Assembly (NCBI GenBank): GCA_022819985.1
Contig: JAJEGH010000018.1
Coordinates: 1 to 64,000 of the forward strand
Direction of reading: 5' to 3'
From: Alphaproteobacteria bacterium
Lineage (GTDB): Bacteria; Pseudomonadota; Alphaproteobacteria; Bin65
Length of the DNA: 64,000 bases
Position 1 is the first letter of the stretch. Every line of letters begins with the position of its first letter. The notes under the pieces are model-generated. The model was not told the DNA's origin and ran no database searches. It saw only the letters and a program-made list of their open reading frames with translations. Position numbers and translations under genes: made by a program. Shown piece after piece: positions 1-64,000 of this stretch.

Positions 1-124
1 GGCACAGGTCCTCCCCAAGTGCTCATGGCGCAGGGGGCGCTCGGTTGCTCTCGATCCCTTGGCCCGTCCCATCCGCGATGGACAGGACTTCCACGATGGC
101 AGGGAGTCCAGGTGAGCGGCACCC

Positions 125-173
125 GGCCATTGGCTTCGCCGCCGCGCCACGCGCTCCGGCGAAGCCAAAGGCC
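125..173. repeat. Strong hairpin, 17-bp stem with one mismatch (GGCCATTGGCTTCGCCG / CGGCGAAGCCAAAGGCC)
   Basis: Inverted arms at 125-141 and 157-173 read directly; the central 12 bp are perfect. Confidence 0.6.
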
Positions 174-454
174 AGCCAGCACTGCTGCGATCAAGGTCGG
201 AGAAATGGCTAAGCAACGTCTGCACCCCAAAACGGCTGAAGCGCTGTGAGAGGTACAGGGGTAAACGGCGCCCGGAGCCTTGCCGGAAGCGGCATCGGCG
301 CGGCGGCGGCCGACCCCTCCCCTAGCCCCTCCACCAAGGGGAGGGGGATTCGATCAGGGCTCCCCTCGCAGAGGAATCCTGATGGTAGTTCGGATAATCG
401 ACATCTACGGCGTGACCGTCCCCGAGCCGGAAGACCATGCGCCAGTTGCCGCAC

Positions 455-1621
455 TCACTCCGCATCCTGGCGCGCTTCGAGATAGTCCTTCGACTGCATC
501 TCCATCAGGCGCGAGACGGTGCGCTGGAATTCCATCGCGATGTGGGTGCCGCGGTACAGGTCCTGCGGCGCGCCGGCCGCCGAGGCGAGCAGCTTGACCT
601 TCCGCTCGTAGAGCGTGTCGATCAGGATGGCGAAGCGCTTGACCGGGTTCTTCTCGTCCGGCTTGAAGCGCGGGATGTCGTCGATCAGCACGGTCCGGTA
701 GGCGTCGGCGATGGCGATATAGTCGGCCGCGGCGCGCGCCTCGCGGCACAGCGCGTCGAACGGGAAGCGCGCGACGCCGTGGGCGGCGCGCGGCACCGGC
801 ACCTCCCGTCCCTTCACGGTCAGCCGGGCCGGCGTGGCCTCGGCGCCGTCGGTCAGCGCCTCGAAAGCCCTGTCGAGCGCCCGGGTCGCCGCCGGGCCGA
901 GCGGCGTGCGCCAGACCTGCATCGTCATCAGCCGGGCAAGGCGGTAATCCTGCGCCGCCTCCAGATGGAGCACGTCCAGCTTCGCCTTGAGCAGTTCGAT
1001 GAAGGGCAGGAAGAGCTGGCGCTGCAACCCGCCCTCGTAGAGCCGGTCCGGCGGCCAGTTGGAGGTCGCGACCATAATCGCGCCGCGCGCGAACAGGGCC
1101 TCGAACAGGCGGCCCAGGATCATCGCGTCGGCGATGTTGACGACGTGCAGTTCGTCGAAGCAGAGCAACCGGGCCTCGTCGGCGATGTCGGCGGCGACCG
1201 CGGGCAGCAGGTCGTCGACCCGGCCCCCTTTTTGCGACTCCCCGCGCCGCTTGTGCAGCCGGTCCTGGATTTCCAGCATGAATTCGTGGAAATGGACCCG
1301 GCGCTTGCGGGCGACCGGCGCGGCGTCGAAGAACAGGTCCATCAGCATGGACTTGCCGCGCCCGACGCCGCCGTAGAGATAGAGGCCGCGCGGCGGCTCC
1401 GGCGCCTTCCGGTTGGCCCCCGCCCGCAAGAGCCCGAAACGGGAAAGCCAGGAGCCGGCCCGGCCGGGCTCGTAGCCTTCGAGCGCCCGGTGCAGGCCGG
1501 TCAGCTTTTCGGCCGCCAGCGCCTGGGCCGGATCGTGGGCCAGGTGCCCGGCGGCGACCCGCGCGCGCCATTCCCCCAACGGCGTTTCGGCCGGCGGCAT
1601 TTCTGCTGGACTGCCCGGCAT
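455..1621 (-). CDS. zapE: Cell division protein ZapE / AFG1-like ATPase
   Basis: Walker A in GLYLYGGVGRGKSMLMDLFF; RRVHFHEFMLEIQ, LLCFDELHV and ATSNWPPDRLYEGGLQR typical of AFG1/ZapE. Start chosen at MPGSPAEM. Confidence 0.9.
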   Translation of the reverse strand: MPGSPAEMPPAETPLGEWRARVAAGHLAHDPAQALAAEKLTGLHRALEGYEPGRAGSWLSRFGLLRAGANRKAPEPPRGLYLYGGVGRGKSMLMDLFFDAAPVARKRRVHFHEFMLEIQDRLHKRRGESQKGGRVDDLLPAVAADIADEARLLCFDELHVVNIADAMILGRLFEALFARGAIMVATSNWPPDRLYEGGLQRQLFLPFIELLKAKLDVLHLEAAQDYRLARLMTMQVWRTPLGPAATRALDRAFEALTDGAEATPARLTVKGREVPVPRAAHGVARFPFDALCREARAAADYIAIADAYRTVLIDDIPRFKPDEKNPVKRFAILIDTLYERKVKLLASAAGAPQDLYRGTHIAMEFQRTVSRLMEMQSKDYLEARQDAE

Positions 1622-1631
1622 CGGCGCGGTT

Positions 1632-2651
1632 TCAGCCGTCCGCTTCGTCGGCGACCCGGACATGCCGGTCCGGCGCGGCGAGGATCGCATCGACCGCATC
1701 GGCGACCATGCGCTCGACCAGCGCGCCGGCGGACGGCCGGTCGGCGATCAGGTCCAGCCCCTCGCCGGCGAAGGTGACCGCCATGCCGGTATCGCCGCCG
1801 CGCTGCGCCGCGAAGAAACGCTCGCGCATCGGCTGGCCCTCGGCGCGCAGGGCGTCGTCCCGCCCGTGCCATTCGTCGGTAAAGGCGTTGCGGATGGCGC
1901 GCCCGGTGTACGGCTCCGGCCAGGTCAGGCCGCGCGCCGTGTCGAAAACCTTCGTGCGCAGGGTGTCATCGCCGCCCGTCCGCTCGATCAGCGCTTTCTG
2001 GTTCGGATGGCCGAGCGCCTCCTGCGTCGACCAGAAGCGGGTGCCGACCAACACGCCCTCGGCGCCCAGCATCAGGGCGGCCGCCAGCCCGCGCCCGTCG
2101 GCGATGCCGCCCGCCGCGGCGACCGGAACCGGCGCTACCGCATCGGCGACCGCAGGGACCAGCGGCAGGGTTGCCCGGTCGGCGCCGTGGCCGCCGGCCT
2201 CGGTGCCCTGGGCGACGACGATATCCGCGCCTTTCGCCGCCGCGTTGCGCGCGTCCTTCAGGGTCTGGACCTGGCAGATCAGCGCGGCGCCGGAATCGCG
2301 GATTTTCTCCGCATAGGGCGCGATGTCGCCGAAGGACAGCATGACCGCCGCCGGCCTTCGCTCCAGCGCCGCATCCAGCGCGCCCGGCCGCTTGTCGAGC
2401 GCCCAGGTGATGAAGCCGATGCCGACCGCCCGGTTGCCCGCCTTATCGAATTCCGCCGATATCCAGTCGTCGGAGCCCCAGCCGAGCGCCGGGTCGGCAT
2501 AGCCGGCGCCGATCAGGCCCAGCCCGCCGGCCGCCGAGACCGCCCCGGCCAGCGCGCCGCCGGAAACCCCGCCCATCGGCGCGAGCAATACCGGATGGTC
2601 GATGCCGAGCAGGCGGGTGATGGCGGTCGACAGCTTCATGGCCGCGGGCAT
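1632..2651 (-). CDS. Nitronate monooxygenase / 2-nitropropane dioxygenase family
   Basis: LLGIDHPVLLAPMGGVSGG N-terminus; VVAQGTEAGGHGADRATLPLVPAVADAV; GAEGVLVGTRF. Confidence 0.88.
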   Translation of the reverse strand: MPAAMKLSTAITRLLGIDHPVLLAPMGGVSGGALAGAVSAAGGLGLIGAGYADPALGWGSDDWISAEFDKAGNRAVGIGFITWALDKRPGALDAALERRPAAVMLSFGDIAPYAEKIRDSGAALICQVQTLKDARNAAAKGADIVVAQGTEAGGHGADRATLPLVPAVADAVAPVPVAAAGGIADGRGLAAALMLGAEGVLVGTRFWSTQEALGHPNQKALIERTGGDDTLRTKVFDTARGLTWPEPYTGRAIRNAFTDEWHGRDDALRAEGQPMRERFFAAQRGGDTGMAVTFAGEGLDLIADRPSAGALVERMVADAVDAILAAPDRHVRVADEADG

Positions 2652-2802
2652 AGCGGCTTTTGCCGGGCGGTGGCAAAGGGAATGTCGCGCCGGTTGCGCG
2701 GTTCGGGCGGGCTTTCCTTTGGCCCGCCCGGCCTATCTAGGTGGGGAATCCGGCGTCCGGCCGGGCGCCGGGCGGATCGCAACGGAACGCAAGGGGAGCC
2801 GC

Positions 2803-3342
2803 ATGACCGGGATCGACGAAAGCCGGCCTTTCCTGCCGGTCAACATTGCGGTGATGACCGTCTCCGACACGCGCAATGCAGCCGACGACCGGTCCGGCGA
2901 CACGCTGGCCGGGCGGATCGGGGACGCCGGCCATGTCGTCGCCGACCGCCGGATCGTGCCCGACGAAATGGCGGAGATCGTCGCCGCGCTGGAAGGCTGG
3001 ATCGCCGATCCGGACATCGACGTCGTCGTCTCGACCGGCGGCACCGGCGTGACCGGCCGCGACGTGACGCCGGAGGCCTTCGAGCGGGTCTTCGAGAAGA
3101 AGATCGAGGGCTTCGGCGAACTGTTCCGCTGGATCAGTTTTCAGAAGATTCGCACCTCGACCGTCCAGTCGCGCGCGGTCGGCGGCGTGGCGGGCGGCAC
3201 CTACCTGTTCGCCCTGCCGGGCTCGCCCGGCGCGTGCAGGGACGGCTGGGACGAGATACTGCAAGCCCAGCTCGACAACCGCACCCGCCCCTGCAACTTC
3301 GTCGAACTCATGCCCCGGCTCCAGGAGCATACCGGGCGCTAG
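2803..3342 (+). CDS. moaB: Molybdenum cofactor biosynthesis protein B
   Basis: MTVSDTRNAADDRSGDTLAGRI; VVSTGGTGVTGRDVTPEA; FALPGSPGACRDGWDEIL. Confidence 0.92.
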   Translation: MTGIDESRPFLPVNIAVMTVSDTRNAADDRSGDTLAGRIGDAGHVVADRRIVPDEMAEIVAALEGWIADPDIDVVVSTGGTGVTGRDVTPEAFERVFEKKIEGFGELFRWISFQKIRTSTVQSRAVGGVAGGTYLFALPGSPGACRDGWDEILQAQLDNRTRPCNFVELMPRLQEHTGR

Positions 3343-3451
3343 GACGGCCGTTCCCGACGGGACCGCCGGTTGCGGGCGCGGACGTTTCCTTCGATCCGGC
3401 CTCTCGTTTCCAGCCCGCCGTTCCGGCCGCTGTCCGCATCCCCTCGCCGTC

Positions 3452-3600
3452 ATTCCGACCGGAGCCGCTCAAAGGGCGGCGGAGCGGAGGAATCCGGTCG
3501 GTGCCGTGCCGCCGGCGCAGGGCCGAGCCTGGGACCGGCTTCCGTCGCCGGCCGGATTTCTCCGCTACGCGGCTGACGCCGCTCCGGTCGAAATGACGGG
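3452..3600. repeat. Dispersed palindromic mosaic repeat, family B copy 1
   Basis: CGTCATTCCGACCGGAGC ... GGCTTCCGTCGCCGGCCGGATTTCTCCGCTACGCGGCTGACGCCGCTCCGGTCGAAATGACGG; same modules at 3893-4138 and 8247-8428. Confidence 0.75.
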
Positions 3601-3717
3601 AGGGGGCGGCGGAAGGGAAGCGCCCCCGCGTCTTTTTGATCGTGCGCTCCAGTATTTACCCGCTGCCTTCGCCATCTTTCTCGCAGTTTTCCGCCGTTTC
3701 TCCGCGCCCGATCCCGA

Positions 3718-3737
3718 ATTAGACAGACCGGTCTGTG
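3718..3737. promoter_or_regulatory. TetR-operator-like palindrome AATTAGACAGACCGGTCTGT (copy 1)
   Basis: Contains perfect 14-bp palindrome ACAGACCGGTCTGT; identical 20-mer on the opposite strand near 53245-53264. Confidence 0.5.
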
Positions 3738-3892
3738 TATCGGTGTCTTTTTTTCGCCCGGAGCGCCCGAACCCCGCAGAATCGCTGAGAAACGCGATCC
3801 GGGATGGCAGCAAAAACGATTCAGGAAGGAAATGTTTCCATCCTGCTCCGGGCGGCGGGCCGCGCCCAACCCGACCCCCGCCCCCTTTACCG

Positions 3893-4138
3893 TCATTTCG
3901 ACCGGAGCCCCGGCGCAAGCCGGGGCGGAGTGGAGAAATCTGGCGGGTGCTCCCCCGGAAATCAGCGGCGACGCCGCAGGCTCCGGCGTTCGGCCGGCCT
4001 CCGTCGCCAGCCGGATTTCTCCCCTTCGGCTTCGCTCAGAGCCCGCCCTGAGCGAAGTCGAAGGGGCAGGCTGCTACGCGGCTGACGCCGCTTCGGTCGA
4101 AATGACGGTGGGAAGGAGTGCGCTTCGGTCGAAATGAC
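3893..4138. repeat. Dispersed palindromic mosaic repeat, family B copy 2 (interrupted)
   Basis: Same modules as 3452-3600 but with an extra 50-bp palindrome at 4023-4072. Confidence 0.75.
4023..4072. repeat. 50-bp palindromic insert (CCTTCGGCTTCGCTCAG...CTGAGCGAAGTCGAAGG) nested in a family B repeat
   Basis: The intact module ...GGATTTCTCCGCTACGCGG... at ~3540-3580 is interrupted here between TTCTCC and GCTACGCGG; arms match 16/17. Confidence 0.75.
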
Positions 4139-4289
4139 GGGTGGAGGGCGCACTTCGGGCGTTGACAAAGCACATATAAGGAACAAAATTGGCGATGTCA
4201 AGGACTGTTATCGAAAAAAAGGAAATATTTTTAAGCCGGGCTTGACACCCGCAGCCCGCCCTTCAGGTCGCTGCCGGGCACATAACCGG

Positions 4290-4907
4290 CTAACCGCCCG
4301 TCCACGCCCGGAACGCCGCGCCGTCGTCGACATCCGCCAGCGTTTCGGCGAAGGCGAGCCGCCGGTGGCGCGGGACGTTGCACAGCGTGGCGGCGAGGGT
4401 CTCCGGGCGCGACCAGGGCACGCGATCGAACAGGCCGCCGCATTGCATCGGGCCGCGCTGGCCGACCGACCAGAAGCCGCCGTCCGCGGCCGGGCCGAAC
4501 AGCAGGTCGGACTGCCGGAGCAGATCGAACGCGCGCCCGACGACGCCGGCGTCGATGCCGGGAATGTCGGCGCCGAAGAGGATCCGCGGGCGCGGCGCGA
4601 AGCGGTCGAGGCAGCGCGCCATGCGGGCGCCGAGATCGCCTTCGCCCTGGTCGATGCAGGGCAGGCCGGCGAGGCGCGGCAGCCCGCGCCGCAGATGCCG
4701 CGCAGACCGGCGCGGAGTCGCCGCAACGACCAGATCCCATTCCGGCCGGTGGGCCAGCCGCGCGCCGATCCGCTGCGCGGTGTCGCCATAGAAGCGCCAG
4801 GCGGGCAGCGCCCCGATATCCGCCGCCAGCCGCGTCTTGACCGCGCCGGCGAGCGGCGCCTTCAGGAACAGGATCGCGACCGGGCGGCGTGCGGTCATCG
4901 CAACCAT
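4290..4907 (-). CDS. TIGR04282/DUF2064-type glycosyltransferase
   Basis: ILFLKAPLAGAVKTRLAADIG; RILFGADIPGIDAGVVGRAFDLL; DLLFGPAADGGFWSVG. Confidence 0.85.
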   Translation of the reverse strand: MVAMTARRPVAILFLKAPLAGAVKTRLAADIGALPAWRFYGDTAQRIGARLAHRPEWDLVVAATPRRSARHLRRGLPRLAGLPCIDQGEGDLGARMARCLDRFAPRPRILFGADIPGIDAGVVGRAFDLLRQSDLLFGPAADGGFWSVGQRGPMQCGGLFDRVPWSRPETLAATLCNVPRHRRLAFAETLADVDDGAAFRAWTGG

Positions 4908-4911
4908 CGGG

Positions 4912-5640
4912 TCAATACAGCCGCGCCAGCCAGGCCGGCGGAACGCCCAGGAGATAGAGCGAGAGCAGGGCGAGATTGCGCGCCGAGCGGCGGCGGTAGC
5001 CGGCCCGGACGAAGCGGTCCGCGCTCGTTACGGCGTCGAATTCCAGCGGGACGAGCCTTCGCCGGCCGATGCGCCGGACCAGGTCGACATCCTCGAACAG
5101 CGGCATCGGCCGGTAGCCGCCGAGCGCCCGGTAGAAGTCGCGGGCGATCAGCAGGCCCTGGTCGCCGTAAGGCAGGCCGAGGCGGCGGCAACGCCAGGCG
5201 ACCCGCGCCTCCAGCCTGCGGGCGCGCGGGTCCGGATCGTCCAGCCGGAACCGGCCGTAGCCGGCGCGCTCCCGGTTGGCGGGATCGGCCGCGAAGGCGT
5301 CGGCCGCGGCGCGCCAGCCGGGGCCGGGGCGGGTATCGGCGTGGAGGAAGAGCAGCCAGCCGCCCCGCGCGGCCTCCGCGCCCGCCGCCAGTTGCGCGCC
5401 GCGCCCTTGGGCGCCGGTCACGACCCGCGCGCCGGCCTCCTGCGCCGTCGCCGCCGTGCCGTCCCGCGAGCCGCCGTCGCTGACCACGATTTCTGTAGCG
5501 CCCCATTCCGGCGCGTCCCCGCCGCCGTCCGGCATCGACAATGCCGCGAGGGTCGCCGGCAGGCGCGCCGCCTCGTTCAGCGCCGGGATCACGATGCTCA
5601 GCCCGGCGAAAGTCCCGGCCGGAGTCCCGTTGGGAGTCAT
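4912..5640 (-). CDS. TIGR04283-type glycosyltransferase (GT2)
   Basis: LSIVIPALNEAARLPATLAAL; VVSDGGSRDGTAATAQEAGARVV; LLFLHADTRPGPGW; GDQGLLIARDFYRALGGY. Confidence 0.88.
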   Translation of the reverse strand: MTPNGTPAGTFAGLSIVIPALNEAARLPATLAALSMPDGGGDAPEWGATEIVVSDGGSRDGTAATAQEAGARVVTGAQGRGAQLAAGAEAARGGWLLFLHADTRPGPGWRAAADAFAADPANRERAGYGRFRLDDPDPRARRLEARVAWRCRRLGLPYGDQGLLIARDFYRALGGYRPMPLFEDVDLVRRIGRRRLVPLEFDAVTSADRFVRAGYRRRSARNLALLSLYLLGVPPAWLARLY

Positions 5641-5677
5641 AACCGCCTGTCTCGCCCAGTACGCCCCGCCGTTCAAG

Positions 5678-5906
5678 GATTCCTCTGCGAAACCCCTTCC
5701 CGTCATTCCGACCGGAGCCCCGGCCCGCAGGGCCGGGGCGTAGCGGAGGAATCTCGACTCGGTCTCACCCACAAGAAACCCCTGGTCCTGCGCTGAGATT
5801 CCTCCGCTGCGCGCCCCGGATGAAATCCGGGGCGCTCCGGTCGGAATGACGGGAGAGGGTGGCAGGGGCCGATCGCGCTGTTTTGTTCGGCTTTCGCAGA
5901 GGAATC
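5678..5906. mobile_element. MITE-like element, family A copy 1 (229 bp)
   Basis: 15-bp perfect TIRs GATTCCTCTGCGAAA...TTTCGCAGAGGAATC; 9-bp direct repeat CCGTTCAAG at 5669-5677 and 5907-5915; inverted copy at 32692-32919. Confidence 0.75.
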
Positions 5907-5950
5907 CCGTTCAAGCGGGAGCGCTGGCCGGAACGCCAAGGCGGTATATT

Positions 5951-5965
5951 GTTCTTTTTTTGTTC
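5951..5965 (+). promoter_or_regulatory. LexA (SOS) box GTTC-TTTTTTT-GTTC
   Basis: Exact match to the alphaproteobacterial consensus GTTC-N7-GTTC, ~25 bp upstream of the radical SAM start. Confidence 0.75.
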
Positions 5966-5989
5966 TTGACTTCGGCCGACCAAATCCCC

Positions 5990-7183
5990 ATGATGAACGG
6001 TATGGAACCCGGTCCACAGATCCCGGCGAGCACGCCCTTCGATCCCCGGTCGCCCCAACCGGAGCGTCCCCCGAATCGTCCCGGGGGGCCGGCCTTCCGC
6101 GGCCGGGGCGCCGGCTTCAATCCGCCGAACCGCTTCGAGACGATCCGGCGCGACCCCTTCTTCGACGGCTGGGAGCCGGAGGCGGCGCCGGATACGCCAC
6201 GGGATATGGGGGGCGAAAGCCCGCCGCCGGCCACCGTGCCGACAACGGTGACGGTCGACGCGACGCGCACGGTGATCGCGCGTAACGACTCGCCGGACGT
6301 CGGCTTCGACCGCTCGATCAACCCCTATCGCGGCTGCGAGCACGGGTGCGTCTACTGCTATGCGCGGCCGACCCACGCCTGGCTCGGCCTGTCGCCGGGC
6401 GTCGATTTCGAGACCCGGCTGTTCGCCAAGCCGGACGCCGCCGCCCTGCTGCGGCAGGAGCTGGCCCGGCCGTCCTACCGCTGCGAACCCATCGCCATGG
6501 GCACGAACACGGACCCGTATCAGCCGGTCGAGCGGGAGCGGCGGATCACGCGGGCCATCCTGAAGGTGCTGTCGGACTGCAACCATCCGGTCACGATCGT
6601 CACCAAGTCGGCCCTGATAGAGCGGGATATCGATTTCCTGGCGCCGATGGCGGAGAAAGGCCTGTGCACGGCCGCCCTCTCGGTGACGACCCTGGAGCGG
6701 ACGGTGGCGCGGTCGATGGAGCCGCGGGCGTCGGCGCCGGCGCGCCGGCTGGCGGCGATCCGCTCGCTGGCCGAGGCCGGCATCCCGGTCCGGGTCATGG
6801 TCGCGCCGGTGGTGCCGGGCATCACGGACCACGAGATGGAGGATATCCTGGAGGCGGCGCGCGATGCCGGCGCGTCCCTCGCCTCCTATATCGTGCTGCG
6901 CCTGCCCGGCGAGGTGAAGGACCTGTTCTGCGACTGGCTCGACGCCCACTATCCGGCGCGGCGCAACAAGGTGCTGAACACGATCCGCTCGCTGCGCGAG
7001 GGCAAACTCAACACCGCCGAGTGGGGCGAGCGCATGGTCGGCAAGGGCGCGTTCGGCAAGGCGCTGGACTTGCGCTTCGCCTTGGCCGTCCGCCGCCTCG
7101 GCCTGAAACGCGAAGGCCGGGCCCTGCGCACCGACCTGTTCGCCAAACCGGCCCGCGACGGGCGGCAGATGACGCTGTTCTAG
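5990..7183 (+). CDS. PA0069 family radical SAM protein (spore-photoproduct-lyase-like)
   Basis: SINPYRGCEHGCVYCYARPTHAWLGLSPGVDFE (CxxxCxxC cluster), GTNTDPYQPVER, TIVTKSALIERDIDFL. Confidence 0.9.
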   Translation: MMNGMEPGPQIPASTPFDPRSPQPERPPNRPGGPAFRGRGAGFNPPNRFETIRRDPFFDGWEPEAAPDTPRDMGGESPPPATVPTTVTVDATRTVIARNDSPDVGFDRSINPYRGCEHGCVYCYARPTHAWLGLSPGVDFETRLFAKPDAAALLRQELARPSYRCEPIAMGTNTDPYQPVERERRITRAILKVLSDCNHPVTIVTKSALIERDIDFLAPMAEKGLCTAALSVTTLERTVARSMEPRASAPARRLAAIRSLAEAGIPVRVMVAPVVPGITDHEMEDILEAARDAGASLASYIVLRLPGEVKDLFCDWLDAHYPARRNKVLNTIRSLREGKLNTAEWGERMVGKGAFGKALDLRFALAVRRLGLKREGRALRTDLFAKPARDGRQMTLF

Positions 7184-7283
7184 GGGCGGACCGGGGCCGA
7201 AACGAAGGTCGGGGGCGGCATTCCGGTTTCCGTTCGGGAACGAACCCGCCCGTGACACTGCCGGATCGCTTTGCGAAAGTGGC

Positions 7284-8201
7284 GTGGCTGTGCCCATGCC
7301 CGTCCCCGTGCCCGTCACCCGTTTCGCGCCCAGCCCGACCGGCCTTCTCCATCTCGGCCATGCCTGGTCCGCCTGGCAGGCCTGGCGGCGCGCGCAGGAC
7401 GGGGGCGGGCGCTTCCTGCTGCGCATCGAGGATATCGACACCGGGCGCTGCCGGCCGGAATTCGAAGCGGCGATCTACGAAGACCTCGCCTGGCTGGGCC
7501 TGGACTGGGAGCGGCCGGTGCTGCGCCAGTCGGAGCATTTCGGCCGCTACCGGGCGGCCCTGGCGGCGATCCGGGAGCAGGGCCTCGCCTATCCGTGCTT
7601 CTGTACCCGGGCCGATATCCGCCGCGAGATCGAGGCCGCCGGCGGCGCACCCCATGGCGCGCCCCACGGCCCACCCCACGGCGCGCGAGGCAATCCGCAG
7701 GAGCCGGGCGGCGGCCTGCGTTACCCCGGCACCTGCCGCGGCCTTGCGCCGACGGACCGGCAGGCGCGGATCGACGGCGGCGCGGCTCATGCCTGGCGGC
7801 TGGACGCCGCCGCGGCCGCCGCGCGCTGCGGGCCTCTGATCTGGCGCGACGAGATCGCCGGCGAGGTTCCGGTCGATCCGGCGGTCTTCGGCGATGTCGT
7901 GCTGGCGCGCAAGGATGTCCCGACGAGCTATCATCTCGCCGTCACGGTGGACGATGCCCTTCAGGGCGTCACCCTGGTCGTGCGCGGCGAAGACCTGTTC
8001 GCCGCCACCCATGTCCATCGGCTGCTCCAGGCGATCCTCGGCCTGCCGGCGCCGCTCTACCGCCACCACCCGCTGCTGCTCGACGCCGGGGGCAAACGCT
8101 TCGCCAAGCGCGACCGGGCCATGACGATCCGCAGCCTGCGCGAAAAGGGCCTGTCGCCCGCCGACGCGGTCGCGCTGGCCGCGGGCTGGCGGACGGGATA
8201 G
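7284..8201 (+). CDS. gluQ: Glutamyl-Q tRNA(Asp) synthetase
   Basis: VTRFAPSPTGLLHLGHAWSAWQAW; FLLRIEDIDTGRCRPEFEAAIYEDLAWLGLDWE; KRFAKRDRAMTIRSLR. Confidence 0.93.
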   Translation: MAVPMPVPVPVTRFAPSPTGLLHLGHAWSAWQAWRRAQDGGGRFLLRIEDIDTGRCRPEFEAAIYEDLAWLGLDWERPVLRQSEHFGRYRAALAAIREQGLAYPCFCTRADIRREIEAAGGAPHGAPHGPPHGARGNPQEPGGGLRYPGTCRGLAPTDRQARIDGGAAHAWRLDAAAAAARCGPLIWRDEIAGEVPVDPAVFGDVVLARKDVPTSYHLAVTVDDALQGVTLVVRGEDLFAATHVHRLLQAILGLPAPLYRHHPLLLDAGGKRFAKRDRAMTIRSLREKGLSPADAVALAAGWRTG

Positions 8202-8246
8202 CGCCGGCCCGGCAAGCCCGCGCCGGGCGCCGCCGCTTGCCCCGCC

Positions 8247-8428
8247 CGTCATTTCGACCGAAGCGTACCCCAACCGTCATTTCGACCGAAGCGAAGCGAG
8301 CGGAGAAATCCGGCCGGCGACGGAGGCCGGCCGGATGCCGGAGCCTTGGGCGTCGATAGAGCGCAGACCGGATCTCTCCGCTCCGCCCCGACCGGGGGCC
8401 GGGGCTCCGGTCGAAATGACGGAATGGG
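8247..8428. repeat. Dispersed palindromic mosaic repeat, family B copy 3
   Basis: CGTCATTTCGACCGAAGC...CTCCGGTCGAAATGACGG; internal GGAGAAATCCGGCCGGCGACGGAGGCCGGCCGG is the inverse of the 3970-4022 module. Confidence 0.7.
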
Positions 8429-8492
8429 TTCAAGGACCGGAATGGGCACAACTCCGGTATGGTTTACGGATTGCGCCGCCGCAGATTTGTCT

Positions 8493-8522
8493 TGATAAAT
8501 ACATAACGATATGTTTATATCA
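8493..8522. promoter_or_regulatory. Candidate ArsR-type operator (TGATAAATACATA-acga-TATGTTTATATCA)
   Basis: Inverted repeat, 11/13 matching arms, ~65 bp upstream of the ArsR-methyltransferase gene in an AT-rich island. Confidence 0.55.
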
Positions 8523-8585
8523 ATTTGTAGGTAAGCGCTCGGGCCGTTGTTGGGACCGCCCTAAATCCGGAAAGGCGATGCGGCC

Positions 8586-9587
8586 GTGGATCACTTGCTT
8601 CTGGGTCTGAAGGCGGCGGCGGAGGGGACGCGCCTGCGCATCCTCTCCCTGTGCGCGCATGTCGAACTCACGGTGTCCGATCTGGTGCGCGTGCTGGGCC
8701 AGTCGCAGCCCCGGGTCTCGCGCCATCTGAAGCTGCTGGTCGAGGCCGGCCTGCTGGAGCGGCACCAGGAAGGCAACTGGGCCTGGTACCGCCTGGCCGA
8801 AGCGAGCGGCGGCGCGCGCAACGCCGAACTGGCCCGGCAGCTGATCGACCTGATTCCGGAAAGCGACGAGATCCAGGCGCTCGACCTGGTCCGCCTGGAA
8901 GAGATCAAGGCGGAACGGGCGCGCATCGCCGCCGATTACTTCCGCGCCAACGCGGCGAGCTGGTCCGAGGTGCGCGCCCTCCATGTCGATCCGGCGCAGG
9001 TCGATGCCACCTTGCGCCAGGTGGTGCTGCGCCAGCCGGTCGAGGCCCTGCTCGATATCGGCACCGGCACCGGCCGGGTGCTGGAGCTGGTCGCCCCGGA
9101 GGTGACGAGCGCCATCGGCATCGACCTCAGCCGGGAGATGCTGGCGGTCGCCCGGCACAATCTGGACAAGGACGGGCTGCGCCATTGCCAAGTCCGCCAC
9201 GCCGATATGTACCAGCTGCCCTTCGGGCAGGAGCGGTTCGACGCCGTGACGCTGCACATGGTGCTGCACTATTCGGAGCGGCCGGCCCAGGTGCTCGCCG
9301 AGGCGGCGCGGGTGCTGAAGCCCGGCGGCCGGGTCGTCGTCGTCGATTTCGCGCCCCACGGCATGACGGCGCTGCTCGACCAGCACGCCCATTGCTGGGC
9401 GGGTTTCGAGGACGGCGATATCCGGGCCTGGTTCCGCGCCGCGCGGCTGTCGCCGGAGGAGCCGGTGCTGCTGGACGGCGACCCGCTGACCGTCGCGATC
9501 TGGGCGGCCGGCCGCCCGGCCAACGACGCCGCACCCGACTCCGACCCGGATAATGCGGGGGACAATGCGGGGAGGGCGGTTTCGTGA
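8586..9587 (+). CDS. ArsR-family regulator fused to SAM-dependent methyltransferase (SahR-like context)
   Basis: HTH: LTVSDLVRVLGQSQPRVSRHLKLLVEAGLLERHQEGNWAWYRL; methyltransferase: ALLDIGTGTGRVLELVAPEV, LKPGGRVVVVDF; directly upstream of metH. Confidence 0.88.
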   Translation: MDHLLLGLKAAAEGTRLRILSLCAHVELTVSDLVRVLGQSQPRVSRHLKLLVEAGLLERHQEGNWAWYRLAEASGGARNAELARQLIDLIPESDEIQALDLVRLEEIKAERARIAADYFRANAASWSEVRALHVDPAQVDATLRQVVLRQPVEALLDIGTGTGRVLELVAPEVTSAIGIDLSREMLAVARHNLDKDGLRHCQVRHADMYQLPFGQERFDAVTLHMVLHYSERPAQVLAEAARVLKPGGRVVVVDFAPHGMTALLDQHAHCWAGFEDGDIRAWFRAARLSPEEPVLLDGDPLTVAIWAAGRPANDAAPDSDPDNAGDNAGRAVS

Positions 9588-10666
9588 GCCCGCGCACCGA
9601 CCCGTCCTTCCGCCCCGCCGCCGCAGCGCTGGAGGCGCTGGCCGCCGGGCGCATTCTGGTCATGGACGGCGCCATGGGCACGATGATCCAGGCGGCCGGG
9701 CCGGCGGAGGCGGATTTCCGCGGCGACGCCTTCTTGCAACACAACCGCGCGCTCCAGGGCAACAACGATCTCCTGAACCTGACCCGGCCGGACATCGTGC
9801 GCGGCATCCACGACGCCAACCTGGCCGCCGGCGCCGATATCCTGAAGGCCAACACGTTCAATGCCAACGCGATCTCCCAGGCCGACTACGGCCTCGCCTA
9901 CCATGCCGCGGAAATTGCCTGCGCCGGGGCCCGGATCGCGCGCGACGCCGCGGACGCCGCGATGGCCGCGGACCCGGCGCGCCGGGTCTTCGTCGCCGGC
10001 GTGCTCGGCCCGACCAACCGGACCGCCTCCATCTCGCCGGATGTCAACGATCCGGGCTACCGCAACGTGACCTTCGACGAACTGGCCGCGATCTACCGCG
10101 AGAATGTCGACGCGGTCGTCGCCGGAGGCGCCGATCTCGTGCTGGTCGAGACGGTGTTCGACACGCTGAACGCCAAGGCCGCCCTGTTCGCCGTCGAGGA
10201 CGCCTTCGAGGCGCTCGGCTTCCGTCTGCCGGTCATCGTCTCCGGCACGATCACCGACCGCTCCGGGCGCACCCTGTCCGGGCAGACCGTGGAAGCCTTC
10301 TGGACCTCGGTCCAGCATATCCGGCCGTTCGCCATCGGCCTGAACTGCGCGCTGGGCGCCGAGCAGCTGGCGCCCTTCGTCGCCGACCTGTCGGGCGTCG
10401 CGGCGGCCCGGCTCAGCGTCCATCCCAATGCCGGCCTGCCCAACGCCTTCGGCGGCTATGACGAAACGCCGGAACAGACGGCAGCTTTTCTCGGCGCCTG
10501 GGCGCGGGACGGGCTGGTCAACATCGTCGGCGGCTGCTGCGGCACGACGCCGGCGCATATCGCGGCGATCCGGGCGGCGGTCGACGGCATCGCGCCGCGC
10601 CGGGTTCCGGACGCGCCGGCCAGCCTGACGCTCTCGGGTCTCGAGCCCTTCCATCTCGCCGCCTGA
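9584..10666 (+). CDS. metH: Methionine synthase, homocysteine-binding half (split MetH)
   Basis: [54 protein letters not shown]. Confidence 0.9.
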
Positions 10667-10685
10667 CCGGCGCCCCCGGACTTCG

Positions 10686-13397
10686 ATGACCGAAATGTCG
10701 AGCAGCGCCCCCGGATCGCTCGCGGGTCCAGCCGCGGGGCTGGCCCCGGCCATGAACGCGGCCCAGCGCTTTGTCATGGTCGGCGAGCGCACCAACGTCA
10801 CCGGCTCGGCGAAGTTCCGCAAACTGATCGTGGCCGGCGATTTCGAGGCCGCGCTCGATATCGCGCGCGAGCAGGTCGAGAACGGCGCCCGGATCGTCGA
10901 TGTCAACATGGACGAGGCGATGCTGGATTCCGAAGCGGCGATGGTCCGGTTCCTCCACCTGATCGCCGCGGAGCCGGACATCTGCCGTGTGCCGGTCATG
11001 ATCGACTCGTCCCGGTGGTCGGTCATCGAGGCGGGCCTCAAATGCGTCCAGGGCAAGGCGATCGTCAATTCGATCAGCCTGAAGGAGGGCGAGGCGCCCT
11101 TCCTGGAGCAGGCACGGCGCATCCGGCGCTACGGCGCGGCCATGGTGGTCATGGCGTTCGACGAAACGGGCCAGGCCGATACCGTCGACCGCAAGGTGGA
11201 AATCTGCACACGCGCTTACGTTTTGCTCACGGAGCGGGCCGGGGTGCCGCCCCAGGACATCATCTTCGATCCCAACATCTTCGCCGTCGCCACCGGGATC
11301 GAGGAGCATGACGGCTACGGCCTCGCCTTCATCGAGGCGACCCGGCGGATCAAGGCGGCCCTGCCGGGCAGCCACGTCTCGGGCGGCCTGTCCAACCTGT
11401 CCTTCTCGTTCCGCGGCAACGAGCCGGTGCGCCGGGCGATGCACTCCGTCTTCCTCTATCACGCCATACCCGCCGGCCTCGACATGGCGATCGTCAATGC
11501 CGGCCAGCTCGACGTCTACGACGAGATCGCGCCGGACCTGCGCGAACGGGTGGAAGACGTCGTGCTGAACCGCCGGCCCGACGCGACCGACCGGCTGCTG
11601 GAGGTCGCAGAGGAATATCGCGGCGGCGCGGTGCGGCGCGCGAAGGACGACGGCTGGCGCGATGCATCGGTCGAGGACCGGCTGATCCATGCGCTGGTGC
11701 ACGGCATCGCCGACCATGCCGAGGAAGACGCCGAGGAGGCGCGCGTGAAGCTCGGCCGGCCGCTGGCGGTGATCGAAGGGCCGCTGATGGACGGCATGTC
11801 GATCGTCGGCGACCTGTTCGGCGCCGGCAAGATGTTCCTGCCCCAGGTCGTCAAGAGCGCCCGGGTGATGAAGAAGGCGGTGGCCTGGCTGGAGCCGTTC
11901 ATGGAAGCGGAGAAGAGCCGGCGCACCGCGGCTGCCGGCCGGATCGTCACGGCGACGGTGAAAGGCGATGTCCACGATATCGGCAAGAACATCGTCGGCG
12001 TCGTCCTGCGCTGCAACGGTTACGAGGTGATCGACCTGGGCGTGATGGCCCCGGCGGAGCTGATTCTGGAAACGGCGGAACGGGAAAGCGCCGACCTGAT
12101 CGGCCTGAGCGGGCTGATCACACCGAGCCTGGAGGAGATGTGCCGGGTCGGCGCGGCGATGGACCGGCGCGGCATGGCGACTCCTCTGCTGATCGGCGGC
12201 GCGACGACCAGCCGGATGCACACGGCGGTGAAAATCGAGCCGTCCTACAGCGGGCCGGTGGTCCATGTCGCCGACGCCTCGCGCGTGGTCGGGGTCGCCG
12301 GAGCGCTGCTGTCGCGGGAGCGCAAGGCCGGCTTCGTCGCCGAGACCCGCACGGCCTATGCGGCGCTGCGCGAGAGCCATGCCGGCGGGCGGCGCGACGG
12401 CGTGCAGACCGGTCTGGCGTCGGCGCGGGCCAACGGTCTCCGGCTCGACTGGTCCGGCTATACGCCGCCGCGGCCGGCCGCGAGCGGGCCGATCGTCCTC
12501 GACAGCGTGGTGATCGGCGACCTGGCGCCGCGGATCGACTGGACGCCCTTCTTCCGCACTTGGGAACTGGCCGGCGCCTGGCCGCGCATCCTGGACGACC
12601 CGGCGGTCGGCGGGGCGGCCCGCGCGCTCCACGCCGACGCGCTGGCTATGCTCGAGACGATGGAAGCGGAAGGCTGGACCCGGCCCAGGGGCGTCGCGGC
12701 CTTCTGGCCCGCTGCCGGGATCGGCGACGATATCGAGCTCTACCGCGACGAGGGGCGCACGGAAGTGCGCGACACCCTCCGCATGCTGCGCCAGCAGACC
12801 GCGAAAACGAACCGGCCGAACCACTGCCTTGCCGATTTCGTCGCGCCGAAGGAAAGCGGCGTGCCGGACTGGGTCGGCGGCTTCTGCGTCACGGCCGGGC
12901 CGGGCATCGAGGAGGCCGCCGCCGAGTTCGAGCGGCAGAACGACGACTACAACGCGATCCTGGTCAAGGCGCTGGGCGACCGGCTGGCCGAGGCGTTCGC
13001 CGAATGGCTGCACGAGAAGGTGCGCCGGGAATACTGGGGCTACGCCGCCGGCGAAAACCTGTCCAACGACGACCTGATCGCCGAGCGCTACCGCGGCATC
13101 CGCCCGGCGCCCGGCTATCCGGCCTGCCCGGAGCATACCGAGAAGCGCCGCCTGTTCGCCCTGCTCGACGCCGAACGCCATACCGGAGTCCGCCTCACCG
13201 AAAGCTGCGCCATGCTGCCGGCCTCGGCGGTCAGCGGCTGGTATTTCAGCCATCCGGAGGCGCGCTATTTCGGCGTCGGCAGGATCGGCCGCGACCAGGT
13301 CGGGGATTACGCCGCCCGCAAGGGCTGGACCGTCGAAGACGCCGAACGCTGGCTGGCGCCCAATCTCGGCTACGAAACCGTCCGGAAGGCGGCATAG
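10686..13397 (+). CDS. metH: Methionine synthase, pterin/cobalamin/activation half (split MetH)
   Basis: [82 protein letters not shown]. Confidence 0.95.
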
Positions 13398-13511
13398 CCG
13401 CACCTCTTCGGGATTGCCCGTTTAAGGTCCGCCGCCGGCTGTGCTACCGTGGGCGGCGCAAGTGTGCATTTGCAATTTCCCCATAGCGAAAACGCAGTTG
13501 AGGAGACTCCC

Positions 13512-14552
13512 ATGAAACGTTTGATCCTTATCGGAACGGCGGTCTGTTTTGCCGCCTCCGCCCAGGCGCAGACAACGACGCTGACCATGGAATCCGGCTC
13601 GGTCGGCGGCGCGACCGACATGGCGGCCAAGCATCTGGCCGAGGTCGCCGCCAAGCGGAAGATCGCGACGATCCAGGCCCAGGCCGGCAAGGTGCTGGCC
13701 AAGTCGATCCTGCAGGTCGCCCAGGGCAAGACCGATCTCGCCGCCAGCCCGTTCATCCTGCAGTTCCTGATGGCGAGGGGGCTGGGGCCCTATGCCGGGC
13801 TGGGCAAGAAAAAGGGCAAGGAGACCGCCGGCAATCTCCGCCTGCTCTATCCCTACCATCTCGCCCACTATTACCTCATCGCCTTTGCCGCTTCCGGGAT
13901 CGACAGCTGGGACAAGCTCAAGGGCAAGACCATCTTCAACGGCCCGCCGCGCGGCGGCGCGCTTAACACGGCGCGCGCGCTGATCCGGCTGACCACCGGC
14001 ATGAACGAGGGCAAGGGCTATACCGGCAAGCAGATCGCCTGGGGCCAGGCCGATTCGATCTTCCTCGACGGTGCGGTCGACGCCGCCGTGCGGCCGGGCA
14101 CCAACCCGGCGGCGTATCTGCCGGTCTACATCGCCGCCGGCAAGATCAACCTGGTCTCGATCCCGAAGGCGAAGATGGAATCGGCGGCCTTCCGGAAGTT
14201 CCTCAAAGCGCCCGGCAACGTGGCCTTCGTCTTTCCGAAGAAAAATCTCGCCCACTACGGCCCCGGCGTGAACGTCATTTCCGAGGACGACATGTTCCGC
14301 TCGATCTCCAACACCGGCGGCGACGTGGTCCACAAGAACATGCCGAAGGCGCTGGCCAGGGCGCTGACCGCCGCGATGATCGAGACCCTGCCCGACCTGT
14401 TCCGGAAAACGCCCTTCGCCAGGGGGCAGCTGTTCGGCGTCGTCGACGACGCGCGGATGGGCATGTGCAACGCCGGCGTGAAATTCCATCCCGGCGCCGT
14501 CGAGGCGTGGGAGGCCGCCGGCCACAAGCTCCCGGATTGCGCCAAGCCGTAG
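13512..14552 (+). CDS. TAXI-family TRAP transporter substrate-binding protein
   Basis: Signal peptide MKRLILIGTAVCFAASAQA; YHLAHYYLIAFAASGIDSWDKLKGKTIFNGPPRGGA; AWGQADSIFLDGAVDAAV. Confidence 0.8.
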   Translation: MKRLILIGTAVCFAASAQAQTTTLTMESGSVGGATDMAAKHLAEVAAKRKIATIQAQAGKVLAKSILQVAQGKTDLAASPFILQFLMARGLGPYAGLGKKKGKETAGNLRLLYPYHLAHYYLIAFAASGIDSWDKLKGKTIFNGPPRGGALNTARALIRLTTGMNEGKGYTGKQIAWGQADSIFLDGAVDAAVRPGTNPAAYLPVYIAAGKINLVSIPKAKMESAAFRKFLKAPGNVAFVFPKKNLAHYGPGVNVISEDDMFRSISNTGGDVVHKNMPKALARALTAAMIETLPDLFRKTPFARGQLFGVVDDARMGMCNAGVKFHPGAVEAWEAAGHKLPDCAKP

Positions 14553-14612
14553 CACTGGCGGCGCGCGGCCCCGATTCCGCCGGGCCGCGCGCCGGCCGGG
14601 AATTCGCCGCCG

Positions 14613-16223
14613 CTAACCCGGAGGCGCGCGGCCCAGGATCAGGTCGCTCGCCTTTTCCGCCATCATGATGGTCGGGGCGTTGGTGTTGCCGGAGGTAATC
14701 GTCGGCATGGCCGAGGCGTCCACGACGCGCAGGCCGCCGACGCCGTGGACGCGGAACCCGCTGTCGACCACGGCCATCGGATCCCGGCCCATGCGACAGC
14801 TGCTGGTCGGATGGTAGATGGTCTGGGAGATGTCGCGGGCGGCCTGGAGCAGTTCCTCGTCGGTCTGCGCCTCCGTTCCGGGCAGATGCTCGCGCCGGAC
14901 GAACCCTGAAAGCGCCCGGGTCGCGACAAGCCGGCGGGTGACCTTGAGACCGTCGATGACGGTCTGCCGGTCCGTCGGCGTCGACAGGTAATTCGGCTGG
15001 ATCGAGGGATGCGCCGCCGGGTCCGGCGACCGGATGGCGATCCGGCCGCGGCTTTCCGGCCGGAGCTGGCAGACCGACATGGTGATCCCGGAGAAGGGGT
15101 GCATTTTCAGGCCCGGCTTGTCGGCGCTGAGCGGCTGGAAATGGAACTGGATGTCGGGCGTCGCCAGTTCGGGCCGGGTCTTGCAGAAGATGCAGACCTG
15201 GCTGGCGCCCATCGCCATCGGCCCGCGCCGGGTGAGGATGTAGCGCAGACCGATCGCGGCCCGGCGCACCAGGTTGTTGATTTCGTCGTTGAGCGTCGGG
15301 ACGTTGACCTCGTACACGGAACGTACCTGGAGATGGTCCTGCAGATTCTCTCCGACGCCCGGCAATTCATGCCGGACCGCGATGCCGAGGTCGATGAGCA
15401 GGGGACCGGGACCGATCCCCGAGAGCTGGAGAAGCTGCGGCGAACCGATGGCGCCGGCAGAGAGGATAATCTCGCCGCCGCCGTGCACCGTCGCCTGCCG
15501 TCGTTCGCTGCCGACGGAGTAGGCGATGCCGATAGCGGTTCTCGGGCTGGCCTCGTCGAACAGCAGGCACTCCGCCAGGGCGCCGGTGACGACCTCCAGG
15601 TTCCTGCGGGAGCGGACTGGCTTGAGATAGGCTGTGGCGGCCGAGCAGCGCCGGCCGTTGCGGGCCGTGAGCTGGAAATAGCCGGCGCCCTCCTGCCGGG
15701 CGCCGTTGAAATCGTCGCTGCGCGGAATGCCGAGCTCCTCCGCCGCGGCGATCAGGGCTTCGCAGACGTCGCGCCGGGCGCGCATGTCCGAGACGGCGAG
15801 CGGCCCGCCTTCGCCGTGGAACGCATCGGCGCCGCGCTCCTGGTCCTCGGCGCGCCGGAAATAGGGCAGCACGTCGTCGAAGGACCAGCCCTCGTTGCCC
15901 ATCTGGCGCCAGGTATCGTAGTCCTCCTTCTGCCCGCGGATATAGAGCAGCCCGTTGATCGCGCTCGATCCGCCGAGCACCTTGCCGCGCGGCCAGTCCA
16001 GGCTGCGCCCGTTCAGGCCGGGGTCCGGGTCGGCCTTGAAGCACCAGTCGGTCTTCGGGTTGTGCAGCGTCTTGAAATAGCCGACCGGCACATGGATCCA
16101 GGGGTTGCGGTCCTCGCCGCCGGCCTCGAGCAGCAGCACGTTTTTCGAAGGATCGGCGGACAGGCGGTTGGCGAGCACGCAGCCGGCCGAACCGGCGCCG
16201 ACGATGACATAGTCATAGGCCAT
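14613..16223 (-). CDS. GMC family oxidoreductase (choline dehydrogenase-like)
   Basis: YDYVIVGAGSAGCVLANRLSADPSKNVLLLEAG; GKVLGGSSAINGLLYIRGQ; ILSAGAIGSPQLLQLSGIG; HPTSSCRMG. Confidence 0.93.
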   Translation of the reverse strand: MAYDYVIVGAGSAGCVLANRLSADPSKNVLLLEAGGEDRNPWIHVPVGYFKTLHNPKTDWCFKADPDPGLNGRSLDWPRGKVLGGSSAINGLLYIRGQKEDYDTWRQMGNEGWSFDDVLPYFRRAEDQERGADAFHGEGGPLAVSDMRARRDVCEALIAAAEELGIPRSDDFNGARQEGAGYFQLTARNGRRCSAATAYLKPVRSRRNLEVVTGALAECLLFDEASPRTAIGIAYSVGSERRQATVHGGGEIILSAGAIGSPQLLQLSGIGPGPLLIDLGIAVRHELPGVGENLQDHLQVRSVYEVNVPTLNDEINNLVRRAAIGLRYILTRRGPMAMGASQVCIFCKTRPELATPDIQFHFQPLSADKPGLKMHPFSGITMSVCQLRPESRGRIAIRSPDPAAHPSIQPNYLSTPTDRQTVIDGLKVTRRLVATRALSGFVRREHLPGTEAQTDEELLQAARDISQTIYHPTSSCRMGRDPMAVVDSGFRVHGVGGLRVVDASAMPTITSGNTNAPTIMMAEKASDLILGRAPPG

Positions 16224-16288
16224 GCCTGCACACCCTGCCCGCTGGGATCAAAAAATAACGTTCATGGTCACTCAACGCTTGCAGAAAC

Positions 16289-16316
16289 GACAATATCTGC
16301 CATTATTGAGATTGTC
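16289..16316. promoter_or_regulatory. Candidate operator (GACAATatCT...AGATTGTC) in divergent GMC/TRAP promoter region
   Basis: Inverted GACAAT/ATTGTC arms in an AT-rich intergenic stretch. Confidence 0.4.
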
Positions 16317-16390
16317 AGTCTCAAACTTTGACATTTTGTCGAAAGGTTGGGTGTGGCGGCTCCTAACCGATGCATGAGGAGGAAGCATCC

Positions 16391-17626
16391 ATGCAATCGA
16401 TCCCGGAAAAACTGAAGAACGTCTCGCGGCGCGACATGCTGCGGATATCGGGGCAGTTCGGCCTGACGTCGACGCTGATCGCGGTCGGCGGGCTGACCGG
16501 CGCGATCACGGCGCCGCGGCTCGCCGAGGCGGCGAACTCGACCTACAAGAAGCGCTTCAAGAAGAAGGCGCGGTTCAAGCTGAAATTCGGCGCGGCCGGC
16601 TTCAACGAACGCAACCTGCTGATCGAGCGGGCCGGGTGCCTGCAATTCGTCAACGATCTGGAAGAGCGGACCGACGGCGAAATCCAGATCGAGTTCATCG
16701 GCTCTAACCAGATTTGCGGCCAGCTGAATTGCGTGACCAAGACCCAGCAGGGCATCGTCGACATCTACGCCGCGTCGACGCAGAACTCGGCCGGCGGCGC
16801 GCCCTACCTGAACGTGCTGGACTACGCCTACATGTTCCCGTCCCGCGCGGCGCAGTATCACTTCCTGTACTCGCCCAAGAGCATGAAGGTACTGCGCGAG
16901 CCCATGCGCAAGCGGCATGGCATCGAATTCCTGTTCTCCCACGCCGAACTGCGCGGCATTCAGCTTGGCCTGAAGTGGAAGGACAAGCCGGTGGTCAAGA
17001 GCGTGAAGGAACTGGCCGGCACGAAGAACCGGGTGACGGGCACGCAGCTCGGCCGCATCGCGATGAAGCTGATGAACCTGAATCCGACGCCGATCGCCTG
17101 GGCGGAAACCCTCGACGGCCTGAAACAGGGCCTGGTCGACGGCGCCGAAACCTGGCCCTCGGCCGTGGCTTACGCCAACATGTCGCCGGTGGTCTCGCAG
17201 TGCGTCGACCTCGAATTCTTCTGCGGCACCGAACATACGGCGATGAGCAGCAAGACGTTCGACAAGCTGGGCGGCGAACTGCAGGACGCCGTGATGGAAT
17301 CGTCCTATCTGACCCAGGTCCATGTCCAGGCGGCCAACGAGGTGTCCCTGGTCAACACGGTCGGCTTCTCCAATCCGCAGTTGCCCAACACGCTGTTCGC
17401 CAAGCACAACGTTCGCGTTGCCTGGCTGAGCGATGCGGCGCGACGCGAGGCGGAGGAAATGTGCTCTCCGGAGTTCCAGCCCAAGCCGTGGGAACAATGG
17501 CGCGAACGGCTGAACGGCTGGTCCGGCGGCCTCGACACCTACAAGTATATCTACGACGTCGCACGCGAGATTCCGGCCAACACGCTGGCCGAGAATGTCG
17601 AGCCGCGGCGCTGGTGGAAGGGCTAG
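16391..17626 (+). CDS. TRAP transporter substrate-binding protein DctP-type (Tat signal)
   Basis: Tat-like SRRDMLRISGQFGLTSTLIAVGG; FKLKFGAAGFNERNLL; PTPIAWAETLDGLKQGLVDGAE. Confidence 0.88.
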   Translation: MQSIPEKLKNVSRRDMLRISGQFGLTSTLIAVGGLTGAITAPRLAEAANSTYKKRFKKKARFKLKFGAAGFNERNLLIERAGCLQFVNDLEERTDGEIQIEFIGSNQICGQLNCVTKTQQGIVDIYAASTQNSAGGAPYLNVLDYAYMFPSRAAQYHFLYSPKSMKVLREPMRKRHGIEFLFSHAELRGIQLGLKWKDKPVVKSVKELAGTKNRVTGTQLGRIAMKLMNLNPTPIAWAETLDGLKQGLVDGAETWPSAVAYANMSPVVSQCVDLEFFCGTEHTAMSSKTFDKLGGELQDAVMESSYLTQVHVQAANEVSLVNTVGFSNPQLPNTLFAKHNVRVAWLSDAARREAEEMCSPEFQPKPWEQWRERLNGWSGGLDTYKYIYDVAREIPANTLAENVEPRRWWKG

Positions 17627-17661
17627 AAGCCGGCCCCTCAGCGGTTTACCGGCGAAGGGAG

Positions 17662-17683
17662 CGGGCTTCGGATTCGAAGCCCG
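17662..17683 (+). terminator. Intra-operon hairpin (CGGGCTTCG-gatt-CGAAGCCCG) between DctP- and DctQ-type genes
   Basis: Perfect 9-bp stem with 4-nt loop and short T-rich tail in the 230-bp gap. Confidence 0.5.
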
Positions 17684-17856
17684 TTTCCGTTTCCGGGCCG
17701 ATCCGCCGCCGGAGTCGGAATGGACATCCGGCCCGGCAGCCGGCATGATCGACGCACCGCAGCGGTATGCCTGCCCGCGTCGGCGGCGGGCGCTGCCGGC
17801 GCAGCAGGGGGGATCGGTAGAGGGGGCCGGTTCGGCCGAGCCCACGGAGGCCAACC

Positions 17857-18375
17857 ATGTGGCTATTGCGATGGATCGACGCCAACGTCGAGCGGATCGT
17901 AATCCTGGTCGCCTATGTGTTCATGGCCGGGATCATCTTTGTCGAAGTGATCCGGCGTTTCCTGCTGAGTGAGCAGGTCGCCTGGTCTTCGACCATCCCC
18001 ATCTACCTGTTTCTCTGGGTGGTCTGGATCGCGTGCGCCCACAATGTGCGCATCCGGGCGCATCTCAGCTTCGACGAACTCCGCAACAAGCTGTCCCAGC
18101 GCGGGCAGCTGCTCTGCCTGTTGCTGGACGCCGTCCTCTGGATCGTCTTTTCCGTCATCGTCATCTACTACACGGCGAAGCAGGTCCTGCTTTCCAGGGA
18201 TAATTTCGCCATCGTCCAGGGTACCGACGATGTCATGCAGTGGTGGTTCTATATCGCCACGCCGCTCGCCTTCTCCCTCCTGATCGTCCGCGTCCTGCAG
18301 AATGTCGCGAAGGATGTGTCGGACTACCGGAACGGCCGGCCGCTGAAGGTCCAGACCGGCATGCTCGGCGAATAG
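17857..18375 (+). CDS. TRAP transporter small permease (DctQ)
   Basis: FMAGIIFVEVIRRFLLSEQVAWSSTIPIYLFLWVVWIACAHNVRIRAHLSFDEL. Confidence 0.88.
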   Translation: MWLLRWIDANVERIVILVAYVFMAGIIFVEVIRRFLLSEQVAWSSTIPIYLFLWVVWIACAHNVRIRAHLSFDELRNKLSQRGQLLCLLLDAVLWIVFSVIVIYYTAKQVLLSRDNFAIVQGTDDVMQWWFYIATPLAFSLLIVRVLQNVAKDVSDYRNGRPLKVQTGMLGE

Positions 18376-18384
18376 GAGGCGGGC

Positions 18385-19842
18385 ATGCAGACCTTCTGGA
18401 TCATTCTGGTCTCCGGCGTCGTCACCGTCTTTTTCGCCGTCGGCGTGCCGATCTTTCTGGTAATCGGCTTCTGGGTGATCGGCGTCAGCCTGGTCATCGA
18501 CTTCACCCTCGCCAACCTCGGCGTCACCCTGTTCGAGGGATTGAACTTCTTCGGCCTGCTGGCCCTGCCGCTCTTTATCCTGACCGGCGACCTGATCAAG
18601 GGCGCCGGCATCGCCAAACGGTTGTCGGAAGTTGCGTTTTCGATTCTGGGCTGGCTGCGCGGCGGCCTCGGTATGGCGTCCCTCGGCGCCTGCGGCCTGT
18701 TCGCGGCGATTTCGGGTTCGAACTCGGCGACCACCGCCACCATCGGCTCGATCATGCACCCGGAAATGAGCAAGGGCGGCTACGACCGGAATTTCGCCGC
18801 CGCCACGGTCGCCGCCGGCGGCACGGTGGGCATCATCATCCCGCCGTCGATCATCTTCATCGTTTACGGCTTCCTGATGAACCTGTCGATTTCCGACCTG
18901 TTCATCGGCGGCCTGCTGCCGGGCGTCCTGATGATCGTCGCGATGCAGTTCGTCTGCTGGCTGATCTGCCAGTTGAACGGCTGGGGGCATCTGATCTCGA
19001 TCGACCTGCGCCGCATCGTCAAGACGGCCATCGGCGCCTGGATCGGCTTCGCCGCCATCGTCCTGGTCATCTGGGGCATCTATTCCGGGAAATTCTCGCC
19101 GACCGAAGCGGCGGGCGTCACCGCGGGATTCTGCACGATCATGGGTCTGATCTTCTATCCGATCTATCGCTATGTGCATCGGAACAAGACGGTCAGCCGG
19201 GAACAGATCGAACAGGAAGAGGCGGCGGCGCTGTCCGCGGCCGACACCGCCGGCCGCGGCAACCTGGCCGCGGAGCAGTATTCGGAGGATACCGGGTATC
19301 TGGAGCGGGTCGTGATCCCCGGCTTTTCGTTCCGCGAACTGCCGGACCTCATCATGCGGTCCGGCCAGATTACCGGCGTCCTGGCGCCATTGATCGCGAT
19401 TTCGGTCGTGATGCAGCAGATTCTGACGCTGCTGGGCGCCAAGGAGTTCTTCACCGGCTTCGTCGGCGGGATGGGCGGGTACTACGCGGTGCTGTTCGTC
19501 TGCATGGGGATCGTTCTGCTGGCGGGAACCGTTCTGGAAAGCCTGCCCAACACGATCATCTTCGCGCCGATTCTGGCGCCGATCGCGGCGCAGTTCGGCA
19601 TCGATCCGATCCATTTCGCCGTGGTGTTCCTCATCGGCGACGCGATCGGCTTCATCACGCCGCCCTACGGGCTCAACCTGTATGTCGCCAGCGGTATCAC
19701 GGGCATCCCGTATTTCCGATTGCTGTACTACACGATGCCCTATTTCATCGCCCTGTCGATCGTGTGGCTGGTGGTGGCGCTCGTGCCGGATATCTCCACC
19801 ATTCTGCTCGTTCACGAAGGCGCAGGAACATTTCAACAGTAG
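18385..19842 (+). CDS. TRAP transporter large permease (DctM)
   Basis: AALPLFILTGDLIKGAGIA; AAISGSNSATTATIGSIMHPEM; GTVGIIIPPSIIFIVYGF; ITPPYGLNLYVASGI. Confidence 0.93.
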   Translation: MQTFWIILVSGVVTVFFAVGVPIFLVIGFWVIGVSLVIDFTLANLGVTLFEGLNFFGLLALPLFILTGDLIKGAGIAKRLSEVAFSILGWLRGGLGMASLGACGLFAAISGSNSATTATIGSIMHPEMSKGGYDRNFAAATVAAGGTVGIIIPPSIIFIVYGFLMNLSISDLFIGGLLPGVLMIVAMQFVCWLICQLNGWGHLISIDLRRIVKTAIGAWIGFAAIVLVIWGIYSGKFSPTEAAGVTAGFCTIMGLIFYPIYRYVHRNKTVSREQIEQEEAAALSAADTAGRGNLAAEQYSEDTGYLERVVIPGFSFRELPDLIMRSGQITGVLAPLIAISVVMQQILTLLGAKEFFTGFVGGMGGYYAVLFVCMGIVLLAGTVLESLPNTIIFAPILAPIAAQFGIDPIHFAVVFLIGDAIGFITPPYGLNLYVASGITGIPYFRLLYYTMPYFIALSIVWLVVALVPDISTILLVHEGAGTFQQ

Positions 19843-19850
19843 CGCCGCCG

Positions 19851-20675
19851 GTGGCCGGAAACCCGTTGGACGAATCGCAGCCCCCGGAGCGGGACGTTCA
19901 CCGGAACCTTCACCGGGACGCTCCCCCCGCAGGTTTGCGGACCCTGCTGGTCATTCAGGCGCTGCTGGATGCCGGGGTGCCGCTCACGCCGACGGCGATC
20001 AACGAGCGGCTCAATCTTCCGAAAGCGACCATCCACCGGATCTGCCAGCGCCTGCTCGACGCGGAATGGCTTGCCAGGGACCTGGACGGGAAACGCCTGC
20101 TCCCCGGCCGGCATCTCGTGGCCTTTACGGGTCGTCTGGCGGTTTTCTCGCGATATATGCATGCCCGGGTGGCCATCCTACGCCGCCTTTCGGAAGCGAT
20201 CGGAGAGACCTGCAACATCACGATTCCGGTCCGCGAAGGTATGGTCTATCTCGACCGGGTCGAGACGCGCTGGCCGCTGCGCATCCATCTGCCTGTCGGC
20301 GGGACGGTGCCGTTCTACTGCACGGCGAGCGGAAAACTCTATCTGAGCTCCCTGCCGAGATCGAGGCAGCATCGGATCGTGCATTCGCTGAGCCTCGACG
20401 GCCTCGCGACGAACACGATAACCGATCCGGAAGTTCTCCTGGACGCTCTCAAGGAAATTGCGAAAGACCGTGTCGGCACGGACGACGAGGAATTCGTGCA
20501 GGGGATGGTCGCCGTCGCCGTACCCATCGACGACGAAAGGCGCCGGCTGATGGCAACCGTGGCGGTGCACGGTCCGGTCCATCGCATGTCGTTCGAGGAG
20601 GCCCGGCGTCATGTCCCCGCGCTGCGCGAGGCGGCCGGGGAACTCCGCGCCATCTTTCTCGAAGACCGGGTCTGA
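19851..20675 (+). CDS. IclR family transcriptional regulator
   Basis: LTPTAINERLNLPKATIHRICQRLLDAEWL; FYCTASGKLYLSSLP; GMVAVAVPIDDERRRLMATVAVHGP. GTG start inferred. Confidence 0.87.
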   Translation: MAGNPLDESQPPERDVHRNLHRDAPPAGLRTLLVIQALLDAGVPLTPTAINERLNLPKATIHRICQRLLDAEWLARDLDGKRLLPGRHLVAFTGRLAVFSRYMHARVAILRRLSEAIGETCNITIPVREGMVYLDRVETRWPLRIHLPVGGTVPFYCTASGKLYLSSLPRSRQHRIVHSLSLDGLATNTITDPEVLLDALKEIAKDRVGTDDEEFVQGMVAVAVPIDDERRRLMATVAVHGPVHRMSFEEARRHVPALREAAGELRAIFLEDRV

Positions 20676-20779
20676 ATTCGGGAGCGCCGGTCCCGTAGCA
20701 GAAGCAGATGGGGACTCCGCCGGGATCGGCGCGCAGCAACCCTACATGGCAAGGCGCCCGGCGCGAAATCCCGCCGCCT

Positions 20780-22366
20780 TCAGCCGCCGCTTTCCGCCTC
20801 GATCGTCCGGCGCAGGTCGGGCTTCGAGACCTTGGCGATACCGCCGGTGCGCGGCAGGTCGTCGAGGAAACGGATCTCCCGCGGCTGTTTGAAATCGGCG
20901 AGCGCCGCCCGGCAGCGCCGTTCGATGGCCGCGGCGAGCGCAGCCGTGTCCCGGTCGTCGTCCGCCACCACGAACGCCACGGGCACCTCGTCGCGCAGCG
21001 CGTCGGCCTTGCCGACGACCGCGGCCTCCGCGACGCCGTCGACCTGCCCGATGACCCGCTCGAGCTCCGCCGGGCTGACATTCTCGCCGCCGACCTTGAG
21101 CATGTCCTTGGCGCGGTCGGCGAAGCCGATCAGCCCGTCCTCGTGCAGCGTCACCAGATCGCCGGTGATGAAATAGCCGCGCTCGTCGAAGGACTCCGCA
21201 GTCGCCTTCGGATTGTCGAGATATTCCCGGAACAGGGACAGGCCCGGCGTGCCGAGGAGGCGCAGCTCGCCCGTCTCGCCCGGTTCGACCGGCCGGCCGT
21301 CGTCGCGCAGCACGGCCAGCCGGTATTCCGGCGCCGGCCGGCCGATGGCGCCGTCGCGCTTGGGCAGGCCGGGATCGCCGACGATGCCCTGGGTGATGAT
21401 CTCCGTCATGCCCCACCAGCCGAGCAGCGGGACGCGGAAATGTTCTTCGACGGCGGAATCGAGCACGGCGTGGCCCCAGTTGCGGAACCAGTGCCGCTCC
21501 GGCACCGGCTCGCGGCGCAGCGCCTCGGTGCAGAAGGGCACCAGCGAGGCCCAGGTGCAGCGGTGCGCCGCCGCCGCGGGCCAGAAATTGCTCGCCGAGA
21601 AGCGCGGCTGGAGCACGACCTCCGCCCCGGCCCACAGGCTCGCCATGGTCGAGTAGATGCCGGAGACGACGTGGAACAGCGGCAGGGTGACGAGGTGGCG
21701 GTCGGCCTCGGTCAGCCGCTCGTGGTTCGCCGAGACCTGGCCGCCCCACAGGACGTTGTCGTGGGTCCAGACGACGCCCTTGGGCCGCGCCGTGCTGCCG
21801 GAGGTGTAGTGCACCGCCAGCGGCCGCCGGCCGTCGCACGCCGGGGCGGGGGCTTTCGCAGCGTCGCCGAACAGCGCCTCGAACCGCTCGTCGGCGGCGG
21901 GCCGGTCGCCCTCGGCCGGCGCGGCGCCCGAATCGTGCGCGGTGACGGCCATCCAGTCGAGCCCGGTGCAGAAGTCGCGGACGCGGGCCGCCAGGCCGGG
22001 CTGGGTGATCGCGGCGGCGACGCCGGCATGGTCGGCGAAATAGGCCAGTTCCTCGCCGCTCGCCCGGGCATTCGTCGCGACGGCGACCGCGCCGATGCGC
22101 GCCAGCGCGTGCCAGGAGAGCAGATATTCCGGCGCATTCTCCAGGTTGATCATCACCCGGTCGCCGGGCCGGACGCCGCGCTGCAACAGGCCGTGGGCCA
22201 GCCGGGCGGCATCGTCGGCGAAGGCGGCGTAGGTCCAGGATTTCGCCTCGCCGCCGAACGGCGCCCAGGTCAGGAAGGGGCGGCTGCCGTGGCTCTCCGC
22301 CCGCTTCAGCAGCAGGCTGGCGAGGTCGAGGCCGGCATAGGGGCTGACATACGGTTCGTCGCGCAT
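20780..22366 (-). CDS. AMP-dependent acyl-CoA synthetase/ligase
   Basis: AVHYTSGSTARPKGVVWTHDN; GWWGMTEIITQG; GYFITGDLVTLHEDGLIGFADRAKDMLKVGGENVSPAELE. Confidence 0.92.
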   Translation of the reverse strand: MRDEPYVSPYAGLDLASLLLKRAESHGSRPFLTWAPFGGEAKSWTYAAFADDAARLAHGLLQRGVRPGDRVMINLENAPEYLLSWHALARIGAVAVATNARASGEELAYFADHAGVAAAITQPGLAARVRDFCTGLDWMAVTAHDSGAAPAEGDRPAADERFEALFGDAAKAPAPACDGRRPLAVHYTSGSTARPKGVVWTHDNVLWGGQVSANHERLTEADRHLVTLPLFHVVSGIYSTMASLWAGAEVVLQPRFSASNFWPAAAAHRCTWASLVPFCTEALRREPVPERHWFRNWGHAVLDSAVEEHFRVPLLGWWGMTEIITQGIVGDPGLPKRDGAIGRPAPEYRLAVLRDDGRPVEPGETGELRLLGTPGLSLFREYLDNPKATAESFDERGYFITGDLVTLHEDGLIGFADRAKDMLKVGGENVSPAELERVIGQVDGVAEAAVVGKADALRDEVPVAFVVADDDRDTAALAAAIERRCRAALADFKQPREIRFLDDLPRTGGIAKVSKPDLRRTIEAESGG

Positions 22367-22429
22367 CGCAGGGCGGTCTCCACAGGTGCTCAGGGACGGT
22401 TGCTCAAGGGCAATTGCTCAGGGGCGGTT

Positions 22430-22912
22430 TCATCGGGCGTCGGCCTCCGCCGGGCGGATACGGAAGAAGGACTTGCCGCGCTTTTCCAGCACGGTCTCGC
22501 CGTCCCGGTCGACGAGCGTGGCGAGGACCCGCACCAGTCCGCGGTCCGGCCGGCTGCGCGAGCGGCGGCGGTCGATCACCTCGACGCGGAGCGAAAGGGG
22601 CTCGCCGGGGCGCACGGGGCGGCGGAATTCCAGCCCGTCGACGCCGGGCGAGGCGATGACCGCGGCGCGTTTCAGGTAGCACTCGTACTGCATGCGCTGC
22701 ATGAGGGCGGCGACCTGCCAGCCGCTGGCGATCAGGCTGCCGAACTGGCTCTGCGCCGCGGCTGCCGGATCGGTGTGGAGCGGCACCGGGTCGAACTGCC
22801 GGCCGAAAGCGACGATGTCCTCTGCGCTGAGGCTCATCTCGCCCCATTCGAACACCCGGCCGGGGGTGAAGTCCTCGAAATACAGTGTCTCGGCACGGTC
22901 CGGCGCGGTCAT
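22430..22912 (-). CDS. MaoC family dehydratase
   Basis: LYFEDFTPGRVFEWGEMSLSAEDIVAFGRQFDPVPLHTDPAAAAQSQFGSLIASGWQVAALMQRM. Confidence 0.88.
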   Translation of the reverse strand: MTAPDRAETLYFEDFTPGRVFEWGEMSLSAEDIVAFGRQFDPVPLHTDPAAAAQSQFGSLIASGWQVAALMQRMQYECYLKRAAVIASPGVDGLEFRRPVRPGEPLSLRVEVIDRRRSRSRPDRGLVRVLATLVDRDGETVLEKRGKSFFRIRPAEADAR

Positions 22913-25356
22913 GGCTCGCGGCCCTCTCCTGCAAGGTCCGGGCGCCGGCGCCTGCCGAACGGCCGGAGATGGTGGACCGCCAGACAGACGGCGGCGACGC
23001 CCAGCGCGCCGATGGCGACCTCCTGCGTCTTGACCAGCAGCAGGACCGCCAGCGCCAGCCGCAGCCCGGTTTCGACGGTCGAAAGGCGCGCCCGGTCGTA
23101 GCGGCTCAGCGCGCTCGCCACCAGATAGAGCGCGACCGCCAGCCGGAAGACGAGCCAGGCGAGGCCGCCGAAATCGATACTTCCGTCGTAGCCCGGCAGC
23201 CAGGTCTTGGTCGCGCTCACGCTGCCGTCGAGGGACTGCGCGAGCTGGGCCTGTTCGATCAGCAGAAACTCCGGATAGAAGGCGAACACGAAGGGGATCG
23301 TGAACATCACGATGCCGACCCGGACGGCCGCGAAGCCGGTCGACAGGGGCTCGGCCTTCGATATGGTCGAGGCCGCGAAGGCGGCGATCGCCACCGGCGG
23401 CGTGATCGCCGAAGCGACCGCGAAGTAGAAGATGAACATGTGCGCCGTGAACAGCGAGGTGCCGAGGGCGACCAGCAGCGGCCCGATGATCAGGATGACG
23501 TTCACATAGGCCGGCAGGGTCGGCATCCCCATGCCGAGCAGGATGGTCGCCAGCATGGCGACGACCAGCGCAATCATCAGGTAGACCGAACCGCCGAGCA
23601 CGAACTCCTGGCCGAAGAGGGTGAAGGTCGAGATCGTCTTGAGCCAGTTGAGGATGTCGATGGTCAGGATGCCGGTAATGCTGGTGAAGCTGATGCAGAC
23701 GTCGATCACCGCGACGGCGACGAGGAGAAGGAACAGCTGCGCGATCACCAGCCCGGCCTCGGCGAGGGCGCGGATCACCCGCGACGGCGCGCGCCGGATT
23801 TCGGGATCGAGGAACAGCAGCGCGATCAGCAGGGCGACGGCCCAGAAGCCCGCCGAGTCCGGGTCGCCGGCCGCGTTTCTGAGGACCTGGAGGACCCAGG
23901 GCATGTCTTCGCCCGAAGCCGGATCGTAGCCGGCCAGAAAGCCGAGGACGCCGGTGCCGATGCCGTCCTTGGTGCTGAGCAGAAGGACGAGGATGACGAC
24001 GATCGGTCCGGCGATCATCGACAGATTGGTCCAGTCCCGCCGCGTCAGTTCGCGCTCGCCGGATTGCCGGCCCACGGCCGCGATCCCGGTGCGCCGCGCT
24101 TCGAACACGACGGTCAGGAACAGGCTGAAGAAATAGGCGAGGGCCGGCAGGAACGCCGCCACGATCACCTGCGAATAAGGCACTGTCGACAGCGCCGCCA
24201 GCACGAAGGCCGCGATGCCCATGACCGGCGGCATGATCTGTCCGCCGCTTGAGGCCGCCGCCTCGACGCCGCCGGCGAAGGTCGGCTTGAAGCCGGTGCG
24301 CATCATCATCGGGATGGTCAGCGTTCCCGTGCCCAGCACGTTGACGACCGGCGCGCCCGAGACCGTGCCGAAGGTCGCCGAGCCGACGATGGCGGCGTGG
24401 GCCGGACCGCCGCGCAGGCTGCGCGTGACCCGGAAGGCGAGCTTGATCAGCGACTGGCCGCCGGCCGACGTGGCGAACAGGGCGCCGAGCACGACATAGG
24501 GGAATACGATGTTGACGATGACGCTGAGAAAGCGTCCCAGGATGCTGTTCGATTCCTGGATGATGGCGTTGCGCGCGCCGATGACGCCGGCGGAATAGTT
24601 CCGCACGCCGTCGGATTCGGTGCCGATCGAGGTCGTCAGATAGCGGTTGCCGCTCCACTCGAAATACCAGGCGGCGGAGGACAGGACCGTATAGAGCCCG
24701 ATGACGATGGCGACCGCGACGATCGGAAAGCCCCAGGCCCGGACGATGTAGACGAAGAAAACCGCCAGGGAGCCGAGCAGGAAGGGCAGGATCCAGTTGC
24801 CGAGATTGGCTTGGCAATCCGGGAATTCCTCGACCGGGTCGATGCCGAAAATGGCCTTGTATTCGGCGGCCCGCGCGGCCGTCTCCGCCATGAGCCGGGC
24901 GCGTTCGCCGGTGATTTCGTCGATCAGGCAGACCTGCTCGTGCTCGATCAGATAGACGACGGCCATGCCGAGGATCGCGGCGAGCATCAACAGGTCGAGA
25001 GCGATGCCCAGCCCGCGCTGCACGGCGGGGCGGCCGCGCCGGGCCCGTCCGAAGGAAACGGTCAGGAGCGCCGTCGCCATCATCAGGACGAACATCAGCG
25101 GAAAGAAATATTCCGAACTGTATTTGCTCAAGCGCGGAACGCCGCCCAGGCCGGGGATCTCCCGGACGAGTTCGAGCAGCCCCGGAATGCTCGGCAGGTT
25201 GTTCGCCATGCCCAGGACGACGAGAACGAAGGCGATGCCCAGGGCGAGGCGGCCCGTCCAATGGGCGTTCGCCCCGGCCTGCGGTTCCGGGACTTGCGTT
25301 TCCGGGATGGGCGTTTCCGGAATCGGCATTTCAGGGACCGGCGGTGCGTCCTGCAT
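22909..25356 (-). CDS. Fused TRAP transporter permease (4TM/12TM, DctQM fusion)
   Basis: GPAHAAIVGSATFGTVSGAPVVNVLGTGTLTIPMMMRTGFKPTFAGGVEAAASSGGQIMPPVMG; GMGMPTLPAYVNVILI; ATG overlaps the MaoC start region by 4 bp. Confidence 0.93.
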   Translation of the reverse strand: MQDAPPVPEMPIPETPIPETQVPEPQAGANAHWTGRLALGIAFVLVVLGMANNLPSIPGLLELVREIPGLGGVPRLSKYSSEYFFPLMFVLMMATALLTVSFGRARRGRPAVQRGLGIALDLLMLAAILGMAVVYLIEHEQVCLIDEITGERARLMAETAARAAEYKAIFGIDPVEEFPDCQANLGNWILPFLLGSLAVFFVYIVRAWGFPIVAVAIVIGLYTVLSSAAWYFEWSGNRYLTTSIGTESDGVRNYSAGVIGARNAIIQESNSILGRFLSVIVNIVFPYVVLGALFATSAGGQSLIKLAFRVTRSLRGGPAHAAIVGSATFGTVSGAPVVNVLGTGTLTIPMMMRTGFKPTFAGGVEAAASSGGQIMPPVMGIAAFVLAALSTVPYSQVIVAAFLPALAYFFSLFLTVVFEARRTGIAAVGRQSGERELTRRDWTNLSMIAGPIVVILVLLLSTKDGIGTGVLGFLAGYDPASGEDMPWVLQVLRNAAGDPDSAGFWAVALLIALLFLDPEIRRAPSRVIRALAEAGLVIAQLFLLLVAVAVIDVCISFTSITGILTIDILNWLKTISTFTLFGQEFVLGGSVYLMIALVVAMLATILLGMGMPTLPAYVNVILIIGPLLVALGTSLFTAHMFIFYFAVASAITPPVAIAAFAASTISKAEPLSTGFAAVRVGIVMFTIPFVFAFYPEFLLIEQAQLAQSLDGSVSATKTWLPGYDGSIDFGGLAWLVFRLAVALYLVASALSRYDRARLSTVETGLRLALAVLLLVKTQEVAIGALGVAAVCLAVHHLRPFGRRRRPDLAGEGREP

Positions 25357-25475
25357 GCGGTTCGACCGGCAATTCCTGGCCCGCGGCTGCGGCCAGCTCG
25401 ATCAGCCGGGTACCGGTCGTAGCATTTTATGCCGCGGAGGGGGCAATCCCCTTCGCCGGGCCGGCACTTTCGCGG

Positions 25476-25505
25476 CGTCGCGACCCGTCGCGATGCGTCG
25501 CGATC
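25476..25505. repeat. Three 10-bp iterons CGTCGCGA(CC/TG/TC)
   Basis: Three TCGCGA palindromes exactly 10 bp apart, 120-150 bp upstream of the fused TRAP permease start. Confidence 0.55.
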
Positions 25506-25833
25506 CGCCATGGGCGCCATATCCCGCCGGGCGCCGCCGGACGGGCGTGGCCGCGGAACCGGCCGCCCGGAGTCGCGCATCGGAAGCCGGGCGCGGGCAT
25601 GTCAGCGTCTTGACAGTGGTATCGATTTAGTAAAGCATCCGAAGCGTGATCGCTCGCAGGCCCTGCTAGGTCGGGTCACCCGCCGAATACAACAGCCTGA
25701 TGCCCGACGTGGGATAGCTTCCCGCGTTCAGGCGAATAGGCGGGACATCTCTGCATTCTCTGCGAGTTGGTCACAATGGCCCGGCGCCCCGGTCGGGTCC
25801 AGTCGGTATGTGACCTGGCTGGAGGGGAATGCC

Positions 25834-26349
25834 TTGACCTGTGTCAAGCGGGCTTCGCGCTTCCGCTTGGTTTTGCGGGCGACACCGGCGGTCGGCGCTC
25901 TCGCGCTGACCGCCGCCTTATCCGCCCCGCCCGCCCGCGGCGCGGACTACACTTGGCCGTTCATATTCGTAGAGGTGATTGACGGCGATACGATTAAGTT
26001 CGACGTGCCAAGCCTGCCGCCCGAACTGGCCTCCATCAAAGTGCGACTGCGCGGCGTCGATACGCCGGGGATTGGCCGCTATGCAAAATGTCCTTCGGAG
26101 GAAGCTGCGGGCCGGGTCGCGACGGATTTCACCAAGGCGCAGATATGGAAGGCCCGACGAATCGTCGTGCGCGATCCGAAATGGGGATCGTTTGGCGGGC
26201 GCGTGATCGCCGATCTTGTATTGGATGGAATATCCCTCTCGGCCGCGCTGATCGAGGGAGGATACGGCATTCGCGACCACGGCAAGCAGACGAAAGAAGA
26301 GAGGAAAGAGAATAGGCGGAAGAGATGGTGTTCCGCTTCCGGTAAATAG
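25834..26349 (+). CDS. Secreted thermonuclease (SNase-like) family protein
   Basis: Signal-like VLRATPAVGALALTAALSAPPARGA; VIDGDTIKFDVPSLPPELASIKVRLRGVDTPGI. Start codon uncertain (TTG). Confidence 0.7.
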   Translation: MTCVKRASRFRLVLRATPAVGALALTAALSAPPARGADYTWPFIFVEVIDGDTIKFDVPSLPPELASIKVRLRGVDTPGIGRYAKCPSEEAAGRVATDFTKAQIWKARRIVVRDPKWGSFGGRVIADLVLDGISLSAALIEGGYGIRDHGKQTKEERKENRRKRWCSASGK

Positions 26350-26385
26350 CGTCCGGCGGCGGGTCCGCAGAGGCGCCCGGTCGCT

Positions 26386-27165
26386 CTACTTCGCCGGTTC
26401 CATCCACCCCAGCGTTTCTTCCGTGACCCGGCTCGGGACATACTCCGCGGCGCACCAGCCGTCGTAGCCCAGCCGGTCGAGCGCGGCGAAGACGGCGGGA
26501 TAGTCGATGGTCCCGGTGCCGGGCTCGTGCCGGCCGGGATGATCGGCGAACTGGATATGGCCGATGCGCGGCAGGATTTCCTCCAGCCGCGGGATCAGCC
26601 GGCCCTCCATGATCGCCATGTGGTACAGGTCGTGCTCAAGCGCGAGGTTCGGGTGGCCGGCCCGGTCGATCGCCTCGAGCGCCTGCTCGCTGGTCGACAG
26701 CAGGAAGCCCGGCCGGTCCACGGTGTTGACGGCCTCGACGACGACGCCGGCGCCGGCCTCGCCCACAAGGTCCGCCGCGACGCGCAGATTCTCCGCCAGC
26801 GTCGCCAGGCAGCGCTCCCGCCCGAAGCCGTGCAGTTCGGGAAAGCCGGCGAGCACGTTGACGTTGCGCGGCCGGAGCGCCGCCGCCGCGTCGCGGGCCC
26901 GTTCGGCGGCACGGCGGAAGTCGGCCTGCCGGCCCGGCGTCGCGGCAAGGCCCGGCCCGCCGTCCAGCATGTCGCCGACCGGAATGTTGATGACCGAGAC
27001 GGCAAGCCCCGCCGCTTCGATCGCCCGCTGCCAGTCCGCGGCCGGGCGGTCGTAGGGAAACTGGATCTCGACCGCCCCGAACCCCGCCGCCGCCGCGGCC
27101 GCCGGCCGCTCCAGCCCATCGCGCTCGGCAAACAGCATCGAGATGTTGGCGGAAAAGCGGGGCAT
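26386..27165 (-). CDS. hyi: Hydroxypyruvate isomerase family TIM-barrel protein
   Basis: MPRFSANISMLFAERDGLERPAAAAAAGFGAVEIQFPYD; VEAVNTVDRPGFLLST; HIQFADHPGRHEPGTGTIDY. Confidence 0.88.
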   Translation of the reverse strand: MPRFSANISMLFAERDGLERPAAAAAAGFGAVEIQFPYDRPAADWQRAIEAAGLAVSVINIPVGDMLDGGPGLAATPGRQADFRRAAERARDAAAALRPRNVNVLAGFPELHGFGRERCLATLAENLRVAADLVGEAGAGVVVEAVNTVDRPGFLLSTSEQALEAIDRAGHPNLALEHDLYHMAIMEGRLIPRLEEILPRIGHIQFADHPGRHEPGTGTIDYPAVFAALDRLGYDGWCAAEYVPSRVTEETLGWMEPAK

Positions 27166-27306
27166 GGCGGGGGGCTCCGGAAAGCGGTCTCGATGTCAGC
27201 CTGACCCGATCCGGCCGCACGGTCGAGGCGGCAATGAGCGCCATCGGGCACGCCCGGCCGCCTGCACAAGGCAGCCCTGCATCGAACCCCCTTCCCGCAC
27301 GGGCCG

Positions 27307-28092
27307 GTGGCGGCTATGCCCTGCGCCATGCTGATCGAAAACCCCTGGTTCTGGGCGGCGGCGGTCCCGGCCGTGCTGATCGTCGGCATCTCCAAGGGCG
27401 GGGTCGGCGGCGGGCTGGGCACGGTCGGCGTGCCGATCCTGTCCCTGGTCGTCGATCCGCGCATCGCCGCGGCGGTGCTGCTGCCGGTGCTCTGCCTGAT
27501 CGACCTGATGTCGCTGAAGGCCTATTGGGGCCGCTGGCACCGGCGCAACATGCGCATCCTGATCGCCGCGGCGATGATCGGCATTCTCGCCGGCGCGCTG
27601 ACCTTCCGGCATCTGAACGCCGACGCCATCCGCGTGCTGATCGGCGTCATCGCCATCCTGTTCGCGCTGCGCACCTGGCTCGGCGCGCGGCAGGCCGACC
27701 GGCCGGCGAGTGTGCCGAACGCCGTGCGCGGCGGCCTGTGGGGCGCAGTCGCCGGCTTCACCAGCTTCGTCTCCCACAACGGCGGGCCGCCGGTCGCGGT
27801 CTACCTGCTGCCCCAGAAGCTGGACAAGACGCTGTACCAGGCGACGACGGTCGTGTTCTTCGCCGCGATCAACTATGTGAAACTGGTGCCCTACTGGCTG
27901 CTCGGGCAGTTTCCGGCGACCAACCTGACCGTATCGGCCGCGCTGTTCCCGCTGGCCGTGGCCGGGACGCTGCTCGGCGTGTGGCTGCACACCCGGATCT
28001 CCGACCGCTTCTTCTTCATTGCGGCCTATGTCCTGCTGTTCGGCATCGGCATCAAGCTGGTATACGACGGCATGACGGGCCTGCTGGCCTGA
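27307..28092 (+). CDS. Sulfite exporter TauE/SafE family protein
   Basis: VGISKGGVGGGLGTVGVPILSLVVDPRIAAAVLLPVLCLIDL; GFTSFVSHNGGPPVAVYLLPQ. Confidence 0.9.
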   Translation: MAAMPCAMLIENPWFWAAAVPAVLIVGISKGGVGGGLGTVGVPILSLVVDPRIAAAVLLPVLCLIDLMSLKAYWGRWHRRNMRILIAAAMIGILAGALTFRHLNADAIRVLIGVIAILFALRTWLGARQADRPASVPNAVRGGLWGAVAGFTSFVSHNGGPPVAVYLLPQKLDKTLYQATTVVFFAAINYVKLVPYWLLGQFPATNLTVSAALFPLAVAGTLLGVWLHTRISDRFFFIAAYVLLFGIGIKLVYDGMTGLLA

Positions 28093-28114
28093 CCCGACGA
28101 GGGAGGAACACGGC

Positions 28115-28714
28115 ATGACGGCAAGCGACGCGGCGCGCCGGGAGGAGCGCAACCGGGCGGTGGCGGCGGCGGTCGCGGACATCCGCGCCATCGAGCGCGA
28201 CCATGGCGTGACGGCGGACGGCCTCGCCCGGATGAAGCGGCGGTTGCTGGAACTGACCAAGCGGGCGGACCTGTTTCCGGAAGCGGATTTTCCGCCGCCG
28301 GAGGGCGGCGCCGAATTTCCGGCCCATGTCTACCGGATCGCCGAGGACGACGACCACCGCTTCGCCCTCTACGTCCAGTCGGCGCTGGGCGCGTTGGATA
28401 CGCCGGCGCACAACCACACCACCTGGGCGGTCATTGCCGGCATCCACGGCGACGAGCTGAACCGCTTCTGGGAGCGCACGGCGGACGGCGGCGTGGCGGA
28501 GACCGGCCGGCGGGTGGTGCGCGCGGGCACGGCGGTCGCCTTCCTGCCAGACGAACTGCACTCCATCCATGTCGGGCCCGGCAACCGGGTCGTCAACTTC
28601 CACATGTACGGCCTGGCGCTGGACCGCCTGCACGAGCGGGAGTATTTCCGGGACGACGACGGCAGCTGGCGCAACTTCCCGGCCCAGCAGGGCATCATCG
28701 AGGCGCGCGGCTGA
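28115..28714 (+). CDS. Cysteine dioxygenase-like cupin
   Basis: TPAHNHTTWAVIAGIHGDELNRFW; AFLPDELHSIHVGPGNRVVNFHMYGLAL. Confidence 0.82.
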   Translation: MTASDAARREERNRAVAAAVADIRAIERDHGVTADGLARMKRRLLELTKRADLFPEADFPPPEGGAEFPAHVYRIAEDDDHRFALYVQSALGALDTPAHNHTTWAVIAGIHGDELNRFWERTADGGVAETGRRVVRAGTAVAFLPDELHSIHVGPGNRVVNFHMYGLALDRLHEREYFRDDDGSWRNFPAQQGIIEARG

Positions 28715-28743
28715 CACCTTTCCCGCCGAACATTGCCCGGTAC

Positions 28744-28814
28744 GGTCCCGGAAACGGTCCCGGAAACAGTCCCGGAAACAGTCCCGGAAACAGTCTTGAA
28801 ACGACCCCGGAAAC
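28744..28814. repeat. 12-bp tandem repeat (GGTCCCGGAAAC)n, 4 clear plus 2 degenerate units
   Basis: Direct reading of the CDO/rhodanese junction, ending 5 bp before the rhodanese ATG. Confidence 0.85.
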
Positions 28815-28819
28815 GATTC

Positions 28820-30400
28820 ATGAGCCTCTACATTTCCCCGGCGGACCTGCACGCCGCCCTGCAGGACGGCGACGAACTCGCGCTGATCGACGTGCGCGAA
28901 CAGGGCGTCTTCTTCCATTCCCACCTGTTCTGGGCGGTCTGCATCCCGCTCTCTCGCCTGGAGTTGCAGATTCTGGACCTCGTGCCGCGCAGGAGCGTGC
29001 GGGTCGTGCTGTGCGACGACGGGCCGTCCGGCCTCGCCGGCGCGGCGATGGAGGTGCTGGGCGCGCTCGGCTACAGCGATGTCCGCATTCTCGAGGGCGG
29101 CACGGCGGCCTGGGCGGAGGCCGGCCATGAGCTCTATTCCGGCGTCAACGTGCCGTCCAAGGCGTTCGGCGAATTCGTCGAGCACGCCTACGACACGCCA
29201 CGCGTTCCGGCGCAGGAACTCGACGAAATCGTCCGCTCCGGCCGGGACATGGTGATTCTGGACAGCCGGCCGGTCGAAGAATACCGGCGCATGAACATCC
29301 CCGGCGGCATCGACGTGCCGGGGGCGGAGCTGGTCTACCGGGTCCACGAGATCGCGCCGGACCCGGAGACGCTGGTGATCGTCAACTGCGCCGGGCGGAC
29401 GCGCAGCATCATCGGCGCCCAGAGCCTGATCAACGCCGGCATCCCCAACGAGGTCGCCGCGCTCAAGGACGGCACCATGGGCTGGGAACTGGCCGGGTTT
29501 GCCTGCGAGCACGGCGCAGAGCGCTTCGGCCCCGATCCGTCGGCGGCGGCCGTCGCGGTAGCGCAGGAGCGGGCGGCGGCGGTCGCCCGGCGGTTCGGCG
29601 TGCCCTTCGCCGACAAGGCGGCGGTCGGTCGCTGGCAGGCCGAGGCAGATGTACGTACGTTGTACCTTCTGGACGTACGTACGCCGGAGGAGTTCGCTGC
29701 CGGCCATGTCGCCGGCGCGCGCCACGCGCCCGGCGGACAACTGGTGCAGGCGACCGACGAATATGTCGCGACGCGCAACGCCCGGATCGTGCTGTTCGAC
29801 GACGAGCGGGTGCGCGCCGTCATGACGGCTTCCTGGCTGATCCAGCTCGGCTGGCGGGACGTCCATGTTTATGACGGCGCGATCGCGGACTGGCCGGTCG
29901 AGACCGGGCCGCGCCCGCCGACGGCGCCGGAGATCGAACAATGGGAGACGATCGGTCCGGACGATCTGGAGTCGGACGATTTCATCCTCGACCTGTCCGA
30001 CAGCCTGACCTACCGCCGCGGCCGTATTCCGGGCGCGTGGTGGGGCCTGCGCACCCGGCTCGACGAGGCGCTGCTGCCGGACGACAAGCGCATCGTCCTC
30101 TACGCCGACGACGACCGGATGGCCCATCTGGCGGCCGGGGAACTGTCGTGCCTCGAAATCGAGGACGATTTCGTCGTGCTGGCCGGCGGCCTGGCGGCCT
30201 GGCGCGCCGCGGGCCGGGCGGTCGAGCCGGACGACGGCCGGATGACCCTGGCGACGACCGAGCCGAACGACGTCTGGTACAAGCCCTACGACACCGACGA
30301 AGAGGTCCGGGCGAAGATGGAAGAATATCTGGTGTGGGAGGTCGCGCTGGTCGAACAGATCGCGCGCGACGGCACCGTGAACTTCCGCAAATACCCGTGA
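28820..30400 (+). CDS. Tandem rhodanese-domain (sulfurtransferase) protein, four domains
   Basis: ALIDVREQGVFFHSH; VILDSRPVEEYRRMNIPGGIDVPGAELVY...VNCAGRTRSIIGAQ; LLDVRTPEEFAAGHVAGARHAPGGQL; LSDSLTYRRGRIPGAWW. Confidence 0.88.
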   Translation: MSLYISPADLHAALQDGDELALIDVREQGVFFHSHLFWAVCIPLSRLELQILDLVPRRSVRVVLCDDGPSGLAGAAMEVLGALGYSDVRILEGGTAAWAEAGHELYSGVNVPSKAFGEFVEHAYDTPRVPAQELDEIVRSGRDMVILDSRPVEEYRRMNIPGGIDVPGAELVYRVHEIAPDPETLVIVNCAGRTRSIIGAQSLINAGIPNEVAALKDGTMGWELAGFACEHGAERFGPDPSAAAVAVAQERAAAVARRFGVPFADKAAVGRWQAEADVRTLYLLDVRTPEEFAAGHVAGARHAPGGQLVQATDEYVATRNARIVLFDDERVRAVMTASWLIQLGWRDVHVYDGAIADWPVETGPRPPTAPEIEQWETIGPDDLESDDFILDLSDSLTYRRGRIPGAWWGLRTRLDEALLPDDKRIVLYADDDRMAHLAAGELSCLEIEDDFVVLAGGLAAWRAAGRAVEPDDGRMTLATTEPNDVWYKPYDTDEEVRAKMEEYLVWEVALVEQIARDGTVNFRKYP

Positions 30401-30410
30401 CGCACCGGCA

Positions 30411-31286
30411 ATGATCCCCGCAAAGATCCCCGCAAAGATCAGGATCATGGACGCCCGTGGCATGGATGCGGGCATGGATCCGGCGGACGTTCCGGCGCCG
30501 CTGCCGTCCGCCACCGTCCTGCTGCTGCGCGACGGCGCGGACGGTCTGGAGGTTTTCATGGTGGAGCGCAGCGGCCGGGTCGGCGCCTTCGCCGGCGCAA
30601 TGGTGTTCCCCGGCGGCAAGGTCGCGCCCGGAGATTCGTCGGCCGAGTTGCGGGCGCTGGCCGACAATGCGGAAGAACTGGACGACGCGGCCTTCGGCTT
30701 CGCCGTTTCCTCGGTGCGCGAAGCCTTCGAGGAATGCGGCGTGCTGCTGGCGCACCGCGACGGCGCGACGCTGACCGACGCCGAACTGGCGCCGCTCGCC
30801 GGCTTCCGCGAAGCGGTCGGCCGCAACCGGATATCGTTCGCCCGCTTCCTCGCCGACCGCGGGCTGCGTCTCGATCTGGCCGGACTGGCGCCCTTTTCCC
30901 GCTGGGTGACGCCGGCGTTCCGGCCCAGGCGGTTCGACACGATGTTCTTCCTCGCCGCGGTGCCGCCGGACCAGACGCTGAGCCACGACGGCAGCGAGAC
31001 GGTGCACGGCCTGTGGACCCGGCCGCAGGACGCCATCGACGGCGCCGACCGGGAGCTGAAATATTCGCTCTATTTCGCCACCCGGCTGAACCTGATGGAT
31101 CTGGCGCTGAGCGAGACCGTGGCCGACGCGCTCGCCCGCGCCGCCGGGCGGACGCCGCCGCAGGCCATGCCGTGGCGCGAGATGACGCCGGACGGCCCGC
31201 GGCTGCGCATCGATCCCGATTCCGGCTATGCGCTGGTGCAGACGAGCCTGGAAGTCGCGGGCGGCATCGCCCCCTTGCCGAACTGA
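30411..31286 (+). CDS. NUDIX hydrolase
   Basis: MVFPGGKVAPGD...SSVREAFEECGVLLA (Nudix-box-like); true start uncertain because of N-terminal tandem repeats. Confidence 0.82.
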   Translation: MIPAKIPAKIRIMDARGMDAGMDPADVPAPLPSATVLLLRDGADGLEVFMVERSGRVGAFAGAMVFPGGKVAPGDSSAELRALADNAEELDDAAFGFAVSSVREAFEECGVLLAHRDGATLTDAELAPLAGFREAVGRNRISFARFLADRGLRLDLAGLAPFSRWVTPAFRPRRFDTMFFLAAVPPDQTLSHDGSETVHGLWTRPQDAIDGADRELKYSLYFATRLNLMDLALSETVADALARAAGRTPPQAMPWREMTPDGPRLRIDPDSGYALVQTSLEVAGGIAPLPN

Positions 31287-31299
31287 AGCCCGTCCCAAT

Positions 31300-31316
31300 A
31301 TTAGAATCGATCTAAT
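31300..31316. promoter_or_regulatory. Candidate Irr/ICE-like operator (ATTAGAATCGATCTAAT)
   Basis: One mismatch to the ICE core TTAGAA-N3-TTCTAA; ~22 bp upstream of the DUF3501 gene. Confidence 0.5.
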
Positions 31317-31337
31317 CCATAGCGGGGCCAGCGGAAA

Positions 31338-31928
31338 ATGAACGTGCTGACGCGCGCCGACATCATGACGATGGCCGATTACGGGAAGGTGCGCACGGAA
31401 AAGCGCCGCGAGATTGCGCAGGTCAAGAAGAACCGGCGGGTCGAGGTCGGCCCCTTCGCGACCTTTTATTTCGAGAACCGCGCCACCATGTGGCACCAGA
31501 TCCACGAGATGCTGTTTATCGAGAAGGGCGGGGAAGAGCAGATCGCCGACGAGCTGGCGGCCTACAACCCGCTGATCCCGAACGGCCGCGAGCTGGTTGC
31601 GACGGTGATGATCGAGATCGACGACGAGCGCCGGCGGCGCACCGTTCTGGGCCGGCTCGGCGGTTTCGAGGAAACCATGTTCATCCGCTTCGGCGATTGC
31701 GAGATCGGCGGCATCCCCGAAGACGACGTCGACCGCACGACAGCGGACGGCAAGGCCTCCTCCGTCCAGTTCGTGCATTTCCCGTTCACCGACATCCAGG
31801 CCGCCGCTTTCAAATCGGGCAAATCCGTTGCGGGCGAAGCCGTCGTCGGCGTCGGCCATCCGAACTACGCCCATATGGCCGTGATGTCCGGGGCGGTCCG
31901 GGAATCGCTGGCGGCGGACCTGGATTAA
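31338..31928 (+). CDS. DUF3501 family protein
   Basis: MADYGKVRTEKRREIAQVKKNRRVEVGPFATFYFENRATMWHQIHEMLFIEKGG. Confidence 0.85.
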   Translation: MNVLTRADIMTMADYGKVRTEKRREIAQVKKNRRVEVGPFATFYFENRATMWHQIHEMLFIEKGGEEQIADELAAYNPLIPNGRELVATVMIEIDDERRRRTVLGRLGGFEETMFIRFGDCEIGGIPEDDVDRTTADGKASSVQFVHFPFTDIQAAAFKSGKSVAGEAVVGVGHPNYAHMAVMSGAVRESLAADLD

Positions 31929-32073
31929 AGCTCGCCGCCGAACTCGGCTGCCCGGCCTGCCCGCCGGCCATCGATAAATCGCTTCGACGACAGGCCCCGT
32001 ATCGAGTAGGCTCGGCCGGTTGCCGGATCCCGTTGCCTCCGAAACGTAGCGGCAGCGTCGAGCGGAGCGGGCG

Positions 32074-32316
32074 ATGTCAGGATCAGAGATCATTTTCGAA
32101 GTCAGCGAAGACGAGCTGGACGGTGGCTATTCGGCCAGCGCGCTCGGCTTCGGCATCCACACGGAAGGCGACACGCTGGAGGAGCTTCGCCGAAATGTCC
32201 GGGAAGCGGTGGACTGCTACTTCGACGACAGCATGACCCGGCCCCGCCCGATCCGCCTTCACTACGTCAGGGACGAGGTTCTCGTGGCGCTTCCAGCCCC
32301 ACAGCCCCCAAAATGA
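32074..32316 (+). CDS. HicB-like small protein (orphan antitoxin-like)
   Basis: GGYSASALGFGIHTEGDTLEELRRNVREAVDCYFD resembles the HicB fold; no HicA-like ORF adjacent. Confidence 0.7.
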   Translation: MSGSEIIFEVSEDELDGGYSASALGFGIHTEGDTLEELRRNVREAVDCYFDDSMTRPRPIRLHYVRDEVLVALPAPQPPK

Positions 32317-32645
32317 ACGGCAAATCTTTTGTCCTAGGGGCGATGTTAAGCGCGACCCTTGCAGTGCCGGCAGTAGCAGGATGTGAAGTCGATATCTCCG
32401 ACTACGTTGGCTGGCAGATCATCTATTCCGGCACAGTCACAGGTTATGTAGACGAAAACGGTAAAAAGGAGGATAGTTTTGAAGGCTGCGAATACGGTCG
32501 TATATTGATTGTCGATTACACCAAGAAGGTAACATGCGCTGAGTACAACTACTCTTATGCTTACCACCCGGACATAGTAGTCTTATCTAACGGCTCCAAC
32601 CTAAAAGCCTGTATCGACAATGAAATATATGACGTTCGGAGATGA
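32313..32645 (+). CDS. Putative small lipoprotein of unknown function, low GC
   Basis: MNGKSFVLGAMLSATLAVPAVAGC signal with lipobox-like VAGC; ATGA overlap with the preceding gene; three 60-nt lines give 38-47% GC. Confidence 0.65.
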   Translation: MNGKSFVLGAMLSATLAVPAVAGCEVDISDYVGWQIIYSGTVTGYVDENGKKEDSFEGCEYGRILIVDYTKKVTCAEYNYSYAYHPDIVVLSNGSNLKACIDNEIYDVRR

Positions 32646-32691
32646 CCCGACAAAGTGAAGCAACCTTTATATATGATCCCCCTCCGAAGAG

Positions 32692-32919
32692 GATTGCTCT
32701 GCGGAAGCCGAACGAAACCGTGTGATCGGCTCCCGCCACCCCCGCCGTCATTCCGACCGGAGCGCCCCGGATTCAATCCGGGGCGCGCAGCGGAGGAATC
32801 TTAACGCAAGACCAAGGGTTTCTTATGGGTGAGACTGAGTCGAGATTCCTCCACTACGCCCCGACCCTTCGGGCCGGGGCTCCGGTCGGAATGACGGTGA
32901 GGAGTTTCGCAGAGAAATC
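32692..32919. mobile_element. MITE-like element, family A copy 2 (228 bp, inverted relative to copy 1)
   Basis: Reverse complement aligns end to end with 5678-5906 at roughly 88-90% by hand; flanks CTCCGAAGAG / CTCTGAAGAG. Confidence 0.75.
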
Positions 32920-33017
32920 CTCTGAAGAGGGGGAGGAATAGAGGCGAGGCGTCGTACCGGCCAACGTGAGGCGATAGACGGCGAAGGTTTTTTTCGCTTC
33001 GAGTGCGGCAGGCGCAA

Positions 33018-33497
33018 TCAGCCCTCGTCCGCCTCCACGTCGATCGTTTCGGCCGGCCTTGCGCGCGCCTTGCCGCCGGTAGCGCCTGCGCCGGGCCGGA
33101 TCGGCACGCTCTTTACCGCCTCCTCGACGGCCGGGCGGGCCAGGTCGATGCCGAGCAGGCCGTTCTCCAGCGCCGCGCCCTCGACCTCGATGCCCTCGGC
33201 CAGCATGAAGGTGCGCTGGAACTGGCGCGCGGCGATGCCGCGATGCAGGTAGACCCGGTCCTCGCCCCCGGTCTGCCGGCCGCGGACGATGAGTTGCCGG
33301 CCCTCGACCGTGACCGTGAGATCGTCCATCGCGAAGCCGGCGACGGCCAGCGTAATGCGCAGCGCGTTCTCGCCGGTCTGTTCGATATTGTAGGGCGGAT
33401 AGCCGTCGGCCGAAGCCTTGGCGATCCGGTCGACGGTCTGCTCGAACTCGTCGAAGCCAAGGAGGAACGGACTGTTGAACAGGGACAGGCGGGCCAT
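33018..33497 (-). CDS. Hsp20/alpha-crystallin small heat shock protein
   Basis: YPPYNIEQTGENALRITLAVAGFAMDDLTVTVEGRQLIVRGRQ...YLHRGIAARQFQRTFMLAEGIEVEGA. Confidence 0.93.
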   Translation of the reverse strand: MARLSLFNSPFLLGFDEFEQTVDRIAKASADGYPPYNIEQTGENALRITLAVAGFAMDDLTVTVEGRQLIVRGRQTGGEDRVYLHRGIAARQFQRTFMLAEGIEVEGAALENGLLGIDLARPAVEEAVKSVPIRPGAGATGGKARARPAETIDVEADEG

Positions 33498-33694
33498 GCG
33501 CGCTCCCGTTTGCGGGCCTGCCGGCGGGCCGGTTGCCGGCGCCGGAGTGTAGTGTGCGGAATGTGTTGACCTCAAGGCGGCCGGCGGCAAATAACCGGGA
33601 CCGGATCGCAGACCGGGATTGAGACCCGATTGGGCCGGCGCGGCCGTCCCGGAAAGCGGGCCGCGCGGCGAACCGGAGCGGGAAGAAAAACGCG

Positions 33695-34651
33695 ATGACA
33701 TGGTCGCTCGGCCGCGAAGGAACGCATGAAACGGTCTCGCAGCGCGACCGGCGCGGCCGGCCCCTGCGCACCGTCATCTGTATGGAAACCGGGCTGGTCC
33801 GCAACGATCCGGTCCCCGGAGATGCGGAACTGGAACGGTTTTACGGCGAGGAATACCGGATCGCCTACAAGGGCAGCGCCCGGCCCCGGCGCCGGCAGAT
33901 CCTGCGCAATTTCCGCCGGGCGGTGGCCCATGTCCGGGCCAACCGCGACATGCTGGCGGCGGCGGACCGGGTGCTGGAGATCGGCGCCGGTTCGGGCGAA
34001 ATCGCCTTCGTGATGGCGCAGCTCGGCAAGCGCGTCACCGGCATCGAGCCGAATGTCGGCTACGCCGCCTATTGCCGGGACGAACTGGGCCTGGACGTGC
34101 GCACCGCGCATCTGGCGCCCGGCCTGTTCCCGCCCGGCGAATTCGACCTGATCCGGTTGAGCCATGTGCTCGAGCATCTGAACGACCCGGTCAAATCTCT
34201 CGGCCAGATTGCGGCCTGGCTGACGCCGGGCGGCGTCCTCTATGTCGAAGTGCCGAATATCGAGACCTATTGCCGGACGAAATCGCGCGGCGGCATGTTT
34301 CATTACGCCCATATCTACAATTTCAACCCGTGGACGCTGCGCGCCTGCGCCGGGCTGGCGGGCCTTGCGGAAGCGCCGGAGACGGCGGAGCGCTCGGCGG
34401 GCACGACCGGCGTCTTTTTCCGCCGCGATGCCGGGGCGGCGGCGCGCACCGGGACCGAGAATCCGGAAAATGCGCGCCATGTGCGCGAACTGATCCGCCG
34501 GCACTATGCCGGCGCCTTCGCAAGGGGGAAGGCGGCGCGGCCGCTGAAGAAGCTCGGCATGCGGATCGAGGAAACGCTGGCCGGGCTGGCCGCCGGCGGC
34601 CCCCGCGACATCGGGGAGCGGGCGATGCGCAGCCTCCTGCAAGGCGCTTGA
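33695..34651 (+). CDS. Class I SAM-dependent methyltransferase
   Basis: RVLEIGAGSGEIAFVMAQLGKRVTGIEPN; FDLIRLSHVLEHLNDPVKSLGQIAAWLTPGGVLYVEVPN. Confidence 0.85.
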   Translation: MTWSLGREGTHETVSQRDRRGRPLRTVICMETGLVRNDPVPGDAELERFYGEEYRIAYKGSARPRRRQILRNFRRAVAHVRANRDMLAAADRVLEIGAGSGEIAFVMAQLGKRVTGIEPNVGYAAYCRDELGLDVRTAHLAPGLFPPGEFDLIRLSHVLEHLNDPVKSLGQIAAWLTPGGVLYVEVPNIETYCRTKSRGGMFHYAHIYNFNPWTLRACAGLAGLAEAPETAERSAGTTGVFFRRDAGAAARTGTENPENARHVRELIRRHYAGAFARGKAARPLKKLGMRIEETLAGLAAGGPRDIGERAMRSLLQGA

Positions 34652-34656
34652 CGCGG

Positions 34657-35352
34657 GTGCCGCCCTCCGGCAGGGCCGATCCGCCCGAAACGCCGTCGGA
34701 CGAGCCGTTCGGTCGGCCGTTCGGCCGGCTGCGGGCCTGGCTGGAATTGCTGGTCCTCGACCACGGTTTCCTGCGCCTCGCCTACCGGCACTGGTACGAA
34801 ATCGCGCCCGGCCTGTACCGCTCCAACCAGCCGGCGCCGTTTCAGGTCCGCCGCGCCGCCCGGTCCGGCATCCGCACCATCGTCAACCTGCGCCGCGCCA
34901 ACGAGAGCGGACACTATCTGCTGGAGCGCGAAGCCGCCGAGAAAGCCGGGCTTTCCCAGGTCGATTTCTTTCTCTCCTCGCGCAGCGCGCCGCGGCGGCA
35001 ACAACTGCTGGACGCCGCGGAAATGTTCGGCCGGATCGACTATCCGGCCCTGATCCACTGCAAGTCCGGCGTCGACCGGACCGGCCTGATGGGGGCGCTG
35101 TATATCCTGATCAAGGGCGGTACCGCCGCCGCGGCGCTCGAACAGTTCGGCTGGCGCTACGGCTATATCGGCGCCGGGCCCACCGGCATCGGCAAGGCGC
35201 TCGTTCTGGCCTACGCCAGGGCGCAGGCCGAAACCGGCGCCGATTTCCTTACCTGGGTCGCCGAAAGCTACGATCCGGCGGCGCTCGAAGCCGGCTTCCG
35301 TCCGCGGCCGCTCGCCACCGCCCTGGTCGATTTCGTTCTGCGCCGGGAATAG
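34657..35352 (+). CDS. Protein tyrosine phosphatase-like
   Basis: Active-site signature IHCKSGVDRTGLMGAL (C-x5-R-T); GIRTIVNLRRANESG. GTG start inferred. Confidence 0.82.
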   Translation: MPPSGRADPPETPSDEPFGRPFGRLRAWLELLVLDHGFLRLAYRHWYEIAPGLYRSNQPAPFQVRRAARSGIRTIVNLRRANESGHYLLEREAAEKAGLSQVDFFLSSRSAPRRQQLLDAAEMFGRIDYPALIHCKSGVDRTGLMGALYILIKGGTAAAALEQFGWRYGYIGAGPTGIGKALVLAYARAQAETGADFLTWVAESYDPAALEAGFRPRPLATALVDFVLRRE

Positions 35353-35485
35353 CGTCGGCCCTGCGCGCGTCCGCTACCGCGCCACCGCGCTTTGGGACAT
35401 AGGGACGCGCGTTCGCCGCCGATTCTGCGCCGCACGGCGCCGCCATGATAAAAAGCCGCCTCACCGAAACGTCAGGAGCCGCCGT

Positions 35486-37351
35486 TTGGCCGCCCGAACG
35501 AAACCCGTAAGGGACCTGCCGCTCGACGCCCGGACGCTGCCGATGGTGAAGCGGCTGGTCCGCGACTATCTGGTGCGCTACTGGCTGCGGATAGCCCTGG
35601 CCTTTGCCCTGCTCGGGCTGGTCTCGGCCTGTACGGCAACGATTCCCTTCATCCTGAAGGAACTTCTGGACGCCGCATTCAGCGGCGGCACGGCGGCGGA
35701 GAACGCCTGGCTGACCCGGGCGATCGCCGGGCTGTTTTCGCCCGATCCGCGCTACAACCAGCTCTATTTCATCGCGCTGATGACGGCCGCAATCTTCGTC
35801 GTCAAGGGCAGCGCGGCCTACGGGGCGGTGACCATGATGGCCTATGTCGGGCACCGCTCGGTCGCCGACATCCAGGATGCCATGTTCGCCCGGCTGATGC
35901 GCGCCGATCTGGGCTATTTCCAGAACACGCCGACCGGCCAGTTGATCTCCGCCTTCACCAACGACGCCAGCGCGATGCGCAGCCTGTTCTCGGACACGGT
36001 GGTCAGCATCGGCCGGGACATCGTCACGGTCGTCGCCTTGGTGGCGGCCATGTTCTGGATCGACTGGATCCTGTCGTGCATCACCTTCTTCATCTTTCCG
36101 CTGGTCGTCCTGCCCGTGTACCGGATCGGTCAACGCATGCGGAAGGTTTCGGCCAATACGCAGGCCGAGATGGCCCAGTTCACCACCCTGCAGGACGAGA
36201 GCTTCCAGGGCATCCGCCATGTCAAGGCCTATGGCATGGAGGACTATGAGACCGGGCGGGCGACCTCCGTCGTCCGGCGCATTTTCCGCCTCAACTACAA
36301 GGCGGAGAAGGTCCGGGCGATTACCGAACCCCTGCTCGAAGCGATCGCCGGTATCGCGATCGCCGCCGTCCTGCTCTATGGCGGCTACCAGGTGATCGCC
36401 GGCGCGCGCACGCCGGGCGATTTCGCCGGTTTCATCGCCGCGCTGCTGCTGGCCTACGACCCGGTGCGCCGGCTGGCGCGGCTCAACGCGAACCTGCAGA
36501 AGGGCCTGGCGGCGGCGGAGCGCGTATTCGCCAAGCTGGATATCGAGCCGGAGATCGTCGACCGGCCCGGCGCCCGGCCGCTGGCGCTCGACTCCGGCGG
36601 GGTCCGGCTGGACACGGTCGTGTTCGCCTACCACGGGAGCGCGCCGGCCCTCGGCCGGAACGGGCAGGGTGTGACGCTCGACGTGCCGGCCGGCAGGACG
36701 GTCGCGCTGGTCGGGCCGTCCGGCGCCGGCAAGACGACCGTCCTGAACCTGATCCCCCGCTTTTTCGATGTCGACAGCGGCGCGGTGCTGATCGACGGAC
36801 AGGATGTGCGCGACGTAACCCTCGCCTCGCTGCGCGCCCGGATCGGGCTGGTGAGCCAGGAGACCACCCTGTTCGACGATACGATCCGCGCCAACATCGC
36901 CTACGGCAAACGGGGCGCGTCCGAGGAGGAGATCGTCGCCGCGGCTCAGGCCGCCGCAGCCCACGATTTCATCGTCGATCTGCCGCAGCAGTACGACACC
37001 CGGGTCGGAGGCCTCGGCGAGAAGGTGAGCGGCGGCCAGCGCCAGCGCATCTCCATCGCCCGCGCCATCCTGAAAGACGCGCCGATCCTGCTGCTCGACG
37101 AGGCGACCTCGGCGCTCGACACCGAATCGGAGCGCCAGGTCCAAGCGGCGTTGGATTCGCTGCGCCGGGGCCGGACAACCGTCGTCATCGCCCACCGGCT
37201 GTCCACCATCGTCGATGCCGACATCGTCTATGTGCTGGACGAGGGCCGTGTCGTGGAATGCGGCAGCCACGGCGAGCTGGTCGCTGCGGGCGGCGCCTTC
37301 GCCCGCCTGCACGCCCAACAGGCGGTCGGGCAGCCCGGCGCCGCCGGATGA
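35486..37351 (+). CDS. ABC transporter, MsbA-like fused permease/ATPase
   Basis: LVGPSGAGKTTVLNLIPRFFDVDSGAVLIDGQDV; VSGGQRQRISIARAILKDAPILLLDEATSALD; next to waaA/lpxK. Confidence 0.92.
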   Translation: MAARTKPVRDLPLDARTLPMVKRLVRDYLVRYWLRIALAFALLGLVSACTATIPFILKELLDAAFSGGTAAENAWLTRAIAGLFSPDPRYNQLYFIALMTAAIFVVKGSAAYGAVTMMAYVGHRSVADIQDAMFARLMRADLGYFQNTPTGQLISAFTNDASAMRSLFSDTVVSIGRDIVTVVALVAAMFWIDWILSCITFFIFPLVVLPVYRIGQRMRKVSANTQAEMAQFTTLQDESFQGIRHVKAYGMEDYETGRATSVVRRIFRLNYKAEKVRAITEPLLEAIAGIAIAAVLLYGGYQVIAGARTPGDFAGFIAALLLAYDPVRRLARLNANLQKGLAAAERVFAKLDIEPEIVDRPGARPLALDSGGVRLDTVVFAYHGSAPALGRNGQGVTLDVPAGRTVALVGPSGAGKTTVLNLIPRFFDVDSGAVLIDGQDVRDVTLASLRARIGLVSQETTLFDDTIRANIAYGKRGASEEEIVAAAQAAAAHDFIVDLPQQYDTRVGGLGEKVSGGQRQRISIARAILKDAPILLLDEATSALDTESERQVQAALDSLRRGRTTVVIAHRLSTIVDADIVYVLDEGRVVECGSHGELVAAGGAFARLHAQQAVGQPGAAG

Positions 37352-37387
37352 ACGGCGGCGGTTAAGCGGAACGGGACGGCCCGGACC

Positions 37388-38701
37388 ATGCTGCTCGGCC
37401 TGTATCGCGGCGTCGGCCGGCTGGCGCCGCCGTTTGCCCGGCTCGCGCTGCTGCGCCGACGCGCGCGCGGCAAGGAGCATCCGGACCGGGTTCGCGAGCG
37501 CATGGGCCATCCGCGCCGGGACCGGCCGGACGGCGCGCTGATCTGGCTGCACGCCGCCAGCGTCGGCGAAGCCCAGTCGGCCCTGCCGCTGATCGGCCGG
37601 ATTCTGGCGCGCCTGCCCGCGGCCCATGTCATGGTCACGTCGGGCACCGTCACTTCGGCCAGATTGATGGACGAGCGCCTGCCGGCGCGCGCCTTCCACC
37701 AGTTCGCGCCCGTCGACTGCCCGGCCTGGGTGCGGCGTTTCCTCGACCATTACCGGCCGGACCTCGCCCTGTGGGTCGAGAGCGAGTTGTGGCCGGCCCT
37801 GCTCGCCGAGACCGCGGCGCGGGTGCCGGCGGCCGTGCTGCTCAACGGACGGATGTCGGCTCGGTCGTTCCGGCGCTGGCGGCGCTTCCCGGGCGCCGCG
37901 CGGCGGCTGATCCGGGCGTTCGATCCGGTCATGGCCCAGTCGGCAACCGACGCCGAACGGTTCCGCAGGCTCGGCGCCCGGCGCGTCGAGACACCGGGCA
38001 ATCTCAAGAGGGCCGCCGCGCCGCTGCCGGCCGATCCGGCGGCGCTCGCCGCGTTCGGGCAGGCGACAGGCGACCGGCCGGTCTGGCTCGCCGCCAGCAC
38101 CCATCCGGGCGAGGAGGCGGCGCTCGCCGAGGCCCACCGGGCCGTGCGCCGGCAGTTCGGCGCCGCGCTGCTCATCCTCGTCCCGCGCCATCCGGAACGC
38201 GGTCCCGCCATCGCGGACGACCTGCGCCGCGCCGGACACGCCGTCGGGCTGCGCAGCGTCGGCGCCGTGCCCGACCGCGCCGCCGACGTCTACATCGCCG
38301 ATACGCTGGGCGAGTTGGGCCTGTTCTACCGCGCGGCCCCGGTCGCCTTCGTCGGCGGCTCCCTGACGCCGCACGGCGGCCAGAACCTCATAGAGCCGGC
38401 GCAGCTCGATTGCGCGATCCTGCACGGCCCGCATATCGGCAACTTCGCCGAGATTGCCGGCGTCCTGCAGGCGGCCGGGGCGAGCGAGACCGTTGCAGCG
38501 GCCGATGCGCTGGCGCCCGCCGTGTGCCGCCTGCTCGCGAACCCGGCCGAATGCCGGGACCGGGCGGCCAGGGCCGCCGCCTCGGTCGAGGATTGCGCCG
38601 GCATCCTGGACCGGACGATGACCCTGCTGGAGCCCCGTCTCGCCGGCCTGCCCGGCGCCGCCTCCGAGGCTGCGCCGCCCTTCGGCCGGGACGGCGCCTG
38701 A
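37388..38701 (+). CDS. waaA: 3-deoxy-D-manno-octulosonic acid transferase
   Basis: LIWLHAASVGEAQSALPLIGRIL; WVESELWPALLAETAARVPAAVLLNGRMSARSFRRWRRFP; GGSLTPHGGQNLIEPAQL. Confidence 0.93.
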   Translation: MLLGLYRGVGRLAPPFARLALLRRRARGKEHPDRVRERMGHPRRDRPDGALIWLHAASVGEAQSALPLIGRILARLPAAHVMVTSGTVTSARLMDERLPARAFHQFAPVDCPAWVRRFLDHYRPDLALWVESELWPALLAETAARVPAAVLLNGRMSARSFRRWRRFPGAARRLIRAFDPVMAQSATDAERFRRLGARRVETPGNLKRAAAPLPADPAALAAFGQATGDRPVWLAASTHPGEEAALAEAHRAVRRQFGAALLILVPRHPERGPAIADDLRRAGHAVGLRSVGAVPDRAADVYIADTLGELGLFYRAAPVAFVGGSLTPHGGQNLIEPAQLDCAILHGPHIGNFAEIAGVLQAAGASETVAAADALAPAVCRLLANPAECRDRAARAAASVEDCAGILDRTMTLLEPRLAGLPGAASEAAPPFGRDGA

Positions 38702-39696
38702 TGCGCACGCCCGACGCCTGGTCGCGCAAGGGCGCAGTCTCGACCATGCTGCTGCCGGCGTCGTGGCTGTACGGCCTCGGCACGGCCCTGCGGGCGGGCC
38801 GGGCGCCGCGCTATACGCCGCCCGTGCCGGCGGTGTGCGTCGGCAACCTCACCGCCGGCGGCGCGGGCAAGACCCCCGTCGTCCTGTCCCTGGCGCGGCT
38901 GCTGATGGGCCGCGGCCGGCGGCCCTTCGCCGTCAGCCGCGGCTATGGCGGCCGTCTGGCCGGCCCGGTGCGGGTCGATCCCGCGCTGCACACCGCCCGG
39001 GAGGTCGGCGACGAGCCGCTGCTGCTGGCCGGAACCCTGCCGACCGTCGTGGCCCGGGACCGGGCCGCCGGCGCCCGGGCCGCGGTCGATGCCGGCGCCG
39101 ATGTCCTGCTGTTCGACGACGGCTACCAGAACCCCGCCGTCGCCAAAACCCTGTCGCTGGTCGTCGTCGATGGCGGCTTCGGCTTCGGCAACGGCCGGCT
39201 CATCCCGTCCGGCCCGTTGCGCGAACCGGTGGGCCGGGGGCTGGCGCGGGCGGATGCGGTCGTCGTCGTAGGCGCCGACACCGCGGGCGCGGCCGGGCGG
39301 TGCCGGCAGGACGCCGGCGGCCTGCCCGTACTCGAAGCCCGTTTCGCGCCGGCCGAAGCGGCGATGGCGCTGCACGGCCGCAAGGTCGTCGCCTTCGCGG
39401 GCATCGGCCGGCCGGACAAATTCTTCGAGACGGTGACGGAGATCGGCGCGGAACTGGCCGAGGCGATGGCCTATCCGGATCACCACCCCTTCCCGGAAAC
39501 CGAGATCATGTTCATCTGCGAACTGGCCCAGGAGCGCGGCGCGATCCCGGTCTGCACCGAGAAGGACTATATGCGCCTGCCGCCCGACGCCCGCCTCATG
39601 GTGACGCCGGTTCCCGTCACCCTCGAATGGCGCGACCCGGACGCGCTGGACCGGCTGCTGGAGGCGGCGGTGCCTGCGCCTGGCGTCAGACCGTAA
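38701..39696 (+). CDS. lpxK: Tetraacyldisaccharide 4'-kinase
   Basis: VCVGNLTAGGAGKTPVVLSLARLL; VSRGYGGRLAGPVRV; DDGYQNPAVAKTLSLVVVDGGFGFGNGRLIPSGPLREP. Confidence 0.94.
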   Translation: MRTPDAWSRKGAVSTMLLPASWLYGLGTALRAGRAPRYTPPVPAVCVGNLTAGGAGKTPVVLSLARLLMGRGRRPFAVSRGYGGRLAGPVRVDPALHTAREVGDEPLLLAGTLPTVVARDRAAGARAAVDAGADVLLFDDGYQNPAVAKTLSLVVVDGGFGFGNGRLIPSGPLREPVGRGLARADAVVVVGADTAGAAGRCRQDAGGLPVLEARFAPAEAAMALHGRKVVAFAGIGRPDKFFETVTEIGAELAEAMAYPDHHPFPETEIMFICELAQERGAIPVCTEKDYMRLPPDARLMVTPVPVTLEWRDPDALDRLLEAAVPAPGVRP

Positions 39697-40321
39697 TACC
39701 GATTCCGCTTCTTTGGCCCGCTTCGCGCACGTCCGCGAGGAACGTTGGATCGTCCTGCCCGTCGCGGGTCCAGACGATGCGGAAATCTCCCGACGCCACC
39801 CGGTCGCCGAAGAACAGGCAGGCTGTGTCCGGATCGCAGCGGTTCGAGGTCCAGGCCAAACCTTCAACCTCCGGAAACCGGCGGTGAATTGCGCAGGCCC
39901 AACGGGCGGTCTTCCGATACAACGTCGGCGAGGAAGCGATCAGGGCGTTGCGGCCGATGCGCCACCGCCGGAGGTCCGGGGCGCGCAACGAGGCGAGGCG
40001 CAGGTCGCGCAGCGCTTCGAGCCGGCTGTGCATCCGGCTTTCCACAAGGGATTTGGGAACGGTCGCGCGTTTGGCGCGTACGGGAATGTCGTGAAAGATC
40101 GTCTCGTAAATTGCCGCTTCGAGAGTACCGGCGGCGTAGAGCGACGGAATGCAGTTGCCCTCCGTATCGCGGATCGGCGCGAAGCGCGTGGGGCCGCCCT
40201 TGCAGGGATTGAAGTCGCTTGCGCCATAGCGGCGGTCATGGATCCGTTCCACCGGCGTCCCGGCGCGGAGCAGGACGATGTTCGGGCTGGCGAGTTCGCC
40301 CGACGGCGCCCTGATCGACAT
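39686..40321 (-). CDS. RES domain toxin (NAD+ phosphorylase family)
   Basis: RRYGASDFNPCKGGPTRFAPI...CIPSLYAAGTLEAAIYETIFHD; LAWTSNRCDPDTACLFFGDRV. Confidence 0.87.
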   Translation of the reverse strand: MSIRAPSGELASPNIVLLRAGTPVERIHDRRYGASDFNPCKGGPTRFAPIRDTEGNCIPSLYAAGTLEAAIYETIFHDIPVRAKRATVPKSLVESRMHSRLEALRDLRLASLRAPDLRRWRIGRNALIASSPTLYRKTARWACAIHRRFPEVEGLAWTSNRCDPDTACLFFGDRVASGDFRIVWTRDGQDDPTFLADVREAGQRSGIGITV

Positions 40322-40335
40322 CCGGGAGACCTGCG

Positions 40336-41010
40336 CTAGCCGACAGCGGGATCGGCGAGCCTCCGGGCCGCATCGATAACGGAATCGGGTTCGGACAGAC
40401 GGTCCTGCGGTGCGGCGCCGTCGAGCCAGCCGTTCGCGGACGCGAACCAGAGGGCGATCTGCCAGCCTGTCATTCCCTCGGGAAGAGCGGCGAGGATTTG
40501 TCCGATCGCCGGCCGCGGCGCGCCGTCGCCGAACTGGAAGGCCGGGTACAGATCGATGCCCGACCGGCGCACGGCGAACAGCCTGCCTTCCCGCTTCCAG
40601 CGCGAAGCGGGTTCGCTCTTGTTTCGCGGGTTAAGGCCCGATACGGCGCGAACCTCCCCTGCGGTCAGCGTCGGCGTTTCCTGGAGATAGTCGGAGCGCA
40701 GACGCGCATTGTCGATTTCGAGCGCGGTTTCGACGGCGGCGCGCGGCGCGTCGGCAAGGATGATGTCGAGTATTTTCTCGATATTGGCTTCGGTGAGCCG
40801 GAGGCCGCGTGCAGCCGCGAAAGAAGGCAGTGTCTCGACCGTGCGCTCGATCAGCCTCGTCAGTTCCTCCGACTTGCCGCCGACAAGCAGCCATGCGCCC
40901 GATCCGGGGCCTTTCGCCGCCGGCGATTTGCCGATCCTTTCGTGCAACCCGGCGGGTAGTTTCGCGATGTCGTCGGGCGTCAGGTCGATCAGCGACAGGG
41001 AGCCGGTCAT
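40336..41010 (-). CDS. Xre/MbcA/ParS-type antitoxin (DUF2384-like C-terminus) of RES TA pair
   Basis: C-terminal GWQIALWFASANGWLDGAAPQDRLSEPDSVIDAARRLAD; 14 bp upstream of the RES gene. Confidence 0.78.
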   Translation of the reverse strand: MTGSLSLIDLTPDDIAKLPAGLHERIGKSPAAKGPGSGAWLLVGGKSEELTRLIERTVETLPSFAAARGLRLTEANIEKILDIILADAPRAAVETALEIDNARLRSDYLQETPTLTAGEVRAVSGLNPRNKSEPASRWKREGRLFAVRRSGIDLYPAFQFGDGAPRPAIGQILAALPEGMTGWQIALWFASANGWLDGAAPQDRLSEPDSVIDAARRLADPAVG

Positions 41011-41029
41011 GGGTGTATCGGAAACATAG

Positions 41030-41069
41030 TGTGATTTACATGAGAGAAAAATATATAGTGTAAATCACA
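41030..41069. promoter_or_regulatory. Candidate TA autoregulatory operator TGTGATTTACA-N18-TGTAAATCACA
   Basis: Perfect 11-bp inverted arms directly upstream of the antitoxin ATG. Confidence 0.7.
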
Positions 41070-41151
41070 ATTGCAGGCAAGACCGGTTCCGTACAGCGGC
41101 CGGGCCTGCCGTATTGCGGCAGAGCGCAGGAAGACGCCCCGAAGTTACGAA

Positions 41152-41676
41152 TTACGCGTCGGTCTTCGGGACCCAGGGGATGCGGCCGAACTCGATGCCC
41201 TCGTCGCGCAGGGCTTCGGATTCGGCGTCCGTCGCCTCGCCGTAGATGCTGCGCTGCCGGGTCTCGCCATAGTGGATCTTGCGCGCCTCGTCGGCGAATT
41301 TCGGGCCGACATAGTCGGCATTGCTTTCGACATGCCGGCGCATCTCGACCATCGCCTCGCGGATCCGGCCCATCACATGGATGCGCTTGGCGTCTTCGGC
41401 CGAGACCGGCGCGGGCGACGCGGCGGCGGGCGGCGCAGCGGGTCCGGCGGAGTCCGCCGCGCTGTCGCCGTCCGGTTCGGCGGGCGCCGGCCCACTGCGC
41501 CGGGTCGCCTTCGTGCCGGACAGCGCCGGCGCCATCGGGGCGCGGCGAACCTCCACGGCGCCGCATTCCGGGCAGGAAACCGCACCGGCGGCCTGCAGGG
41601 TTTCGTAGGTCTTCGAATCCCTGTACCAGCCCTCGAATTCGTGGCCGGCATTGCAGCGGACGGTGTAACGGATCAT
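41152..41676 (-). CDS. DUF1178 family protein
   Basis: MIRYTVRCNAGHEFEGWYRDSKTYETLQAAGAVSCPECG...ADEARKIHYGETRQRSIYGEATDAESEALRDEGIE. Confidence 0.92.
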   Translation of the reverse strand: MIRYTVRCNAGHEFEGWYRDSKTYETLQAAGAVSCPECGAVEVRRAPMAPALSGTKATRRSGPAPAEPDGDSAADSAGPAAPPAAASPAPVSAEDAKRIHVMGRIREAMVEMRRHVESNADYVGPKFADEARKIHYGETRQRSIYGEATDAESEALRDEGIEFGRIPWVPKTDA

Positions 41677-41775
41677 CGCGTACCCGGTGTGCAGCAAAGC
41701 AATTCCTGGCGGGTCTTGCGCCTCATAGCATGCATTTAGGGATTTTGGCACATCAACGGAAGGTCTTGCGGCGCG

Positions 41776-42432
41776 ATGGCTGAACCGGCGAACCCCGAAC
41801 CGGCGAACCCCGAACCGGTCCCGGCCGCGCCCAGCCGCTGGGTGTCGCGCTTCCTGCCGGCGGCGGAAACGGCGGGCGGCCGTGTCCTCGATCTCGCCGC
41901 CGGGCGCGGGCGCCATGTCCGGCTCGCCCGGTCGCGCGGCTGGCGGGTGACCGCCGTGGACCGGGAGACCGGACCGCTTGCCGCGCTCGCCGCAGAAGAC
42001 GGCGCGATCGCCGTGCTGACAATGGACCTGGAGGCCGGCGCCGCTGCGGATGCGATGCAGACCGTCGGCGCGGCCGGAGCGTTCGATATCGTCGTCGTCT
42101 GCAACTATCTGCACCGCCCGCTGCTGCCGCATTTGCCGGCGCTGCTGAATCCGGGCGGTCGGCTGATCTACGAGACCTTCATGCTCGGCAACGAGGCTTA
42201 CGGCCGGCCGCGCAACCCGGATTTCCTGCTCCGCCCCGGCGAATTGCCGGCGGCCTTCGACGGCCTTCTGACCGTTCTGGCGTTCGAGCAGGGCTACGAG
42301 GCGGCGCCGTCGCCGCGCGTCGTGCAGCGCTATGCCGGGACCGCCGCCCCGGCTCCCGCAGCGCTGCCGCCTGCCGGGGGCGAGAGCGGGACCCGGGGCG
42401 GGACCCGGGGCGGGACCCGGGGCGGAAAATGA
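41776..42432 (+). CDS. Class I SAM-dependent methyltransferase
   Basis: GGRVLDLAAGRGRHVRLARSRGWRVTAVDRETG; DIVVVCNYLHRPLLPHLPALLNPGGRLIYETF. Confidence 0.85.
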   Translation: MAEPANPEPANPEPVPAAPSRWVSRFLPAAETAGGRVLDLAAGRGRHVRLARSRGWRVTAVDRETGPLAALAAEDGAIAVLTMDLEAGAAADAMQTVGAAGAFDIVVVCNYLHRPLLPHLPALLNPGGRLIYETFMLGNEAYGRPRNPDFLLRPGELPAAFDGLLTVLAFEQGYEAAPSPRVVQRYAGTAAPAPAALPPAGGESGTRGGTRGGTRGGK

Positions 42433-42548
42433 CGCCGCGCCCGGCCGGACTTTCCCTTTCCCGGACTTTCCTTTTCCGGGCCGCTCGCGCATGATCGCGC
42501 CCTTCCGGCGGCCGGGCGCAACGCCGCCGCCGGCCCACCGGTGACGGC

Positions 42549-43400
42549 ATGCTGAAGACCCGCATCATCCCCTGTCTCGATGTCAAGGACGGCCGCGTCG
42601 TCAAGGGCGTGAATTTCGTCGACCTGGTCGATGCCGGCGATCCGGTCGAGCAGGCGAAGCTCTACGACCGGGAAGGCGCGGACGAACTGTGCTTCCTGGA
42701 CATCACGGCGAGCCACGAGAACCGGGACACGATCTACGACGTGGTCGACCGCACGGTCGCCTCCTGCTTCATGCCGGTGACCGTCGGCGGCGGCGTGCGC
42801 GAGGTCGAGGATATCCGCAAGCTGCTGCTCGCCGGAACGGACAAGGTCTCGATCAACACCGCCGCCGTGCGCCGGCCGGAGTTCGTGCAGGAGGCTGCCG
42901 CCAAGTTCGGCAGCCAGTGCATCGTGGTCGCCATCGACGCCAAGCGGGCGGCCACCGGCCCCAACGCCGGCGGCTTCGAGATCTACACCCATGGCGGGCG
43001 CACGCCGACCGGCATCGAAGCCGTCGGCTGGGCGCGTCGCATGGCGGACTACGGCGCCGGCGAACTGCTGCTGACCTCGATGGACCGGGACGGCACCAAG
43101 GCCGGCTTCGACCTGGAACTGACAAGGGCGATCGCCGATGCGGTGCCGGTGCCGGTGATCGCGTCCGGCGGCGTCGGCACGCTCGACCATCTGGTGGAAG
43201 GCGTGACGCAGGGCCGGGCCTCGGCGGTGCTCGCGGCCTCCATCTTCCATTTCGGCACCTTTACGATCGCCGAGGCCAAGGCCCACATGGCGGCGGCCGG
43301 CGTGCCGGTGCGCCCGCACCGGCCGGACCCGGAGCCCGCGGCGGGGCGGGAAGCGGCGGCCCGGAAAGCGGCAATCCGGAAAGCGGAGGTGGCGGCGTGA
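42549..43400 (+). CDS. hisF: Imidazole glycerol phosphate synthase subunit HisF
   Basis: [61 protein letters not shown]. Confidence 0.97.
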
Positions 43401-43735
43401 GCGAAAACAGCCCAGAACGGCAGCATGTGCTGGACGCTCTGTTCGCGACCGTCGAGAGCCGGCGCGGCGCCGATCCTGCCTCGTCCTGGACCGCCCGGCT
43501 GCTCGCCGGCGGCGTTCCGGCCGTGGCGAAGAAGACCGGCGAGGAGGCGGTCGAAACCATCCTCGCCGCCATGGCGGAAGACTCCGACGCGCTGGCGGCC
43601 GAGAGCGCCGACCTGCTCTATCATCTGCTGGTGCTGTGGGCGGCCTGCGGCGTGAGCCCGGCGCAGGTGTGGCGCGAACTGGAGCGGCGCGAAGGCACGT
43701 CGGGCATCGCCGAGAAAGCGGCCCGGACGCCGTAG
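43397..43735 (+). CDS. hisE: Phosphoribosyl-ATP pyrophosphatase
   Basis: [56 protein letters not shown] start overlapping the hisF stop. Confidence 0.93.
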
Positions 43736-43767
43736 CGGAACTGATTTCGAAGGAGGCCGGACGGCCG

Positions 43768-44136
43768 ATGAGCTACGATTCGAACAACATCTTCGCCAAA
43801 ATCCTGCGCGGCGAGATTCCGTGCGACCGGGTCCACGAGAACGATCACGCCCTGGCGTTCCGGGACATCAACCCGCAAACGTCGGTCCATGTCCTGGTCA
43901 TCCCGAAAGGCCCCTATGCCGACCTGACCGATTTCGCGGCCAACGCCCCGGCCGATGCGATCGAGGGCTTCGTCCGCGCGGTCGGCGAGACGGCGCAGAT
44001 GCTCGGCATCACGGAAGGCGGCTACCGGGCGCTCACCAACATCGGCGAACACGGCCTGCAGGAGGTGCCGCACTTCCACGTCCACCTGTTCGGCGGCCAG
44101 CCCCTCGGCCGCATGATCAAGCCGCCGGGGAAATAG
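43768..44136 (+). CDS. hinT: HIT family protein
   Basis: [42 protein letters not shown]...[17 protein letters not shown]. Confidence 0.94.
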
Positions 44137-44260
44137 GGGGCGGGTCTACCGGAAGGCCGCGGCGGACCCTGGCTCTGGCGAACTTCTCCGGCCATTCCCC
44201 GCGCGACAGGTCCGGCGCGGTATCCGGGTCGAATTCCCGGTCTTCGGGCGTCTCGTGCAT
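44123..44260 (-). CDS. Possible 45-aa antitoxin-like peptide
   Basis: Own translation: [47 protein letters not shown]; loosely like the C-terminus of BrnA/CopG antitoxins; overlaps the hinT end by 14 bp. Confidence 0.35.
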
Positions 44261-44399
44261 CGGTTTCGTCCTTTGCCGCCGTGCGGCACAATCCGCTGCG
44301 AAGCGGATCGAATGTCTGCCGCCGCCGCACCCCCGCCCCCAATTGTATTTCGGACCTCCTCCTCTGAAGAGGGGAAGTGAAATAGAGCGCCTCTCGGGC

Positions 44400-44960
44400 C
44401 TAGTTGTTCGGCGTTTCGCGCGGGGCGTATTTGTTGAGGATGCGCTGCAGCGTGCGCCGGTGCATGTTCAGCCGGCGGGCGGTTTCCGACACGTTGCGGT
44501 CGCACTGCTCGTAGACCCGCTGGATATGCTCCCAGCGCACCCGGTCGGCCGACATCGGGTTTTCCGGCGGCCCCGGCAGCGGCCGGTCGGTGTTGAGCAG
44601 CGCCGCCTCGATCTGGTCGGCGTCGGCCGGTTTGGGCAGATAATCCACGGCGCCGGCCTTCACGGCGGCCACGGCGGTCGCGATATTGCCGTAGCCGGTC
44701 AGCATGATGACCCGGCAATCGGGCTTGACCTCGTGCAGGGCGGCCACGACGTCGAGGCCGCTGCCGTCGCCCAGGCGCAGGTCGATCACCGCATAGTCCG
44801 GCATTTCCGACTTGGCGCAGGCCACGCCCTGGGCGGCGCTCTCCGCCGCCACCACGCTGAAGCCGCGGCGCTCCATCGCCAGGATCAGGCGCTGCCGCAA
44901 GGGGCGGTCGTCGTCGACGACCAGAAGTTTTCCTTTACTGTCCTGCGTGTTCTCCGACAC
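44400..44960 (-). CDS. regA: Response regulator of RegA/ActR/PrrA type
   Basis: LLVVDDDRPLRQRLILAMERRGF; DYAVIDLRLGDGSGLDVV; HTH CDRNVSETARRLNMHRRTLQRILNKYAPRE. Confidence 0.92.
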   Translation of the reverse strand: MSENTQDSKGKLLVVDDDRPLRQRLILAMERRGFSVVAAESAAQGVACAKSEMPDYAVIDLRLGDGSGLDVVAALHEVKPDCRVIMLTGYGNIATAVAAVKAGAVDYLPKPADADQIEAALLNTDRPLPGPPENPMSADRVRWEHIQRVYEQCDRNVSETARRLNMHRRTLQRILNKYAPRETPNN

Positions 44961-46299
44961 GTCCGGTCTCCGAAGTTGCGTGTTCGAGCTCCCGGCGCGG
45001 CCAGGTTATCCGAACGATGGCGCCGGCCCCCCACCAGTCCCACCAATCCTGATTGGCGAACCGGAGTGTGGCGCCCGTACGATTGAGCAGATTCTGGGCG
45101 ATGAACACGCCCAGCCCCATATGCTCGCCTTCGCCGTCCGCACCGGCACGGGTTGAAACATAAGGCTCGCCGAGGCGGTCTAGCAAGTGCGCCGAGAATC
45201 CCGGCCCGTCGTCGATGATCTCGACGGTCACCGTCTCCGCGTCCCAGCGCGCCCGCAGGATGACTTCGGAGTCGGCGAACTGGATGGCGTTCTGGATCAG
45301 GGTGCCGACGGCGCGCAGGAATTCCGGACTGCGGGTCAGCACCGGTTCGGGGCTGCCCGGCGCTTCGCCGACCGCGCGGAAATCGTGGGTGAGGTTGACC
45401 GTTCCGGTGAGATACGGCCGGGCGGCCTCCTCGAGCATGGTGCCGAGCGGCAGCCGGCTGTAGGGCTCGCCGCCCTCGGTCTCGGGCTTGCGGCTCAACT
45501 CCATCAGGATTTCGCGGCAGCGCGCGGTCTGTTCCAGAATCAGCTCGACATCGTCGGCCATCGGGCTGCCCGGCTTCAGGTCGTGGCTCAGCTCCTTGGC
45601 CGTCACCGCGATCGTCGCGAGCGGCGTGCCGAGTTCGTGGGCCGCCGCTGCGGCCAGCCCGCCGAGCGACGACAGGCGCTGTTCGTGCTCCAGCGCGACC
45701 TGCGCCGCGTTCAGCGCGTCCTGCATCCGGCGGCCCTCCTCGGCGACGCTGCCGACGAAGGCGGCGATGAACAGGCCGCCGATCACCAGGGCCTGCCACA
45801 CGCCCAGAATATAGAAGACCGGCAGTTCGAGCAGCGGCTCCGGCCCGGGCAGCGGTTCGTAGCGGAAGGCCAGCACGCTGATGCAGACCGCGACCAGCAG
45901 GCCGAGGCTGAGCGTGCTGATGCGCGACAGGACGGAGGCCGAGACCACCACCGAGGCAAGGAGCATCACGGAGAACGGATTCTGCAGGCCGCCGGTGAGA
46001 TAGAGCAGGGTCGAAAGCTGCAGGATATCGTAGGTCAGCCAGAGCGCCGCCCCCCGGTCGGACAGCGTGCCGCTCATCGGCCGGGTCAGCATGATGCCGA
46101 TATTGACGGCCGCCGACATGGCGACCGTCGCCAAGCAGGCGAGCAGCGGTAACGGATAGTTCAGGCCGAAATTGACGATGACCAGCGCCGCCAACTGTCC
46201 GCCGACGGCGAACCACCTTATGTAGACAAGCGTCCGCAGGCGGACCCGCCCGGTTCCCGGAGCGGCAAGGCGGCGGATCGCGGCGAGTTTGGCTCTCAT
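44935..46299 (-). CDS. regB: Sensor histidine kinase of RegB/ActS/PrrB type
   Basis: VRLRTLVYIRWFAVGGQLAALVIV; SLGGLAAAAAHELGTPLATI; GLGVFIAQNLLNRTGATLRF. Confidence 0.92.
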   Translation of the reverse strand: MRAKLAAIRRLAAPGTGRVRLRTLVYIRWFAVGGQLAALVIVNFGLNYPLPLLACLATVAMSAAVNIGIMLTRPMSGTLSDRGAALWLTYDILQLSTLLYLTGGLQNPFSVMLLASVVVSASVLSRISTLSLGLLVAVCISVLAFRYEPLPGPEPLLELPVFYILGVWQALVIGGLFIAAFVGSVAEEGRRMQDALNAAQVALEHEQRLSSLGGLAAAAAHELGTPLATIAVTAKELSHDLKPGSPMADDVELILEQTARCREILMELSRKPETEGGEPYSRLPLGTMLEEAARPYLTGTVNLTHDFRAVGEAPGSPEPVLTRSPEFLRAVGTLIQNAIQFADSEVILRARWDAETVTVEIIDDGPGFSAHLLDRLGEPYVSTRAGADGEGEHMGLGVFIAQNLLNRTGATLRFANQDWWDWWGAGAIVRITWPRRELEHATSETGRVGEHAGQ

Positions 46300-46455
46300 C
46301 GTCCGGTTGTTTCGGCCCCTTCGGGGGCGGGCGGCTTCCGGGGGCGAATCGCTTTCGGGCCCGACCGCCCGGAACGGAATCCAGTACTGACGAAGACAGG
46401 CGATGTTCGCAAGGCGATTGATGCAGTTCCGGGCCGCAAGCCCGTTCGAAAGGCG

Positions 46456-47277
46456 GTGAGCGCGGCCCCGGCCGAAGGGCCGCCCGCCGCCATCCGGGTT
46501 TCCAAACTGACCAAATCCTACGACGACGTGCTGGCCGTCAACCGCCTGTCGTTCAGCGTGCCGGCCGGCGCGACGGCGGCGCTGCTCGGCGGCAACGGCG
46601 CCGGCAAGACGACGACGATCTCCATGATCCTGGGCCTGCTCCTGCCGACCCGGGGGCGGATTTCGGTGCTCGGCGTCGACATGCTGAAACGCCGTTACGA
46701 CGCCCTGCCGCGGATGAATTTCTCCTCGCCCTATGTCGATCTGCCCAAGCGGCTGAGCGCGCGGGAAAACCTGATGGTTTACGCCCGGCTCTACGGCCTG
46801 CGCCGGCCGGCGCGCCGGATCGGCGAACTGGCCGAAGAACTGGACCTCACCGCCTTCATGAACCGGCCGAGCGGCACGCTTTCCGCCGGGCAGCGCACCC
46901 GCCTGGCGCTGGCCAAGGCACTGCTCAACGAACCGGACGTGCTGCTGCTCGACGAGCCGACCGCCTCCCTCGACCCGGATACCGGCGACCGGATCCGGAC
47001 CTACCTGGAGGCCTACCGGGACAGCCGCCGCGCCACCATCCTGCTCGCGTCGCACAACATGGCCGAGGTCGAGCGCCTGTGCAGCCGGGTGATGATGATG
47101 CGCGCCGGCCGGATTGTCGACGAGGGCAGCCCGGCCGAGCTGATCCGACGCTACGGCCGGGCCAATCTGGAGGACGTTTTCCTCGATATCGCGCGCGACC
47201 GGCGCCGCGCGGACCGCGGCCCCGAACGGACGGGCCCCGAACGGACGGGCCCCGAACGAACAGGAAGGGCGGCATGA
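46456..47277 (+). CDS. ABC transporter ATP-binding protein
   Basis: LLGGNGAGKTTTISMILGLLLPTRG; SAGQRTRLALAKALLNEPDVLLLDEPTASLDPDTG. Confidence 0.92.
   Translation: MSAAPAEGPPAAIRVSKLTKSYDDVLAVNRLSFSVPAGATAALLGGNGAGKTTTISMILGLLLPTRGRISVLGVDMLKRRYDALPRMNFSSPYVDLPKRLSARENLMVYARLYGLRRPARRIGELAEELDLTAFMNRPSGTLSAGQRTRLALAKALLNEPDVLLLDEPTASLDPDTGDRIRTYLEAYRDSRRATILLASHNMAEVERLCSRVMMMRAGRIVDEGSPAELIRRYGRANLEDVFLDIARDRRRADRGPERTGPERTGPERTGRAA
47218..47262. repeat. 15-bp tandem repeat (GGCCCCGAACGGACG)x3 at ABC ATPase C-terminus
   Basis: Encodes PERTGPERTGPERTG. Confidence 0.85.
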
Positions 47278-48110
47278 GCGCCGCCGACGCGAAGCTCGCC
47301 GGCACGAAAGGCCCGGCCGCGGCCTGGCGGCGCATGCAGGCGATGGTCCTGCGCTACGTCTATCTCTACCGCGGATCGTGGCCTCGGATTCTGGAACTCG
47401 CCTACTGGCCGACCCTGCAGATGATCATGTGGGGTTTCCTGACGATCTTCCTGGCCAGCAAGTCCGGCTTTTTCGTCCAGGCCGCCGGCGTGCTGATCGC
47501 CGCCGTCCTGCTGTGGGACGTGCTGTTCCGTTCGTCCCTCGGGGTCAGCCTGTCCTTCCTCGAGGAAATGTGGTCGCGCAATCTCGGCCATATCTTCGTC
47601 AGCCCTCTGCGGCCGGGCGAATTTGTCGCCGCGCTCACCCTGATGTCGCTGCTTCGCGTGCTGATCGGCATCGTTCCGGCGTCGCTGCTCGCGATCTGGC
47701 TGTATGCCTATTCGATCTTCGATATGGGGCTGCCGCTGGTCGCCTTCTTCGCCAACCTCCAGGTCATGGGCTGGTCGTTCGGGCTGATCGTGTGCGGCCT
47801 GCTGATGCGCTACGGCCTGGGCGCGGAAAGCATCGCCTGGTTCGCGATTTTCGCCATCGCCCCGTTCAGCGCCATCTACTATCCGCTCTCGGTTATGCCG
47901 GACTGGCTGCAATGGATCGCGGGCGTCCTGCCGTCGACCCATGTTTTCGAAGGCATGCGGTCCGTCCTGGTCGAAAAGACCTTCCGCACCGACCTGCTGA
48001 TCAACGCCGTCGCCCTGAACGCCGCCTACCTTTCGGTGGCCGTCGCGGTGTTCCTGCGTTTCTTCCGCTCGGCGCGCGAACGCGGCCTGATCCTCCAGAT
48101 CGGGGAGTAG
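47274..48110 (+). CDS. ABC-2 type transporter permease
   Basis: VLRYVYLYRGSWPRILELAYWPTLQMIMWGFLTIFL; AIAPFSAIYYPLSVMPDWLQWIAGVLPSTHVFEGMR. Confidence 0.88.
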   Translation: MSAADAKLAGTKGPAAAWRRMQAMVLRYVYLYRGSWPRILELAYWPTLQMIMWGFLTIFLASKSGFFVQAAGVLIAAVLLWDVLFRSSLGVSLSFLEEMWSRNLGHIFVSPLRPGEFVAALTLMSLLRVLIGIVPASLLAIWLYAYSIFDMGLPLVAFFANLQVMGWSFGLIVCGLLMRYGLGAESIAWFAIFAIAPFSAIYYPLSVMPDWLQWIAGVLPSTHVFEGMRSVLVEKTFRTDLLINAVALNAAYLSVAVAVFLRFFRSARERGLILQIGE

Positions 48111-48299
48111 CGGGCGGCGGCCGAAGGGCAAGGCAGCCGCCCGGTCCTGTCGGGAGCGGGCAGGATGGCTTATAGTGCGGTGCGAAGCGCTCGTCCGGCC
48201 CCGGTCTGCATCCGGTCTGCATCCGGTCTGCCATCGGTCTGCCCCCGGTGTGGACAGGCGGGGACGGCCCGGCCGGGCACAGAGGAAGCGGAGCAGCGA

Positions 48300-49177
48300 T
48301 GACCGACGACCGGGACCGCGACGACGATCCGGAAGCCTGGAGGGGCTTGTCGGGGCTGGGCCTGTCGGGACGGCATGACGGCGACGGCCCGCCCGGCGGC
48401 GGCTGGTTCCGCGACTGCCGCAACGCCGCCATCGTCCTGACCGGGTGGCCGCTCGGCCGGCGCGGCGAGATCGGCCGGGCCGCCGCGGCGGACAGCCGCC
48501 GCGCCTTCGTCCCGGTCGGCCTGGCGCTCGGCCTGGCCGCCGCCCCGGTCGGCTGGCTGGCCGACGGCCTCGGCCTGCACATCTTCGGCGCGGCCGTCTT
48601 CGCCGCGGCGACGGTCGTCATCCTGACCAGCGCGCGGGCCGAAAGCGGCGCCGCCGCCGCGGCCGCCGACCTGGCCGGAACCGAAGCCGGCTCCGACCGG
48701 CGCTTCGCGCTGATCGCCGGCTGCGTCGGCGCCATCCTGCTCGCCCGCGTCGCCGGGCTGAGCGCCATTGCGAGCCTCGCAGACATGCTGGGCGCGCTGA
48801 TCGCCGCGCAGGTCCTGTCGGCGGCGACGATGGCGCTGGCGACGCTGCCCGTGACTGCCGGAGCCGCCCGGACCGGCGAGAGCGCCGGCGAGAGCGACCC
48901 GCTGTTCGGTCCCCAAAGCAACGGGAAGCGAGACGGGGAACGCAACGGGGGCGGCAGCGTCGCGCTGTGGACCGGCGCCGCCGCGGCCCTGCTGCTCGCC
49001 ATCCTGTTCCTCGGCGTGTGGACCGGCCTGCTGGCCTACGCCGCGGCCCTGCTGGTTGCCGGGCTGGTCTGGGGCTCGGCGGAAATTTGCGGGATGCCGC
49101 GGGACCGGAATTTCCTGTACACGATCCGCATCAAGACGGAACTGGCGGTCATCGTCACGGTCGCCGCCGCCCTGTAA
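48300..49177 (+). CDS. CobS-like membrane protein, apparently lacking catalytic motifs
   Basis: RRAFVPVGLALGLAAAPVGWLADGLGLHIFGAAVFAAATVVILTSARAESG...LIAAQVLSAATMALATLP resembles CobS topology; the HxDGLxDxxDG region is absent; next to a CobC-like phosphatase. Confidence 0.6.
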
Positions 49178-49211
49178 CTGCATTCAAATTACCGCATTCA
49201 AGGCTTCCCCC

Positions 49212-49844
49212 ATGAGCGTAACCGTAACCCGGTGGTGGTGGATCCGCCACGCGCCGGTGATCGACGACGGCGGCTGCTTCTACGGTCAGGCGGACCTGGC
49301 GGCCGATACCGGCGACATAGCGGCCCACCGCGCGCTGGCCGAAGCGCTGCCGCCGGATGCGGTGTGGGTTTCCTCCCATCTCCGGCGCACCCGCCAGACC
49401 GCCGCCGCCATCGGCGCGGCCGGCTATCCGCTGCCCGAGGTAACGCCGCACCGGGATCTGGCCGAGCAGCATTTCGGCGACTGGCAGGGCGAGCCGCGGG
49501 CGCCGTTCTACGAGAAGTATGGCGGCTTTCGGGATTTCTGGATGTTGGTTCTCGACCGGGCGCCGCCCAGCGGCGAGAGCTTCGGCGATCTGCGCATCCG
49601 GATCGGCGCCGCGGTGCAGCGGCTGTCCGCCGAGCATCGCGGGCGCAACATCGTCGCGGTCGCCCACGGCGGGACGATCCGCGCCGCCATCGTCGGCGGC
49701 CTCGACCTGCCGTCGCCGCTGGCGCTCAGCCTGACCATCGGCAACAGCTCCCTGACCCAGCTCGACCTGGTCGAAGAGCCCGGCCGCGGCGCACGCTGGG
49801 TCCTCAACCTGCTCAACGGATACGGCGTCGCCGGATTGCGCTGA
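49212..49844 (+). CDS. Histidine phosphatase family protein (CobC-like)
   Basis: WWWIRHAPVIDDGGCFYGQADLAAD; SSHLRRTRQTAAAIG; VAHGGTIRAAIV. Confidence 0.88.
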   Translation: MSVTVTRWWWIRHAPVIDDGGCFYGQADLAADTGDIAAHRALAEALPPDAVWVSSHLRRTRQTAAAIGAAGYPLPEVTPHRDLAEQHFGDWQGEPRAPFYEKYGGFRDFWMLVLDRAPPSGESFGDLRIRIGAAVQRLSAEHRGRNIVAVAHGGTIRAAIVGGLDLPSPLALSLTIGNSSLTQLDLVEEPGRGARWVLNLLNGYGVAGLR

Positions 49845-50064
49845 CGCCGGTTCCGGACCCGCCGGCCGGGAAGCCCTGGCCCGCCGGCCGGAATCGGTTC
49901 CGTAACGACGGAAACCGCCCTGACCGCCCTGACTGGTTGTGCAATGCGCCGCCGCGTGGTTTGTTGCACTGCAACAGGGCCGTCGCGCGCCCTGCGTCAC
50001 GGGAACCGTTCGATAGCCGAAACTGCAGCGGCGCAGGGGCCGCATTCTTGGGGCCGCATTCTTC

Positions 50065-51312
50065 ATGCTCTATTCGATGTACGACTGGCAGCTTGCCGCC
50101 TTCGCCCCGATGCGCACGATGGCGGTCGCCGGCCGGAATTTCCTGACCAACCCGGATCTGCCCTTTACCGAGAGCCGGTTTTTCCGCGGCGTCGCGGCCG
50201 GCTGCGAACTGTTCGAGCGGGTGACCCGGCGCTACGAGAAGCCGGCCTGGGGCCTGGACCGGACCCGGATCGGCGGGGCCGACGTCGCAGTGACGGAAGA
50301 AATCGTCGAGGCCCGGCCGCACTGCAACCTGCTGCATTTCCGGCGCGACCCGGCAGTTTCGGAGAAGCGGGACGATCCGAAAGTCCTGATCGTCGCGCCG
50401 ATGTCCGGCCATCACGCCACCCTGCTGCGCGGCACGGTCGCCGCCCTGCTGCCGGACCACGACGTCCACGTCACCGACTGGATCGACGCCGGCCGGGTGC
50501 CGGTCTCGAAGGGCCGGTTCGACCTGGACGATTACGTCGATCACGTCATCGCCTTCCTGCACCGGATCGGCCCCGGCGCCCATGTCGTCGCGGTGTGCCA
50601 GCCCTCGGTGCCGGTGCTGGGCGCGGTTTCGCTGATGGCGGCGGCCGGCGACCCGTGCCGGCCGGCGTCCGTGACGCTCATGGGCGGGCCGGTCGATACA
50701 AGGATCGCCCCGACGAAGGTCAACGATTTCGCGAAGCGTCACAGCCTTGGCTGGTTCGAGCGCTCGGTCATTACCCGGGTGCCGTTCGGCTACGAGGGCT
50801 TCAACCGGCGGGTCTACCCCGGCTTTCTCCAGCTCACCGGCTTCATGTCGATGAATTTCGATCGCCATTTCGGCGCCCATCTCAAGCTGTTCGAGCATCT
50901 GATCCGGGGCGACGGCGACAGCGCCGAGGCGCACCGCAAATTCTACGACGAATACATGTCGGTGATGGACATGACGGCGGAGTTCTACCTCCAGACCGTC
51001 GATGTCGTGTTCCAGCGGCACGCCCTGCCGCGGGGCGAATGGGTGTCGCGCGGGCGCCGGATCGAGCCGGCCGCCATCGCCGACACCGCCCTGCTGACCG
51101 TGGAGGGCGAACTGGACGACATTTCCGCGGTCGGCCAGACCCGCGCCGCCCACGATCTGTGCAGCGGCATCCCGCACGACCGCCGCCGCCACATCCTGCA
51201 ACCCGATGTCGGCCATTACGGCATCTTCAACGGCCGCCGCTGGCGCGAACTGATCGCGCCGCAGGTCCGCGCCTTCATCCGCGCCGCCCACGAAGGGCGC
51301 GCGGTTGCCTGA
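50065..51312 (+). CDS. phaZ: Intracellular polyhydroxyalkanoate depolymerase
   Basis: MLYSMYDWQLAAFAPMRTMA; VLIVAPMSGHHATLLRGTVAALLPDHDVHVTDWIDAGRVP; VVAVCQPSVPVLGAV. Confidence 0.93.
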   Translation: MLYSMYDWQLAAFAPMRTMAVAGRNFLTNPDLPFTESRFFRGVAAGCELFERVTRRYEKPAWGLDRTRIGGADVAVTEEIVEARPHCNLLHFRRDPAVSEKRDDPKVLIVAPMSGHHATLLRGTVAALLPDHDVHVTDWIDAGRVPVSKGRFDLDDYVDHVIAFLHRIGPGAHVVAVCQPSVPVLGAVSLMAAAGDPCRPASVTLMGGPVDTRIAPTKVNDFAKRHSLGWFERSVITRVPFGYEGFNRRVYPGFLQLTGFMSMNFDRHFGAHLKLFEHLIRGDGDSAEAHRKFYDEYMSVMDMTAEFYLQTVDVVFQRHALPRGEWVSRGRRIEPAAIADTALLTVEGELDDISAVGQTRAAHDLCSGIPHDRRRHILQPDVGHYGIFNGRRWRELIAPQVRAFIRAAHEGRAVA

Positions 51313-51327
51313 CCGCCGCGCCGCGCG

Positions 51328-52038
51328 ATGGCCGGATCCCTGACCGTCGACGCCGCCGGCCGGCCGGTCACGCTGGCGGTCCGGCGCAGCGCGCGGGCGC
51401 GGCGCATCCTGCTGCGCATCGACCGCAACGCCCGGCGGGCCGAGCTGGTGCTGCCGCCGGGCGCATCGGTCGCCGAGGGCCGGGCCTTCGCCGAGAAGAA
51501 GGCGTTGTGGCTGCGCAACCGGCTGGCCCTGCTGCCCGAAACCGTGCCCTTCGCGCCGGGCGAGTCGGTGCCCGTCCTGGGGCGTGACCGGTTGCTGGTC
51601 CACGCCCCGGAGGCGCGCGCCGGCGTCGTGCTGGACGGCGGCCGGCTGATCGTCTCCGGCGAGCGCGCCTTCTTCGACCGCCGGGTACAGGACTGGCTCC
51701 GGCGCGAGGCCCGGCGCCGCATCGCCGGGCTGGCCCATCCCAAGGCGGCCCGGATCGGCCGCCGCATCGCGCGCATTTCCGTGCGCGACCAGCGCAGCCG
51801 CTGGGGTTCGTGCAGCGCCACCGGCAATCTGAGCTTTTCCTGGCGGCTGATCCTGGCGCCGGCCGAGGTGCTGGATTATGTCGTGGCCCACGAAGTCGCC
51901 CATCTCGCGGAGCCGAACCACTCGGACCGCTTCTGGCGCCTGGTCGACACGCTGACCGACCATGCCGGCCACGGCCGGTCGTGGCTGCGCCTTCACGGCC
52001 CCGGACTGCACGCCTACGGTGCGGGCGGCGCGGACTGA
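51328..52038 (+). CDS. M48/YgjP-like metallopeptidase (SprT-like)
   Basis: RSRWGSCSATGNLSFSWRLILAPAEVLDYVVAHEVAHLAEPNHSDRFWRLV (HExxH as HEVAH). Confidence 0.92.
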   Translation: MAGSLTVDAAGRPVTLAVRRSARARRILLRIDRNARRAELVLPPGASVAEGRAFAEKKALWLRNRLALLPETVPFAPGESVPVLGRDRLLVHAPEARAGVVLDGGRLIVSGERAFFDRRVQDWLRREARRRIAGLAHPKAARIGRRIARISVRDQRSRWGSCSATGNLSFSWRLILAPAEVLDYVVAHEVAHLAEPNHSDRFWRLVDTLTDHAGHGRSWLRLHGPGLHAYGAGGAD

Positions 52039-52149
52039 CGGGCTGACCGGGCGCGCACCGGCGGATGTGGACCGGCGGACGCGGGCGGCAGGACACGCAT
52101 CGGATAGCGCCGGAGGCCGGCCTGTCCCAAACTGCATCCGTTCCGCACA

Positions 52150-53073
52150 ATGGGCCCGCAAGACAGGATGCGAACCATGACCCCCGACGCCGCCGCCGCT
52201 GCCCCTGCCATACCCGGAGCGTTGCCGGAAGCGTTGCCGGACCGGCGGATCGAGCGGGCCTGCCGCTTCATCGACGGCTTCGAGGAGGGCGTGCCGACCC
52301 TGCGCCAGATCGCCGACCATGTCGGCCTCAGCCCGGCCTGGCTGCAGAAGCGCTTTACCGAGGCGCTCGGCGTGTCGCCGAAACAGTATGCCGACCAGCG
52401 CCGGCGCGAGCGGCTGAAGGCGCTGCTGCGCGAGGGCGACGAGGTGACCGGGGCGCTCTACGAGGCGGGCTACGGCTCGTCCAGCCGGCTCTACGAATCC
52501 TCCGACGCCACGCTGGGCATGACGCCGGCGACCTACCGCCGGGGCGGGGCCGGCGCGCGCATCGCCTGGACGGCCGCGCCCTGCGCCCTCGGCCTGCTGC
52601 TGGTCGCCGCCACGGAGCGCGGCATCTGCTTCGTCGCCTTCGGCGACAGCGAGGACGCGCTGCTGGCCGAATTGCGCGCCGAATTTCCTCATGCCGGGAT
52701 CGTGCCGGACATCGGCATCCTCGAGGCCTGGACCGCCGAGGTGCTGCGCCGGGTCGAGGGCGAGCCGCCGCGCGAGACCCTGCCGCTCGACGTGCGGGCG
52801 ACGGCGTTCCAGCAGCGCGTGTGGCGGGCGCTCACCGAGATTCCGCAGGGCGAGACCCGGACCTACAGCGAAATCGCGCGCAGCCTCGGCAAGCCGTCTG
52901 CGCAACGCGCCGTCGGCCGGGCCTGCGCCACCAACCCGGTCTCGATCGTGATTCCCTGCCACCGCGCCAAACGCAGCGACGGCGGCCTCGCCGGCTACCG
53001 CTGGGGCGTAGAGCGGAAAGAAGCGCTGATCGCGGCGGAACGGGCAGGGGCGCGCCCGGATCGCACGCAATGA
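52150..53073 (+). CDS. AraC-type HTH fused to methylated-DNA--protein-cysteine S-methyltransferase (Ada without N-terminal Zn domain)
   Basis: LRQIADHVGLSPAWLQKRFTEALGVSPKQYADQRR; VGRACATNPVSIVIPCHRAKRSDGGLAGYRWG (PCHR active site). Confidence 0.9.
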   Translation: MGPQDRMRTMTPDAAAAAPAIPGALPEALPDRRIERACRFIDGFEEGVPTLRQIADHVGLSPAWLQKRFTEALGVSPKQYADQRRRERLKALLREGDEVTGALYEAGYGSSSRLYESSDATLGMTPATYRRGGAGARIAWTAAPCALGLLLVAATERGICFVAFGDSEDALLAELRAEFPHAGIVPDIGILEAWTAEVLRRVEGEPPRETLPLDVRATAFQQRVWRALTEIPQGETRTYSEIARSLGKPSAQRAVGRACATNPVSIVIPCHRAKRSDGGLAGYRWGVERKEALIAAERAGARPDRTQ

Positions 53074-53088
53074 TTCGAAAAAAAGGGC

Positions 53089-53118
53089 TTGACCCTTGCG
53101 CGCGCGGCATCATATACG
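53089..53118 (+). promoter_or_regulatory. Sigma-70-like promoter (TTGACC ... CATATA/TATACG) in convergent spacer
   Basis: TTGACC at 53089-53094; CATATA at 53111 (16-bp spacer) or TATACG at 53113 (18-bp spacer). Confidence 0.4.
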
Positions 53119-53123
53119 GAAAA

Positions 53124-53138
53124 GAACAATAATCGAAC
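53124..53138. promoter_or_regulatory. LexA (SOS) box GAAC-AATAATC-GAAC
   Basis: Exact GAAC-N7-GAAC (= GTTC-N7-GTTC on the opposite strand) just after the promoter-like element. Confidence 0.65.
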
Positions 53139-53244
53139 AACAGTCCGCCATACCGAACGCACTGCCGCCATGTACCCGGCTCCACCGCCGGCCGGGTCGG
53201 TCATGAAAGGGAATTAATTCGCAGTCGCGCGTAAAATTTTTACA

Positions 53245-53264
53245 AACAGACCGGTCTGTCTAAT
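53245..53264. promoter_or_regulatory. TetR-operator-like palindrome (copy 2, ACAGACCGGTCTGTCTAATT)
   Basis: Reverse complement of the 20-mer at 3718-3737; sits between a TTTACA and a TAATTT hexamer with 16-bp spacing. Confidence 0.5.
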
Positions 53265-53339
53265 TTGCAGGCAAAGACATCGGCCGCGCGCGCCATCCGG
53301 GCAGCCCCGCCTTCCCGGCGCGCGCGCCGCTTCTCCCGG

Positions 53340-54578
53340 TCATCCGCCGGCGATCTCCGCGATTTGCGCCCGGTCGAAGCCGGCCTCGGCGAGCAGGGCT
53401 TCGGTGTGCTCGCCGAGCTGCGGCTGGCCGAGGCGGACGGGCAGGGCCGTGCGGTCGAAGCGGAAGGCGGTGTCCGGAATGTCCATCGGCCCTTCGGTCG
53501 GGTGTTCGAAGGGCCGGAAGAAGCCGGTGGCGGCAAGGTGCGGGTCGCCGTACAGGTCGTCCAGCGTGTTGACCGGGCCGCAGGGGATTTCCGCGCCGCG
53601 CATCAGGTCGAGCCATTCCGCCGACGTCCTGCCGACCAGCTCCCGGCCCGATTCGCCGTAGAGCGTATCGACATGGTTCAGCCGGTCGCCGATGGTGCGG
53701 AAACGCGGATCGTCCGTCATCTCCGGCCGGCCGACCAGGGTCCAGAAGCGCTCCCACTGCGCATCGGTGTAGGCGAGCAGGCAGATGAAGCCGTCGGCGG
53801 TCGGCTGGGGGCGGCGGTGGGGCGACAGGACGCGCGGATAGCCCGGCGGCGTCATCGGCGGCGAGAAGATCGCGCCATACTGGTGCTCCGCCAGCGTGAA
53901 ACTCGCGATACCCTCGAACATGGCGGTCTCGACATAGACGCCCCGGCCGGTGCTGCGGCGCTGGAGGAGCGCGGCGAGGATGCCGTTGGAGGCGAGCAGG
54001 CCGGAAATCTTGTCGGCCGCGATGGTCGGGATCAGGTTCGGCGCGCCGTCGCGGGCGAGGAAGGTGCCGGCGAGCCCGGCCTGGCCCTGGATCACGTCGT
54101 CGTAGGCCGGCCGGCCGGCATAGGGCCCGCCGTCGCGATAGCCGTAGAGCCCGGCATAGACGATGCCGGGGTTGCGCGCCATCACCCGGTCCGGGTCGAA
54201 GCCCAGCTTCAGGATCTTGTGCGGCCGGATATTGTGGACGAAGACATCGGCGCTATCGACCAGCCGCCACAGCGCCTCGCGCGCCGCCGGGCGCTTGAGG
54301 TCGAGCACGATGCTCTTCTTGTTGCGGTTCATGCCGAGGAACAGGGCCGCCATGCGCGGGCTGCGCTCCGGCCCCATCTGGCGCATGGCGTCGCCGCCCG
54401 GCGCCTCGACCTTGACGATCTCGGCGCCGAAATCGCCCAGGAGCTGGGTCGCGTAGGGGCCGTAGACGATGGTGGTGAGGTCGAGGATGCGCACGCCGTC
54501 GAGCGGCAGGCCGGAGTCCGGGGAATCGGGGGCGGTCGCCGGCTTCGAAACGGCGGCGGGATCGTTCGTCGTGCTCAT
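53340..54578 (-). CDS. CaiB/BaiF family CoA transferase
   Basis: LPLDGVRILDLTTIVYGPYATQLLGDFGAEIVKVEAPGGDAMRQMGPERS; NRNKKSIVLDLKRPAAREALWRLVDSADVFVHNIRP. Confidence 0.94.
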   Translation of the reverse strand: MSTTNDPAAVSKPATAPDSPDSGLPLDGVRILDLTTIVYGPYATQLLGDFGAEIVKVEAPGGDAMRQMGPERSPRMAALFLGMNRNKKSIVLDLKRPAAREALWRLVDSADVFVHNIRPHKILKLGFDPDRVMARNPGIVYAGLYGYRDGGPYAGRPAYDDVIQGQAGLAGTFLARDGAPNLIPTIAADKISGLLASNGILAALLQRRSTGRGVYVETAMFEGIASFTLAEHQYGAIFSPPMTPPGYPRVLSPHRRPQPTADGFICLLAYTDAQWERFWTLVGRPEMTDDPRFRTIGDRLNHVDTLYGESGRELVGRTSAEWLDLMRGAEIPCGPVNTLDDLYGDPHLAATGFFRPFEHPTEGPMDIPDTAFRFDRTALPVRLGQPQLGEHTEALLAEAGFDRAQIAEIAGG

Positions 54579-54722
54579 GGCTGCGAAAAAGGCCGCGGCA
54601 TCGCCAAAGGTCAACCGGCAGCGGGTCGCGGCCCGTCGCGAAACGCCCTGCGCTCACCGTTTGCGTCAGGGCGCAATCCGGATCGCAATGCTGTTGTCGG
54701 CCGGTCCCGGCGGCGGCGATGC

Positions 54723-55241
54723 TCAAGCCCGCAACAGCGCCCTCAACTCGGATATCCGAAGCAGCAGCATGAGCGGTTCGCGGTCCGAGAAAGGGCGGAA
54801 GCCGAACCGTCCGTAAAACGCTGCGGCCGCCTCGTCGATGGCCTGCACCACGACGGCTCGGGCCCCGATGACACGGGCTGCCGCGAGGGCGCGCCCCGCC
54901 GCGTCGATCAGCAGATCGGAGCCGAGGCGCCGCTCCTGGTAATTCGCGTCGACTGCGAGCTGCCCGAGCAGAATCACCGGAACCGGTTCGGGCATGCTCC
55001 TGCCGACCCGCGACGACACACGTCGCTTTTCGACGGCGCTGGCGGCGAGGCTGTAGAAGCCGACCACCCGGTCGCCGTCGCAGGCGACATAGGTGCGGGC
55101 GCCGCCCTTGGCTTCGTTGAGCCGCGCCTTGCCCTGCAGCCAGGAGTCGAGGGCGGGTACGCCCGAGGTGAAATGCGAGAGGTCGTGCTGCGGGCCGAGC
55201 GGCTCCGGCGCGCTTATCGGTCCCACTGGGGCCGGTCCCAC
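54723..55241 (-). CDS. GNAT acetyltransferase, TacT-like toxin
   Basis: HDLSHFTSGVPALDSWLQGKARLNEAKGGARTYVACDGDRVVGFYSLAASAVEKRRV; adjacent DUF1778 antitoxin. Confidence 0.87.
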   Translation of the reverse strand: MGPAPVGPISAPEPLGPQHDLSHFTSGVPALDSWLQGKARLNEAKGGARTYVACDGDRVVGFYSLAASAVEKRRVSSRVGRSMPEPVPVILLGQLAVDANYQERRLGSDLLIDAAGRALAAARVIGARAVVVQAIDEAAAAFYGRFGFRPFSDREPLMLLLRISELRALLRA

Positions 55242-55486
55242 CGGGGCCGGCGCGCGAATCGCTCCTTGACGGCAGGGTCGGGATTCACCGGCGCGTCGAG
55301 CGCGGCAGCGAATGCGTCCCAGGCCTCGTCGTCGAGGACAATGATGGGGCGCTCGTTCAGGGTCTCGATTGCCGCGGCTTCGCTGGAGCGGAGCACGAAC
55401 TCGGTCCGCGTCACGCCCCGGATCGCCGCTGCGCGGTCGATGAACGCGAGGCGCTCGCTGGACATGCGGAAATTCACCTGAGCCAT
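55214..55486 (-). CDS. DUF1778 (TacA-like) antitoxin
   Basis: VNFRMSSERLAFIDRAAAIRGVTRTEFVLRSSEAAAIETLNERPIIVLDDEAWDAFAAALDAPV. Confidence 0.9.
   Translation of the reverse strand: MAQVNFRMSSERLAFIDRAAAIRGVTRTEFVLRSSEAAAIETLNERPIIVLDDEAWDAFAAALDAPVNPDPAVKERFARRPRWDRPQWDR
55219..55248. repeat. 15-bp tandem duplication over the TacA stop/TacT start overlap
   Basis: GGTCCCACTGGGGCC / GGTCCCACCGGGGCC; duplicates the candidate GTG start of the GNAT gene. Confidence 0.8.
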
Positions 55487-55711
55487 TGCGGCCTCCTTGC
55501 GCCGGGCTGAGCGGCCGGTTCCTGACGCCCACAGGGTGTATAGCATTTGTATAGCAAAAAGACAAGCGGCCTTGGACGGAAATTCGAGGGATCTGCCCGG
55601 CATCGCCGCCGTTTCTCAATGCCTGGACCTGGCGCGGGAACGGACCGATACGACGCCGCATGCCGCGAAAGGGACTGTCGCAAAGTCTCTCCTGGCCCTA
55701 AATCGAGCCCT

Positions 55712-58066
55712 ATGACAACACCCGAATCCGCCGCTGCCAATCCCTCCCTTATCGGCGCTTCGATGCCGCGCGTCGAGGACCGCGCCTTCCTGACCGGCGC
55801 CGGTCGCTTCACCGCCGATCTCTCGCTGCCCGGCCAGGCCCATGCCGCCGTCGTGCGCTCGCCCCATGCCCACGCCGTGCTCGGCGGCATCGATCCGGGC
55901 GGGGCGCTGGCGCTGCCCGGCGTCCTGGCGGTCTACACCGCGGCGGACCTGCGCGCCGCCGGCGTGCGCGCCCTGCCGACCGGCGCGCACGAACCGCTGC
56001 CGGCCGGCGAAGTGCTGCGCCCCATCGTCGACGCACCGCAATACCCGCTGGCGGAAGGCCGGGTGCGCTTTGCCGGCGAGGCCGTCGCCTTCGTCGTCGC
56101 CGAGACCGAAGCTGCCGCGGTGGAGGCGGCGGAACTGGTCGCGGTCGACTACGACCCCCTGCCGGCGCTGGGCACGGCGGAGGATGCGTTGGCCGCCGAC
56201 GCCGCGGCGATCTGGGACGAGGCGCCCGACAACCGTTCCGTTGTCTGGGCGGCGGGCGACGCCGCCGCGACCGAAGCGGCGTTCGCGGCGGCGCACCGCA
56301 TCGTCGCGCAGGATATCGCCTTTGCCCGATCCACCGCGGCCTTCATGGAGCCGCGCGGCGCGCTCGCCGACTATACGGACGGCCGGTTTACGTTCTACGC
56401 CGGGTGCCAGTCCGGCCACGTCCTGCGCGCCATCATCGCCGATTGCCTGGGCATCGACCGGGCGGACCTGCGCGTGATCGTGCCGGATACCGGCGGCGGC
56501 TTCGGCGCGCGCAACCTGGTCTATCCCGAATTCGTCGCCGCCCTGTTTGCGGCGCGGGCGCTCGGCCGGCCGGTGCGCTGGATCGCCGGCCGCAGCGAAG
56601 CCTTCCTGACCGACACCCAGTCGCGCAGCCAGAACCTGCACGCCCGCATGGCGCTGGACGCCGACGGGCGCATCGCCGCCATCGACGTGAAAGCCGACTG
56701 GTGGCACGGCGCCTACTGGGTGAACCGGGCGCCGCACATCATCGTGACCTGGATGGCGCCGATGATCTGCGGCCCCTACCGCATTCCGGTCCACCGCTTC
56801 GAGATCGGCGGCGTCTTCACCAATACCGCCCCGATCGCCGCCTACCGCGGCATCGCCCGAGCCGAGGCGACGCTCGTGCTGGAGCGGCTGATCGACCGGG
56901 CGGCGCGCGAGACGGGCATCGACCGGGTGGAGCTGCGCCGGCGCAACCTGATCCCGCTCGCCGACATGCCCTGGGAGTCGCCGGCCGGCGCGCGCTACCA
57001 GCGCAACGATTTCTTCGGCAGCCTGGATGCCGGGCTGGCGGCGATCGACTGGGATGGCTTCGCGGCCCGCCGGGCGGCTTCGGCAGCTCGCGGGCTGCGC
57101 CGCGGACGCGCCGTGACGACCTATATCGAGAATGCCGGCGGCGCGCTCGTCGAATACGCCGACCTCCGGGTCGAGGCGGAAGGGCCGGGGGTCGGGTCGG
57201 AGGATGGGCGGGTGCGCGCCCTGGTCGGCAGCCAGGATTGCGGCATGGGCCACGCCACCGTATTCGGCCAGATCCTTGCCGGCCTGCTGGGCGTTGCGCC
57301 GGACCGGATCGTCGTCGAGGACGGCGATACCGACCGCATTCCGCAAGGCGGCGGCTCCCACGGCTCGCGCACCATGCGCATCGGCGGCGGCGCGGTCCAC
57401 AACGGGGCGCTCTCCCTGATCGAGGCGGGCAGGCCGCTGGCCGCCGATCTGCTGGAGGCCGCGGCGGCGGACATCGGCTTCGACGCCGGCGCCTATCGGG
57501 TGCGCGGCACGGACCGGGCGGTCTCCCTGTTCGCCGTGGCGGCCGAGGCCGACAGGCGCGGTGCGCCACTCCGGATCGAGGAGCGCTTCGAGGTGCCGGG
57601 GATGAGCTATCCCAGCGGCTGCCATCTGTGCGAGGTCGAGGTCGATCCCGAGACAGGCCGGGTGCGGATCGACCGCTATGTCGTGGTTTCGGACCCCGGC
57701 CGGGTGATCAACCCGCTGCTCGCGGCCGGGCAGCTGCACGGCGGCATCGCCATGGGCGTCGGCCACGCGCTGACCGAGAACACGGTCTACGAAGCCGGCA
57801 CCGGCCAATTGCTCAGCGGCAGCTTCATGGATTTCTGCCTGCCCCGGGCCGACGACATGCCGCCGGTCGATACCGTCTTCAACCCGGTCGAGGGCGACGA
57901 CAACCCGCTCGGCGTCAAGGGCATCGGCGAAGGGCCGACCACGGCTTCGCCGCCGACCGCCATCAACGCGGTGCTGGACGCGCTCGCCGAAGACGGCGTG
58001 ACAACGCTCGACATGCCGCTGACGCCGCACGCGGTCTGGCGGGCGCTGGAGGGCGCGCGAACCTGA
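55712..58066 (+). CDS. Xanthine dehydrogenase/CO dehydrogenase-type molybdopterin-binding large subunit (orphan)
   Basis: SMPRVEDRAFLTGAGRFTADLSLPGQAHAAVVRSPHAHA; VPDTGGGFGARN; GVKGIGEGPTTASPPTAINAVLDAL. Confidence 0.9.
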   Translation: MTTPESAAANPSLIGASMPRVEDRAFLTGAGRFTADLSLPGQAHAAVVRSPHAHAVLGGIDPGGALALPGVLAVYTAADLRAAGVRALPTGAHEPLPAGEVLRPIVDAPQYPLAEGRVRFAGEAVAFVVAETEAAAVEAAELVAVDYDPLPALGTAEDALAADAAAIWDEAPDNRSVVWAAGDAAATEAAFAAAHRIVAQDIAFARSTAAFMEPRGALADYTDGRFTFYAGCQSGHVLRAIIADCLGIDRADLRVIVPDTGGGFGARNLVYPEFVAALFAARALGRPVRWIAGRSEAFLTDTQSRSQNLHARMALDADGRIAAIDVKADWWHGAYWVNRAPHIIVTWMAPMICGPYRIPVHRFEIGGVFTNTAPIAAYRGIARAEATLVLERLIDRAARETGIDRVELRRRNLIPLADMPWESPAGARYQRNDFFGSLDAGLAAIDWDGFAARRAASAARGLRRGRAVTTYIENAGGALVEYADLRVEAEGPGVGSEDGRVRALVGSQDCGMGHATVFGQILAGLLGVAPDRIVVEDGDTDRIPQGGGSHGSRTMRIGGGAVHNGALSLIEAGRPLAADLLEAAAADIGFDAGAYRVRGTDRAVSLFAVAAEADRRGAPLRIEERFEVPGMSYPSGCHLCEVEVDPETGRVRIDRYVVVSDPGRVINPLLAAGQLHGGIAMGVGHALTENTVYEAGTGQLLSGSFMDFCLPRADDMPPVDTVFNPVEGDDNPLGVKGIGEGPTTASPPTAINAVLDALAEDGVTTLDMPLTPHAVWRALEGART

Positions 58067-58104
58067 AGCCGGCGCCGCGACCGGCCGCTCCTCAATACGG
58101 CCCC

Positions 58105-58228
58105 CTCGATACGGCGCTGGCGCACCTACTCGGGATGAGGAGGTTGTTAGCGGTTCGAATATCTCAACCCACCCCTTTTTCCTCATCCTGAGTAGCCCCG
58201 GCCGCCAGGCCGGGGCGTATCGAAGGAC
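58105..58228. repeat. Palindromic repeat family C (CCTCATCCTGAGTAG...GTATCGAAGGA type)
   Basis: Inverted arms CTCGATACGG...CACCTACTCGGGATGAGG and CCTCATCCTGAGTAG...CGTATCGAAGGA around an AT-richer centre, in a convergent spacer. Confidence 0.6.
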
Positions 58229-58235
58229 GGTCCAC

Positions 58236-59120
58236 CTAACTCTTCAGCCTGTAGCCGGTGCGGAACAGCTGTAGGCAGACCAGCCACAGGGCGAGGTTCA
58301 GGACCAGCAGCACGATACCGCCGGCCAGCGTGTCGCCGTCGGCGCGGCCGATGAAGCCGCTGCGGAAGCCGTCGATCATGAAGAAGAACGGGTTGACCTG
58401 GGCGAAATCGTTGAGCGGCGGCGGCAGCCGCTCGATGGAATAGAAGGTGCCGCTGAGGAAGGCCGCCGGGGTAACGACGAAGTTGGTGACCGCGGCCATC
58501 TGTTCGAACTTGTCGGACCAGATGCCCCCGATCAGGCCCAGCAGGGCGAGCATGACCGAGGCCATGACGGCGAAATACAGGATGGTGAGCGGCGCCTGGA
58601 CCTGTACCGGCACGAAGATCGCCATGGCGCCGAGCGTGACCGCCCCGACTGCCAGGCCGCGGGTCGCGCCCGCCGCCGCGTAGGCCGCCGCCAGTTCGCC
58701 CGGCGAGAGCGGCGACATCAGCACGTCGACGATATTGCCCTGGATCTTCGAGATCAGCAGGGAGCCGGCCGTGTTCTGGAACGAGCTCTGGACGATCGCC
58801 ATCATGACGAGGCCGGGCGCCAGGAATTCGGCGAAGGGCACGCCGCCGATCTCGCGCACGATATCGCCCATCGCCACGGAGAAGACCGACAGGAACAGCA
58901 GCGTCGTCACGATGGGCGCCAGCAGGGACTGGCTGACGACCTTCAGGAAGCGCTGGAGTTCCTTGCGGTACAGGGTCCACAGGCCGAGCCGGTTCACGGC
59001 GCCCATCGGCCGTGGCCCGACGGCGCCGGGGCGGTCCGGCGCACCGTCCGGCGGCGGGGCGGTCCCGGAGTTGGTCCCGGAGTTCGTTTCGCCGGTGGTC
59101 TCGGGAGAAAACGGGTTCAT
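58236..59120 (-). CDS. ABC-2 type transporter permease
   Basis: LYRKELQRFLKVVSQSLLAPIVTTLLFLSVFSVAMGD; VDVLMSPLSPGELAAAYAAAGATRG; FLSGTFYSIERLPPPLNDFAQVNPFFFMIDGFR. Confidence 0.9.
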   Translation of the reverse strand: MNPFSPETTGETNSGTNSGTAPPPDGAPDRPGAVGPRPMGAVNRLGLWTLYRKELQRFLKVVSQSLLAPIVTTLLFLSVFSVAMGDIVREIGGVPFAEFLAPGLVMMAIVQSSFQNTAGSLLISKIQGNIVDVLMSPLSPGELAAAYAAAGATRGLAVGAVTLGAMAIFVPVQVQAPLTILYFAVMASVMLALLGLIGGIWSDKFEQMAAVTNFVVTPAAFLSGTFYSIERLPPPLNDFAQVNPFFFMIDGFRSGFIGRADGDTLAGGIVLLVLNLALWLVCLQLFRTGYRLKS

Positions 59121-59251
59121 GCGGCGCGCATCGCGGGGGTTCGGCGCTGGGTGTCTGCCTGATCTATGGACCGGGGCCGCCGAATAAAGGGCTGCGCGTC
59201 GTCCTCGGCTCCTCCGCGGCGGCCCTTCCGGCGGCGTCCGGCCCGTCCGGA

Positions 59252-60523
59252 TCAGCCGTCCCGATCCGCCTCGGCTTCCTCGGCGCGCGGATCGAAGGCG
59301 AAGATGTTGGGCGAGGTCCGCGCCATCGGCACATAGTCTTCCCGGTTTTCCGGCGCGATCGCGCGGCGCTGTTTCGTGCGACGGAGGGTCCACAGCGCCA
59401 CGCTGCCGTGCAGGATGCCGGTAAACAGGAACAGGAAGCCCGGGTCGAACAGCTCCATCAGGGCCGAGGCGACCAGCGGCCCGGCGACGGCGCCGACACC
59501 GAAAATCACCAGCAGGCCGGCGCTGATCTCGACGAAATCCTCCGGATCGGCATGGTCGTTCGCGTGGGCGACCGCGAAACCGTAGATCGAGAACGCCGCC
59601 GCGCCGAACAGGAAGTTGGCGGCATAGACGACCATGACCGGAAGGCCGGAAGCGCTCAGCAGGACCGCACCGGCGACGGCGGCGACGGCGCACACCGCGG
59701 CGATCAGCCAGCGCCGGTCCGGCAGCCGGTCCGACAGGCGGCCGAGCGGATACTGCACGACCGCGCCGCCGACGATGGCGACGCTGATGAACACGGCGAT
59801 GCCGGTGACCGAAAGGCCGAGATCCTTGGCGTAGACCGCGGCGAGGCTCCAGACCGCGCCGTTGGCCATGCCGTTGGTCAGGCAGCCGACAACGCTGACC
59901 TGCGAATTGCGCCACAGTTTGCGCAGGTCCGGCCGGGCCTTGACCGGCAGCGGCGGCGAGGGGGACCGGGTCAGGCAGACCGGAATGACCGCCAGCGCGA
60001 ACAGGATCGCGGCCAGGGAAAACAGCTTCGAACTGCCGGGCGCTTCGAGCAGGAGAAGATATTGCCCCGCCGTTACCGCCGCCAGATGGATCGCGACATA
60101 GGCCGAGAACACCGTGCCGCGGTTCTGCCGGGTCGCCGCGCCGTTCAGCCAGCTCTCGATCACCATATACAGGCCGGCGATGCACAGGCCGATCATCGCG
60201 CGAAAGACGATCCAGGCGACCGGGTCCGGGGCCAGTTCGTGCAGCAGCGGTACGATGGCCGCCAGCGCGGCGACGGCCGCGTAGACCCGGATATGGCCGA
60301 CCCGCGCGACCAGCGGCGGCACGAGGTAGCAGCCCAGCACGAAGCCGACCGAATAGGCCGCGCCGATCGCGCCGATCCAGGCGGCGCCGAACCCTTCGAT
60401 GTCCGCGCGCAGCGGCACGAGGGTCAGAAACAGGCCGTTGCCCAGCATAAGCAGCGCCACCCCGACGAGCAGGGCGGCGACCGGCGCGAGCAGCGCCTTC
60501 GGTGCGGCGAGGGAGGCGGTCAT
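59252..60523 (-). CDS. MFS transporter
   Basis: Multiple TM segments; LRADIEGFGAAWIGAIGAAYSVGFVLGCYLVPPLVARVGHIRVYA; YPLGRLSDRLPDRRWLI. Confidence 0.88.
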   Translation of the reverse strand: MTASLAAPKALLAPVAALLVGVALLMLGNGLFLTLVPLRADIEGFGAAWIGAIGAAYSVGFVLGCYLVPPLVARVGHIRVYAAVAALAAIVPLLHELAPDPVAWIVFRAMIGLCIAGLYMVIESWLNGAATRQNRGTVFSAYVAIHLAAVTAGQYLLLLEAPGSSKLFSLAAILFALAVIPVCLTRSPSPPLPVKARPDLRKLWRNSQVSVVGCLTNGMANGAVWSLAAVYAKDLGLSVTGIAVFISVAIVGGAVVQYPLGRLSDRLPDRRWLIAAVCAVAAVAGAVLLSASGLPVMVVYAANFLFGAAAFSIYGFAVAHANDHADPEDFVEISAGLLVIFGVGAVAGPLVASALMELFDPGFLFLFTGILHGSVALWTLRRTKQRRAIAPENREDYVPMARTSPNIFAFDPRAEEAEADRDG

Positions 60524-60670
60524 GCGCGCCACGGCGGGAAGCCCTTGCAAACGGGTCCGGCAGCAGTGCCGGGGCGCGGCGATATATGGAGCGAATGCGG
60601 TGCGCGCAACCCCTCGTTTATTCAATTCGACGGGCCGGGAATGCCCGGCGCCGACGCCGTCCCGATCCGG

Positions 60671-61141
60671 TCAGGCGGCGAGGGCGCGGGCCTCGCTAAA
60701 ATTTCCGATCCACTCCTTGACCCACGCGACGCCGTCGTCTTCGGCAATCGTGCCGGAACTGGCGTCATGGGTGAAAATTTCGCCGATCTTCTTGGCGCCG
60801 CAGTCCGCCAGCGCCTTGTCGAAACGCTTGCCGCCGAAGTTGAAGGTATCCGAATAGGTCATGTCGCCGAGCGAGAAGACGCCGTAGCGCACGCCGCTCA
60901 GGTCCGGCTTGTCCTGGACAAGCCCTTCGTAGAGCGCCATGGCGTTGTCCGGCACGTCGCCCTGGCCGTAGGTCGAGGAGACGATCAGGAAATCGCCGCC
61001 GCCGTCGAACACCGAGATATCGAGATCGTCCATCGGCTCGACCTCGATCTCGTGGCCGAGTTCGGCGAGTGTGTCGCTCATCTCTTCCGCCACCATTTCG
61101 GCGGTGCCGGTCATCGTGCCGACCAGAATCTTCAGTTCCAC
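60671..61141 (-). CDS. Flavodoxin family protein
   Basis: VELKILVGTMTGTAEMVAEEMSDTL; FLIVSSTYGQGDVPDNAMALYEGL; YGVFSLGDMTYSDTFNFGGKRFDKAL. Confidence 0.87.
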   Translation of the reverse strand: MELKILVGTMTGTAEMVAEEMSDTLAELGHEIEVEPMDDLDISVFDGGGDFLIVSSTYGQGDVPDNAMALYEGLVQDKPDLSGVRYGVFSLGDMTYSDTFNFGGKRFDKALADCGAKKIGEIFTHDASSGTIAEDDGVAWVKEWIGNFSEARALAA

Positions 61142-61305
61142 GGCCGTTGCTCCAACCTGTCTCGGGGCATGTCCCGGGGCATGTTCCGGGGGTCGGTCCC
61201 GGTTGCGGCGGCCTCCGGCGGCGCAGCCGGCAGGGCGCAGTCCCGCTCCGGGGCGAGTGGCGCGCAAGATAAATCCATTTGATCTTGATGACAAGCATTA
61301 TATTG

Positions 61306-61324
61306 CATATAATGGGACGAGCCT
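61306..61324. promoter_or_regulatory. Candidate BoxR operator (CATTATAT-TGC-ATATAATG)
   Basis: Perfect 8-bp inverted arms upstream of boxR; shares ATTATATTGCATAT with 62281-62294. Confidence 0.6.
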
Positions 61325-61342
61325 CCAGACGGGACCGCAACC

Positions 61343-62254
61343 ATGGAAGCCTTCCAACGCCCGCCGGCGCCGGAATCCCGGCAGAATGGCGAGCTCGACG
61401 CCTACCTGGCCGGACTGGGCGAGCGTGTCCGTGCGGCACGGGCCCGGCGCGGCATGTCGCGCAAGGTCCTGTCGCGCGCCTCCGGCGTGTCGGAACGTTA
61501 TCTGGCCCAGCTCGAAGCCGGAAAGGGCAATATCTCGATCGGCCTGTTGCGCAAGGTCGCCGAGGCGATGAGCGTGCCGCTGGCCGACCTGGTGCGCGAG
61601 GGCGGCGAGCGGCCGGTCGACCTGACCCTGCTCATCCGCAAGCTGGAACGCCTGCAGCCGGACGAACTCGCTCAGGCCAACAGCCTGCTGACCGAGACCC
61701 TGGGCCTGGGCGAGAGCGGGCGCCGGATCGACCGGGTTGCGCTCATCGGCCTGCGCGGCGCCGGCAAGACGACGCTGGGCGCCGCCCTGGCCCGGCGCAG
61801 CGGCGTCCCCTTCATCGAAATGGCGCGCGAAATCGAGCGGACCGCCGGCATGCCGGTCGACCAGATATTCGACCTGTCCGGGCAGGCCGCCTACCGGCGC
61901 TACGAGCGCCGCGCCCTGGAGGATGTGCTGGCCGCCCATCCGGAATGCGTGATTGCCGCAGGCGGCAGCATCGTCTCCGAGCCGGAGACCTACGAGCTGC
62001 TGCTTCGCGAATGTTTCACCGTCTGGCTGCGCGCGACGCCGGAGGACCATATGCGCCGGGTCCGCGAACAGGGCGACACCCGCCCGATGGAGAACAGCGG
62101 CGAGGCGATGGCCGATCTCAAGCGCATTCTGGAGACGAGAAACGCGCTCTACACGCGCGCCGATGTCGTGCTCGACACCTCGGGCCGGTCGGCGGAAGCG
62201 GCGCTGAACGCGCTGGGCCTTGCCCTGAGCGACGCCCGGCGGAAAAGCGAATAA
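61343..62254 (+). CDS. boxR: BoxR-type regulator (XRE HTH fused to shikimate-kinase-like domain)
   Basis: GMSRKVLSRASGVSERYLAQLEAGKGNISIGLLRKVAEAM; VALIGLRGAGKTTLGAALARRSGVPFIEMAREIERTAGM; followed by boxC. Confidence 0.88.
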   Translation: MEAFQRPPAPESRQNGELDAYLAGLGERVRAARARRGMSRKVLSRASGVSERYLAQLEAGKGNISIGLLRKVAEAMSVPLADLVREGGERPVDLTLLIRKLERLQPDELAQANSLLTETLGLGESGRRIDRVALIGLRGAGKTTLGAALARRSGVPFIEMAREIERTAGMPVDQIFDLSGQAAYRRYERRALEDVLAAHPECVIAAGGSIVSEPETYELLLRECFTVWLRATPEDHMRRVREQGDTRPMENSGEAMADLKRILETRNALYTRADVVLDTSGRSAEAALNALGLALSDARRKSE

Positions 62255-62280
62255 TAATGCTTGCAATGCAAAAAATGTGA

Positions 62281-62294
62281 ATTATATTGCATAT
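62281..62294. promoter_or_regulatory. Candidate BoxR operator upstream of boxC (ATTATATTGCATAT)
   Basis: 14-nt identity with the boxR upstream palindrome; also TTGCAATGCAA palindrome at 62261-62271. Confidence 0.55.
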
Positions 62295-62363
62295 TGCGCG
62301 GAGCGTATCGAGACGCGCCGAATAACCTGCCGCGCCGGAAAGGGCGGCATCCGGGGAGCGACC

Positions 62364-64000
62364 ATGACCGAAAATATCGTGCTGTATGACCGGGAGCCCG
62401 GCGACTACAAACACTGGTCGATCGATGTCGACGGCGAGGTCGCGCGGTTGACCCTGGACGTCGCCGAGGACGGCGGGCTCAAGCCCGGCTACGCGCTGAA
62501 GCTGAATTCCTACGACCTGGGCGTGGACATGGAACTGTCGGACGCCCTGCAGCGCATCCGCTTCGAGCATCCGTCGGTCAAGGTGGCGGTCGTCACCAGC
62601 GGCAAGGACCGGGTGTTCTGCGCCGGCGCCAACATCAACATGCTGTCCGCTTCCGAACACTGGTGGAAGGTGAATTTCTGCAAATTCACCAACGAGACCC
62701 GCAACGGCCTCGAGGACATGTCGGAAAGCTCCGGCCTGAAATCGCTTGCTGCGGTCAACGGCGCCTGCGCCGGCGGCGGCTACGAACTGGCGCTCGCCTG
62801 CGACGAGATCGTGATGGTCAACGACCGCTCCTCCACCGTGAGCCTGCCGGAAGTGCCGCTGCTCGGCGTGCTGCCCGGCACCGGCGGCCTGACCCGGGTG
62901 ACCGACAAGCGCAAGGTGCGCCGCGACCTGGCCGACGTGTTCTGCACGACTTCGGAAGGCGTGCGGGCCGACCGGGCCAAGGCCTGGAAGCTGATCGACG
63001 ATTATGCGCCGCCGGCCGCGTTCGACGCGCTGGTCGCCGACCGGGCGAAGGCGCTGGCCGCGCAATCCAGCCGCCCGGACGAAGCGACGGGCGTAAAGCT
63101 GACCCCGCTGAACCGCCGGATCGACGATGCGGGCTACCATTACGAATTCGTCGACGTCGCGCTGGATTCGGCCGACCGCACCGCGACGCTGACGGTGCGC
63201 GGCCCGGACGGCGCGCCGCCGGCGACCGCTGCGGAGATCGAGGCGGCGGGCGTTGGCTGGTGGGTCCTGCAGATGACGCGCGAACTGGACGACGCGATCC
63301 TGATGCTGCGCACCAACAACACCGACATCGGCCTGTGGCTGCTGCGCGCCGAGGGCGATGCCGCGGCCGTGCTGGCGGCCGGCCGGTCGCTGCTGGAGAA
63401 CCGGGACAACTGGTTCGTCAACGAGACGGTCCAGTATCTCAAGCGGACGCTGGCGCGGCTCGACGTGTCGTCGCGCAGCCTGTTCGCCATCGCCGATGCC
63501 GGCACCTGTTTCGCCGGCATCCTCGCCGAGCTGCTGCTCGCCGCCGACCGTTCCTACATGCTCGACGATCAGGAGGAGCCGGAGAATTCGCCGGCCGTCC
63601 TGCTCGACGAGACGAATTTCGGCCTGTTCCCGATGCCGAACGGCCTGACCCGGATCGCCGCGCATTTCCAGGAGGACGCCGCCGCCGAGGCCGCCGCCCG
63701 GGCGCGGACCGGCGAGGCGATAGGCCCGGAGGAAGCCGCCGGACTCGGCCTCGTCACCTTCGCGCCGGACGAACTGGACTGGGAGGACGAGGTGCGCCTC
63801 GCCATCGAGGAGCGCGCCAGCCTGTCGCCCGACGCGCTGACCGGCATGGAGGCCAGCCTGCGCTTCGGCGGCAGGGAGACCATGGCCACCAAGGTATTCG
63901 GCCGGCTGACCGCCTGGCAGAACTGGATCTTCATCCGGCCCAACGCCGTCGGCGACCGGGGCGCGCTCAAGCTCTACGGCACCGGCACCAAACCCAGCTT
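62364..64000 (+). CDS. boxC: Benzoyl-CoA-dihydrodiol lyase (continues past window edge)
   Basis: VLYDREPGDYKHWSIDVDGEVARLTLDVAEDGGLKPGYALKLNSYDLGVDMELSDALQRIRFEHP; CAGANINMLSASEHWWKVNFCKFTNETRNGLED. Confidence 0.94.
   Translation, partial: MTENIVLYDREPGDYKHWSIDVDGEVARLTLDVAEDGGLKPGYALKLNSYDLGVDMELSDALQRIRFEHPSVKVAVVTSGKDRVFCAGANINMLSASEHWWKVNFCKFTNETRNGLEDMSESSGLKSLAAVNGACAGGGYELALACDEIVMVNDRSSTVSLPEVPLLGVLPGTGGLTRVTDKRKVRRDLADVFCTTSEGVRADRAKAWKLIDDYAPPAAFDALVADRAKALAAQSSRPDEATGVKLTPLNRRIDDAGYHYEFVDVALDSADRTATLTVRGPDGAPPATAAEIEAAGVGWWVLQMTRELDDAILMLRTNNTDIGLWLLRAEGDAAAVLAAGRSLLENRDNWFVNETVQYLKRTLARLDVSSRSLFAIADAGTCFAGILAELLLAADRSYMLDDQEEPENSPAVLLDETNFGLFPMPNGLTRIAAHFQEDAAAEAAARARTGEAIGPEEAAGLGLVTFAPDELDWEDEVRLAIEERASLSPDALTGMEASLRFGGRETMATKVFGRLTAWQNWIFIRPNAVGDRGALKLYGTGTKPS

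Follow-up and report, generated by a model that had tools for sequence, protein, structure and literature searches.

Structure and surroundings of the repeat

Within the window (the whole stretch of DNA that was analysed, 64,000 nucleotides), a radical SAM gene and a glycosyltransferase gene lie divergently side by side, in an arrangement that is conserved in the genus. Upstream of the radical SAM gene lies a GTTC-N7-GTTC box (5951-5965), which we take to be a LexA-box-like motif and which is conserved in four congeners (G001-G004) and, with one spacer change, in a fifth (G005). A 229-bp repeat (5678-5906, no strand assigned) stands between the start of the glycosyltransferase gene and this box, and judging by its predicted fold would put a strong hairpin into any leader transcribed from the glycosyltransferase side, which it separates from the box.

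The repeat opens with GATTCCTCTGCGAAA (5678-5692, forward strand) and closes with the exact inverted repeat of this string, TTTCGCAGAGGAATC (5892-5906, reverse strand), and two identical 9-mers, CCGTTCAAG, flank it at 5669-5677 and 5907-5915. The perfect 15-bp terminal inverted repeats (TIRs) and the 9-bp target-site duplication described in a first-pass annotation of this DNA are therefore exact, and its statement that the element encodes no transposase was likewise confirmed by the list of open reading frames, where no long frame is transposase-like. The interior consists of two inverted CGTC-tagged REP-like hairpins, the first being CGTCATTCC...GGAGGAATCTC enclosing a CCCCGG-CCCGCAGGG-CCGGGG stem-loop (5701-5755, forward strand), and the second its inverted match (5795-5853, reverse strand). 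The first unit by itself has dozens of further matches across the genome, and the complete element is predicted to fold into a single long arm, at -164 kcal/mol and with z -14.7. An intrinsic terminator and a sigma-70 promoter were looked for in the interior and neither was found; Rfam gave zero matches over the whole window.

Joining the two flanks of the element recovers a further hairpin, interrupted by the insertion, with the left part at 5664-5677 and the right part, GCGGG, resuming at 5915-5919. The intact form is CCCGC-CGTTCAA-GCGGG, which congeners keep as CCCCGCCGTTCAAGCGG. Empty sites in relatives, for which the first-pass annotation had proposed a search, were found in four of five congeners, where the orthologous intergenic region contains one 9-mer and no element: G001, G002 and G004 read ...CCGCCGTTCAAGCGGC..., with a single CCGTTCAAG, and G003 reads ...CCGTCGTTCAAGCGGC..., with the 9-mer as CGTTCAAG. 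The orthologous region of G005 is too diverged for this comparison. At the level of sequence comparison, the empty site is the strongest single evidence for transposition of the element.

The empty site also bears on the idea that the repeat is a mosaic of intergenic hairpin and TIR-like units that homologous recombination reshuffled and that never transposed actively. Nested and mosaic arrangements are indeed common in the genus, and some copies have non-matching flanks; however, the precise empty site in four congeners, insertions into targets that are unique and non-repetitive (for example CCGTTCAAG and, for L061, GAAAACATG), and direct duplications above chance (see below) all argue against such an origin. 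The empty site refutes it for the window copy, and although shuffling may still fit some composite copies, we regard it as an extremely improbable account of the element.

Copy number and target-site duplications

The genome that contains the window (G000) is a draft of 4.04 Mb in 51 contigs, 97.4% complete, and our copy counts derive from a sequence search of this draft. The search recovered eight full or near-full copies of the element with ends in common. In addition, the 15-bp TIR with up to three mismatches occurs at 165 sites in this genome versus 26 for a reversed control pattern, and the eight copies together with these counts place the recurrence far above chance. With at most one mismatch, TIR sites in congeners numbered 57, 33, 74, 37, 11 and 0, and those of the control pattern 0. 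From the TIR-site counts in its own genome and in congeners, the window element can be identified as one member of a large family with common ends and several different interiors. Searching the genome and its relatives with the 229 bp thus upheld the expectation that copies end alike; the copies are many more than the two first described.

The second copy within the window (32692-32919, reverse strand) has the opposite orientation to the first, matches it over the full length at 89% identity, and has TIRs with two and one mismatches. A 10-bp near-duplication, CTCCGAAGAG at 32682-32691 and CTCTGAAGAG at 32920-32929, sits in a CCCCCTC..GAGGGGG hairpin. The second full copy claimed by the first-pass annotation is therefore real and of full length, but its ends are imperfect and the genome holds eight copies rather than two. 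In congeners its orthologous region is too rearranged for an empty-site comparison, as the intergenic regions do not align.

Direct repeats of at least 7 bp (at most one mismatch) flank 13 of 77 TIR pairs, many of which are nested or spurious, whereas redealing the right flanks among elements 1000 times gave 2.8 such pairs on average and never more than 9. Perfect duplications include CTCTGAAGAG (L002), CGCTGAAGCG (L053), CTCTTCAGAG (L107), GAAAACATG (L061) and CCCTCCGGG (L130). Alignment of the copies with their flanks thus gave shared ends and duplications above chance, but in many related TIR pairs a direct duplication cannot be read, and the flanks are inverted in L145, L211 and L037. Duplication length ranges from 5 to 10 bp overall, with 5-8 bp at insertion sequences (ISs; mostly so in ISs of other genera), mostly 9-10 bp at copies of the element, and 9 bp at the window copy. 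For comparison, a fixed, subgroup-specific duplication length is a trait of the IS5 family.

Several other arrangements were observed in this family. L145, L211 (G004) and L212 are nested composites, in which the hairpin of an outer element is split into left and right halves by a second TIR element, and the identical composite is present at more than one location. A 226-bp sister element occupies an apparently identical site in G003 and G001 (L060, L061), with the duplication GAAAACATG or a one-base variant of it; this common site and matching duplication suggest that the insertion is probably older than the split between G003 and G001. Hairpins of the type CCCCCTCTTCAGAGGGGG (0-2 mismatches, both orientations counted) number 29-137 per genome in G001-G005, frequently as inverted pairs about 100-130 bp apart, and G006 contains neither such a hairpin nor a TIR site.

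Insertion sequences with the same ends

In the congener G003, a TIR pair 1170 bp apart (L138) encloses a frameshifted DDE transposase gene, and this transposase fragment, used as a query, led to IS copies in named genomes. These ISs, of about 1.15-1.17 kb, share the 15-bp ends of the window element and encode an IS5-family transposase (NCBIfam NF033581, with DUF772 and DDE_Tnp_1); the left TIR at 5678-5692 is identical to the TIR of L168, L236 and L138. The intact IS L168, from the alphaproteobacterial MAG jk18x1bzbins.75, is 1167 bp long and has perfect 18-bp TIRs, the first 15 bases of which are the TIR of the window element. Its transposase (318 aa) scores 248.6 bits against NF033581 (cut-off 140) and matches Pfam PF01609 (DDE_Tnp_1) and PF05598 (DUF772). 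The DDE catalytic residues are kept at three positions of the aligned IS transposases (GTLMDAT, VYGDRAYE and RAPVEAVFSALKRLYG). ISs of Bosea and G334 share the same end, those of Parvibaculum do so with mismatches on one side, and a Sphingomonas MAG has one IS end of the same type; L174 and L175 are more distant alphaproteobacterial ISs with two to three TIR changes. In the assembly of the congener G004, at least eight IS ends are truncated by the end of a contig (C5, C13, C24, C37, C50, C55, C79 and C93), which implies an IS present in several copies and left unresolved by the assembler.

Neither protein nor DNA searches found a transposase gene or IS remnant of this kind in the own genome of the element, a 97.4% complete draft in which multi-copy ISs would collapse at contig ends. 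Three IS-sized TIR pairs in this genome (C14, C21 and C24) were inspected and contained ordinary genes and no transposase. Since no partner IS was detected there, the element may be stranded, or its transposase may be supplied from outside. Annotated plasmid relatives gave only IS5-family matches, at no more than 50.5% identity among the matches listed, and the rhizobial and Azospirillum ISs checked among them have other TIRs. A literature search for the TIR string GATTCCTCTGCGAAA returned no paper.

The interior of the element raises the alternative of a REPIN/BIME-type repeat, in which a RAYT (Y1 tyrosine transposase) would mobilize an inverted REP pair in single-stranded form and the TIRs would be no more than outer hairpin arms. 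The inverted CGTC-tagged pair, the occurrence of similar pairs outside TIR-bearing elements, and the folding of the whole element into one arm would all be consistent with this origin. However, neither the clean 9-bp duplication nor the empty site would be expected if the element moved in RAYT/IS200 fashion, and its ends are identical to those of a DDE-type IS. Moreover, Y1_Tnp (PF01797) has no match in G000 and only weak single matches in G003 and G004, and CGTC REPs have been reported as lacking a dedicated transposase (PMC3733652). We therefore give very little credence to movement by a RAYT.

We consider it highly probable that the repeat is a MITE, a DNA transposon of the non-autonomous kind, with ends matching an alphaproteobacterial IS5-family lineage and presumably mobilized through the mechanism proposed below. 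The first-pass annotation had also favored a non-autonomous transposable element over a generic intergenic repeat, and the common ends, the empty sites and the ISs with identical ends support that choice. This first reading identified the MITE, but overlooked the hairpin target, the larger family, the REP-like interior pair and the fact that no transposase gene was found in the own genome.

Hairpin targets and a proposed mechanism

A C-rich run was present in the left flank of 28 of 45, 65 of 78 and 23 of 30 TIR ends, versus a background of about 5%, and position -1, next to the TIR, was G in 84-96%. When joined, the flanks fold as hairpins, for example CCCCCTCT-TC-AGAGGGGG, CTTCTCCC-GTGT-GGGAGAAG in Bosea, and ATTCCCGC-GAAG-GCGGGAAT, the last of which is a CGTC-type REP. 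The duplication was centred on the dyad axis of the hairpin (offset 0) in 11 of the 15 reconstructed sites and lay no more than 0.5 base off the axis in two more; the targets of L061 and L233 are weak palindromes. The loops are asymmetric (GTGT, CTTGC, GTTCAA etc.), and the duplications are consequently direct rather than inverted repeats. The reconstructed targets show both the IS and the MITE inserting into what are, by their predicted folds, REP-like hairpins.

Comparable hairpins occur within the family itself. A CCC-containing hairpin lies no more than 90 bp inside the TIR for 20 of the 44 ends of the own genome and for 30 of the 78 in congeners, versus 0.8% of random windows, and in eight cases in congeners a second TIR is inserted at such an internal hairpin. 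Close to their termini, many related MITEs carry predicted hairpins like those used as targets, and their sequences show nested insertions into these. The hairpins carried within family members would thereby act as landing pads for further copies.

These observations suggest a mechanism in which a transposase supplied in trans would bind the GATTCCTCTGCGAAA ends, and staggered cuts, equidistant from the axis of a REP-like hairpin, would lead to insertion of the element. The loop and a few stem bases would thus be duplicated, giving 5-10 bp overall and 9 bp in the present case. An IS5-type transposase would presumably move the window MITE in trans, and it may recognize the hairpin as a structure and not as a sequence. 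A different, unsampled IS or transposon might instead be the partner, sharing the 15-bp ends with the IS5-family lineage by chance. Beyond the 15-bp TIR, the MITE and the ISs have no evident sequence in common, searches of the own genome recovered no IS, and the mostly 5-8 bp duplications of ISs from other genera depart from the mostly 9-10 bp of the MITE copies, all of which would favor an unsampled partner. Nevertheless, the identical 15-bp TIR, the hairpin-type target and the dyad-centred duplication are found in both IS and MITE, and IS copies are present in the congeners G003 and G004; a chance resemblance is thus unlikely in our judgement.

A more tentative and rather doubtful extension of movement by an IS5-type transposase is a self-reinforcing system, in which the cuts are made about the dyad axis of a hairpin that is probably extruded as a cruciform, duplication length follows the hairpin, and hairpin-carrying MITEs supply new landing sites and increase in number through nested insertion, serving as a vehicle for CGTC-type REP dimers. 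Recognition of hairpins as structures by the transposase would predict a duplication length that tracks hairpin geometry, which would be unusual for DDE transposases.

Relation to known systems

MITEs and REP-targeting ISs are known kinds of element, and it is their combination here that is new. The ISs resemble the IS5 family (NF033581, transpos_IS5_4) in size, in their single ORF and in a DDE domain with DUF772, and L168 passes the curated cut-off; the present branch differs in its end GATTCCTCTGCGAAA, in copies that lie within REP-like hairpins, and in duplications of 5-8 bp for ISs and 9-10 bp for the MITE. REPs are described as targets of ISs from five families, IS5 among them, in the portion of PMC1525189 considered here, which attributes to ISNm1106 (IS5 family) a 'type 2' REP association only, near REPs and not inside them. 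ISRm22 (IS4 family, IS4Sa subgroup) is described in the corresponding portion of PMC2266710 as inserting at the palindromy axis of REPs with 6-bp direct repeats. As portrayed there, both share the REP association with our elements, and ISRm22 also the palindromy-axis insertion with direct repeats, but ISRm22 belongs to another family and ISNm1106 lies near REPs rather than inside; hairpin-carrying MITEs are mentioned for neither in those portions of PMC1525189 and PMC2266710.

Like RUP, NEMIS/Correia, ERIC and Nezha, the bacterial MITEs listed in PMC3733652, which are 70-300 bp long, non-coding, form long hairpins, have TIRs of 15-30 bp and are mobilised by TIR-recognising transposases, the window element is a short repeat of this general design; those MITEs have other TIRs and another partner, whereas here both the interior pair and the target are REP-like hairpins. 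The interior units also resemble the CGTC-tagged alphaproteobacterial REPs, which have a short palindrome whose first stem pair is AT, are stated to have no dedicated transposase and whose mover is an open question in the literature (PMC3733652), in their CGTC tag, ATTCC...GGAAT palindromes and inverted pairing. The window unit, with its CGTC tag and palindrome CGTCATTCC...GGAATCTC, is likened to them by description; in contrast to CGTC REPs, the window units are longer, contain an additional stem-loop within their loop, carry TCTC instead of CCA as their tail, and are enclosed by transposon ends. REP dimers inside transposon ends would be one concrete way for CGTC REPs to spread, and our results point to the enzyme that probably mobilizes an abundant repeat family and to a simple, testable target rule.

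MITEs of about 213 bp with identical TIRs and two inverted hairpins were also found in Bosea genomes (L241, L252, L259 and L266). These genomes hold ISs with identical ends as well, and would provide a better model for transposition assays than the genome of the window.
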